A stretch of DNA of 36,576 bases from a virus: positions 1-36,576 of the IMG/VR virus record IMGVR_UViG_3300043409_001730. The stretch is one strand, 5' to 3'. Under the pieces are notes generated by a model that searched no databases, was not told the DNA's origin, and worked only from the letters and a program-made list of their open reading frames with translations. Positions 1-36,576 of the stretch are shown in pieces; positions within the stretch are counted from its first letter, which is position 1; each line of letters opens with the position of its first letter. Both the position numbers and the translations under genes were made by a program.

Positions 1-123
1 TGCGGACTTGGGGTTACGGAGAGAATAATGAATAATATTTGGGATATTATCAGAAATGGCAAACAGGCTATGTGTAGCGATTTATCACGCGCAAGGCCTA
101 ATGTTATAAAAGAAGCGCAAGAC
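1..123. repeat. Terminal duplication, left copy
   Basis: Bases 1-123 match 36454-36576 at 122 of 123 positions; the only difference is A at 24 against G at 36477. The early operon reads straight through the joined ends, so this is best seen as the overlap of a circular or circularly permuted genome rather than a true terminal repeat. The mismatch lies 4 bases before the ATG at 28, in the ribosome-binding region, and points to strain variation among the sequenced molecules. Confidence 0.9.
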
Positions 124-270
124 CGCGCCTTTAAAGCAATAGAAGCTTTGGAGCGCGAAAATGAGCGTTTAAACTTTGAATTATCATCAAGCCAGCGCGT
201 TATTCAAATCCCATATCAAGGTGAAATCAACAAATTTCCAGTTTCGACTGGTGGATTTATGGGGCAATGA
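28..270 (+). CDS. Small early protein, coiled-coil, unknown function
   Basis: This 80-residue protein is not recognised. It is mostly charged and predicted helical, with a heptad-like stretch around residues 30-55 (EALERENERLNFELSSS) suggesting a short coiled coil, so it may dimerise or bind a partner. The ATG at 28 follows a purine-rich GGAGAG sequence. It is the first gene after the hairpin stack at 36255-36447 and its stop overlaps the next start. A second, truncated copy begins at 36481 only because the window runs past one genome length. Its place between cro and the antirepressors suggests an early regulatory or host-takeover role, which is inference from position. Confidence 0.7.
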   Translation: MNNIWDIIRNGKQAMCSDLSRARPNVIKEAQDRAFKAIEALERENERLNFELSSSQRVIQIPYQGEINKFPVSTGGFMGQ

Positions 271-731
271 TGATGGTAAAATATTCTTATTCAGCTATTC
301 CTGAAGAAGTTCGGAAGCAAATTGCGTCTGATTACTCCGATGGTATCCCTATGAAAGCGCTACATAAGAAATATGAGCTGCAAACAAAGCAGATACAAGC
401 ACTTATGCGAGTAATTGGGGTATCACGACCCAAAAAACATGTAGAAAAAACATATGAAGCACCACTTGAGAAGCCGAATGAAGAGCTTCTAAACGGCAAT
501 TCAGCGGCTGCAATTGAACACCTGAAGGCTTGCTCAAATAAGTTTGCGCCAACGAATGAATGGCGCGGAAAAGCACTCAATGCCAAAATCATGGTTGATA
601 TTGTGCAGGGCGCAATACCAACCATGACGCACGCCGAAATGCACCGCGCGCGCTTGGCTGAAATTGACGGGGCTAAGGGCATTTCATTGCCCCGCCTAAG
701 GATACAACAAAGCAATGGTGGTGCGTTATGA
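267..731 (+). CDS. Early protein with probable N-terminal helix-turn-helix
   Basis: This 154-residue protein begins with three consecutive ATG codons (267, 270, 273) overlapping the stop of the gene before it. Residues 10-50 (EEVRKQIASDYSDGIPMKAL, then a helix containing TKQIQALMRVIGV) look like the recognition segment of a resolvase- or MerR-type helix-turn-helix, which would make it a DNA-binding regulator. The C-terminal half has a helical, basic stretch but no family I can name. It could be the protein that binds the two CGTCAC dyads in the next gene, or a small-terminase-like DNA binder. Both ideas are inference. The next gene overlaps its stop by four bases. Confidence 0.65.
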   Translation: MMMVKYSYSAIPEEVRKQIASDYSDGIPMKALHKKYELQTKQIQALMRVIGVSRPKKHVEKTYEAPLEKPNEELLNGNSAAAIEHLKACSNKFAPTNEWRGKALNAKIMVDIVQGAIPTMTHAEMHRARLAEIDGAKGISLPRLRIQQSNGGAL

Positions 732-958
732 GTATCACTAAAATTCGCCTTGTTTTTGCTTTGAATAAGCAAAATCTCTCACAAGAGGTTAAAGACGCTA
801 TTCTTGAATACACCTTCCCGCGTCACGGAAACTGCAAAAATAGTGACGAATTAAGCCCTAGCGGCTTAAGAATGCGTGTGAAAAGAAATAAAGCTAAGTC
901 CGATTTTAAAGCAAACCACGTCACAAATATCGCAAAAATAGTGACGGGGGCGCAATAA
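728..958 (+). CDS. Small basic early protein, unknown
   Basis: This 76-residue protein starts in an ATGA overlap with the upstream gene and ends at 958, where a further ATG overlaps its TAA. The C-terminal half is very basic (MRVKRNKAKSDFKANH), as expected of a nucleic-acid-binding peptide, but no family is recognised. The gene body carries two copies of a CGTCAC-N16-GTGACG dyad at 821-848 and 919-946. The copies sit in different reading frames, so the DNA itself and not the peptide appears conserved. The gene may therefore double as an operator region for the antirepressor transcript that follows. Confidence 0.55.
   Translation: MSITKIRLVFALNKQNLSQEVKDAILEYTFPRHGNCKNSDELSPSGLRMRVKRNKAKSDFKANHVTNIAKIVTGAQ
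821..848. promoter_or_regulatory. CGTCAC-N16-GTGACG dyad, copy 1
   Basis: A perfect 6-bp inverted repeat with a 16-base spacer inside the coding region 728-958. The right half also shares the 15-mer GCAAAAATAGTGACG with copy 2. Two helical half-sites this far apart would suit a dimer or tetramer binding the same DNA face, or a hairpin in RNA. Function is inference. Confidence 0.55.
919..946. promoter_or_regulatory. CGTCAC-N16-GTGACG dyad, copy 2
   Basis: Same arms, same 16-base spacing and the same GCAAAAATA before the right arm as copy 1, 98 bases downstream and in another reading frame. It ends 17 bases before the TTGACG box of the putative antirepressor promoter at 964, a typical place for an activator or repressor site. 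Confidence 0.6.
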
Positions 959-963
959 TGTTC

Positions 964-992
964 TTGACGCGCTCTCACGATTATGGCAATAT
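964..992 (+). promoter_or_regulatory. Candidate promoter for the C4/antirepressor transcript
   Basis: TTGACG at 964-969 and CAATAT at 987-992 are separated by 17 bases, a fair sigma-70 layout although the -10 box matches the consensus at only three positions. It would start transcription near 999, about 80 bases before the C4-like RNA. In phages P1 and P7 a constitutive promoter in this position drives c4. The assignment is inference from position and box match. Confidence 0.4.
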
Positions 993-1053
993 TCAAATCA
1001 CAAGCACAGCAGTGTTTGGGGGTTTAGCAGCCTTTAATCGAATTTTGCGCCAT

Positions 1054-1078
1054 AACGCGCCTTTTGGTGCGTTTTTTT
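1054..1078 (+). terminator. Rho-independent terminator before the C4 RNA
   Basis: AACGCGCC at 1054-1061 pairs with GGTGCGTT at 1066-1073 (eight pairs, one G-U) around a TTTT loop and is followed by T1074-T1078. It would attenuate transcription just upstream of the C4-like RNA, or separate the small early genes from the antirepressor genes. Confidence 0.7.
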
Positions 1079-1080
1079 AT

Positions 1081-1158
1081 GGTCAAGCGGGAACGGGATA
1101 CCTTAGGGTATGCCAGCTTCGCAAGTTCACTGGTCTGCTAACCTGTAACCGCTTGACC
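1081..1158 (+). ncRNA. c4: C4-type antisense RNA controlling the antirepressor
   Basis: A 78-base structured segment closed by a perfect 10-bp stem (GGTCAAGCGG at 1081-1090 with CCGCTTGACC at 1149-1158). Inside, ATACC 1098-1102 pairs with GGTAT 1107-1111, and CCAG 1113-1116 can pair with CTGG 1130-1133. Two single-stranded-prone segments are complementary to the leader of the next gene in the correct antiparallel order. CAAGTTC 1122-1128 matches GAACTTG 1194-1200 (7/7), covering the ribosome-binding region. CTGCTAACCTG 1135-1145 matches 1161-1171 (10/11). P1/P7 C4 RNA is also about 77 bases and blocks ant translation this way. What I see is the fold and complementarity; membership of the C4 family is a confident inference. 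Confidence 0.85.
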
Positions 1159-1160
1159 AC

Positions 1161-1200
1161 CAGTTTAGCAGCTCTTGGTCAAGTTTTTAAATGGAACTTG
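1161..1200 (+). promoter_or_regulatory. C4 target in the antirepressor leader
   Basis: This leader holds the b site (1161-1171) and the a site (1194-1200), complementary to C4 segments 1135-1145 and 1122-1128. The a site overlaps the GGAA that precedes the ATG at 1204. GGTCAAG at 1177-1183 can also pair with CTTGACC 1152-1158, competing with the C4 closing stem, so unprocessed and processed transcripts may fold differently. A further GTTTAGCAGC at 1022-1031 repeats the b site upstream of C4. Confidence 0.7.
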
Positions 1201-1203
1201 AAA

Positions 1204-1794
1204 ATGACCAAAGCCCTTATTGCGCCCTCATCGCGCCCTCTCACCTTAAATCACACAGTCAACCATGAGCCGCGCATTCTCGATATTGAGATTGCAGCCT
1301 CTTTAGGTTTGGCGCGCCCACGCGATATTCGTGATGTGATAATCAAAAACAAAGAAGAGCTTGAAAGCCTCGGTTCAATCGCGGTTACTAACCGCGCTTA
1401 CCGTGGACACCCAATAACTGAGTATTGGTTGAACGAAGCGCAAGCCCTTTTAATCTGCATGTTCTCGCGCACCCCTAAAGCCGCCGCTGTGCGCAAGCAG
1501 GTGATTGAGGTGTTTATGACTTATCGCGCTGGTCAATCACAATCACGCGCACTCATGGTTCAGCCCACCACAACATTTAAATGCCCCACAATGCCACGCA
1601 AACAAGCCGTGACATGGCAAGACTTAGAAGCCTTACTCTATTCAGCTTTTGGCAAAGACAAAGCCAACCCCGCTTTGCAAGCCCTCACACATGCGCTTGA
1701 AGAGGCTCTTTTGAAAAAAGAAATCACCCACGTGAGAGAGCGCAACAAAGCATCTGAAGAATTTTACGCAACACAACGCAAGCTTGCTGCTTAA
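1204..1794 (+). CDS. C4-controlled phage antirepressor (Rha/Ant-like)
   Basis: The open frame begins at 958, but its first 82 codons are the terminator and C4 RNA, so the ATG at 1204, preceded by GGAACTTG, is the likely start (196 residues). Residues 30-110 resemble the DNA-binding N-terminal domain of phage antirepressor and Rha-type proteins: a short helix-turn-helix (IAASLGLARPRDIRDVI) and a segment ending in ALLICMFSRTPKAAAVRKQV. The family is known to counter phage repressors or block host functions. C4 RNA should silence it in lysogens. The C-terminal 80 residues are charged and helical. Its stop overlaps the Shine-Dalgarno sequence of the second antirepressor, suggesting coupled synthesis. 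The exact family name is less certain than the role. Confidence 0.7.
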   Translation: MTKALIAPSSRPLTLNHTVNHEPRILDIEIAASLGLARPRDIRDVIIKNKEELESLGSIAVTNRAYRGHPITEYWLNEAQALLICMFSRTPKAAAVRKQVIEVFMTYRAGQSQSRALMVQPTTTFKCPTMPRKQAVTWQDLEALLYSAFGKDKANPALQALTHALEEALLKKEITHVRERNKASEEFYATQRKLAA

Positions 1795-1804
1795 GGAGAT
1801 TAAA

Positions 1805-2560
1805 ATGAACAAACTCATTCAAATCAACACTTCAAACTTTACGGGTGAATTAGTGCAAACGGTTAACGCCCGTGACCTGCATGATTTTTTAGATGTGAAG
1901 TCTCGCTTCAATGATTGGATTGTCAATCGTATCCGTGACTTTGATTTTGTTGAAAATAAAGACTTTATCACGGTTACTATAAATTTAGTAAACGGTGGTA
2001 AAGCGAAAGAATGTCATATTACCATTGATATGGCTAAAGAGCTTTCTATGGTTGAAAGAAGCGCAAAAGGCAAGGAAGCCCGTCAATATTTTCTTGATTG
2101 TGAAAAGGCTTTGAAAGCCCAGCCTGTGCTCACCAACACAGACCTTTTGCGCCTTGGCTATGAAGCGGCACAAGAGCGCGATAAGCTGCAACTGGTCATT
2201 CAAGAGCAAGCACCAAAGGTTAAGGCATTTGAAGAGCTAGAGGCTTCTGATGGCACAATGTCAATCACGATGGCTGCAAAGGCTTTAAGCCTAATTCCTG
2301 CAAAAATATTGTTTACGTGGCTTGTTGATATTGGTTGGATAAACCGCAAGCGGGGTGAAAAAGATAAAGAAGAGTGGGAGTGCAAAGCCTATGCCATTGA
2401 ACGTTGCTTTATGGAAAGCATAGCCCGTGTGGTTAAGCCAAAAAACAAGCCAAGTTTTGTGGTTATGCAGCCTGTTGTGACGGCAAAGGGTCTCTCGCAC
2501 TTAGCAAAGACAAAAGACGCTTATTTCTCTCGCTTATATTCACGCTCTTTGGCAGCATAG
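1805..2560 (+). CDS. AntA/AntB antirepressor with KilAC domain
   Basis: This 251-residue protein has two recognisable parts. Residues about 12-95 match the AntA/AntB domain (NARDLHDFLDVKSRFNDWI and later MAKELSMVERSAKGKEARQY). Residues about 120-245 match the KilAC C-terminal domain (TMSITMAAKALSLIPAKIL, WINRKRG, VTAKGLSHLAK). Such proteins bind and neutralise phage repressors or act on host DNA. The start at 1805 is chosen over an in-frame ATG at 1784 because AAGGAG at 1793-1798 sits correctly in front of it. It follows directly on the first antirepressor and is probably under the same C4 control. Two antirepressors in tandem, of different families, may answer to different repressors. Confidence 0.88.
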   Translation: MNKLIQINTSNFTGELVQTVNARDLHDFLDVKSRFNDWIVNRIRDFDFVENKDFITVTINLVNGGKAKECHITIDMAKELSMVERSAKGKEARQYFLDCEKALKAQPVLTNTDLLRLGYEAAQERDKLQLVIQEQAPKVKAFEELEASDGTMSITMAAKALSLIPAKILFTWLVDIGWINRKRGEKDKEEWECKAYAIERCFMESIARVVKPKNKPSFVVMQPVVTAKGLSHLAKTKDAYFSRLYSRSLAA

Positions 2561-2568
2561 GGGGCAAT

Positions 2569-3459
2569 ATGAAATATACCTCATTCATTACCACAGAATT
2601 AGACGACGCGATGCTTTCACTCACAGGCGACGGCTTCAAAGCCTATGCAAAGCTCATGATGGCTATAACTGTTCGTGGCGGTTTCATTAAATGCGACAAA
2701 GCAATGATTGCCAAGATTATTGGCATTAGACCATCTTCGCTTGACAAAATTTATGACGATGTGATTGCCTTCTTTCACTATGATAATGGGGAATTATCTC
2801 ATAAAAATATCAAAGATTATTCAAAGACTTCTGATAAATTATCAAAAGATTATGAAAAGATTCCCGAAAATCTTCCTTGTAAGCCATTGGAAAACAACGA
2901 TATTATTTCTTCTAATAGAATAGAAGAGAATAGAATAGAAGAGAATAATATAAAAACAATAACTAAAGTTATTGCAAAAAAAGAACCTGAAATTGAACTG
3001 TTCGAAAAAGCTGAAGAGTTGGTGATTGAAAAGCCAAAGGCGAAGCTTAAGCGCATGGTCGCAATTCCACTGAAAAACGAAAATTATGCTGATTTGGGTG
3101 AATTGCCTGAATTAAGAGCTGATTTAGCCGATGGTTTTACCAAATTATCTTTCGAAAAAGGATTTGACGAGAAGAAAACCTTTTCTGAATTGCGTAAATT
3201 TACCGATTACCACCTGTCAAAATGCACGAAGTTTGCCGATTGGCAAGCAACTTGCCGAACTTGGCTTGGAAACGCGAAGGATTGGGATAGACCACCGCCT
3301 CGATACCCACCACGACCAACCACAACGGCGCAAGAACGCAAAAACGAAGCATTTAACGATTTTTTTGGAAGCAAAGACAATGACCACGGCAATATCATCG
3401 ACATCACCCCCACTGGCAACCCAAGCGCGGTCTATCCTCGCCAAGCGATACTCGGCTGA
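2569..3459 (+). CDS. Replication initiator / replisome organiser (DUF1376-like)
   Basis: This 296-residue protein begins with a winged-helix-like domain (residues 1-85, FITTELDDAMLSLTGDGFKA and IIGIRPSSLDKIYDDVIAFF), similar to DUF1376 and O-type phage initiators. A low-complexity linker contains two NRIEE repeats (about residues 116-125). A C-terminal domain ends with DWQATCRTWLGNAKDW, a tryptophan-spaced pattern common at the end of such replication proteins. It would bind the origin and recruit host helicase. The origin often lies inside such genes, and the tandem DNA repeat at 2914-2943 is a candidate. AGGGG precedes the ATG. The next gene starts inside its last 80 bases. Confidence 0.7.
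   Translation: MKYTSFITTELDDAMLSLTGDGFKAYAKLMMAITVRGGFIKCDKAMIAKIIGIRPSSLDKIYDDVIAFFHYDNGELSHKNIKDYSKTSDKLSKDYEKIPENLPCKPLENNDIISSNRIEENRIEENNIKTITKVIAKKEPEIELFEKAEELVIEKPKAKLKRMVAIPLKNENYADLGELPELRADLADGFTKLSFEKGFDEKKTFSELRKFTDYHLSKCTKFADWQATCRTWLGNAKDWDRPPPRYPPRPTTTAQERKNEAFNDFFGSKDNDHGNIIDITPTGNPSAVYPRQAILG
2914..2943. repeat. Two tandem 15-bp repeats in the replication gene
   Basis: AATAGAATAGAAGAG occurs at 2914-2928 and again at 2929-2943, then AATAATA. It encodes NRIEE twice and is strongly AT- and purine-rich. Similar repeats inside lambda O-type genes are origin iterons; here the origin role is inference. Confidence 0.6.
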
Positions 3460-4048
3460 AAATTGTGAATTTGTGAAAGGCGTAGGATATGTTGCAAAAC
3501 TTGAAACGCGCTTGAATGACAGCGAAATTAATGTTTTAACGGCATATTCAAAGAAAATCGACGGCTTTTTACTGCCATGCGCAGAAGCACAAGTGAAAGA
3601 GGAAATAGAGCCTCTTATGCTTCAATTCCAAGGGCAAATTGCTGATATTTCTAAAATTGGCAAGGTTTACACCCAATTTCTTAGCGAATACCCACAATGG
3701 CTTTTAGCGCGTTATGTGAATGAGTTTTTCGGTGGTAAAATGGGAGCGAAAGCGTTTTTGCCAACAGTGCCTGAAATTAGCTCGTGGTGCAATGCGCAAT
3801 TAGAGCAAGCAAGGCGCGAAAAACAAAACATATTCGCTTTACTCAATGCAAAGTTCATAGGGCGCATAGAGGCAACTGATGAGCAAAAGCAGGCTGCTGT
3901 CATCATGCTGGCTGATTATCGCAAAGATGATTTTTTACCAAAATCTAAGGGGTTTAACCGCCCTGCAATCGACTTAAACAATTACACACCAAGCCCTCAC
4001 GGGGCGGCAATAAAACAAGATTTAGAAAATAGAAAGAGCGCAAAATGA
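3380..4048 (+). CDS. Replication-module protein, possible helicase loader partner
   Basis: The frame is open from 3131, but that early part overlaps the replication gene and reads as unlikely protein. ATG 3380, with GGAAG eight bases upstream, gives a sensible 222-residue protein. Residues about 95-150 contain YPQWLLARYVNEFF and FLPTVPEISSWCNAQLEQAR. This W-and-PE pattern is seen in phage proteins that follow DUF1376-type initiators and is often of unassigned function. It sits between the initiator and SSB and its stop overlaps the SSB start, so a role in replication such as helicase loading is likely by context only. Confidence 0.6.
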   Translation: MTTAISSTSPPLATQARSILAKRYSAENCEFVKGVGYVAKLETRLNDSEINVLTAYSKKIDGFLLPCAEAQVKEEIEPLMLQFQGQIADISKIGKVYTQFLSEYPQWLLARYVNEFFGGKMGAKAFLPTVPEISSWCNAQLEQARREKQNIFALLNAKFIGRIEATDEQKQAAVIMLADYRKDDFLPKSKGFNRPAIDLNNYTPSPHGAAIKQDLENRKSAK

Positions 4049-4482
4049 GCGGTTCAATAAACAAGGTAATTCTAATCGGCAATCTGGGCAAAGACCCTGT
4101 TGTAAAGGATTCTCAATATGGGAAGCTTGTTAACTTCTCTCTTGCCACAAGCGAGAGCTGGAAAGACAAAAAAACGGGCGAGAAAAAATCTCTTTCTCAA
4201 TGGCACAATGTCGTTATTAAAAATAACGATGGCTTGGCAGGAATTGCTGAAAAATACCTCAAAAAAGGCTCTAAAGTCTTTATACAAGGCAAGCTTGAAA
4301 CTCGCAAATACACCAAAGATGGGGCTGATGTTTACGTGACTGAAATTATCGTTGGTGCTTATGGTGGGGAGATTACCCTTCTTGGTAACCCCTCAAATGG
4401 CGACGAAAAACGGGACAACGGCTATGAAGGGCAAGAGAAGGGTGAAAATAACGCGCCGCATGATGACGATATACCATTTTAG
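4045..4482 (+). CDS. ssb: Single-stranded DNA-binding protein
   Basis: This 145-residue protein is a standard SSB. An OB-fold occupies residues 1-112 (INKVILIGNLGKDPVVK, LATSESWKDKKTGEK, WHNVVIKN, YLKKGSKVFIQGKLETRKY). A disordered, charged linker follows, and the conserved acidic tip DDDIPF ends the protein and recruits partner proteins. It coats single-stranded DNA during phage replication and probably also supports the RecT annealase encoded in the leftward operon. The start overlaps the upstream stop by four bases, indicating coupled translation within the replication module. Identification is secure. Confidence 0.96.
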   Translation: MSGSINKVILIGNLGKDPVVKDSQYGKLVNFSLATSESWKDKKTGEKKSLSQWHNVVIKNNDGLAGIAEKYLKKGSKVFIQGKLETRKYTKDGADVYVTEIIVGAYGGEITLLGNPSNGDEKRDNGYEGQEKGENNAPHDDDIPF

Positions 4483-4491
4483 GAAAAAGCT

Positions 4492-4683
4492 ATGACCATT
4501 ATAAAATTAAAAAATATGTCTGACATGGAACTTCTCGAATACGCACAAAGTCAAGTTGGTTACGCTATCCAAGGCGAGCCAACGGCGCAAGATATTGCAA
4601 TCAAATCAATGAAAGACGAAGCCTATTCATTGTGGTATTATCATGCCCTTTGTGATTTGAAAAAAAATTGTCTAAATAATTAA
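4492..4683 (+). CDS. Small protein at the end of the early operon, unknown
   Basis: This 63-residue protein is not recognised. It is acidic to neutral and helical, without membrane segment or cysteine motif (one Cys near the C-terminus in HALCDLKKNC). An AGGA sequence at 4481-4484 precedes the ATG at 4492, and it lies nine bases after ssb, so it is co-transcribed with the replication genes. It is the last gene before the 136-base intergenic region that seems to separate early from late genes. Confidence 0.6.
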   Translation: MTIIKLKNMSDMELLEYAQSQVGYAIQGEPTAQDIAIKSMKDEAYSLWYYHALCDLKKNCLNN

Positions 4684-4691
4684 CCCACTGA

Positions 4692-4769
4692 TTTATAACG
4701 ATAATTCTAAAATTATACTGATTTTGGTTTAATTATTTAAAATTGACAGATTAACCATGTTGTGATAGT
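4692..4769 (+). promoter_or_regulatory. Candidate promoter region for the late operon
   Basis: The AT-rich gap 4684-4819 holds two possible promoters. TTTATA 4692-4697 is followed after 16 bases by TATACT 4714-4719. A perfect -35 box TTGACA 4743-4748 is followed by a weak GATAGT 4764-4769 with a short 15-base spacer. The weak -10 of the second would fit a promoter needing a phage activator. Placement before the packaging and morphogenesis genes supports a late or delayed-early promoter. Confidence 0.45.
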
Positions 4770-4787
4770 GATTGATTGTCTACACCG

Positions 4788-4811
4788 CCTTTCGTTTTTC
4801 ACAATGAAAGG
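4788..4811 (+). promoter_or_regulatory. Hairpin masking the ribosome-binding site of the next gene
   Basis: CCTTTC at 4788-4793 is fully complementary to GAAAGG at 4806-4811, with a 12-base loop. The right arm is the Shine-Dalgarno sequence for ATG 4820, and a T-rich stretch follows. The hairpin could limit translation or act as a weak terminator. The left arm is adjoined by TTGTCTACACCGCC (4776-4789), the exact reverse complement of 36424-36437. Confidence 0.45.
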
Positions 4812-4819
4812 TTATTTTT

Positions 4820-5383
4820 ATGCTCACACAAAATGAAATTATGATTGCCACGACGTCTAACAAAGATGACGCTCGTTTTGATTGGCGAACCATACCCACG
4901 CCTGAGCGGTTGTCAAAGTCATCTGCAACGATTGAAACCTTTAGAGACCGCCTCACAAGCGATAGCGATGGCGTCACGCACAGCCTCAAGGCAAAGCGCG
5001 TGCGAATGACGGGCAGTGTCTTAGAACGTCTCCACAAGGCTGCAAAGCTCACTGATGAGCAATATGAGGCAGGCAAGCGTTATGAGGTTTTGTCTCATCT
5101 TGCACGTGGCTCTCAAATTAAATCATCGCTAGGGCAGTTTGCAGGCTCAAGGGGCGGCAATGTGTTTGACGCTAACAAAGCAAGCCCACTAGACCGCCTC
5201 ATCGCGCTACAGCACCGCTTGACGCCGCAAGAGCGCATCTCCCTTGATATGATTATCTGGCAGGATATTGAGCCTGTCTTATGTGGTAAAACGCTTGATA
5301 GCAAGCTGAGGGTTTACAAAACACAAAGAATGTGGCGCGCCCTCGCAATGAAGCATTTAAAGTTAGGATTGGATAAAATATGA
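4820..5383 (+). CDS. Possible late-gene regulator or packaging accessory, unknown
   Basis: This 187-residue protein starts at ATG 4820 after AAAGG at 4807-4811; an in-frame ATG at 4841 is an alternative. It is rich in charged residues and predicted helical. The segment LTDEQYEAGKRYEVLSHLAR and the C-terminal RVYKTQRMWRALAMKHL resemble the helical DNA-binding proteins (DUF6456-like) that precede terminase genes in alphaproteobacterial phages, but I cannot assign a family firmly. Being first in the late operon it may act as a late transcription activator or small-terminase helper. Its stop overlaps the next start. Confidence 0.6.
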   Translation: MLTQNEIMIATTSNKDDARFDWRTIPTPERLSKSSATIETFRDRLTSDSDGVTHSLKAKRVRMTGSVLERLHKAAKLTDEQYEAGKRYEVLSHLARGSQIKSSLGQFAGSRGGNVFDANKASPLDRLIALQHRLTPQERISLDMIIWQDIEPVLCGKTLDSKLRVYKTQRMWRALAMKHLKLGLDKI

Positions 5384-5679
5384 TAAAGCAATATGAGCCA
5401 GTTTTAGGTCCAGTAAGAGCAATCCACTTTAACCCCGATAATTTCAATTATTGTGTTGAGATTATTGAGCTTGAAAACCACAAGTGCGTTATATCTTCAT
5501 CTGGGGATATGACTGCCATCTCTTTTTCTGATGGCAAGGGGTCTTACGCTATCGCACGTATTGGTGATTATATCGTTTTTGACGGTCTAAAATGTTTCGT
5601 ATTGAGCGCAGGTGAGTTTCAATCTTGCTACAAAGAAACAAGCCTATGCCCTCTTGACAAATCGACCGCGCTATCGTAG
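5380..5679 (+). CDS. Hypothetical protein upstream of terminase
   Basis: This 99-residue protein is not recognised. It starts in an ATGA overlap with the gene before, so it is translationally coupled. Predicted structure is mainly beta-strand, with alternating hydrophobic stretches (NYCVEIIELENHKCVIS, YAIARIGDYIVFDGL) and three cysteines without zinc-site spacing. The fold could be a small SH3- or OB-like barrel. No signal peptide is seen. About 60 bases without an obvious hairpin separate it from the likely start of the small terminase gene. Confidence 0.6.
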   Translation: MIKQYEPVLGPVRAIHFNPDNFNYCVEIIELENHKCVISSSGDMTAISFSDGKGSYAIARIGDYIVFDGLKCFVLSAGEFQSCYKETSLCPLDKSTALS

Positions 5680-5739
5680 AAAGCATGTAGATTGGATAAT
5701 TGCGAGTTGCGATTACCACCAACACAAAAACTCCCCCTC

Positions 5740-6060
5740 ATGATTAATAATTCTAAAAAGAAAACTGCCAGCTTCAACTTGGCGGCTTTAGCGCGTTCAA
5801 AAACAACCACCGCAATCGAGATAATCTCACGCATCATGGTTGACCCCGCCGCTTCACATGCTGACCAGTTAAAAGCCGCATCAATTATTCTTGACAGGGG
5901 GCATGGAAGGGCTGTGAATGTTAATATTGATAGCGATTTCGAAACACAATTCGGCGATTTAAGTGACGACGAACTTAATGAGCAAGCACGAAGCATTATT
6001 GGATTTATCCAAGATAGCGGCGGAACTGCACAAGAGACGAGTAAAAAGCTCCTTCACTGA
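5740..6060 (+). CDS. terS: Probable small terminase subunit
   Basis: A small helical protein directly before, and overlapping, the large terminase gene. Residues about 38-65 (HADQLKAASIILDRGHGRAV) match a pattern typical of short phage proteins in alphaproteobacteria that form the DNA-recognition part of terminase. The open frame can extend to a TTG at 5692, but ATG 5740 (106 residues) is preferred. Neither start has a clear Shine-Dalgarno sequence, which is a weak point. The final 80-100 bases also encode the start of the large subunit in another frame, an overlap common in packaging modules. Family assignment rests on position and the LDRGHGRA pattern. Confidence 0.6.
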   Translation: MINNSKKKTASFNLAALARSKTTTAIEIISRIMVDPAASHADQLKAASIILDRGHGRAVNVNIDSDFETQFGDLSDDELNEQARSIIGFIQDSGGTAQETSKKLLH

Positions 6061-7471
6061 ATGGTGCAGGGCTTGTGGGTTTGAACCCGCTGCTCATCAT
6101 TTATACCTTATAAAAAAACTAGAAGCCGTCGAACGGGGTGAAATTAAGCGGCTGCTTATTTCTATGCCTCCAGGGTCGGCAAAGTCCACATATTCATCAA
6201 AGCTATTCCCCGCGTGGTTTTTAGGGCGCAATCCTAACAAGCTCCTCGTTGGTGCTTCACATAGCCAAACGCTGGCAAACGATTTTTCGGGTGAAACTCG
6301 CAAGTTTATTCGTGAGTTTGGCAATTTATTAAAGATAAACATAAGCGCGCCTGACACAATCGACCATTGGGGCGTCTCAAACGGTGGGCAGTATAAATGT
6401 TTCGGTGTTGGTGGCTCTCCCACTGGTCGCCGTGCTGATGGCATTCTAGCTGATGACCTTGTGTCTGGTGCTGAAGCCGCCGCAAGTGAATTGCAGCGCA
6501 AGAAAGTCTGGGACTGGTTCAAAAAAGATTTGCGAACCCGTTTAAAACCTGACGGTTTTGCAATCGTCATTATGACCCGCTGGCATGAAGACGATTTGGC
6601 TGGCAAGATTTTAGAAGATGCTGACGAGGGTGACTGGGAAGTTGTCAATATTCCCATGGAAGCTGAAGATAATGACGTTTTAGGGCGCAAAAAGGGTGAA
6701 TTGCTCTGGAAAGAGTATTTCAGCGGCTCTCTTGCCATTAAAGAGGCAAAGCGAGACCCAAAAACGTGGTCAAGCCTCTATCAAGGCAAGCCCGCGCCTG
6801 ACGGTGGTGACTTCTTTAAAGAAGAATGGCTGCATGATTACGACATTGCGCCTGATTTGCGAACGTTATCAATTTATGGCGCATCTGATTTCGCCGTGAG
6901 TGAGGGTAAGGGTGATTACACCGTCCATGCTATTTATGGCGTCGATAAGCAGGCAAGAATTTACGTTTTAGACCTTTGGCGGGGCAGAACAACGCCTGAT
7001 ATATGGATTTCAGCCCTGCTTGATTTGCAGACAAGATGGCAAACCATCATGTGGGGCTTTGAAAAAGGTCAAATATTACTATCAATCGGCAAACCGCTTT
7101 TGCAAGAATGTGCAAGGCGGGGCGTTTTTCTCTATCGTAGAGAGATAGCCTCAACCGCCGAAAAATCAGTGAGAGCACAGGGCATACGCGCCCAAATCTC
7201 AAGCACAGGGCTTTATCTGCCCCGAAAAGCTGAATGGCGCACTGATTTTGTCAACGAATTAATGGTTTTTCCAAGCGGAAAGCACGACGATATGGTCGAT
7301 ACGCTCTCGCTCTTGGGTCAAATCTTTAAAAGAGACGGTGCAGACATTGCACCTCCCTCAATGCCAACACACCAAACATTCACACGCAATGAAGCTGGTC
7401 ATCTCGTGTCAAATATTCCAATTCAAGAGGCTTTGCGCCTCGAACAAATCAAAACAATCAAAAGGATTTAA
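5963..7471 (+). CDS. terL: Large terminase subunit (packaging ATPase and nuclease)
   Basis: This 502-residue protein pumps DNA into the prohead and cuts the concatemer. The ATPase domain has Walker A PPGSAKST at residues 69-76, Walker B ILADD at 161-165 and a downstream MTRWHEDD motif at 204-211. The RNase H-like nuclease has acidic residues at D309 (GASDF), E367 (GFEKG) and in HDDMVD near residue 437. The sequence ends with a helical tail. GTG 5963 and ATG 5978 are both possible starts, neither with a clear ribosome-binding site, so translation is probably coupled to the small subunit it overlaps. Length and motifs are normal for the family. Confidence 0.95.
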   Translation: MTTNLMSKHEALLDLSKIAAELHKRRVKSSFTEWCRACGFEPAAHHLYLIKKLEAVERGEIKRLLISMPPGSAKSTYSSKLFPAWFLGRNPNKLLVGASHSQTLANDFSGETRKFIREFGNLLKINISAPDTIDHWGVSNGGQYKCFGVGGSPTGRRADGILADDLVSGAEAAASELQRKKVWDWFKKDLRTRLKPDGFAIVIMTRWHEDDLAGKILEDADEGDWEVVNIPMEAEDNDVLGRKKGELLWKEYFSGSLAIKEAKRDPKTWSSLYQGKPAPDGGDFFKEEWLHDYDIAPDLRTLSIYGASDFAVSEGKGDYTVHAIYGVDKQARIYVLDLWRGRTTPDIWISALLDLQTRWQTIMWGFEKGQILLSIGKPLLQECARRGVFLYRREIASTAEKSVRAQGIRAQISSTGLYLPRKAEWRTDFVNELMVFPSGKHDDMVDTLSLLGQIFKRDGADIAPPSMPTHQTFTRNEAGHLVSNIPIQEALRLEQIKTIKRI

Positions 7472-7475
7472 AATC

Positions 7476-9881
7476 ATGGCTGATAAACATTCACTCTCCG
7501 TCTCTGAAGGCGATACAATCTCACACAAGCACCTTGCAATCGTGTTTGAAAAGGGCGTGCTATTGCCGCCAAACTCAAAAGAAACTGATTACGCGGCTTT
7601 GCCAAGCTCTCCATTGGGCGGCGGCGGCGCGCCAGCTGCTCACACACACGCACAAAGCGAGGTTACAAACCTTGTCAATGATTTGGCTGCAAAAGCCACT
7701 GTTACGGCATTGACAAGCGAGGCAACAACACGCGCTAATGCTGACACTCTTTTGCAAACCAATATTGACGCAAAGGCTGCCACGGTTCACGTTCACACGG
7801 CTGCCAATATCACAGATTTCAACGCCGCTGCTGATGCGCGTATTGCCAACTCTTTAAACATGGCTGCACCCGCTTATAATACACTGCTCAAAATTGCCAC
7901 GGAACTAGCAGATGACGACACAGAAACCGCTTTGTTGGTTACTGAAGTCGGCAATAAGCTTGACAAATCTGGTGGCACAATGGCGGGTTCACTTATCTTA
8001 AATGCTGATGCAACGGTGGCTCTTGGTGCGGTTACAAAGCAACAACTTGACAACAAGTTCTCAACCGCTGGCACAGGTGACGTAAAAGCTGATGGCACTG
8101 TGCCATTTACGGCTGTCCAATCTGGTGTCACTCCAACGGCGGCGGCTCATTTGACCACTAAAGCCTATGTTGATACTGGTCTTGGCACGAAAGCCGAAAC
8201 CTCTCACACTCACGCGATTTCAGACATTGCGAACTTGCAAACGCAGCTTGACGCAAAAGCTGCAACCTCTCATAGTCATGCTATTGCAGATGTTACAAAT
8301 TTGCAGACAAACTTAGACGCACTTGTGAAGTTAGACGGTTCGACTGCCTTTCAAAACCCTCAAACAGGTGTGAATGGTGTTAATTCAACGCATCTTGTCA
8401 CAAAAGGGCAACTTGACACTAAAGCAGACCTTTCTCACACTCACGCGATTGGTGATACGGCTGGCTTACAGACGGCGTTAGATAGCAAGTCCGCAACCTC
8501 TCATACTCACGTTATTGCCGATGTAACCAATTTACAAACAAGCCTAGATGCAAAAGCGGCTTCTACTCATACTCATGTTAAAGCTGATATCACCGATGGC
8601 GCAATGGTTGGTGCAACCGCATCTGTTGCGGGTCAAGCTGGTTTCGTGCCTGCCCCTGCTGCTGGTGACAATACCAAATTTTTAACAGGTGCTGGCACTT
8701 TTGCAACACCTGCTGCTGGTGGTGAAACTTTGAAGATTTGGGCTGCATCAACCGCTTATGCGGTGGGTGATTTAATCCAAAGCCAAGGCGCAATCTATCG
8801 TGTTATGAATGCTGTTACCTCTGGCGCAACGTGGGCTGCCGATAAGCAAACTAACTTTGCCAACTACCAGTTTGTCGGCATGATTGGCGGTGCTGGTATC
8901 CGCGCTCCTGCATGGACTGCAAACACCCCGTATTATTGGGGTGAGATGGTTTCTATCGCTTTAGTCGAATATTATGTCAATACAAACATTGCGGGCTCTG
9001 CAACCTTCGCCGTTGGCACGGTTTGGAAGCCTGCTTATGCAAACACACGCAACGACCGTTATCAAAAAAGCGTTGTTCAAACGAGTGCGGCTGTTTTCGT
9101 GCCATTGTATGCAAGATATGCCAAGGTTCTTTTATGCGGCGGTGGCGGCGGTGGCGGCGGTGGTGGCTTCAATGCCACAACAACCGTTGCTCTCTCTGGC
9201 GGCGGTGGTGGTCCAGCTGGTTCACTTGCCGAAGGAACGATTGACCTCACAGGCGTAACCTCCCTGAACGTTGTTATTGGCGCGGGTGGCGCGGGTGGTG
9301 TCGGTGGCACTGCCCCTGCTGTTGGCGTCGCTGGCAGTCCAACATCTATCTCAAACGGTGCTACCCTGCTCATGCAAACAAGACAATCTGGCTTTGGCGG
9401 CGTTGGTGGCACAACGGCGGCTGTTGGCGGGGCTGGTGCAACTTCTACTTATTCCATCACACGTGGTGGCGGGGCGGGTTCTCTCACCGCCGCTCCAACA
9501 ACGCCAGTTGGTGGCACAGGTTCACTCCTCTCCTCTGGTTCTGGCGGTGGCGGTGGCACAATTTCGGCGGCAAACGCTATTTTCAATGCTGCAAGCGGCG
9601 GGATTGGTGGCGATATGCTCACCAATAGCAACACAGGCGGCGCGGCTGGGTCTTCCTCAGCAACCGTTGCTGGCACTGCTGGCGGGGCTGGTTTAGCTGT
9701 TGTGAATTATGCTGGCGGTGGCGGTGGCGCAGGTGGTGGTTCGTCTACCATTGCGGCTGGCGGCGTTGGCGGTGCTGGCACGAATGGTGCAGGCGGCGGC
9801 GGTGGCGGCTCGTCACGCACTTCAGCGGGTGCAGGTGGTGCAGGCGGCAACGGTTATGCCGTTATCGAATTTATGGCTTAA
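7476..9881 (+). CDS. Large tail fibre with SHTHA repeats and glycine-rich tip
   Basis: ATG 7476, with AAAGGA upstream, gives 801 residues; the frame is open from 7338 but overlaps terL. Residues about 54-365 carry around seven repeats of the type SHTHAISDIANLQTQLDAKA, a trimeric-fibre repeat in which paired histidines may bind metal. Residues about 420-520 contain two similar blocks (WAASTAYAVGDLIQSQGAIY and WTANTPYYWGEMVS...VEYY) resembling CBM5/12-type carbohydrate-binding modules. Residues about 554-801 are extremely glycine-rich, ending in a receptor-binding-tip style sequence. It should bind the host surface. Its place between terminase and portal is unusual for a fibre gene. Confidence 0.9.
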   Translation: MADKHSLSVSEGDTISHKHLAIVFEKGVLLPPNSKETDYAALPSSPLGGGGAPAAHTHAQSEVTNLVNDLAAKATVTALTSEATTRANADTLLQTNIDAKAATVHVHTAANITDFNAAADARIANSLNMAAPAYNTLLKIATELADDDTETALLVTEVGNKLDKSGGTMAGSLILNADATVALGAVTKQQLDNKFSTAGTGDVKADGTVPFTAVQSGVTPTAAAHLTTKAYVDTGLGTKAETSHTHAISDIANLQTQLDAKAATSHSHAIADVTNLQTNLDALVKLDGSTAFQNPQTGVNGVNSTHLVTKGQLDTKADLSHTHAIGDTAGLQTALDSKSATSHTHVIADVTNLQTSLDAKAASTHTHVKADITDGAMVGATASVAGQAGFVPAPAAGDNTKFLTGAGTFATPAAGGETLKIWAASTAYAVGDLIQSQGAIYRVMNAVTSGATWAADKQTNFANYQFVGMIGGAGIRAPAWTANTPYYWGEMVSIALVEYYVNTNIAGSATFAVGTVWKPAYANTRNDRYQKSVVQTSAAVFVPLYARYAKVLLCGGGGGGGGGGFNATTTVALSGGGGGPAGSLAEGTIDLTGVTSLNVVIGAGGAGGVGGTAPAVGVAGSPTSISNGATLLMQTRQSGFGGVGGTTAAVGGAGATSTYSITRGGGAGSLTAAPTTPVGGTGSLLSSGSGGGGGTISAANAIFNAASGGIGGDMLTNSNTGGAAGSSSATVAGTAGGAGLAVVNYAGGGGGAGGGSSTIAAGGVGGAGTNGAGGGGGGSSRTSAGAGGAGGNGYAVIEFMA
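7637..8590 (+). repeat. Degenerate repeats encoding SHTHA fibre units
   Basis: About seven imperfect units inside the fibre gene share sequences such as TCTCACACTCACGCGATT, which occurs exactly near 8202 and near 8432. Units are 60-120 bases apart. Such repeats allow fibre length to change by recombination. Confidence 0.65.
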
Positions 9882-9885
9882 TCCC

Positions 9886-10185
9886 ATGCCATCAACTTTG
9901 AAAAACACAAGCGTAGTTCGCGATATTCGCCTTGCTATGGGGCAGTTTACAGCCGCTTTAGCTGAACTTAAGCAGCATCAAGCCGATTATAACAACGGCT
10001 TGATAAACTTGACGGCTGGCACTGACCCAAAAACAGAGTGGGTCGATGCTGATATGGCTGCAATCGGCTTTAACGGCGCAAGCTCTCCTGATGTTATGTC
10101 ACAGTTTCAAGACGCCATGAGCGTGATTAATAACATTGACCCTGCTCAATTTGACGCATTACGCAGATTGAAGCTTGAATTATGA
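9886..10185 (+). CDS. Small protein between fibre and portal, possible fibre partner
   Basis: This 99-residue protein begins at ATG 9886, four bases after the fibre stop, without its own clear Shine-Dalgarno sequence, so reinitiation from the fibre gene is likely. It is helical at the start (VVRDIRLAMGQFTAALAELK) and not recognised as a family. Tight coupling to the fibre suggests a chaperone or a component of the same structure, which is inference. Its stop overlaps the portal start by four bases. Confidence 0.6.
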   Translation: MPSTLKNTSVVRDIRLAMGQFTAALAELKQHQADYNNGLINLTAGTDPKTEWVDADMAAIGFNGASSPDVMSQFQDAMSVINNIDPAQFDALRRLKLEL

Positions 10186-12164
10186 TAAATCAAAGCGCGG
10201 AAATATATATTGACGCTGTAAAAAGCACAAAGGATATTGCCGCGCTTTGGCTCTCACGCATTAAGCGTGAAAGAGAGCGTGAAAAACACAAGAGCTGGCT
10301 TGAAAGTTCTAAAGCCGCTTATAAAATCTATGAATGCGCGGCTGACGCTAAAACTGAATTTAATATTCTCCACTCAATCACGAGAATAACCGCGCCCTCA
10401 CTCTATAACAAAACACCTGCACCTGATATTCGCAGGCGGTTTAATGACGAGGGTGACGCAGAACGTGAATTTGCATCTGTTATATCGCGCATCATCAATT
10501 TTTCGCTTGACGAATATGACTTTGACGACGTGATGAATGGCGCAATCCTTGACATGCTTGTCACAGGGCGCGGCGTTGTGCGCGCGCAATATTCCTTTGA
10601 AGACGACGAAAACAACGGCGTTGGTGAAGAAAAAACCTCTTGTGAACATGTGTCTTATGACGACTTTGTGCATCACAATGCTCCTAAATGGGGTGATGTT
10701 GAATGGGTGGCTTTCCGTCTTATGCTCAACAAAGAAAAAGTCGCCATGTTGAATGAGGAGGCTGCAAACAAGCTTTCTTTTGCCGAAACAAGCAATGATA
10801 ACGGCTCAAAAGGCGATGAAAAAGAGCAAGATAAATGTGTCGAAGTGTGGGAGGTTTGGTGTAAGACCTCAAAGGCGCGTTATTGGGTGTGTAGCAATTT
10901 TGAAGAGCCATTAAAGGCCTCGAAACAACTCCCCAAATTTAACGGCTTCTTTCCATGCCCAAAGCCGATTTATGCTATTAAGCTTGGCAATTCACTCAAC
11001 TCCGTTTTGCCCTATCACACCTATCAGCATCTTGCGAATGAGATTGAAGAGGCAACGAAAAAGATTAACTCCATGCTCTCGCAAATAAAGATTGCGGGGG
11101 TTTATGCAAGTGATGTGCCTGAAATAGAGCTACTGGTGAGTGTGCCCAATGGCACGCTCCTGCCCTCTAAAAGTGGTTTTGCCTTACTTTCTGAAAAGGG
11201 CGGCATTGCAGGCTCTATTGCATGGTTTCCAATTGAACAAGCGATTATGGCGATTAAAGAGCTTTATGAGCAACGTGAGGGGCTTATCCAAAAAGTCTAT
11301 GACATAACTGGCATAAGTGACATTATGCGCGGTTCAAGCAACCCTAACGAGACGCTAGGGGCGCAAAACATCAAGGTGCGTCATGGCTCTATTCGCCTTC
11401 ACGAGATGCAATCGGATATTGTGCGCTTTTGCCGTGATTTATTCAGATTAAAAACCGATGTGATTTGCAGCTTTGTCGACAAAAACAACATTTTCCGCAT
11501 GGGCGATTTAGAGCAAACCCCAACTGATACGCCTGAAAAGGCACAAAAAAAGGCAATGCTTGCGCAGGGTGTCACCGCATTGATTGGCGAAAAAGGCTTG
11601 CGTCAATGGAAAATTGACATTGAAACCGATAGCACCGTGAAAGCAGACACTGAAGGCAATCAAGCAAAAATGCAGGGCTTTCTATCGGGTGCAGCGGCTT
11701 ATATCTCATCTAGCTCGCAGGCTGTGCAAGCTGGCGTTATGCCTGCTCACCTCGCTCTCTCTATGTTTGCAAGTTTCGCCCGCTCTTATGATTTGGGCAA
11801 AGACGTCAATCGCGAATTAGAAGAATATGTGAAACAGGCGAAAGACAACCCGCAATTCGGGCAACAGGCGGCACAGGCTCAAAATCAAGCGGCGCAGGCA
11901 AAGGCGCAGGGTGAAGCGGCAAAGGTGCAACGTGACGCTCAAAAACACGCACAAGATATGCAGCGTGACCAACAACAGGCGGAATTAGAGCAGCAAGAAA
12001 TTGTGGCAAGGCTACATGCTCAAGCTCAAGAACTCGAAATGAAAATGAGCGCAAAGCACGAAGAGCGCATGATGAAGATGCAAGAATCTAAAGAGCAACT
12101 GGTGCGCGAAATCATTCAAGAATTACAAGGTGGAGGCACAGGTGGCGATTTACGTTTGGCGTGA
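10182..12164 (+). CDS. Portal protein
   Basis: This 660-residue protein would form the dodecameric portal ring, through which DNA enters and leaves the head and to which the tail attaches. Length, position after terminase and before scaffold and capsid, and sequences such as FNILHSITRITAPSLYNKTP near residue 60 and ILDMLVTGRGVVRAQY near residue 122 are typical of podovirus (P22-like) portals. The central region around residues 275-345 contains the helices expected to line the channel. Residues about 545-650 form a long Q-, A- and E-rich coiled coil, like the barrel extension of P22 portal. Overlaps with both neighbours indicate coupled translation. Confidence 0.88.
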   Translation: MINQSAEIYIDAVKSTKDIAALWLSRIKREREREKHKSWLESSKAAYKIYECAADAKTEFNILHSITRITAPSLYNKTPAPDIRRRFNDEGDAEREFASVISRIINFSLDEYDFDDVMNGAILDMLVTGRGVVRAQYSFEDDENNGVGEEKTSCEHVSYDDFVHHNAPKWGDVEWVAFRLMLNKEKVAMLNEEAANKLSFAETSNDNGSKGDEKEQDKCVEVWEVWCKTSKARYWVCSNFEEPLKASKQLPKFNGFFPCPKPIYAIKLGNSLNSVLPYHTYQHLANEIEEATKKINSMLSQIKIAGVYASDVPEIELLVSVPNGTLLPSKSGFALLSEKGGIAGSIAWFPIEQAIMAIKELYEQREGLIQKVYDITGISDIMRGSSNPNETLGAQNIKVRHGSIRLHEMQSDIVRFCRDLFRLKTDVICSFVDKNNIFRMGDLEQTPTDTPEKAQKKAMLAQGVTALIGEKGLRQWKIDIETDSTVKADTEGNQAKMQGFLSGAAAYISSSSQAVQAGVMPAHLALSMFASFARSYDLGKDVNRELEEYVKQAKDNPQFGQQAAQAQNQAAQAKAQGEAAKVQRDAQKHAQDMQRDQQQAELEQQEIVARLHAQAQELEMKMSAKHEERMMKMQESKEQLVREIIQELQGGGTGGDLRLA

Positions 12165-12363
12165 TGGTAAGCTTGTCGATAAAAAAACAGGCGAAATTTT
12201 AAGTTATGACCCCAAAGCCCCGCCATGCTCTCCTGCTATGCACTCATTTAAAAGTTACGTGTCGCCTGCATCTGGCAAGGTGATTGAAGACGCAAGCGCA
12301 CAACGTGAAGACCTCAAAGCAACTGGTTCGCGCGCTGTGAGTTATAACGAAACAAGACGTTAA
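12142..12363 (+). CDS. Small conserved structural-operon protein, unknown
   Basis: A GTG at 12142 with GGAGG at 12132-12136 gives a 73-residue protein overlapping the portal end; an earlier GTG at 12130 lacks such a site. The start VAIYVWRDGKLVDKKTGEI and the middle region are like small proteins found next to portal genes in alphaproteobacterial phages, but no function is known to me. It is hydrophilic with no membrane segment. It could be a minor head protein or assembly factor. Confidence 0.65.
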   Translation: MAIYVWRDGKLVDKKTGEILSYDPKAPPCSPAMHSFKSYVSPASGKVIEDASAQREDLKATGSRAVSYNETRR

Positions 12364-12372
12364 GGAAAAACT

Positions 12373-13368
12373 ATGGAAAACGAAACAATCGAAACCCCAA
12401 TTGAAAACACTGAAACAACACCAGTTGTCGAAGAGGGGCTTGATTTAGACAGTGCTATAAACGCCGCCTTAAAAGAGAATGAAGGTGATGTGCCGCCTGA
12501 GGAAGTGGCAAAAGAAGAACCTGTAAAAGAAGAGCCAATTATTGAAGTTGCATTGCCTAACTCACTCCCAAAAGTGCTGCAAGACAAATTCAAAGCAGTT
12601 GACCCCGATTTGCGTGACTGGATTGCCAAGCGTGAAGACGACAATCGCCGCCTTGCCAATGACTTTGGCAATTATCGCCGCGATATGAGCGCGATAGCGC
12701 GCGAAAATGAAGATATTTTGCAGGGAACGCCACCTGAACAGGCAATCAAGTCCTATATGGGTTTTGAACGCGCCATGAACAACGACTTTATAGGCACAGT
12801 GATTGAGATTGCGAAATCTCTCCCCAATGCCAAAGGGTCACAACAATTTTTAGACTTTATCAACGGCAATCAACCCGTTCAAGAGCAACCCCCCCAGCAA
12901 GGGAACGCCAATGAACAACGGTTAATGCAAGAGATAAACTCACTAAAAGAGCAACTCGAAGGGGTTGCAAGCTTTCAAAATCAACAAATTACCGCAAAAA
13001 CGCAAGCACAGTTTGCATCATTTAGCGATTGGGTCGATGGCGAAGCGAAAGAAACAATGCCGCATCTAGATGTGGTGATTGACGAAATACAAGACATTAT
13101 AGACGTTTTAAGTCGAGACCAGCGCACGGCACACCTTGACCCTAAAGACATGCTAAAAGAGGCTTATAATCGTGCAATCTGGCAAAATGAAACCACCCGT
13201 GACAATCTCATCGCCGAAAGAGCGGAAAAAGCACTTAAAGAAAAGCAGCTTTCCACCCAAAAGGCACGCGAAATGAGCGGGATAAAATCTACAAATCGCG
13301 GGGCTGTCGCGCCACAGGGCTTGAACCTTGAAGACGCTTTAGACCTCGCACTCCAACAACAATCATAA
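12373..13368 (+). CDS. Scaffold protein
   Basis: This 331-residue protein is very acidic at the N-terminus (many E, D, T and P residues in the first 60) and helical throughout. It has predicted coiled coils near residues 90-120 and 180-215 and a basic C-terminal segment near residues 285-310. That is the usual build of a podovirus scaffold, which guides capsid assembly through its basic C-terminus and is then released. It lies directly before the major capsid gene with GGA-type sites before both starts. No protease gene is evident, so the scaffold is probably expelled rather than degraded. Confidence 0.75.
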   Translation: MENETIETPIENTETTPVVEEGLDLDSAINAALKENEGDVPPEEVAKEEPVKEEPIIEVALPNSLPKVLQDKFKAVDPDLRDWIAKREDDNRRLANDFGNYRRDMSAIARENEDILQGTPPEQAIKSYMGFERAMNNDFIGTVIEIAKSLPNAKGSQQFLDFINGNQPVQEQPPQQGNANEQRLMQEINSLKEQLEGVASFQNQQITAKTQAQFASFSDWVDGEAKETMPHLDVVIDEIQDIIDVLSRDQRTAHLDPKDMLKEAYNRAIWQNETTRDNLIAERAEKALKEKQLSTQKAREMSGIKSTNRGAVAPQGLNLEDALDLALQQQS

Positions 13369-13380
13369 AGGATAAAAATC

Positions 13381-14349
13381 ATGTTAGGCACTGATTTTGA
13401 GGCTCTCGTCTCATTCACATTAAAAAACCAACAAAAAGGCAATGTTACTGATTTAGTTGAAAATCGTAACGTGCTTTATCGCGAACTGAAGAAAAAAGGG
13501 CGCATTAAAACGCACACAGGGGGCTTGTCTTACAAAGAAGCCATTCACGTGGGCGGAAACGACAACTTCACATGGTATGAAGGCTATGACACCCTACCAA
13601 TGAACGCCACCACGTCGCACAAAACGGCGGAATTTGACCTCTATCAAGCCGCAACCGCTGTGCGATTTAACGGCAAAGAAAAAGAACTCAATAAGGGTGA
13701 TGCGCAGATTAAAGATTTGCTCAAAGCAAAAATTTCTGGTGCGCAAATTGAAGCCGCGAATATCTACTCTGAAGCCATTTATTCTTCGGGCTCTGCCATT
13801 AACCAATTCAAGGGATTGGCTCACTTCATTCAACCCACAGGCTTAGGCACAGTTGGCGGCATCGATAGCGTTACAACCCCGCTTTGGCGCAACCAATTTG
13901 TCAACGGCGCAGGCACAATCACCGCGGCAAATATTCAGCAAAAGCTCTCATGGCTTATGCGCCGTTGCGGTGACAAAGGGCAACGTGGTAAAATTGACCT
14001 CTTGCTTAGCACTGACAAAATGTATGAAACATTGAAAGAAAGCTTAAAAAGCAACGTCATTTATGAGGTTGACGACGGTGATGCTGAAGGGCGTAAATTT
14101 GGTATGCGCGCCTTTTATTATGACGGCGCGAAAGTCGAATATGATAGCAACGCCTCTTTCGGCTTGCTTGACGAAAAGATTTACGCACTGAACACGCAAA
14201 CCATTGAAATTCGCGTTTCAAAAGGGCGTGACTGGACACAACAACCCATGAAAGACGTGACTGACCAAGATAGCTGGGTTATCCCAATTCTCTACATGGG
14301 CGGCATGACCATGAACCAACGTTCAGCTAATGGCGTTTTAACGAACTAA
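13381..14349 (+). CDS. Major capsid protein
   Basis: This 322-residue protein has the placement, size and composition of an HK97-fold major capsid protein: an N-terminal helix, an extended E-loop-like region (KTHTGGLSYKEAIHVGGNDN) and later segments such as LSWLMRRCGDKGQRGKIDLL and NTQTIEIRVSKGRDW. AAAGGA precedes the ATG at 13381. It follows the scaffold by 12 bases. A strong terminator lies immediately after it at 14357-14384, which would keep capsid mRNA more abundant than that of the tail genes. Confidence 0.88.
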   Translation: MLGTDFEALVSFTLKNQQKGNVTDLVENRNVLYRELKKKGRIKTHTGGLSYKEAIHVGGNDNFTWYEGYDTLPMNATTSHKTAEFDLYQAATAVRFNGKEKELNKGDAQIKDLLKAKISGAQIEAANIYSEAIYSSGSAINQFKGLAHFIQPTGLGTVGGIDSVTTPLWRNQFVNGAGTITAANIQQKLSWLMRRCGDKGQRGKIDLLLSTDKMYETLKESLKSNVIYEVDDGDAEGRKFGMRAFYYDGAKVEYDSNASFGLLDEKIYALNTQTIEIRVSKGRDWTQQPMKDVTDQDSWVIPILYMGGMTMNQRSANGVLTN

Positions 14350-14356
14350 CCAACAC

Positions 14357-14384
14357 AAGGGGGCGCACTGCCCCCTTTTTTTTT
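14357..14384 (+). terminator. Terminator after the major capsid gene
   Basis: AAGGGGGC 14357-14364 pairs perfectly with GCCCCCTT 14370-14377 around GCACT and is followed by seven more T residues. This is a textbook intrinsic terminator inside the late operon. Downstream tail genes need partial read-through or antitermination. Confidence 0.92.
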
Positions 14385-14400
14385 ATTGAAAGAGAAAAAA

Positions 14401-14955
14401 ATGGAACGCACTGTTGAAAAAGTAAAATTTATCCCACAATTCAGAATTGAAGGTGATGAGCTTATTGAAGACCATGTCGTAATGTGGAACGTCAAAAAGC
14501 AACCTGAAAATCGGCATGTTCATGAAACTATGAGTGATTTTGTTCATCGCCTTGAAAAGAATAATGGCGATAGCAATGTTTTTGCTCAAATTCGTGATGA
14601 ATATGATGCGTGGCTTATTGATAACTCCACATTTGTCGGCAATCTCCCATTGAATAAATGGGAAGCAATCTTGCCTGAGATTGGCATCGCTTTAAAACAA
14701 GCTGGCGTAACCCACGTGAAGCAACTCGCCGAACTAACCGAAAAAGACCTTGGCAAACTTGCAATCGAAAACTTGAAAGCTATTCATTTAGGCGCAAAAC
14801 GCTACATGGAACGGGCGGCTTTAGGTGAAGCTGAACAGTCAAAAACGGCAATCGAGGCAAGTGAAGAACGCGCATTGCTTGATTTAGAGCGTGAAGAGTT
14901 TGAACGTCAAAAAGCCGAATTTTTAGCGGCTCAAGAAAAACAGGCGAAAAAATAA
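14401..14955 (+). CDS. Head-tail region protein with helix-hairpin-helix-like motif, unknown
   Basis: ATG 14401 is preferred to an upstream TTG at 14386. The product has 184 residues. Residues about 95-130 (IGIALKQAGVTHVKQLAELT and ENLKAIHLGAKRYM) resemble a helix-hairpin-helix fold used to hold DNA or protein. Residues 140-184 form a charged coiled coil. It sits between capsid and adaptor, so it may be a minor head or connector component. I cannot name the family. Its stop shares bases with the next start. Confidence 0.6.
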   Translation: MERTVEKVKFIPQFRIEGDELIEDHVVMWNVKKQPENRHVHETMSDFVHRLEKNNGDSNVFAQIRDEYDAWLIDNSTFVGNLPLNKWEAILPEIGIALKQAGVTHVKQLAELTEKDLGKLAIENLKAIHLGAKRYMERAALGEAEQSKTAIEASEERALLDLEREEFERQKAEFLAAQEKQAKK

Positions 14956-15641
14956 TGAACATTCTAGAGCTGGTAAATCAAGCAACCTTGCGCGTTGGTC
15001 ATCATACCTTCACGTCTTTGTTTATTGAAGAACCCGCCTCTAGCCTATGGCTTGCCTTGGCTGTGGCGGAAGGGCGCGAATTGCTCAACCGCCGTGAATG
15101 GTCAAAATTAAGTGGACGTGCAACTTATACCAGTGACGCAAGTGGAAAGCTTTCTCTCCAAAGCTTAACGCCTGCATCAATGGAAGGCGCACACCGCTTT
15201 TTATCTGGAAGCTTTTTTGACGCAAATCGCAATCGATATGAGGGCGTTACGAACATTTCAGAATGGGAAGAGATAACGCAAAGCCCTAACATGTGCTATG
15301 CTTATTTTGAAGATTATGAGGGCGTTTATGTTAACCCTATCCCGCCGCTTGGCACTGTGTTTTCTCGCCGTTTTATTACGAAAAACTGGATTGAAAAACG
15401 TGACGGCACACCGCGCGACATGTTCATTGAAGACGAAGACAAGATAAGATTGCCTGAAGAACTATTCATTTTAGGCATTCAAGTGCGATACCTTTATCAA
15501 AAAGGGCTTGAACACTCCGCAATCAAACGGGCTTATGAAATTGAGCTTCAATCACAAACGCTTGACGCGCCCACGATTAGCATGTTTGGCAATTCAAACG
15601 CGCCGCGTATTCGCGCAGCTAACGGTTTAATGCTGTCATGA
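14955..15641 (+). CDS. Head-tail adaptor (P22 gp4-like)
   Basis: A 228-residue protein with a helical start (ILELVNQATLRVGHHTF, WLALAVAEGRELLNRREWSK) and a beta-rich centre, the pattern of podovirus adaptor proteins that bind under the portal ring (P22 gp4 type or tail tubular A). Position between capsid and the large hub protein agrees. In this family the protein closes the portal after packaging and supports tail assembly. The overlap with the next gene suggests stoichiometric production. Sequence similarity is judged by pattern only. Confidence 0.65.
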   Translation: MNILELVNQATLRVGHHTFTSLFIEEPASSLWLALAVAEGRELLNRREWSKLSGRATYTSDASGKLSLQSLTPASMEGAHRFLSGSFFDANRNRYEGVTNISEWEEITQSPNMCYAYFEDYEGVYVNPIPPLGTVFSRRFITKNWIEKRDGTPRDMFIEDEDKIRLPEELFILGIQVRYLYQKGLEHSAIKRAYEIELQSQTLDAPTISMFGNSNAPRIRAANGLMLS

Positions 15642-17251
15642 TACCGCAGGGCAACACGTCACGGCGCACAATGGTTGCTCAAGTGCCAGCTCCCGTAAAA
15701 GGCTGGTTCGCGCGTGAAACTCCTTTGACAACACCTCAAGACGGGGCTTTGATTTTAGATAATTTTTTTCCCGAAAGCGGCTATGTTCGCTCTCGCAAAG
15801 GGTGCAAGTGCTTAACCCCGCCCCTTACTGGCAACTGGGGCTTGATTAATTATGTCGGTGGCACTGGCGAACGGCTTTTCGCGGTAACAAGCGGCGGAAT
15901 AGAGGATTTAAGCTTCTCCGTTTTAGGCGATTTGACTGATAAAAGCTTCACAACGATTATCGGCAATGTGGATTTAATCAGCACACATATGTTTAATGCC
16001 GCTGGGCAGTTTCTTTATTGCGTCAATGGCGTCAATCACCCACTTCATTTTAATGGCACGGCATGGGCTTTGCCTAGTTTTTACGGGTCTACAGGTGTGA
16101 CAAGCCCTCCCCCCGTTACACCGTCAAGCCTTAATTTCGTCTGGAATTACAGTTCTCGGCTCTTCTTTTTGGCAAACGGCAAAGCTAAGTTTTATTATCT
16201 CAACACACTCGCTATCGCAGGCGAATTGGGCGAATTTAATGTTGATTTGCAATATGGCGGCTCTCTCATCGCGGGTGGCACATGGACGCACGACGCAGGC
16301 AACGGCATGAATGATAGCCTTGTGCTTGTTTCAAGCGAAGGCGAAATGATTGTTTACAATGGTGATGACCCTAGCGATTTTGCAAGATGGTCACTGCAAG
16401 GGCGTTTTTTCATTGGTAAACCCGTGAGTAATCGTTGCATGGTCAAGATGGGGGGTGATTTGCTCATCCTTACTGATAATGGTCTTGTTTCTTGTGAAAA
16501 ATCAATCAATGCGGACTTTTCACAAGCCGATTTAACCAATGTCGCCGTGAATATTCAAAAGAAATTAAATGAGACCATTGACCGATATAAAGGCAATAAT
16601 GGCTGGCATTCAATTGTTTGGTCTTCTAAAAACATGCTCATGGTCAATGCCCCACGCAATGATGGGCTGTCTTTACAGTTTGCCGCAAATACGATTAGCT
16701 GGGCATGGGGGCGTTTTTCAAGCGTAAATGCAAGGGTGTTTTGTGAACATGACGATAGGCTATTTTTCACAAAAGGCTCGCAGCTTTTTGAGTTTGAAGT
16801 GTCAAGTGACGACACAATGATTGAAGATGATTTGAGTGTAACGCACACCCCCGTGAGTGCGTCAATGCTCACCGCCTTCAATTCATTTGGTGACATGAAC
16901 AATGTCAAGGCGGGTAAGTTGGCGCAACCAATAGCAAGCCTGCCAGATAGAACAAAGCTTGGAATAAATGCAGCATATGACGGCGTTTATAAACCAACAA
17001 CCCCCGTTTATCCATACCCGCGCAAGGGCGAGGCTGGCGGCTTTGATATTGATAACATGTGGGATAAAGCCCGCTGGGACGAGAGCGCGTGGCAAGCCAC
17101 CGTAGAAGCCCCTGACTGGCTTCACATTGACGGCATAGGTCATCAAGTTGCAATCGTCATGGAAACGCAAAGCCCTAACAGTGAAGAGGTTGAGGCTGTT
17201 GAGGTTTACTCGTTCAATCTATCTCTAGAGATGGGCGCAGGTCAATTGTGA
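15638..17251 (+). CDS. Tail hub/nozzle protein (P22 gp10-like)
   Basis: This 537-residue, beta-rich protein contains repeated strand-turn units (GERLFAVTSGGIEDLSFSVL, RLFFLANGKAKFYYLN, DRLFFTKGSQLFEFEV) consistent with the beta-propeller of P22 gp10-like hub and T7 gp12-like nozzle proteins. The N-terminal pattern (PAPVKGWFARETPLTTPQDG) is typical of these proteins in alphaproteobacterial podoviruses. It would extend the tail tube below the adaptor. It begins in an ATGA overlap and its stop overlaps the GTG of the GNAT-like gene. Confidence 0.75.
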   Translation: MIPQGNTSRRTMVAQVPAPVKGWFARETPLTTPQDGALILDNFFPESGYVRSRKGCKCLTPPLTGNWGLINYVGGTGERLFAVTSGGIEDLSFSVLGDLTDKSFTTIIGNVDLISTHMFNAAGQFLYCVNGVNHPLHFNGTAWALPSFYGSTGVTSPPPVTPSSLNFVWNYSSRLFFLANGKAKFYYLNTLAIAGELGEFNVDLQYGGSLIAGGTWTHDAGNGMNDSLVLVSSEGEMIVYNGDDPSDFARWSLQGRFFIGKPVSNRCMVKMGGDLLILTDNGLVSCEKSINADFSQADLTNVAVNIQKKLNETIDRYKGNNGWHSIVWSSKNMLMVNAPRNDGLSLQFAANTISWAWGRFSSVNARVFCEHDDRLFFTKGSQLFEFEVSSDDTMIEDDLSVTHTPVSASMLTAFNSFGDMNNVKAGKLAQPIASLPDRTKLGINAAYDGVYKPTTPVYPYPRKGEAGGFDIDNMWDKARWDESAWQATVEAPDWLHIDGIGHQVAIVMETQSPNSEEVEAVEVYSFNLSLEMGAGQL

Positions 17252-17640
17252 GGCTCTTACCGCAAGACGACGTGAGGGCTGCAAAATGGCTTATAGAGCG
17301 CACAGGTGGTGAATTTCACCCGCCTTTCACAACAATGACTTTCGGCAATGAAGGCGGCATAAAAGCCGTGTTTTTGTTCAACCGTTGGAACGGCTTCAAT
17401 ATTGAACTGTCATGCGCGATTGACGACAAGATGGTGACGAGAGCCATGATGAATATTGTCAAAAACTATGTGTGGCAACAATTAAAAGCAATGCGCGTGA
17501 CCGTTACCGCGCGTGCAGATAACAACGTTAATAAAATATACCCACGGTTAGGCTTCTCTCATGAAGGCGTTTTGCGCGCCTTTTATGGCGATTGTGATGC
17601 GAACGTTTGGGGCTTAATTAAAGGAGAAGACAATGTTTGA
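17248..17640 (+). CDS. GNAT-like acetyltransferase in the tail module
   Basis: A GTG at 17248 overlaps the hub stop. The 130-residue product shows a GNAT-type C-terminal half (RVTVTARADNNVNKIYPRLG then FSHEGVLR), the region that in GNAT enzymes binds acetyl-CoA and forms the last strands. The N-terminal half is short, so it may be a minimal or inactive member. Such proteins recur between tail genes of short-tailed phages, where the substrate is unknown; modification of a virion protein or of host cell envelope are guesses. The stop overlaps the next start. Confidence 0.65.
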   Translation: MRLLPQDDVRAAKWLIERTGGEFHPPFTTMTFGNEGGIKAVFLFNRWNGFNIELSCAIDDKMVTRAMMNIVKNYVWQQLKAMRVTVTARADNNVNKIYPRLGFSHEGVLRAFYGDCDANVWGLIKGEDNV

Positions 17641-19318
17641 GTTTGAACAAAAAAGAGGGCTTGGACGCTATTCCTTTCATGAATGTGACCACTGTTTTTT
17701 TGGTGGAAGCTCCGCGCCAGCTGCACCCGCTCCAGCTGCAACTATAGCCCAAACAACGGCTAGTAATAAAGAGACTGCCGTCGCTAACGCGGGTCTTGCC
17801 ATGGTTGACCAGTTTGGTCCAAACGGAAGCGTAACACATGGGCAGGCGGGAACGTGGCCTGATGGCACACCGCGCTTTCAACAATTCACCAATTTAACAG
17901 AAACGGCGGCGCAAACAAACAATAATAATCAGTTGGCACAACGCAATCTAAGCGGGCTTGCACAAGACCAGTCGAGCAGGTTGCGAGACCACCTCAATTC
18001 TTCGCCTGATTATTCAAACGGCGCGATTGCCAATAATCAAATCGGCTATGAAAAGCAAAAGGCAACTTTTAACGCAACGCCGCAAAATGTTCAAAGCACA
18101 TTTCAGCGTAACACAAGTGCGTCACCCACAGGCACAAATATTGCAAGGCAAAATATTAGCGCAGACCCCGCCCTAGCATCACGCCTAAACTCTCTCGCAG
18201 GTCAAAACGCGGTGCAAGGCACAAATATTGCAAGGCAAGATATTGATAGCAATGAACAATTAGAGGGGCGGCTTGTTGATTTGGGGCGTCGCCGTCTTGA
18301 CCCACAGTTAGCAGATAGACGCAAGGCTTTAGAGCAAGATTTAGCGAATAAAGGCATAGGGCAAGGGTCTGACGCCTATGAAAAAGCCATGTCTCGCAAT
18401 GAAGAGAGTGAGAATGATGCTTATAATCAACTTGCTTTAAACGGTCAAAATCAAGCTTTCGGTCAAGCCGCAACGCGTTCAAGTCAAGCCTTCGGTCAAG
18501 ACGCACAGGCTGCTTCACAGAATTATCAGCAAGCCTCAAGCGCGCAGAATAGCGATAGAAGCTTTGCGACAACCCTTCAAAACCAAAATTATCAGCAAGC
18601 CGCAAATACTGCAAATCAAGAATTTGGGCAGGACGCACAGGCGGCTTCACAGAATTTTCAGCTGGCAAATTCTCGCTTCAATCAAGACCGTGCTTATGAT
18701 GCGGCGGCGTCTGGTCAAGAGTTTTCTGAAAAGATGGCGGCGTCTGGGCAAAACTTTAGCCAAAACGCGCAAGCGCAACAAATTAGGCAAGGGCAGGAGA
18801 CAGCCGCAAGCCAAAGCAATTTCGCCAATGACATGGCTGCAAGACAACAATCCTTGCAAGAAATTTCAGCCCGTCGCAATGCACCAATTAATGAGATAGG
18901 GGCTTTAATGTCTGGTTCGCAGGTCACACAACCAACCTTTAGCGCAGCTCCTCGCTCGCAAATGGCAAACACAGACGTGGCTGGTATAACACAGGGCGCG
19001 TATAACTCACAATTGCAGGCGTATAATGCTCAAAACCAGTCAAACGGCTCTATTTGGGGAACTTTAGGCGGAATAGCTGGCATGGGAATGCGCGGCATAA
19101 TGGGTTCTGATAAAAAGCTTAAAAAAGATATTAAACTCGTGGGCAAAACAAAGAGCGGTCTCGCGGTGTCTGATTTTAAATATAAAGACGACCCCAAAGG
19201 TCAAACATATCGCGGCGTTATGGCGCAAGACGTTAAAAAGAAGCACCCCGATGCGGTTAAAAAGGTCAATGGCATTCTTGCGGTTGACTGGTCAAAATTA
19301 TCAAAAAAGAAAGCATAA
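17633..19318 (+). CDS. Q/N-rich virion protein with S74 self-cleaving chaperone tail
   Basis: ATG 17633 follows AAAGGAG. The 561-residue protein has a long Q-, N-, A- and S-rich middle with internal repeats (GTNIARQ twice; FGQDAQAASQN twice), suggesting an extended, easily unfolded protein such as one ejected with DNA. The last 75 residues match the peptidase S74 / intramolecular chaperone domain: S492 in SDKKLKKDI, then FKYKDDPKGQTYRGVMAQDV. In that family the chaperone trims itself off before this serine after trimer folding. It is usually on tail spikes, so its place among ejection proteins is notable. Confidence 0.75.
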   Translation: MFEFEQKRGLGRYSFHECDHCFFGGSSAPAAPAPAATIAQTTASNKETAVANAGLAMVDQFGPNGSVTHGQAGTWPDGTPRFQQFTNLTETAAQTNNNNQLAQRNLSGLAQDQSSRLRDHLNSSPDYSNGAIANNQIGYEKQKATFNATPQNVQSTFQRNTSASPTGTNIARQNISADPALASRLNSLAGQNAVQGTNIARQDIDSNEQLEGRLVDLGRRRLDPQLADRRKALEQDLANKGIGQGSDAYEKAMSRNEESENDAYNQLALNGQNQAFGQAATRSSQAFGQDAQAASQNYQQASSAQNSDRSFATTLQNQNYQQAANTANQEFGQDAQAASQNFQLANSRFNQDRAYDAAASGQEFSEKMAASGQNFSQNAQAQQIRQGQETAASQSNFANDMAARQQSLQEISARRNAPINEIGALMSGSQVTQPTFSAAPRSQMANTDVAGITQGAYNSQLQAYNAQNQSNGSIWGTLGGIAGMGMRGIMGSDKKLKKDIKLVGKTKSGLAVSDFKYKDDPKGQTYRGVMAQDVKKKHPDAVKKVNGILAVDWSKLSKKKA

Positions 19319-19321
19319 ATC

Positions 19322-20221
19322 ATGGCACGAGGTTTTTTCTACACAAATAGTAATAATATGGACGGCGTGAAGCAAAAGCGACGCTGGGCAGACGCGGGGC
19401 TGCAAGACGCCATGAAGTCGACACCCGTTGCAAACACAGGGCATGGGCTTTTGAAGGTGCTAGAAGGCGGCTTAGCGGGCTATATTGGCGGCAAAACAGA
19501 CGCAAACGCCGATGAGCTTTTTGCTAAGCAAGAGGCGGAACTTGCCCAAAGAAACGACGAAGCGAGGCAAAGGCAATTAGGGGCTGGCGGTGGTGCTCCT
19601 GCCCCTATGGCGGCGGCAAACGCATCGCAAGGTTTAAGCCCTGCCGCAAGTGGCAATGGGCAATCTTTTAAGTTTGACGATGACACCGAAACCGCAATCG
19701 CCAACGCCTCAAAAGCGCACGGCGTGCCGCTTGATTATATGCGCATAAAAGCGCAAATCGAGAGCAAGGGCAACCCTGATGCTGAAAATCCAAATTCTAG
19801 CGCGGGTGGTCTTTACCAATTCATTGACAGCACCGCTGGCGAATATGGCTTGCAAGGTGACGACCGCTACGATGCTCACAAAGCGTCTGATGCGGCGGCT
19901 CGCTTTGCAAAGAATAATTTTGCAGGACTGAGAAAGTCTTTGGGGCGCGAACCTGAAGGCTGGGAAGGCTATTTAGCCCACCAACAGGGGTTGGGTGGCG
20001 CAAATAAGATTTTAGGCAATCCTAACGCCTTAGCCGTCGACACCTTAGGGCGTGACGCGGTGCGTTTAAATGGTGGTCAAGACGGGTGGACAAACGCACA
20101 AATGGCGGAAAATTGGAAAAAGAAATATATGCAATATAGCGGGGGCTTGCCACAAGCCGCCCCCCTCCCCTCAACAGGCAATCAACTTGCCTCTCGCTTT
20201 TATGGTGGAGGGCAACAATAA
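19322..20221 (+). CDS. Virion lytic transglycosylase (ejection protein)
   Basis: This 299-residue protein contains an SLT-type lysozyme-like domain from about residue 120 to 270. Catalytic Glu147 lies in IKAQIESKGNP, followed by the AGGLYQFI motif at 161-168 and YLAHQQGLGG later. It would cut peptidoglycan to let DNA cross the cell wall during infection. The first 110 residues are unstructured with a glycine-containing segment. No signal peptide is present, as expected for a protein delivered inside the virion. It follows the S74 protein and overlaps the next ejection gene start by one base. Confidence 0.85.
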   Translation: MARGFFYTNSNNMDGVKQKRRWADAGLQDAMKSTPVANTGHGLLKVLEGGLAGYIGGKTDANADELFAKQEAELAQRNDEARQRQLGAGGGAPAPMAAANASQGLSPAASGNGQSFKFDDDTETAIANASKAHGVPLDYMRIKAQIESKGNPDAENPNSSAGGLYQFIDSTAGEYGLQGDDRYDAHKASDAAARFAKNNFAGLRKSLGREPEGWEGYLAHQQGLGGANKILGNPNALAVDTLGRDAVRLNGGQDGWTNAQMAENWKKKYMQYSGGLPQAAPLPSTGNQLASRFYGGGQQ

Positions 20222-21453
20222 TGAGCCTAGAAGCAATGATGATGGCACTTGCACAACGTGCAGGGCGCATAAAAGGAACGCCAAACTATATTCCTGAAGA
20301 ATATGAGACTGAAGAGCCTATGCAGCAGTCTGAACAAGCTGAAAAATCAGCACAAACAGTTGGGCAACAAATCGCGGGCATGATGTTTCCAAAGCAAGGC
20401 GAAAACTTCAAGCCAATGGGCGCGCCCGTCGAAGAGGTGAGGTCGTGGCAACAACCACAGGCGCAAGCGCAACCACAAGCGAGAACTCCAAGTGCATCAA
20501 GCGCGCGTGACGCCTCTCTCCTCATGGGTGACTTTGTGCCAGACGTGGTGAAACAACAAATTGTTGCGGGTTATCAGCCCAAAGAAGCAAAAACCTATAC
20601 CTTAGGAGAAGGTCAAAAGGTTTTCGGTAATGATGGGCGGCTTATCGCACAAAATGAGGGTGAAGATGAACTCACTGGCAAAATTAGAGTTGCAAAAGAA
20701 AATGGGTTTAAAGCAGGAACGCCTGAATTTAATCAAGTTGTTTATGGCAGACCTAGTTTAGACGGTGGCGGAAGCAAGGAAATCAACGACATTAAAGCGC
20801 GTGAAGCTTATGTCGTTCAACAGGGTGGTGACCCAAAAACGCCTGAAAGCCAAGCATTTATTAAATTCGCGCAGCCTCTCAAAAGTGAGGGTGGCATAAA
20901 ATTCACAGACACCGATAAAAAGCAAATCATTGAAGCTGATGCTTCTTACAATGATGCAAGGGCATTAAATGGCACATTTGACAAGGCTCTTGAGCTGAAT
21001 AGGAAGGCTTATTCTGGGCCTCTCGCAGGGGTGCGAGGAGACGCCGCCGCCGCAATTGGTTTAGATGCTGGCAAAGCAACGCAAGAGCTTTCGTCGGTCT
21101 TAAAGGCAAGCGCACTTGAACTCGCACAAAAAATGAAGGGCGCATTGTCTGACAATGATATAAAGTTTTTAAATTCTATCGGCGGCGACTTATCTAATGA
21201 CCCTCAAGTGCGTGAAAATATCATATTAAGGCTGCAAGCGATTAACCAAAAAGGGGCTGCATTTTATAAAATGCAGGGTGAACAACTTCGCGGTGGTGGT
21301 TATTTCAAACAAGGCGGTGGTCAAGATGGGCAACCACAACAATCTCAACAACAACCTTCCTCACAAGGCGGTCTTGCGGTTGGCACTGTAAAAAATGGTT
21401 ATCGCTTTAAGGGTGGAAGCCCTAACGACAAGAGCAATTGGGAAGCACAATGA
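20221..21453 (+). CDS. Ejection (internal virion) protein
   Basis: A 410-residue hydrophilic protein placed between the transglycosylase and the very large ejection protein. Residues 60-95 are Q/A/P-rich, and residues 230-370 are helical (ELSSVLKASALELAQKMKGA, NIILRLQAINQKGAAFY). The C-terminus reads LAVGTVKNGYRFKGGSPNDK, an ending common in podovirus ejection proteins related to P22 gp16/gp20. Its role is presumably to form part of the trans-envelope channel. No enzyme motif is visible. The stop codon overlaps the next start. Confidence 0.7.
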   Translation: MSLEAMMMALAQRAGRIKGTPNYIPEEYETEEPMQQSEQAEKSAQTVGQQIAGMMFPKQGENFKPMGAPVEEVRSWQQPQAQAQPQARTPSASSARDASLLMGDFVPDVVKQQIVAGYQPKEAKTYTLGEGQKVFGNDGRLIAQNEGEDELTGKIRVAKENGFKAGTPEFNQVVYGRPSLDGGGSKEINDIKAREAYVVQQGGDPKTPESQAFIKFAQPLKSEGGIKFTDTDKKQIIEADASYNDARALNGTFDKALELNRKAYSGPLAGVRGDAAAAIGLDAGKATQELSSVLKASALELAQKMKGALSDNDIKFLNSIGGDLSNDPQVRENIILRLQAINQKGAAFYKMQGEQLRGGGYFKQGGGQDGQPQQSQQQPSSQGGLAVGTVKNGYRFKGGSPNDKSNWEAQ

Positions 21454-24400
21454 TGAAAATGCCATGGGAAGAAGACTACTCACAAGCCCCTAAAGCTGCA
21501 AAAATGCCGTGGGAAGAGGATTATAATGAACCTCAACAACAACTCACAGGTATGCGCGCGGAAAAGGGCATGGATACCAACGGCGGGCGGTCTTACTGGG
21601 ATAGTCACAAAAGTGGGGATATACGTTTTTCTCAACTCTCGCCGCAAGACCAACAAGCAACGATTATAGAAGCCCGCGCTCGCAATCAACTTCCTGAGGG
21701 TGGTGGTCAAGCTGTCACAAAAGGCGTTCTCATGAATTGGAACGACGAAATTGCGGGTGGTATTGCCGCCCCTATTCAAAGCGGGCTAAAGGCTCTTGGC
21801 GTTGCACGATATGGTGGCAATTCAATAGCTGAAAACTATCAAGATAATGTGGCTCTTTCTCGTGCCGCGCAAAAGGAATATGAGCAGGCAAACCCTAAAA
21901 CGGCTCTCGCGGCTGAGGTCTTAGGGGGGCTTGCAACCGCGCCCCTAGCGTTTTCTGTAAGAGGGGCTGGTATAGGCGCGAATATTGCCGCAAACGCAAA
22001 AACTGGCGGCGTTATGGGCGCAGTGGCGGGCTTTGGCGAAGGTGAAGGCTTGCAAGATAGCGCGAAACACGCAGGTTTAGGGGCTTTACTTGGCGCGGGT
22101 GTTGGCGGTGGTCTTACGGGGCTTGGTGGCGGCATTGCGAAAGCATATCAAAGCTATAAGGCAAACCCTAGCGAGCGCGCCTTAAATATGGTGACGGAAG
22201 CCGCTAAAAAAGAGGGTATATCTGAGCAACAACTTTTTCAAAAAATGAGCGAATTAGGTGATGACGCGGTTTTAGCTGACGTTTTGGGGAAGCGTGGGCA
22301 CTCGCTTATGAGCGCGGCAAATACCGTCTCACCTGACGCAAGGCAAATTATTGAGACAACGTTAGGTGCAAGGGCGGCGGCTAAAGCTGACCGCGTTTCG
22401 GGGGCTTTAGAGGAAGCCACAGGATACGGCGGAAAAGGCGTTAAAAGCTTAAAAGATGAAATTAACGAGGGGGCGCAGCCTGCCATTCGTGACGCTTATG
22501 CAGCAGTAAAAGATGTGAATGTGACGCTTCCTGAGCATATTATGAAGTCTGAAACATTCCAACGGCTTGATAGCGAGCTGCTTAAGAAGTCAAGAGACAC
22601 GTGGAATATGCCACGTGAGGAGGTTATGCCAAAAGCATCGGCGCCCTCAAAAACACACTCTGTGAGTGATGACGTTTCGCAGGTTTACGCTGGTAACAAG
22701 CCGATTGACGTAAAATACGAAGTGGTTGACCGCAGCTCTCTTGTCACCTCTCATGACGGTTTCGGGCGTGCAAATAAGGGTTATCCTCAAGAGCTGCAAC
22801 CTCGTGACCGCTCTAGTGCCGCAAGCGAATTGCAAATAAATGAGATTGCAAATAATTTTACGCCGTCACGACTTGGCAAATCCAATGACGCGAACGCTGG
22901 CGCGCCCATTGTTGGGCTTGATAATATCGTCGAAAGTGGCAACGGGCGCACTCTCGCGATTGGTAAGGCTTATTCACAAGGCAAAGGTGAACAATACAAG
23001 GATTTTCTGAAGTCTCAAGGCTACAATATAGACGGCATGAAAGAGCCCGTGCTTGTTGCGCGCCGTCAAGGTAACATGACGGCGCAGGAAAGAGCAGCTT
23101 ATGCACAAGGACTTGGTGGCACATCTGGCTTAAAAATGTCTCCCGTCGAGATTGCGTCAAAAGACGCAAACAAAGTTAATGGTGAGTTGCTTAACTCGTT
23201 ATCTGAACAGGGTGAGGCGGCTCTAAACCCTTCGTTCGTGAAGGGGTTTTTTCGAGATGTGCCAATATCTGAGGCAGGGGCTTATATAGATAAAAACGGG
23301 GTTTTAACGCAAGGCGGGCGCGATAGGATTAATGCGGCGGTGCTAAAAAAAGCCTATGGTGACGACAATCTAGTTGCGCGTGCCTTTGAAAGCTCTGACG
23401 AGTTGGGTAAAACCCTTAACGACGCTCTCGTAGGTTCAGCCTCGAACTGGGCAAAAATGAAAGACGCGATTGCAAAAGGCGACATAAGCAAGGACGCTGA
23501 CCTCACTGGTGACTTGCTTAACGTTGTAAATCGCGCAATGCAGGCGAAAAAAAACGGGCGTCCATATGGCGAATACCTCAATCAAACTGACCTTGATAAG
23601 CCTATGGCTATGCCTGAATTTGTTGACTTGCTTTTCAAAGGTGATGGGTCTCTCCGAAGCAAAAATGCCATTGCGGAAAATCTTAAAAATTACGCACAAC
23701 AATCGACTGGTAATCTAGGCAACCCCCTTTTCGGAGAGCCTGCATTATCAAGCCAAGATATTTTAAAAAATATCCTTGCAAAAGCTGGTGATAGTGGTGC
23801 TTCGAAAATTGCACCGCAAGCGCAAGAATTGGTGGCGGAGGGCGTAAAAAAGGAGGCTCGTGATAATCTTGTCAACACTCTTATTGGCAATAAAAGAAGC
23901 CTATCACACCTTGACTTGCTAAAGCGCGAACTTGATAACAAGGCGGGGATATCCTTTCGCGCTGGCGATAATTTAAGCGGCAAGGAAGCGTCCCTTAAGG
24001 CTGGTGACCTTCGCAATTTAATTGACGAGGCAGACCCGCAACACTCGGTTGCACGCGCCTTGTTTAAGGCAATGAAGGGCAAGCAAGAGGCTGTTGATAT
24101 TGGCGCAAAGTCCTTAAACTTTAAGAAAGACGCAATCGCGGCAATCGAGGCTAACCCTAACAAGCAAGAGCTTGCACACGGCTTTGCGGCGGCATTTGGT
24201 GACAAGTTAGGCGGCGCAAACGCTACAACGGCAATCAATAGCCTCTATCGACCTAATGCAGCGGAAATTGTGCAAAAGGTTCTTGGCGAAAAAGCCGCAA
24301 AATTCCAAGGTCAAATTAATGCCGAACGCGTTTTTGACAATACCGCCTCTAAGGTTGGCGGCTCTCGCACTGCTGAAAAATATTACGATGCGGCGGCGTT

Positions 24401-24671
24401 GGGGGCTGGCGGGCTTTATGATTATGCAAACGGCGGTCACAGTCTTTTGTCTGGTAGCGCAACGGGGCTAGGACTGGCGGCATTACGACGCGGTGGTAAG
24501 CACTTGCAAGATAAAAGAGCAGCACAAATCGCCCCTAAAATTGCAGAAATACTTATGAGCGGAAAACCACCAACTCTTGCACAATTGAAGGGTATGACCC
24601 CCACAGAACGCATAACCTATCAAGTATTAGCACAAAATTCTACACGCCAATTAACCGAAAAGAGACACTAA
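21450..24671 (+). CDS. Giant ejection protein with DdrB-like ParB domain (polyvalent protein)
   Basis: ATG 21450 is chosen over TTG 21438 because GGGAAG lies just before it; 1073 residues. The N-terminus carries two KMPWEEDY motifs. Residues about 155-235 are hydrophobic and glycine-rich, a likely membrane-inserting segment. Residues about 415-580 match the DdrB-like ParB domain of polyvalent proteins: YEVVDRSSLVTSH, QPRDRS from residue 450, VESGNGRTLAIGKAY with GNGR at 497-500, EPVLVARR. The rest is helical and ends in a second glycine-rich stretch (about 980-1015). Polyvalent proteins are injected with the DNA and may protect it. The fused ParB-type activity is untested here. Confidence 0.82.
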   Translation: MMKMPWEEDYSQAPKAAKMPWEEDYNEPQQQLTGMRAEKGMDTNGGRSYWDSHKSGDIRFSQLSPQDQQATIIEARARNQLPEGGGQAVTKGVLMNWNDEIAGGIAAPIQSGLKALGVARYGGNSIAENYQDNVALSRAAQKEYEQANPKTALAAEVLGGLATAPLAFSVRGAGIGANIAANAKTGGVMGAVAGFGEGEGLQDSAKHAGLGALLGAGVGGGLTGLGGGIAKAYQSYKANPSERALNMVTEAAKKEGISEQQLFQKMSELGDDAVLADVLGKRGHSLMSAANTVSPDARQIIETTLGARAAAKADRVSGALEEATGYGGKGVKSLKDEINEGAQPAIRDAYAAVKDVNVTLPEHIMKSETFQRLDSELLKKSRDTWNMPREEVMPKASAPSKTHSVSDDVSQVYAGNKPIDVKYEVVDRSSLVTSHDGFGRANKGYPQELQPRDRSSAASELQINEIANNFTPSRLGKSNDANAGAPIVGLDNIVESGNGRTLAIGKAYSQGKGEQYKDFLKSQGYNIDGMKEPVLVARRQGNMTAQERAAYAQGLGGTSGLKMSPVEIASKDANKVNGELLNSLSEQGEAALNPSFVKGFFRDVPISEAGAYIDKNGVLTQGGRDRINAAVLKKAYGDDNLVARAFESSDELGKTLNDALVGSASNWAKMKDAIAKGDISKDADLTGDLLNVVNRAMQAKKNGRPYGEYLNQTDLDKPMAMPEFVDLLFKGDGSLRSKNAIAENLKNYAQQSTGNLGNPLFGEPALSSQDILKNILAKAGDSGASKIAPQAQELVAEGVKKEARDNLVNTLIGNKRSLSHLDLLKRELDNKAGISFRAGDNLSGKEASLKAGDLRNLIDEADPQHSVARALFKAMKGKQEAVDIGAKSLNFKKDAIAAIEANPNKQELAHGFAAAFGDKLGGANATTAINSLYRPNAAEIVQKVLGEKAAKFQGQINAERVFDNTASKVGGSRTAEKYYDAAALGAGGLYDYANGGHSLLSGSATGLGLAALRRGGKHLQDKRAAQIAPKIAEILMSGKPPTLAQLKGMTPTERITYQVLAQNSTRQLTEKRH

Positions 24672-25706
24672 ATGCCATTCGACAACACAGACACATATCA
24701 GCAACCCCTCAATACAGCGGCGGTAACAGGGCAGACAATTAGCTCGCAAAAGCACAATATCTTAAATAAAGACCACAAAGACGCCCTCACGACAAGAGCA
24801 TCTAAAGCGGTTGTTGCGGCTTTAACGGTAACCGTCACCACCCTCTCGAATGCTTTTAACACTCATGTGAGTGGTGCATTTACGAACTTAAAGACAGCCT
24901 TTGAGACACATGTGAGTGCGAGCGCGACAAACGTTCACAAAGCGTCTCAAGTTAGCTTCACGCCTCAAGCTGGCGTGAGCGCAACAACGGTGCAAGCTGC
25001 GATTGTGCAAGCCGCAAGTATGGGCGGCGGTGGTGGGTCTGGCGGTGGCGGTGCTGGTTATCAGCTGACAAGTGAAAAAGGTCAAAATAATGGTTATGCA
25101 CCATTGGGGGCGAGTGGAAAAATCCCTGCTGCGCACCTGCCAACTCTTGCGGGCGGTGTGAACCTTGGCAATGTTATATCTGAGCCATTGTCTGGTGTTG
25201 CTCAAACATGGAATAAGCCCGTTAATCTTAAATTTATTGAAGTGATGATTTGGGGTGCAGGCGGCGATGGTATGCAAACTGGCACAAATAAACAAGGTGG
25301 TGGGGCTGGAGGCTTTGCCCGCAAAAAAATAGATGCAGTAAGCCTGCCTTCAAGTTTAAGTTATTATGCAGATTACACTGCAAAGAAAAGCGTTTTCGGC
25401 AATACAGCTACCCCCTCATTGTCAGTAGAAGCCCCCTTTGGTGGCAATGGCGCAATCACAACTGTCGGGGCTTTTAGCCTCTTTGCAGATAATGGCGGTG
25501 GGCAAACGCTAAATATTGGCAAAGATAATGAAAGCATTCAAGGTGGTAATGGCTCGCTCAATCGTGGCGGCAAGCCCTATCTTGATATAGGCTTGCCGCC
25601 TTTCATTGAAAATGGCGTTATTTTTGAGGGTAACGGCTTTGCTTGTGGCGGGGTGGGTGTCACAGGCGGCGGCTTAGGATATATCGTCATTAAAGAATAC
25701 TTTTAA
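24672..25706 (+). CDS. Second tail fibre or tip protein, glycine-rich
   Basis: The ATG directly follows the preceding stop. The 344-residue protein has an A/T/V-rich helical N-terminal part with two short repeats (AFNTHVSGAFTNLKTAFETH), a GGGGGSGGGGAG hinge near residue 118, the linker GYAPLGASGKIPAAHLPTLA typical of fibre shafts, and a C-terminal glycine-rich tip (IWGAGGDGM, QGGGAGGF, GGVGVTGGGLGYIVI). It resembles the tip of the larger fibre at 7476-9881 in composition. The two may form alternative or layered receptor-binding organs. Terminators lie after it. Confidence 0.78.
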   Translation: MPFDNTDTYQQPLNTAAVTGQTISSQKHNILNKDHKDALTTRASKAVVAALTVTVTTLSNAFNTHVSGAFTNLKTAFETHVSASATNVHKASQVSFTPQAGVSATTVQAAIVQAASMGGGGGSGGGGAGYQLTSEKGQNNGYAPLGASGKIPAAHLPTLAGGVNLGNVISEPLSGVAQTWNKPVNLKFIEVMIWGAGGDGMQTGTNKQGGGAGGFARKKIDAVSLPSSLSYYADYTAKKSVFGNTATPSLSVEAPFGGNGAITTVGAFSLFADNGGGQTLNIGKDNESIQGGNGSLNRGGKPYLDIGLPPFIENGVIFEGNGFACGGVGVTGGGLGYIVIKEYF

Positions 25707-25719
25707 CCCCTCACAACCA

Positions 25720-25736
25720 CCCGCTCGCAAGGCGGG
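25720..25736. repeat. Hairpin CCCGCTCGCAAGGCGGG, copy 1
   Basis: A 5-bp GC stem around TCGCAAG without a T tract. The identical 17-mer recurs at 25990-26006 with a T tract. The two copies bracket the small membrane gene 25826-25987. Confidence 0.7.
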
Positions 25737-25759
25737 CGTCTCAATGCCCATACAAACAA

Positions 25760-25794
25760 AAAGCCGTCAAGCGGCAAACTTGACGGCTTTTCTA
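25760..25794. terminator. Strong terminator after the second fibre gene
   Basis: AAAGCCGTCAAG 25760-25771 pairs perfectly with CTTGACGGCTTT 25779-25790 over a 7-base loop, followed by a short T-rich tail. A-rich sequence before the stem means it could also work leftward. Confidence 0.85.
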
Positions 25795-25825
25795 TTTTCA
25801 ACCCTTAAAGAACAAGGATTAAATC

Positions 25826-25987
25826 ATGGAAAATATAATAACTCAAATTGGCATTATTGTCAAACTCATAGGAGAAAAACCGATGTTAGAACTTGTAAAG
25901 AGCTGGTGGATAAAATTTTCAATTGGCTTTTCAATTATTGGATATTTCTACATGCCATTGCTCACTGAAATCGTCAAAAAAAATTAA
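25826..25987 (+). CDS. Small membrane protein with two starts, candidate holin
   Basis: This 53-residue frame starts at ATG 25826 with AAGGA ten bases upstream. A second in-frame ATG at 25883 has its own AGGAG at 25870-25874 and would give a 34-residue form. Both contain one membrane segment (FSIGFSIIGYFYMPLL) and a basic end (EIVKKN). The longer form adds an amphipathic N-terminus. Two starts producing a lysis effector and an inhibitor are known for lambda S-type holins. Position right before the lysozyme supports a holin role, but the protein is smaller than most holins, so this is inference. Terminator-type hairpins flank it on both sides. Confidence 0.6.
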   Translation: MENIITQIGIIVKLIGEKPMLELVKSWWIKFSIGFSIIGYFYMPLLTEIVKKN

Positions 25988-25989
25988 CC

Positions 25990-26012
25990 CCCGCTCGCAA
26001 GGCGGGTTTTTT
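25990..26012 (+). terminator. Terminator after the candidate holin gene
   Basis: CCCGC 25990-25994 pairs with GCGGG 26002-26006 around TCGCAAG, followed by six T residues. The hairpin is identical to copy 1 at 25720-25736. Confidence 0.82.
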
Positions 26013-26032
26013 ATTACCAAAAGGAAACCATC

Positions 26033-26758
26033 ATGAAAACGTCACAGGCTGGCATAGATTTAATCAAAGAATGGGAAGGGTTGCGCTTAAAGGCATACCT
26101 TTGCCCTGCCAATATCCTCACAATCGGTTATGGTCACACAAGCGCGGCGGGTGAGCCGCATGTGTTTGAAAATATGACCATTACGGCGGCTTTAGCTGAA
26201 GCCATTCTAAAGCGCGATTTAGAGCGATTTGAGCAGGCGGTTGAACGCACTGTAAAAGTGCCATTGTCTCAAAACCAATTTGACACGCTTGTCTCTTTCG
26301 CCTTCAATCTTGGCACTGATTGGCTCTCAAAAGCCACCTTCATGAAGCGTTTAAACAAAGGCGATTATGACGCTGTGCCGCGTGGTCTGCTCTCATTCAA
26401 TCGCGCGAATGGCGTGGTGCTTTTAGGCTTAACAAAACGCCGTCAAGCTGAAGCTGATATGTGGCTAAATGGGCGTGAGATTGAAGAGGTGAATAAGGCT
26501 GCACCGAAAAAGGTCTCGCAGTCTAAAACCATAGGTGCAGGTGGTGTTGTGGTTTCGGCTGGCGTTGGCACACTGGAAGCCTTGCGACAAGCAAAAGAAG
26601 CCCTCACCACTGCAAACGAGGTGAAGGGGCAACTATCTGAAATAAGCGGAACACTCACCCTGCAATCGTGGTTGATTGGCGGCTTGGCTCTTGTCGTTAT
26701 TGGTGGTGCTTCCTTCATGATGTGGGAACGCATTAAGAAAAATAGAGAGGGCATTTAA
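26033..26758 (+). CDS. Endolysin, GH24 lysozyme with C-terminal membrane anchor
   Basis: AAAGGA precedes the ATG. Residues 1-150 form a T4-type lysozyme that cuts peptidoglycan. The catalytic triad reads Glu15, Cys24, Thr30 in the E-8-C-5-T spacing (EWEGLRLKAY, then TIGYGHT), with Cys replacing the Asp of T4 lysozyme as in some related endolysins. Residues about 205-230 (SWLIGGLALVVIGGASFMMW) form a membrane segment followed by basic residues. There is no N-terminal signal anchor. A C-terminal anchor suggests the enzyme is held at the inner membrane, with release or export tied to holin action or membrane depolarisation (inference). Confidence 0.92.
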   Translation: MKTSQAGIDLIKEWEGLRLKAYLCPANILTIGYGHTSAAGEPHVFENMTITAALAEAILKRDLERFEQAVERTVKVPLSQNQFDTLVSFAFNLGTDWLSKATFMKRLNKGDYDAVPRGLLSFNRANGVVLLGLTKRRQAEADMWLNGREIEEVNKAAPKKVSQSKTIGAGGVVVSAGVGTLEALRQAKEALTTANEVKGQLSEISGTLTLQSWLIGGLALVVIGGASFMMWERIKKNREGI

Positions 26759-26759
26759 C

Positions 26760-26900
26760 ATGATACCCTTTCAAAGCTTAATAAATTGGGCTTTAAGCCT
26801 TCTCGTTGCTTGCGCCTTCATGTGGATAGGCTGGAAAGCCAATGACTTCAAAGACAAGGTGTGTGACACACCCGTGATAGGGAGATTATGCCGTGAATGA
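26760..26900 (+). CDS. Small membrane protein after endolysin, possible spanin part
   Basis: This 46-residue frame starts two bases after the endolysin stop region (ATG 26760) and ends at 26900, overlapping the next gene by 8 bases. It has one membrane segment (WALSLLVACAFMWIGW). The LVAC at residues 15-18 resembles a lipobox, but the N-terminus lacks positive charge. Two more cysteines occur near the C-terminus (VCDTPVIGRLCRE). It may be part of a spanin pair or a holin-like accessory protein. The overlap with the next gene and the position in the lysis cassette are the main support. Confidence 0.55.
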   Translation: MIPFQSLINWALSLLVACAFMWIGWKANDFKDKVCDTPVIGRLCRE

Positions 26901-27111
26901 ATTTATCAAAGACGTTAATTTGCTCTTGCCAATGGGCGGCGTGATTGTTGCAATCACCGTTTACTTTCATCAAAAGCTGCAAGGCTTGAATGAAAAAATC
27001 CATGATTTGCAAATCTCAAACATGGATAAATTCGCCACGAAAGATGACATTCACAAGCTTGAAATCGGGCTTGACCGCATTCATGACAAGCTTGATAAGA
27101 TGGTGAGATAG
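26893..27111 (+). CDS. Membrane protein with periplasmic or cytosolic coiled coil, lysis accessory
   Basis: A GTG at 26893, overlapping the preceding small gene and preceded by AGGGAGA, gives 72 residues. Residues 10-28 (LLLPMGGVIVAITVYFH) form a membrane segment; residues 30-72 form a regular charged coiled coil ending in KLEIGLDRIHDKLDKMV. This build fits an i-spanin or an XhlA-like holin accessory. With the gene before it, it might form the spanin complex that disrupts the outer membrane, but the order and small sizes differ from Rz/Rz1. It is the last rightward gene; its TAG merges into the repeat ATAGTTTGGGA. Confidence 0.6.
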   Translation: MNEFIKDVNLLLPMGGVIVAITVYFHQKLQGLNEKIHDLQISNMDKFATKDDIHKLEIGLDRIHDKLDKMVR

Positions 27112-27290
27112 TTTGGGAAATCTCAAAAAAAGTCAATAGAATCAATAGGCAGTAAATTGTTGCTTGGGAGCGTTAACCTGTTGATTTTATTGATAAATAC
27201 CTGTCCCTTTGGAATCGCCATTTTTTAAAAATATCATTTAAAATCAATTACTTAGTTACATAGTTTGGGAGACTAAATAATGGTTTGGGA
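27108..27290. other. Repeat-bearing region beside integrase, candidate attP
   Basis: The 161-base gap 27112-27272 contains no gene. ATAGTTTGGGA occurs at 27108-27118 and 27260-27270, with related GTTTGGGA at 27283-27290 and GCTTGGGA at 27162-27169, all on the same strand. An imperfect inverted repeat (12 of 13) pairs 27133-27145 with 27181-27193. Direct repeats and a dyad beside the integrase stop are the expected make-up of a tyrosine-integrase attachment site with arm sites. The core crossover sequence cannot be fixed without the host junctions. The dyad could also terminate the converging transcripts. Confidence 0.5.
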
Positions 27291-28319
27291 ATTTTTGTTT
27301 TTGTGGTGTTCTTCATAAACCTTAAAAGCACGTTCAATCATAAGCTCGCTATTAGCCGCTTTCGCATAATGTTGCGTTGTTTGGTTATCGCTATGCCCTA
27401 GTGCTTCGCGCACATGGTTAAAGTCAACTCCCATGTTAATTAGTCTAACTGCCATAACTTTTCGCAAGCCGTGAGCAACGCATCTATCGGGAAGCCCTGC
27501 CCTATCAATCATGGTTGAAATCCATTGACGACCGCCATTTTGTGTGAACGGCTTTCCGTGTTCTGTTAAAATAATCATCATTGAATCGCCGCGTAACGGC
27601 TCTATCGCTTCTCGTAATTGTGGCAAAATAGGAATCGCCATTTTCTTTCCTGTTTTTTGCTGTTTGAAGCGAAATTTATTGTTTTCAATATGCCCCCATG
27701 TGAGGGAGAGACAATCACTGATTCGCTGCCCTGTGAAAAGCAACAAAGCAAACAACGCCCGTTGTTTCGTGCCAATTGGATAGAATGATTCAAATTGAGC
27801 AACCTCTTGCTCGCTCCATGTGTGATGCTCTCCGCCTTTGTTCTTCTTGACATTCGAGGCGGGGTTGCGGTCTATCATGCCTAAAGCAATTGCAAAATTT
27901 AGCAGTGTTTCAAGGCGTTTTATGAGGTTGTTTGCTGCCTGTGGTCTGTCCTTCATCTTCGACATAATCGCAAGCGCGTGTTCATGTTTAAAATCTTTCA
28001 CTTGCAAAGCCCCTGCAACCTTCAAAAAATGGTCAAGGCTGGTTCGATAAGAACGTTGTGTTGAAAGCGCAAGGTTAGTGAAATTTGCAGAACTGAAATA
28101 TTTTATTGCAAGCTCGTTAAAGCTGCCCTGCCCTGCCCTAATAACTGGCTTTTGTGGCTTTGAGCTAGCTTTTGCCGCGTGATATTCATCTATAAACGCT
28201 TCGCTTCCATATGGGCTTTTAAGCCTTGTGCGCTTACCTGTTTTCGGGTCTCTATAATTATAATAGACGCTCCCCTTAACAGTATTACGTTCTATGTGTT
28301 TTAAGTCAATTAAGGTCAT
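27273..28319 (-). CDS. int: Tyrosine integrase
   Basis: This 348-residue site-specific recombinase inserts the phage into, and helps excise it from, the host chromosome. An N-terminal arm-binding part is followed by a SAM-like core-binding domain (about 65-155) and the catalytic domain. Active-site residues are visible: R199 (TGQRISD), K222 (QQKTGKK), H283 and R286 (HGLRK), H309 (LGHS) and the nucleophile Y318 (QHYAK). It starts in an ATGA overlap with the excisionase gene and is the last gene of the leftward operon. It ends beside the repeat-rich candidate attP. Confidence 0.95.
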   Translation of the reverse strand: MTLIDLKHIERNTVKGSVYYNYRDPKTGKRTRLKSPYGSEAFIDEYHAAKASSKPQKPVIRAGQGSFNELAIKYFSSANFTNLALSTQRSYRTSLDHFLKVAGALQVKDFKHEHALAIMSKMKDRPQAANNLIKRLETLLNFAIALGMIDRNPASNVKKNKGGEHHTWSEQEVAQFESFYPIGTKQRALFALLLFTGQRISDCLSLTWGHIENNKFRFKQQKTGKKMAIPILPQLREAIEPLRGDSMMIILTEHGKPFTQNGGRQWISTMIDRAGLPDRCVAHGLRKVMAVRLINMGVDFNHVREALGHSDNQTTQHYAKAANSELMIERAFKVYEEHHKNKNSQTII

Positions 28320-28540
28320 AATCCGTCAATCGCTGCCATGAGGTCGTCTTTCACGTTTACGTTAGCCCCCTTTGTTTTGTCGAAGGCGTTCAATAATTCA
28401 TCGGTTGACCACCGCTTAGAACGGCAATCAAGAGGCAATGCGGGGGGCAGAATACCCCTGTCAACTTGCTTTTGAAACGTTGCAGGGCATATTCCAAACA
28501 ATTTAGCCGCGTCTTTGATTGGTATGGCTATGGGTTTCAT
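28316..28540 (-). CDS. xis: Excisionase / AlpA-type DNA-binding protein
   Basis: This 74-residue protein is a compact winged helix-turn-helix of the AlpA/excisionase type: IPIKDAAKLFGICPATFQKQ (helices one and two), a wing PALPLDCRSKRWSTDELL and a charged tail. Such proteins bend DNA at attP to favour excision and can also regulate int. It overlaps int by four bases and begins one base after the stop of the gene before it, so int and xis are made together from the leftward promoter. Confidence 0.85.
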   Translation of the reverse strand: MKPIAIPIKDAAKLFGICPATFQKQVDRGILPPALPLDCRSKRWSTDELLNAFDKTKGANVNVKDDLMAAIDGL

Positions 28541-28541
28541 T

Positions 28542-28778
28542 TCACCAAATCTCCTGATTTCTATCGCCTATGTTTAACGTGCCAGCCCATTTTAAGAGGT
28601 CTGGTTTAAACACGCGCTTTACGTCTGCAATATTAAAAATACCCCCTTCATAAAGGGAAACGAAAGTGCCTTCAAAATACCGAAGCTTGTCTCTAAACTG
28701 TTTGCCATTTTCCAGAATTACGTAAACTTCGCTGCCACCCTCTATTCTAGAGACTTCTAAAATTGCTTTTTCGTTCAT
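28542..28778 (-). CDS. Small protein in the recombination operon, unknown
   Basis: This 78-residue protein is not recognised. Strands dominate the first half (AILEVSRIEGGSEVYVILEN) and a YFEGTFVSLYEGGIFNI stretch follows, consistent with a small beta-barrel. There is no membrane segment. The start overlaps the upstream stop (ATGA), and one base separates its stop from the excisionase start. Expressed early with xis and int, it may be an accessory regulator or host-targeting protein; that is inference. Confidence 0.6.
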   Translation of the reverse strand: MNEKAILEVSRIEGGSEVYVILENGKQFRDKLRYFEGTFVSLYEGGIFNIADVKRVFKPDLLKWAGTLNIGDRNQEIW

Positions 28779-29041
28779 CTCACACCCGCCTTTTCCATGT
28801 ATTCGTGAAGCACCATGTTGTTGTGCTCATCATCATCTGACATTTTTTTTAAGGTCGAATTTGCAAAAAACATGTCATTGCAATCGTTAAGCTCAAGATT
28901 TATCTCTCTTCTAATCTTTTCAGCCTCATTTTGAAGTGTGAAAATGGCGTGCATTATGCCAGCTTCTTTTTTCTTCAATTTATAAGCCTCGTCAATTAAG
29001 TGAGCGTCTCGTCTTTGCTCTTCTGTGAATGGTTTCATCAT
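28775..29041 (-). CDS. Helical small protein, unknown
   Basis: The frame extends upstream to 29110, but that part overlaps the next gene. The ATG pair at 29041 and 29038, one base after the upstream stop, is the natural start, giving 88 residues. The protein is almost wholly helical and charged (TEEQRRDAHLIDEAYKLKKK, NEAEKIRREINLELND), with a probable coiled coil. No family is recognised. It is coupled to its neighbours by overlaps. Confidence 0.6.
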   Translation of the reverse strand: MMKPFTEEQRRDAHLIDEAYKLKKKEAGIMHAIFTLQNEAEKIRREINLELNDCNDMFFANSTLKKMSDDDEHNNMVLHEYMEKAGVR

Positions 29042-29042
29042 C

Positions 29043-29426
29043 TCACACCCCCAACGCTTTAAGAGGGAGGGCGCGAAGCCAAGTATAATCATCATCAAAT
29101 TGAGCATCATCGCGTGGATTGCTTTTCATTGATAACATCCAGCCTGATATATTGCCCTCTTGTTCACCATCATCATTGTAATGGAAGCAACCAATGCCTG
29201 TATGTTTGCCCTCAAGAACAATCAAGTATTCGTCGCCCTCAACAATAGAAGTCATTGTTTGTGGCGTAACCCATTGCTCTTGAATGAAATCAAGCGCGAT
29301 GGCTTTGCGGTCTATGGCTATGGCGGCTTGTAAAAGTTCCGTCATTTGACCATCACCATAGCTGAATTTCTCACCGATTGTTTCCCACCCTGCTTGTAAA
29401 GCGTCTTCGGTTGGTTCATAGCTCAT
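29043..29426 (-). CDS. Hypothetical early protein, acidic
   Basis: This 127-residue acidic protein is not recognised. Features include EALQ-like N-terminal helices, a beta-rich centre (EYLIVLEGKHTGIGCFHYND) and a C-terminal DDDYTWLRALPLKAL segment. It overlaps the Cys-rich microprotein by four bases and is followed directly by the helical 88-residue protein. Acidic small early phage proteins often mimic DNA or bind host regulators, but nothing here shows that directly. Confidence 0.6.
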   Translation of the reverse strand: MSYEPTEDALQAGWETIGEKFSYGDGQMTELLQAAIAIDRKAIALDFIQEQWVTPQTMTSIVEGDEYLIVLEGKHTGIGCFHYNDDGEQEGNISGWMLSMKSNPRDDAQFDDDYTWLRALPLKALGV

Positions 29427-29602
29427 GACACCATCTCCAAAATGTTAAAATCTTCTTCGCCCTTAAAGCATTCACAATAGTGTTGTGGTCTTACGGGTTC
29501 GTCAAAATGATTTGAAAACTCGTTCGCGCAAGTGAAGGTTTTTATAAACCGCCCCTCGTTCCACGCTTCACTTGCATAAATGCACTCGCTGCAACGTTTC
29601 AT
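29423..29602 (-). CDS. Cys-rich microprotein, probable zinc-binding
   Basis: A 59-residue frame fits exactly between the HNH gene and the acidic gene, with ATGA overlaps at both ends, which is strong support although it is very short. Cysteines are paired: CSEC at residues 4-7 and HYCEC near residues 41-45, with a lone Cys25. Two CxxC-type pairs suggest a zinc ribbon or knuckle, perhaps binding nucleic acid or a partner protein. The family is not recognised. Confidence 0.65.
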   Translation of the reverse strand: MKRCSECIYASEAWNEGRFIKTFTCANEFSNHFDEPVRPQHYCECFKGEEDFNILEMVS

Positions 29603-29955
29603 GATATGTCTCCATACATTTGCCGAACGTTCGGCTTGTTTTCTTGTCTAAATGGGCGCGAAGGTATTTTTGCCTTTTTCTCTTTTTTAAAACCGCAATG
29701 TTTTAAAGCGATTCTTTCGGCTTTGGCTATCTTGGCAGTGTCACCAGTTTTGCCATGTGTTTTATTGTTGTGGCATGGCACACAAAGAAGTTGCATATTG
29801 CTAACCTCGTCTTTGCCGCCCATTCTCCACGGTATAACGTGGTCAACGTGGAACGGGTTTCCAGTGCCTAACGCGTCTTTACAGTCATTACAGATTGCCC
29901 CGTCACGGGCTTTTAGCTCGTCAATGATTGTTGTTGTTATGCGGCGGCGTTTCAT
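29599..29955 (-). CDS. HNH endonuclease
   Basis: This 118-residue protein has a complete HNH nuclease: structural zinc cysteines C22 and C25 (ICNDC) and C58 and C61 (LLCVPCHNNK), the catalytic VDHVIPW with D38-H39, and N53 in VSNMQLLC. A basic C-terminal tail could bind DNA. It lies in the recombination operon rather than next to terminase, so a role in recombination, host DNA attack or a homing-type activity is more likely than in packaging. Overlaps of four bases with both neighbours show it is a settled part of the operon, not an inserted homing gene. Confidence 0.9.
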   Translation of the reverse strand: MKRRRITTTIIDELKARDGAICNDCKDALGTGNPFHVDHVIPWRMGGKDEVSNMQLLCVPCHNNKTHGKTGDTAKIAKAERIALKHCGFKKEKKAKIPSRPFRQENKPNVRQMYGDIS

Positions 29956-30374
29956 GCTGCTTTCCTATTGCTTTCACCAAACACGTCCAACACTCCTTTG
30001 CCAAATCTTTCAATTAGGGCGATTCTTGCCTTTTCAAAAAACTTGTTAAATTCGTCTTGTGTTGCACTTGAAAAGTCTGTCGAAGAAACCCGCAATTCAA
30101 CCTTGCCAGTAAGCGGGTTCACATGCTCTTCATAAAGACCGCAAGATTGCTTTAAGGCATAGTGCAAGCCGTTAGCCCCGCATTTTAAGCCTGTTGCGCG
30201 GCATATTTCATGAAGACCAACCCAATAAAATGAGTTTTGTCGACTTGAACGTGGGCGCGTGAAAACCGCCTTATATTCAACGCCTAATGCAAGACCGTCA
30301 ATATCAATCGCGCTTAAATGGTCGGCGGGTTTTATACCGCTAAATTCTTTTTTTAACCTAAGTTCAATTGCCAT
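29952..30374 (-). CDS. NinB-like recombination protein (tentative)
   Basis: ATG 30374 follows GGAGG and lies just after the RecT stop, giving 140 residues; an earlier in-frame start at 30410 overlaps recT. The central part, PRSSRQNSFYWVGLHEICRA followed by LHYALKQSCGLYEE, and the position between RecT and an HNH protein suggest a NinB/Orf-like recombination mediator, which helps load RecA- or RecT-type proteins on SSB-coated DNA. The similarity is by pattern and context and could be wrong. Confidence 0.5.
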   Translation of the reverse strand: MAIELRLKKEFSGIKPADHLSAIDIDGLALGVEYKAVFTRPRSSRQNSFYWVGLHEICRATGLKCGANGLHYALKQSCGLYEEHVNPLTGKVELRVSSTDFSSATQDEFNKFFEKARIALIERFGKGVLDVFGESNRKAA

Positions 30375-30375
30375 T

Positions 30376-31476
30376 TTAAGCCTCCGCAAGCTGGTCGCGT
30401 TTAGCGTCAATATTACGCTTCAAAGTGTCTTGCGCTTTTTTTGTGAGCTTGTCAGTGTCTGCAATAAATTTATCATTTTGTTGGATTAACGAATCAAGTG
30501 CCTCTATAGTTTTGCTGCTATTGATAGCCTTCACCATGTTTTTGAATAAGGGTGTGCTCTCATCAAGCTCCACCATATCCCCCGCGCCGCCTTTATCAAC
30601 AGGTGGTGGCGCGGGGGCATGTTCCACAGGCGCGTTATCGATTGCGCCTATAGTATTCGTATCAACAACCTCGTCTTCATTCCAAACAACCTGCTTTTCG
30701 CCTTCAAAGCCGTGTAGTTCAGCTACATTTGATTGAGCCTGTGGCGGTGGTGGTGGTGCAATCATCGGGTTAATAGGAGTAACATCTTTAAAATCAAATT
30801 CACTTTCGATTCCATTTTGAATGTATATTAATTCTGGGCTTTTTTTAACCCGCTTTGATATACGATGGAAAAGTGTTTTTCTTGCTTGTTCACCAAAATT
30901 TGAAGCCCAAACATGGTCTTTTGCTGCAACCGCTCTTATTTTTTCAATTTCATCGATGGTCATTTCTTCGTGAAATAATTCGCCTTCTTTCGTTATCACA
31001 TAGGCATAATAAAAGCGTAAATTGCCGCGCTCATCTGGTGCACTGCGCTCATGTTTAAAGTGTGCACCTGTCTCATCAATCCAAGAACGGTAAATGTCTC
31101 CTTTATAAACAGGGAGAGCATCGAACTGTTTAAAGCCCGCCGCATGGAATAGCTTTTTCACACCGTCAACCATTAAATAGAACTTTGCAGCCTTTGCACC
31201 AATAGTTTTGTCATAAAAATATGCAATAGCACTTTCACGACCATCAATAACAACACCGATACGTGCCGCATGAAGAATAACAACCTGCAAACTTTGAAAG
31301 TTTGCAGATAAGCAATCATTATTCTTGCTTAACGATAACATTAGCCCTGCTTTGAACGCTGCGACATTCATTGATTTAGGTAAAACGCCCTCAATCATTG
31401 GTATAATTTGGTCAAATTTCTTAGAAAACTCAGTAATTGACATTGGCACTTTTGCGTCTCTAACACTTTGGTTCAT
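30376..31476 (-). CDS. recT: RecT-family single-strand annealing protein
   Basis: This 366-residue protein has the RecT core at residues about 20-225: LSKNNDCLSANFQSLQVVIL, IAYFYDKTIGAKAAKFYLMV and the later WASNFGEQARKTLFHRISKR. RecT proteins anneal complementary single strands during phage replication and recombination. A proline-rich, probably disordered linker (about 235-300) connects to a helical C-terminal tail (SSKTIEALDSLIQQNDKFIA) not present in all members and perhaps an SSB- or partner-binding module. No RecE or YqaJ exonuclease is recognisable nearby. The SSB is in the rightward early operon. Confidence 0.88.
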   Translation of the reverse strand: MNQSVRDAKVPMSITEFSKKFDQIIPMIEGVLPKSMNVAAFKAGLMLSLSKNNDCLSANFQSLQVVILHAARIGVVIDGRESAIAYFYDKTIGAKAAKFYLMVDGVKKLFHAAGFKQFDALPVYKGDIYRSWIDETGAHFKHERSAPDERGNLRFYYAYVITKEGELFHEEMTIDEIEKIRAVAAKDHVWASNFGEQARKTLFHRISKRVKKSPELIYIQNGIESEFDFKDVTPINPMIAPPPPPQAQSNVAELHGFEGEKQVVWNEDEVVDTNTIGAIDNAPVEHAPAPPPVDKGGAGDMVELDESTPLFKNMVKAINSSKTIEALDSLIQQNDKFIADTDKLTKKAQDTLKRNIDAKRDQLAEA

Positions 31477-31480
31477 TTTT

Positions 31481-32407
31481 CTATACCTTATAAATAATAT
31501 TTAATTTTGCACCATTTACTGGCACATCAACGATTAGCAGGGCTAAAGCCATGCGCTTCAAAACAGGTTCAATTGCCTCTAAAAACGCGCTATTGCCTTT
31601 AAAAAATTCTAAAACAGCGTTAATATCAGTAATCTCGCACTCTTTTGTCGTGCGAAGCGATGTTTTATTGCCATGATTGCCACCTGCTTGAACTTTTCGA
31701 GCTTTTGGTTCTTCAATTACCACAGGCGCGGCTTGCGGGTTGCTTAACGCCTCTAATCGCGCCGCCTCTTCACGTTCCGCCCGTTCTTTGGCAATGCGTG
31801 CATTTTCTTCATCACGCCTTTGCTTTAAAATGACTGTTAGTTTTGTCGCGCTATCTGCTTTAATTGAAAGCACAGGCGCAATAATAACCTTGAATTTTGC
31901 GTCAACTTCACGAGACGCGGTTAAATGCGGCTCTTTTTCAGCTTTACGCATATCTTCAATGCGAGTTTCAATCTTTGTGGCAATTGTCTTGCAATCTGCT
32001 AAAGCGTTTTCATTTATTGCGTTTTTCATGCGCTCTTGCAACGCTTCAATGTCGGTATTGATTTGCTCAAGAGGCGTTAATTCGCCTGAATTGTGACCGA
32101 TGCCAGCTTGAGCTGTTTCTTGCTGCCATGCCCCGCCGTTACGATACCATGAAGAGGAGTCTTCATGGCTTATTGGGTGCTTGCACGCCCACGAAAATTC
32201 ATCTGCAAACTCATCTGCACTGATTTTTCTATTGCCACGAAGGCAAACAACGTCTTCATCGCGCCAGAATGCAACAGGCACAAATTCACCACCTTTGCCT
32301 TGACCGCGTTTAGTTTTGAAATAACCAAAATGCACCTCCCCATCATGAATTGGGGGCTTTTCACCAGACAAGGCCTTTCTCCAAAAGTCATAATCTTCGT
32401 GTATCAT
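31481..32407 (-). CDS. Recombination-operon protein with coiled coil, unknown
   Basis: This 308-residue protein precedes recT by four bases. Residues 1-100 form a small domain with several Trp residues; GIGHNSGE near residue 102 begins a helical region, residues about 120-220 form a long charged coiled coil (AKERAEREEAARLEAL), and a short C-terminal domain (about 250-308) follows a KTSLRTTKECEI stretch. Related proteins accompany recT in alphaproteobacterial phages, often unannotated. It may be a RecT partner that replaces the missing exonuclease role or scaffolds SSB, which is inference. No nuclease motif is visible. Confidence 0.65.
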   Translation of the reverse strand: MIHEDYDFWRKALSGEKPPIHDGEVHFGYFKTKRGQGKGGEFVPVAFWRDEDVVCLRGNRKISADEFADEFSWACKHPISHEDSSSWYRNGGAWQQETAQAGIGHNSGELTPLEQINTDIEALQERMKNAINENALADCKTIATKIETRIEDMRKAEKEPHLTASREVDAKFKVIIAPVLSIKADSATKLTVILKQRRDEENARIAKERAEREEAARLEALSNPQAAPVVIEEPKARKVQAGGNHGNKTSLRTTKECEITDINAVLEFFKGNSAFLEAIEPVLKRMALALLIVDVPVNGAKLNIIYKV

Positions 32408-32688
32408 ATCGCGGCCCTCTCTTTTGGCTCATTGTAAAAAATATTAAATGTGAAAATTGACCATCCGCATGGCTTTAAGACAGATTGAACAAGCTCGAAC
32501 TTTCTAATCTCGTTGTAAAATTCCATATCGCGCAATTGTTTGGCTAAACTTTTCGTGAAGCCCGCCCCATTATAAACCTCGAATGTTTCACCCGTTTTGC
32601 ATGGGGCATCGTATGAAAGGATTGTGCAAGGCAAAAACTCAATGACCCCGCGCACATAATCGCGATTCCCTCTAATTTCTTCATTCAT
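32404..32688 (-). CDS. Hypothetical early protein
   Basis: ATG 32688 follows GGGAGGG and sits one base after the upstream stop, so it is preferred over an upstream ATG at 32754 inside the previous gene; 94 residues. No family is recognised. The protein has mixed helix and strand, with RKFELVQSVLKPCGWSIFTF near the end. It overlaps the following gene by four bases and belongs to the leftward early operon. Confidence 0.6.
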   Translation of the reverse strand: MNEEIRGNRDYVRGVIEFLPCTILSYDAPCKTGETFEVYNGAGFTKSLAKQLRDMEFYNEIRKFELVQSVLKPCGWSIFTFNIFYNEPKERAAI

Positions 32689-32689
32689 T

Positions 32690-33124
32690 CTAACGCCCTC
32701 CCCATGCCATAAAATTAGAAGGTGAGGAGTGAAACTTGCGGTCTGCGGCTTCATTAAAAGCTTCAGCGCATTGCCCTTGCGCTTCCGTCAAGAGTTCATC
32801 ATCGAGATTGAAACGCTCTAAGATTTTTCCGTAAACTGGAAGGGAATCAAGCAAGCAATCATCAAGACATGAAATATTGCAATCTTCACCCACGCCGTCC
32901 GCTTCATCAACGATGTGCGAAATCGCGGCTTTTAGAGCCGCCTCAATCACTTCTTTTTTCACGCAAATGCCATTGCGTGTGATTGAAAACACAGGGCTTT
33001 CATAAGCGTGAAACTCAAAAGCCACATATTCGCCAGCGTCTTCCAACGCTGTTTTGAATTTTGCGTCTAAAAATTCAACATTTTCTTCGTCATATTTCAT
33101 TGTGATTGTGTTGCTTGCGTTCAT
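32690..33124 (-). CDS. First gene of the leftward early operon, acidic, unknown
   Basis: This 144-residue, strongly acidic protein is the first made from the leftward promoter near 33150-33178. AAGG lies very close to the ATG at 33124; an internal ATG at residue 9 is a less likely start. It has a beta-rich first half (EYVAFEFHAYESPVFSITRN) and a helical second half with ISCLDDCLLDSL. First genes of leftward early operons often encode host-takeover or anti-restriction proteins. The low charge would suit DNA mimicry, but that is a guess. Confidence 0.6.
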   Translation of the reverse strand: MNASNTITMKYDEENVEFLDAKFKTALEDAGEYVAFEFHAYESPVFSITRNGICVKKEVIEAALKAAISHIVDEADGVGEDCNISCLDDCLLDSLPVYGKILERFNLDDELLTEAQGQCAEAFNEAADRKFHSSPSNFMAWGGR

Positions 33125-33149
33125 CGCCTTAACCCCTGTTGATGGTTTA

Positions 33150-33178
33150 TATATGCCATATAGTCATATTTATGTCAA
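33150..33178 (-). promoter_or_regulatory. Leftward early promoter (PL)
   Basis: On the minus strand TTGACA (33178-33173) and CATATA (33155-33150) are 17 bases apart. Operator site a (33154-33173) fills the spacer, so bound repressor would block RNA polymerase directly. It drives the operon from 33124 to 27273. Confidence 0.75.
33154..33173. promoter_or_regulatory. Repressor operator a
   Basis: TGCCATATAGTCATATTTAT shares TGCC, GTCATATTTAT and overall spacing with site b, 34 bases away, and with sites c and d between repressor and cro. It lies between the boxes of the leftward promoter. Binding by the phage repressor is inferred. Confidence 0.6.
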
Positions 33179-33187
33179 TAATAAAAA

Positions 33188-33207
33188 TGCCTATTTGTCA
33201 TATTTAT
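33188..33207. promoter_or_regulatory. Repressor operator b
   Basis: TGCCTATTTGTCATATTTAT matches site d at its first 16 bases. It lies directly before TTGCAT 33208-33213 and TATGAG 33231-33236, a 17-base-spaced possible rightward promoter for gene 33260-33535, so it may control both directions. Confidence 0.6.
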
Positions 33208-33259
33208 TTGCATTTATTTTCAGGGCGTGCTATGAGGGGATATATTTAAGGAGAATGAA

Positions 33260-33535
33260 ATGAGAAACGGGGGCGGTTCAACAATCTCTATTGAGACTAT
33301 TTATAACCACGTCGATTTCAAGCGTGGCTTAAGCGAATATATGAAGGGGAAACCATTTAGAGAGGCTTATAACTACGAGAATGATTGGCAATTTGAGAGG
33401 GGGCGTCAATTTGGTGTAATTCTCAGCACATTAGAAATTGCTGAAAAACCAACTTTAACAAGTCTACGTGGAAAGCATAAATTGTGGGCTATGCTCACTC
33501 TCGCGGGTGCGTTTAGAAAGCATGAGATAATATAA
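33260..33535 (+). CDS. Lone rightward gene between early and lysogeny units, unknown
   Basis: This 91-residue protein has a strong AAGGAG site and its own apparent promoter (TTGCAT 33208, TATGAG 33231) next to operator b. The sequence (DFKRGLSEYMKGKPFREAYN, GKHKLWAMLTLAGAFRKHEI) is helical, amphipathic and basic; no family is recognised. It is transcribed alone, opposite to both neighbours, and ends at a hairpin. That arrangement is typical of a regulatory or superinfection-related phage gene. It would be repressed with the early genes if operator b covers its promoter. Confidence 0.65.
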   Translation: MRNGGGSTISIETIYNHVDFKRGLSEYMKGKPFREAYNYENDWQFERGRQFGVILSTLEIAEKPTLTSLRGKHKLWAMLTLAGAFRKHEII

Positions 33536-33555
33536 AACCCGCTGCGAGGCGGGTT
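33536..33555. terminator. Bidirectional terminator between converging units
   Basis: AACCCGC 33536-33542 pairs with GCGGGTT 33549-33555 around TGCGAG. On the minus strand the stem is followed by a short T-rich tract; on the plus strand the tract is weak. It separates the lone rightward gene from the DUF1828-type cassette. Confidence 0.6.
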
Positions 33556-33597
33556 GTTCATATGGCGATTATATGGAAGTGGGCTTTAAGCTTTTGC

Positions 33598-34338
33598 TTA
33601 ATGCACGGTTTGACTAATCTGCATAAGGCTTACTGGCTTTTGAATACTTATAAGTTTAGCCGTTGTTTTTAATAGCAAAAAGTCTTGACTCTTCCAGCCG
33701 TCATTCTCATCATAGGCTAAAAACTGCTCGATATTATCAGATTTGTTTTGTTTTACGTCATAATGGGCAACAAATTTTGCGTTTATAGAATTTTGGTCAT
33801 TGGTCACAATGTCAATAAGCCTTGTCGCGCCGTTTTGCTTTATTGCAAAATCAAAATTATATTGCTTGCTGCTGTCACCGATATAAGGGTAATTTTCAAA
33901 TAAATTATCATTAAAGGCATTCTTAAGCTTAACTCTAAGGGCATTTCTTAAAATATCACCTTTTTTTGATTTGAAATGACTTTTAACCCACAATTCAGCA
34001 ACGCCCTTTGAAGCTTCTGCAACTATTTTTAATGCCATTGGGATATTATCTTGGGAAGTCTTATAAAAAACATTCCCATTCTCATCTATATCAACGTCAT
34101 TTCTTCTCATAAATTCTGTTTTTGCAAGGCTCTTTGCATCAAAGCCCCCCCCTTGCCCTGTTAAACAGGCGAAAGCCCCCCCATTATCAGTTGCGATAAT
34201 GGTTGACCCCATAGATAGGAAAAACACCTTTACGCTTGCTTTTGAAGGATAAAGCAAAGCGGTTGGCATTATTGCACCATCATTATAGGGTTTTGCAATA
34301 AAAAGGTTTTTCCCATTTATCATTTGAGCTAAATTCAT
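33598..34338 (-). CDS. DUF1828/DUF1829-like protein of a lysogeny-linked cassette
   Basis: This 246-residue protein has two parts. Residues 1-110 resemble DUF1828 (VKVFFLSMGSTIIATDNGGA, then IDENGNVFYKTS). Residues about 125-246 resemble DUF1829 (NFDFAIKQNGATRLIDIVTN, NSINAKFVAHYDV), a domain with some likeness to restriction-nuclease folds. The start overlaps the partner gene (ATGA) and has AGGGAGAG before it. It lies downstream of the repressor on the same strand, so it should be made in lysogens. I do not know its function. A defence, toxin-antitoxin or superinfection-exclusion role is possible. Confidence 0.65.
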   Translation of the reverse strand: MNLAQMINGKNLFIAKPYNDGAIMPTALLYPSKASVKVFFLSMGSTIIATDNGGAFACLTGQGGGFDAKSLAKTEFMRRNDVDIDENGNVFYKTSQDNIPMALKIVAEASKGVAELWVKSHFKSKKGDILRNALRVKLKNAFNDNLFENYPYIGDSSKQYNFDFAIKQNGATRLIDIVTNDQNSINAKFVAHYDVKQNKSDNIEQFLAYDENDGWKSQDFLLLKTTAKLISIQKPVSLMQISQTVH

Positions 34339-34850
34339 AATAATCTCTCCCTTAAGGGCAGTTCTGGTATTTTTTCACCCGCTATAATAACATTGTTTTC
34401 AGCACAAAACCAACGAAAACAATTTTCAAAACTTTGAATATTTAATGGGAGCTGGCGGGCGAATTCAAGTTCATTAGGATATTTTATAGGGCTTGCCAAG
34501 TGCCTATTATCTTGCCAAGAATGGTAATTTGAGCCTTCAATCTCCCCGTATTCTATACCTAAAGGAGTTATTATGCCTTTTATTGGGTGGTTATTATGGC
34601 TACAATCCTCACCATAGTTTAATCTCACCACACATTTTTCGCCTATTAGCATAATTGTGAATTTTGGTTTTAGTTCATTTGGAAAGCATACAATTAAAAG
34701 CGACAACTCAATGCTTTCGCTATTTATAGTTAATGCAGCTTTAAACTGCATAGCATTTCTCGTGCGAGGTGAAGGCTTCCAGTCCGCGCCTGTCAAAACT
34801 ATGTTTTTTGGCGTGCTAATTATATAATCAATCGTTTTTTGTATATCCAC
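34335..34850 (-). CDS. Partner protein of the DUF1828-like gene, unknown
   Basis: A GTG at 34850, one base after the repressor stop, gives 171 residues. No family is certain. The sequence has a start IVLTGADWKPSPRTRNAMQF, a beta-rich core (INSESIELSLLIVCFPNEL, FTIMLIGEKCVVRLNYGE) and several histidines (CSHNNHP, NYHSW, NRHL). It resembles a DUF6978-like protein that pairs with DUF1828 proteins, but that name is tentative. The GTG start and direct contact with the repressor stop suggest lower, coupled expression in the lysogenic transcript. Confidence 0.6.
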   Translation of the reverse strand: MDIQKTIDYIISTPKNIVLTGADWKPSPRTRNAMQFKAALTINSESIELSLLIVCFPNELKPKFTIMLIGEKCVVRLNYGEDCSHNNHPIKGIITPLGIEYGEIEGSNYHSWQDNRHLASPIKYPNELEFARQLPLNIQSFENCFRWFCAENNVIIAGEKIPELPLRERLL

Positions 34851-34851
34851 T

Positions 34852-35445
34852 TCAAACCGCCACCTTCTCGACCTTCACCATGACAGCCACGCGCGAGACC
34901 CAAATAGGCTTCACGTTCTCAATGGGGTCTATGAGCTGGTTATAGCTTATGAGGCGCACAGTGCCTTCCTCATAACCCTTGCGAAGCTCTTTAATGTAAA
35001 TCTCATTCTCGCTGGTTTTTACCACGCAAAGCTCACCAATAAGATTTTGCCAGTTTTGGCTTTGGGGAAGGCATAGAATGAGGTCATCATCGCGAAGCAT
35101 GGGGCGCATCGAATCGCCCTTTACGCGAAAGGCTATGCTATCTTTCGGCATTCCAGACGGGCGCGGGGTCATGTCTTGGCTGTTGTCAATATCGATATGT
35201 TCAATGTTGACCGTGTCGCCTGCACCCACATAGCCAAGGATTGGCATTTCAAGGGTGTCTTGTGGGAAAAGCTCACTTTCACTTACTCCTAAAACTTCTG
35301 AAATTTTAGACGTCCATTTTGAAGACAGATTTCTCTCTCCTCTTTCTATCCTCAATATATAGGCGTGTGACATTCCTACGGCTTCCGCAAGTTGTTCTTG
35401 CGTTAAGCCTTTGATTTTTCTTAATTCTTTAATTCTGTTACTCAT
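34852..35445 (-). CDS. Phage repressor, LexA/CI type with autocleavage
   Basis: This 197-residue repressor has an XRE helix-turn-helix at residues 1-55 (RIKELRKIKGLTQEQLAEAV, ending with HAYILRIERGERN) and an S24 peptidase domain at about 65-195. The cleavage site is Ala75-Gly76 in GYVGAGD; the catalytic Ser112 is in GDSMRPML and Lys152 in YIKEL. All key residues are present, so RecA-stimulated self-cleavage after DNA damage should induce the prophage. It maintains lysogeny by binding the operators near 33150-33210 and 35481-35546. It faces the cro-like gene head to head, and two further genes follow it. Confidence 0.93.
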   Translation of the reverse strand: MSNRIKELRKIKGLTQEQLAEAVGMSHAYILRIERGERNLSSKWTSKISEVLGVSESELFPQDTLEMPILGYVGAGDTVNIEHIDIDNSQDMTPRPSGMPKDSIAFRVKGDSMRPMLRDDDLILCLPQSQNWQNLIGELCVVKTSENEIYIKELRKGYEEGTVRLISYNQLIDPIENVKPIWVSRVAVMVKVEKVAV

Positions 35446-35480
35446 ACTTAAAACTTATCTGATTCTTTTTGTAAAAAAAA

Positions 35481-35500
35481 TGAACTATTTGTCATATTAT
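35481..35500. promoter_or_regulatory. Repressor operator c
   Basis: TGAACTATTTGTCATATTAT shares CTATTTGTCATA with sites b and d. It lies about 36-55 bases upstream of the repressor start and just before the cro promoter boxes, where it could repress cro and autoregulate the repressor. No convincing repressor promoter was fixed. Confidence 0.55.
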
Positions 35501-35514
35501 TGCAAAAATAACTA

Positions 35515-35543
35515 TTGACTTTGATATGCCTATTTGTCATAAT
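35515..35543 (+). promoter_or_regulatory. cro promoter, probably giving a leaderless mRNA
   Basis: TTGACT 35515-35520 and CATAAT 35538-35543 are 17 bases apart. Transcription should begin six or seven bases later at about 35549-35550, which is the cro ATG. No Shine-Dalgarno sequence fits upstream of that ATG. Confidence 0.7.
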
Positions 35544-35550
35544 TAGGCAT
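35527..35550. promoter_or_regulatory. Repressor operator d with flanking palindrome
   Basis: TGCCTATTTGTCATAATTAG at 35527-35546 repeats the operator pattern. It lies within a larger dyad whose ATGCCTA and TAGGCAT arms are separated by 11 bases. It overlaps the -10 box and the start codon of cro, so binding would shut off the promoter. Confidence 0.6.
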
Positions 35551-35755
35551 GACATTAAAAGAATTCCAAAACCTAAGAAAATTGAAACAAAGAGAGCTTG
35601 CTGACCTTTTAGGTTTTAAGCAATCAACTGTTTGTAAGCTTTTGAATGGGGATAGATATCCAAGCCCAAGAGCTCAAAGTGTAATTCTTGGGAAAACGGG
35701 TGGTTTAGTGACGCCGAATGATTTTTTAAGCCAATTTAAGGAAACGCACCAATGA
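35549..35755 (+). CDS. Cro-like helix-turn-helix regulator
   Basis: This 68-residue protein is one small HTH domain (FQNLRKLKQRELADLLGFKQ then STVCKLLNGDRYPS), of the size and placement of Cro: opposite the repressor, first gene of the rightward early operon. It probably competes for the same operators to switch to lytic growth. Its ATG coincides with the predicted transcription start, so its mRNA is probably leaderless. The stop overlaps the next start (ATGA). Confidence 0.8.
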   Translation: MTLKEFQNLRKLKQRELADLLGFKQSTVCKLLNGDRYPSPRAQSVILGKTGGLVTPNDFLSQFKETHQ

Positions 35756-35931
35756 CCGCTGAACTTATTATATTTATTGGGCTTGGTGCAATTATCAGCA
35801 TCATATGCTTGATTGGTGGACTTATCGTCATGGCGGTTTACTCACTGTTTACAAACTGGATAAAGAGCCGCCGCACTTATCCTTTTATTGCACAGATGAG
35901 CGCGAAACGCAAGGGGGCAAGACATGCTTAG
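35752..35931 (+). CDS. Small membrane protein 1 after cro
   Basis: This 59-residue frame overlaps the cro stop by ATGA. It has one strong membrane segment (residues 4-31, IIFIGLGAIISIICLIGGLI) and a basic cytosolic-type tail (KSRRTYPFIAQMSAKRKGAR), predicting N-out/C-in topology. No family is recognised. It overlaps the second small membrane gene by 8 bases. Expressed right after cro, it may affect the host membrane, exclude superinfecting phages or signal lytic commitment; none is proven. Confidence 0.6.
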   Translation: MTAELIIFIGLGAIISIICLIGGLIVMAVYSLFTNWIKSRRTYPFIAQMSAKRKGARHA

Positions 35932-36028
35932 TTATTTCTTCGTCGGCTTAGTTGGTTTTCTCCTTGGCTGTGTTGTGGGTTGGTGCGTTAATGAGACGCT
36001 CACAGACCATCATGACAACAACTATTGA
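35924..36028 (+). CDS. Small membrane protein 2 after cro
   Basis: A 34-residue frame overlapping the previous gene by 8 bases. It is nearly all one membrane segment (YFFVGLVGFLLGCVVGW) with a short acidic/His tail (NETLTDHHDNNY). Overlap and codon continuity support it as a real microprotein, but its length makes it tentative. The GxxxG-like pattern GLVGFLLGCVVG could drive helix packing with another membrane protein. Confidence 0.5.
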   Translation: MLSYFFVGLVGFLLGCVVGWCVNETLTDHHDNNY

Positions 36029-36037
36029 GGGTTTAAA

Positions 36038-36115
36038 ATGAACCGCATTGCAGGGATTTGTATGCTTATTTTTTGCGTCTCTTGGCTTTTTACCTGTGTC
36101 GCGCATTTACCATAA
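36038..36115 (+). CDS. Small membrane protein 3 after cro
   Basis: A 25-residue frame ten bases after the second small gene. It is one hydrophobic segment (ICMLIFCVSWLFTCVAH) with three cysteines and an Arg near the N-terminus. No good ribosome-binding site is visible. Being third in a row of membrane microproteins makes it more believable than in isolation, though it could be a chance frame. Confidence 0.35.
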   Translation: MNRIAGICMLIFCVSWLFTCVAHLP

Positions 36116-36167
36116 GAGTTTTTTCGGGTGTGCCCACGCTTTGTTTAAATAGAGATTTATCGCTCCA

Positions 36168-36296
36168 ATGATTATTTTAGCGATGAAAACCGTAGAAAGC
36201 CCGATGATATTAAAGGGCGTTGGTCGAAAGGCAGGCGGGGAATATCAAGCAACTGAGACGGTTCTGAAAGGGTTGAAACACACCACAAAGCGTTAG
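36168..36296 (+). CDS. Possible 42-residue basic peptide
   Basis: An ATG at 36168 opens 42 codons; an internal ATG at 36183 would give a shorter peptide. The product is basic with GVGRKAGGEYQATETVLKGL and ends in KHTTKR. There is no clear Shine-Dalgarno sequence, and the region 36159-36184 forms a hairpin (ATCGCT with AGCGAT) that would hide the first start. The 3' end lies within the arms of the terminator that follows. Treat it as uncertain. Confidence 0.3.
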   Translation: MIILAMKTVESPMILKGVGRKAGGEYQATETVLKGLKHTTKR

Positions 36297-36309
36297 CCGT
36301 CTCTTTTTT
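36255..36309 (+). terminator. Probable terminator at the end of the cro transcript
   Basis: GAGACGG 36255-36261 is fully complementary to CCGTCTC 36297-36303, followed by six T residues at 36304-36309. The 35-base loop is long for an intrinsic terminator, but the GC-rich arms and T run are convincing. Confidence 0.55.
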
Positions 36310-36317
36310 ATCTTTAT

Positions 36318-36380
36318 TTATCGGGTGGTTTTGAGGTGTTTGTTTCCTCCCTCCTGATTGGCTTCAAAGCCACTCGATAA
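36318..36380 (+). ncRNA. Long structured leader element before the early operon
   Basis: Bases 36318-36332 pair with 36366-36380 in a continuous 15-bp stem that includes two G-U pairs. Inside it, GAGG 36333-36336 can pair with CCTC 36346-36349. An alternative stem, GCTTCA near 36361 with TGAAGC near 36382, competes with the long one. No gene fits here. Switching folds and a nearby terminator suggest an antitermination or attenuation element; the mechanism is inference. Confidence 0.5.
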
Positions 36381-36423
36381 GTGAAGCGTCCTGCTGGGGG
36401 GGTAAACCAGTTTTTAAAATTTT

Positions 36424-36447
36424 GGCGGTGTAGACAACTGCCTTTTT
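36424..36447 (+). terminator. Terminator just before the early operon
   Basis: GGCGGT 36424-36429 pairs with ACTGCC 36437-36442 (one G-U) around GTAGACA, followed by TTTTT. The first arm and loop, 36424-36437, are the reverse complement of 4776-4789. It would stop transcripts 33 bases before the ATG at 36481 unless read through. Confidence 0.65.
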
Positions 36448-36453
36448 CTCAAG

Positions 36454-36576
36454 TGCGGACTTGGGGTTACGGAGAGGATAATGAATAATATTTGGGATAT
36501 TATCAGAAATGGCAAACAGGCTATGTGTAGCGATTTATCACGCGCAAGGCCTAATGTTATAAAAGAAGCGCAAGAC
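36454..36576. repeat. Terminal duplication, right copy
   Basis: This is the second copy of bases 1-123 with one difference (G at 36477). Joining the two ends gives a circle of about 36,453 bases. Confidence 0.9.
36481..36576 (+). CDS. Partial second copy of the 28-270 gene, cut by the window end
   Basis: The first 32 codons of the coiled-coil early gene repeat here and run off the window end. The G at 36477 makes the upstream sequence GGAGAGGATA, slightly closer to a consensus ribosome-binding site than the copy at 18-27. It is not a separate gene. Confidence 0.85.
   Translation, partial: MNNIWDIIRNGKQAMCSDLSRARPNVIKEAQD

Follow-up and report, generated by a model that had tools for sequence, protein, structure and literature searches.

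In bacteriophages P1 and P7, the C4 antisense RNA (Rfam family RF01695) precedes an antirepressor gene, which in P1 belongs to the immI operon, c4-icd-ant. In the P1 record, sites upstream of c4 are annotated as 'putative a1' and 'putative b1', with a2/b2 downstream of it, and the upstream element, c4-a1b1, was listed by Weinberg et al. 2010 (PMC2864571). The corresponding Rfam family, RF03163 ('a1, b1 targets of C4 antisense RNA'), matches P1 and Gifsy-1 and overlaps isrK. In Gifsy-1, a promoter, a short terminated RNA (IsrK, RF01394) and STnc1160/orf45 stand ahead of the antirepressor gene anrP. The authors of a mutational study of this locus (PMC4825925), the text of which never mentions 'c4 RNA', invoked refolding of the long mRNA and likened the locus to seqA–CI–seqC of phage P4. 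As cited in that paper, the CI RNA of P4 pairs with seqA and seqC to cause termination. By the same description, P4 resembles the locus reported here in that a processed antisense RNA has a target on either side of it within the transcript from which it comes; however, CI is not a member of the C4 family, and what it controls is transcription termination in replication genes rather than antirepressor translation.

In our analysis, a C4 RNA (L231, 14132–14317; 69 bits) coincides with STnc1160/orf45 of Gifsy-1, and the a1/b1 target of this RNA coincides with IsrK. Specifically, G28 and G31 of IsrK map to a1, and C159 and C162 of 'orf45' map to the a' arm of C4. P1 a1/b1, the Rfam c4-a1b1 element and Salmonella IsrK/STnc1160 are thus united as one layout, in which the C4 arms are matched to both target sets. 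The present study suggests, with a probability that we put at about 0.88, that the 36,576-base virus record examined here, called the window below, carries a temperate-phage immunity cassette of the C4 type. The range of the P1-type antisense switch and its duplicated targets would thereby come to include a temperate phage of alphaproteobacterial type.

The phage and its tandem antirepressors

The window begins and ends with a 123-base direct repeat (1–123 and 36454–36576, one mismatch), which makes it probable that the record is a complete phage genome, circular or circularly permuted. The phage is temperate and close to complete: it encodes a tyrosine integrase (27273–28319, minus strand), a CI/LexA-type repressor with HTH and S24 domains (34852–35445, minus strand) and, divergent from the repressor, a Cro-like HTH gene at the start of the early operon (35549–35755). 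This gene and all window features described below lie on the plus strand. Because the terminal repeat joins the region past the Cro-like gene to position 1, the early rightward operon probably runs on through three open reading frames at 28–270, 267–731 and 728–958, each of which overlaps the start of the next. The first, a small gene, had no match in Pfam and PHROG searches; the second overlaps the stop of its predecessor by 4 nt; and the stop of the third overlaps an ATG at 958 (TAATG), from where the cassette region follows.

Behind the cassette lie two antirepressor genes, which, as the first-pass annotation of this DNA had claimed, belong to different families. The product of ant1 (1204–1794, 196 aa) is Bro-N-like, with a weak match to Bro-N/phrog_63 (Bro-N score 21.7 bits, under the Pfam cut-off of 25.6), and ant2 (1805–2560), which has its own ribosome-binding site (AAGGAG), encodes a protein with AntA/AntB and KilAC/ANT domains. 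The likely target of the antirepressor is the CI/LexA-type repressor. Homologs of ant1 also stand behind C4 at L002–L004, L094, L095, L107, L116 and L121. Elsewhere, among relatives of ant2 and ant1, a different RNA, sRNA-Xcc1 (RF02221), occupies the place that C4 holds at other loci (L007, 2868–2958; L128, 1362–1446).

Unlike P1, in which icd separates c4 from ant, the window has no icd-like gene, and its two antirepressors come from other families. The ant1 start lies 39 nt after C4, and reading by eye gave only a 25-codon frame at 1191–1268; this frame, considered as an equivalent of icd or orf45, has no ribosome-binding site discernible by eye.

The C4 RNA, its leader targets and related loci

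The first-pass annotation had proposed a C4 antisense RNA of 78 bases closed by a perfect 10-bp stem and had named the Rfam covariance model as the means of checking it. That model (RF01695, cmscan) matches over its full length at 1075–1164 and scores 59.8 bits, where the cut-off is 45 (E 2.8e-9 within the window). The 78-nt core at 1081–1158, the predicted mature RNA, folds as described, with a 10-bp closing stem (GGTCAAGCGG/CCGCTTGACC), a free energy of -35.2 kcal/mol and a z of -4.8 relative to shuffled sequences. C4 is co-oriented with the antirepressor operon and lies just upstream of it. At the level of sequence, this RNA is thus a confirmed addition to an already known family, and it resembles P1/P7 C4 in its fold, its two arms, the order a1/b1–c4–a2/b2, its strand and its place before an antirepressor. 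Protein coding in place of RNA was rejected as an explanation of the region, since indels inside isrK and C4 between L002 and L003 shift the peptide and keep the RNA. The few records scanned after a terminase-based search for relatives contained no C4, and a direct DNA search in phages returned short matches only, all inside antirepressor genes.

Both arms of the RNA find partners in the ant1 leader. Arm b' (CAAGTTC, 1122–1128) pairs at all seven positions with GAACTTG at 1194–1200, just before the ATG at 1204, and the target, b2 (1193–1200), covers the GGA upstream of this start. Arm a' (GGTCTGCTAACC, 1132–1143) pairs with a2 (GTTTAGCAGC, 1163–1172) through seven contiguous Watson–Crick pairs and flanking pairs. 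The earlier claim of seven of seven pairs over the ribosome-binding region thus stands, as does the order of the two segments, and their spacing is right as well; its figure of 10 of 11 for the upstream pairing is fair only if G–U pairs and one mismatch are allowed, but contiguous Watson–Crick pairing comes to seven. Measured from C4, a2 lies at +0 and b2 at +29, compared with 0–5 and 28–38 at other loci. With positions restricted to those seen at other C4 loci, the combined p is 0.0027 for these two pairings and 0.0033 for all four sites, including those upstream of C4. Taken singly against shuffles of the same site, the pairings in this AT-richer locus are modest (a2, p 0.012; the 7-bp b2, p 0.09), and evidence from the family therefore matters.

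To obtain such evidence, we assembled a set of 102 C4 loci with non-redundant arms from alphaproteobacterial, proteobacterial and further genomes and from viral relatives, and scored each C4 arm against its own flanks and against the flanks of all other loci. Own flanks exceeded permuted flanks at every site (z 8.3 for a2, 18.9 for b2, 21.8 for a1 and 12.9 for b1), whereas control stretches 110 bases further out gave z between -0.8 and 0.6. In 22 new loci, the z values were again 4–8, with controls at about 0. Chance complementarity of the arms is thereby ruled out at the level of the family, as is a composition-driven tendency of C4 arms to match anything nearby. These z values assume independent loci, an assumption that does not hold, and concerted changes in close relatives are the better argument. 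On a nearly identical backbone in L002, L003, L116 and L092, arm b' and its targets b1 and b2 vary together: CCTTGTG is matched by CACAAGG at both sites in L003, CCTTCTG by CAGAAGG in L116 and CCGTTTG by CAAACGG in L092. The model match, the two ordered pairings, the position before an antirepressor start and the more than 100 related loci all bear out the P1/P7 logic that the first-pass annotation had assigned to the region.

The leader may also fold on its own. A hairpin at 1151–1184, with arms at 1151–1159 and 1176–1184, would present a2 in its loop, and across loci the part of the leader that directly follows a2 is complementary to the 3' strand of the C4 closing stem (z 14.8, control 1.0), so that the closing stem would compete with this hairpin.

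Several C4 RNAs can occur in a row on one strand, with four within 1.4 kb at G1006:C9:1700–3092 and three about 0.7 kb apart at G442:C237:13851–15365. A Thalassospira-type phage record (G001) carries two C4 loci, L089 and L092, which lie on opposite strands and are separated by about 11 kb.

The upstream a1/b1 unit and its possible roles

Upstream of C4, the window has elements like those of Gifsy-1, in the same order. A sigma-70-like promoter, TTGACG-N17/18-CAATAT(T), at 964–993 would start a short RNA near 1000; the arrangement TTGAC-N17-TAxxxT was likewise read by eye in L002, L003 and L004. An isrK-like target unit (1001–1077) follows, and at its end stands an intrinsic terminator (1054–1078) formed by a hairpin at 1054–1073 and a T-run, as had been claimed. 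P1 differs in that no such terminator directly precedes its C4. The unit falls below both Rfam cut-offs, in contrast to that of Gifsy-1: the isrK model (RF01394) matches it weakly over its full length (21.1 bits against a cut-off of 50; E 0.005 in 121 nt), and the c4-a1b1 model (RF03163) does not list it at E up to 10 in the same 121 nt. The window further differs from Gifsy-1 in its bulged b1 and in lacking orf45.

The upstream site at 1022–1031 carries the same 10-mer as a2, GTTTAGCAGC, which occurs exactly twice in the 36.6 kb (expected 0.13); a 10-mer common to the upstream region and the leader has p 0.007. Its duplex with arm a' has -17.1 kcal/mol (p 0.0005 against the shuffled site), although an ungapped score over the whole upstream region gives p 0.10. 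A partial second site, b1 (GAATTTTGCG, 1040–1049), pairs with arm b' through one bulge at -8.2 kcal/mol (p 0.06); for both sites, the region-wide ungapped test gives p 0.14. The first-pass annotation had recognized the copy at 1022–1031 and described it as an extra b site that may act as a decoy. The copy exists, but in P1 naming it corresponds to site a, and it is not alone, given the b1 candidate behind it. From the P1 annotation and RF03163, it follows that it is the a1 of an already known target pair, and a lone decoy copy is ruled out, since P1, Gifsy-1 and many other loci carry an ordered a1/b1 pair. In addition, positions 999–1088 weakly match the Rhizobiales sRNA Atu_C8. As in the stretch before C4, the consensus of this sRNA closes with a terminator and then UUUUuaUgg, and Atu_C8 might be a further isrK-like target of C4.

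Several elements can be read directly from the DNA: the fold of C4, its pairings with a2 and b2, site a1, the terminator, the promoter-like site and, across the family, the matching of the arms to both target sets. To these our model adds, by inference, RNA processing, a block of translation, titration, termination and an action of the antirepressor on the S24 repressor. In the lysogen, the promoter at 964–993 would drive a short transcript, part of which would stop at the terminator to yield an isrK-like RNA of ~75 nt bearing a1/b1. The other part would read through, and the C4 RNA (about 1081–1158) would be cut out of it and would base-pair with the leader of any ant transcript at a2 and b2, covering the region just before the ATG at 1204. 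Translation of ant1 would thus be stopped, and that of ant2 would be lost as well through polarity. Bound at a1/b1, C4 would favor termination, whereas free a1/b1 RNA would soak up C4 and release ant. The upstream pair would therefore be a second C4 target that attenuates transcription and is able to titrate C4.

How these last two activities are weighted can be considered in light of the Gifsy-1 mutants (PMC4825925), which we reread as C4 arm and a1 mutants, a reinterpretation that departs from the refolding account of their authors. Changes at C159/C162 raise anrP from 4 to 484–926 units, and short IsrK loses its activation when its a1 is mutated. Together with the matching of both upstream sites to the C4 arms across loci, these effects would be expected if the isrK-like RNA were mainly a sponge, or target mimic, for C4 that turns ant on when the promoter is strongly active. 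The imperfect b1 of the window speaks against this, as do the refolding proposed for the long mRNA and the failure of STnc1160 co-expression to counter IsrK toxicity, a result at odds with simple titration; we consider a predominant sponge role plausible, at somewhat less than even odds. The earlier decoy proposal is partly supported, in that the IsrK mutants fit an anti-C4 activation in trans, but the cis mutants fit C4-dependent termination as well. Specifically, the a1 change G31A in cis raises basal anrP from 4 to 218 units, the terminator of the window lies directly behind a1/b1, and P4 CI, as cited in that study, terminates through pairing with seqA and seqC. The a1/b1 pair might accordingly act in cis as a C4-triggered terminator resembling seqA, with C4 on nascent a1/b1 RNA causing transcription to stop at 1054–1078 and titration being unimportant. 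A pure terminator would, however, leave unexplained why short IsrK in trans raises an anrP translation fusion about 100-fold and a transcription fusion only 8-fold, and the odds lean against this mode of action.

The weak b1 and b2 and the sub-threshold isrK and a1b1 matches could also be taken as signs of a degenerate cassette that has lost its regulation and is kept by chance. Given the perfect 10-bp stem, the two leader pairings at family positions and the intact antirepressors, we regard this as very unlikely.

The coupled frame through the cassette

In the window, the ATG at 958 opens a continuous frame of 278 aa (958–1794) that is in frame with ant1 and passes through the promoter, the isrK-like unit, C4 and the leader. 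The other two frames of this region are closed, and the chance of an open frame is 0.006 by shuffles. At the eight ant1-group loci tested, the ant phase is open and the other two are closed (8/0/0 by frame, against 1.2 expected for each); a coupled start was found at seven of them, with frame lengths of 246 to 273 nt. A coupled frame with promoter, isrK-like unit and C4 is also present at L002, L003, L107, L116, L121, L134 and L232 (738–1889); at L134, start and stop overlap in the same manner, but the downstream protein is a different one. P1 and Gifsy-1 differ from the window in this respect: the coupled frame is absent from both, being closed in P1, and the ant frame of Gifsy-1 is not open through C4. 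No earlier report of a coupled frame spanning such a cassette was found in the open-access literature.

Ribosomes arriving from the gene at 728–958 on long early transcripts would cross the terminator, C4 and the leader, so that early expression of ant1 would bypass C4. The cassette would then lie within an ant coding sequence that is translationally coupled, and the phage would make (N-extended) Ant1 in the early lytic phase. The TAATG overlap within a run of overlapping genes is consistent with this, as is the enrichment of the ant phase, which is seen in the ant1 group, among coupled starts open to ant at 94 loci (18/4/2 by frame) and in new loci (4/1/0). However, the loci are related rather than independent, and clustering reduces the counts to 13/4/2 at 75% identity and 7/3/1 at 68%. 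Moreover, the encoded peptide is not conserved, C4 and isrK sequences are stop-poor in every frame, and the arrangement is missing from P1 and Gifsy-1. For the window, we therefore regard the bypass as a possibility to be held with some doubt. Equally tentative, and rather unlikely, is the general form of the proposal, in which C4 cassettes often lie inside a continuous frame that is in phase with the antirepressor and coupled to the early gene before it, giving two modes of expression. Transcripts from the local promoter would be held off by C4, whereas on translated early transcripts folding of the terminator and of C4 would be suppressed, yielding an N-extended antirepressor immune to C4. 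If the coupled frame is functional, then it would explain how a phage lifts C4 repression in lytic growth. A similar arrangement is found in coliphage mEp460, where C4 lies inside the annotated rha CDS, that is, in a coupled frame joined in phase to a regulator; there, C4 is situated about 460 nt past the start of the frame, and the protein is of the Rha type.
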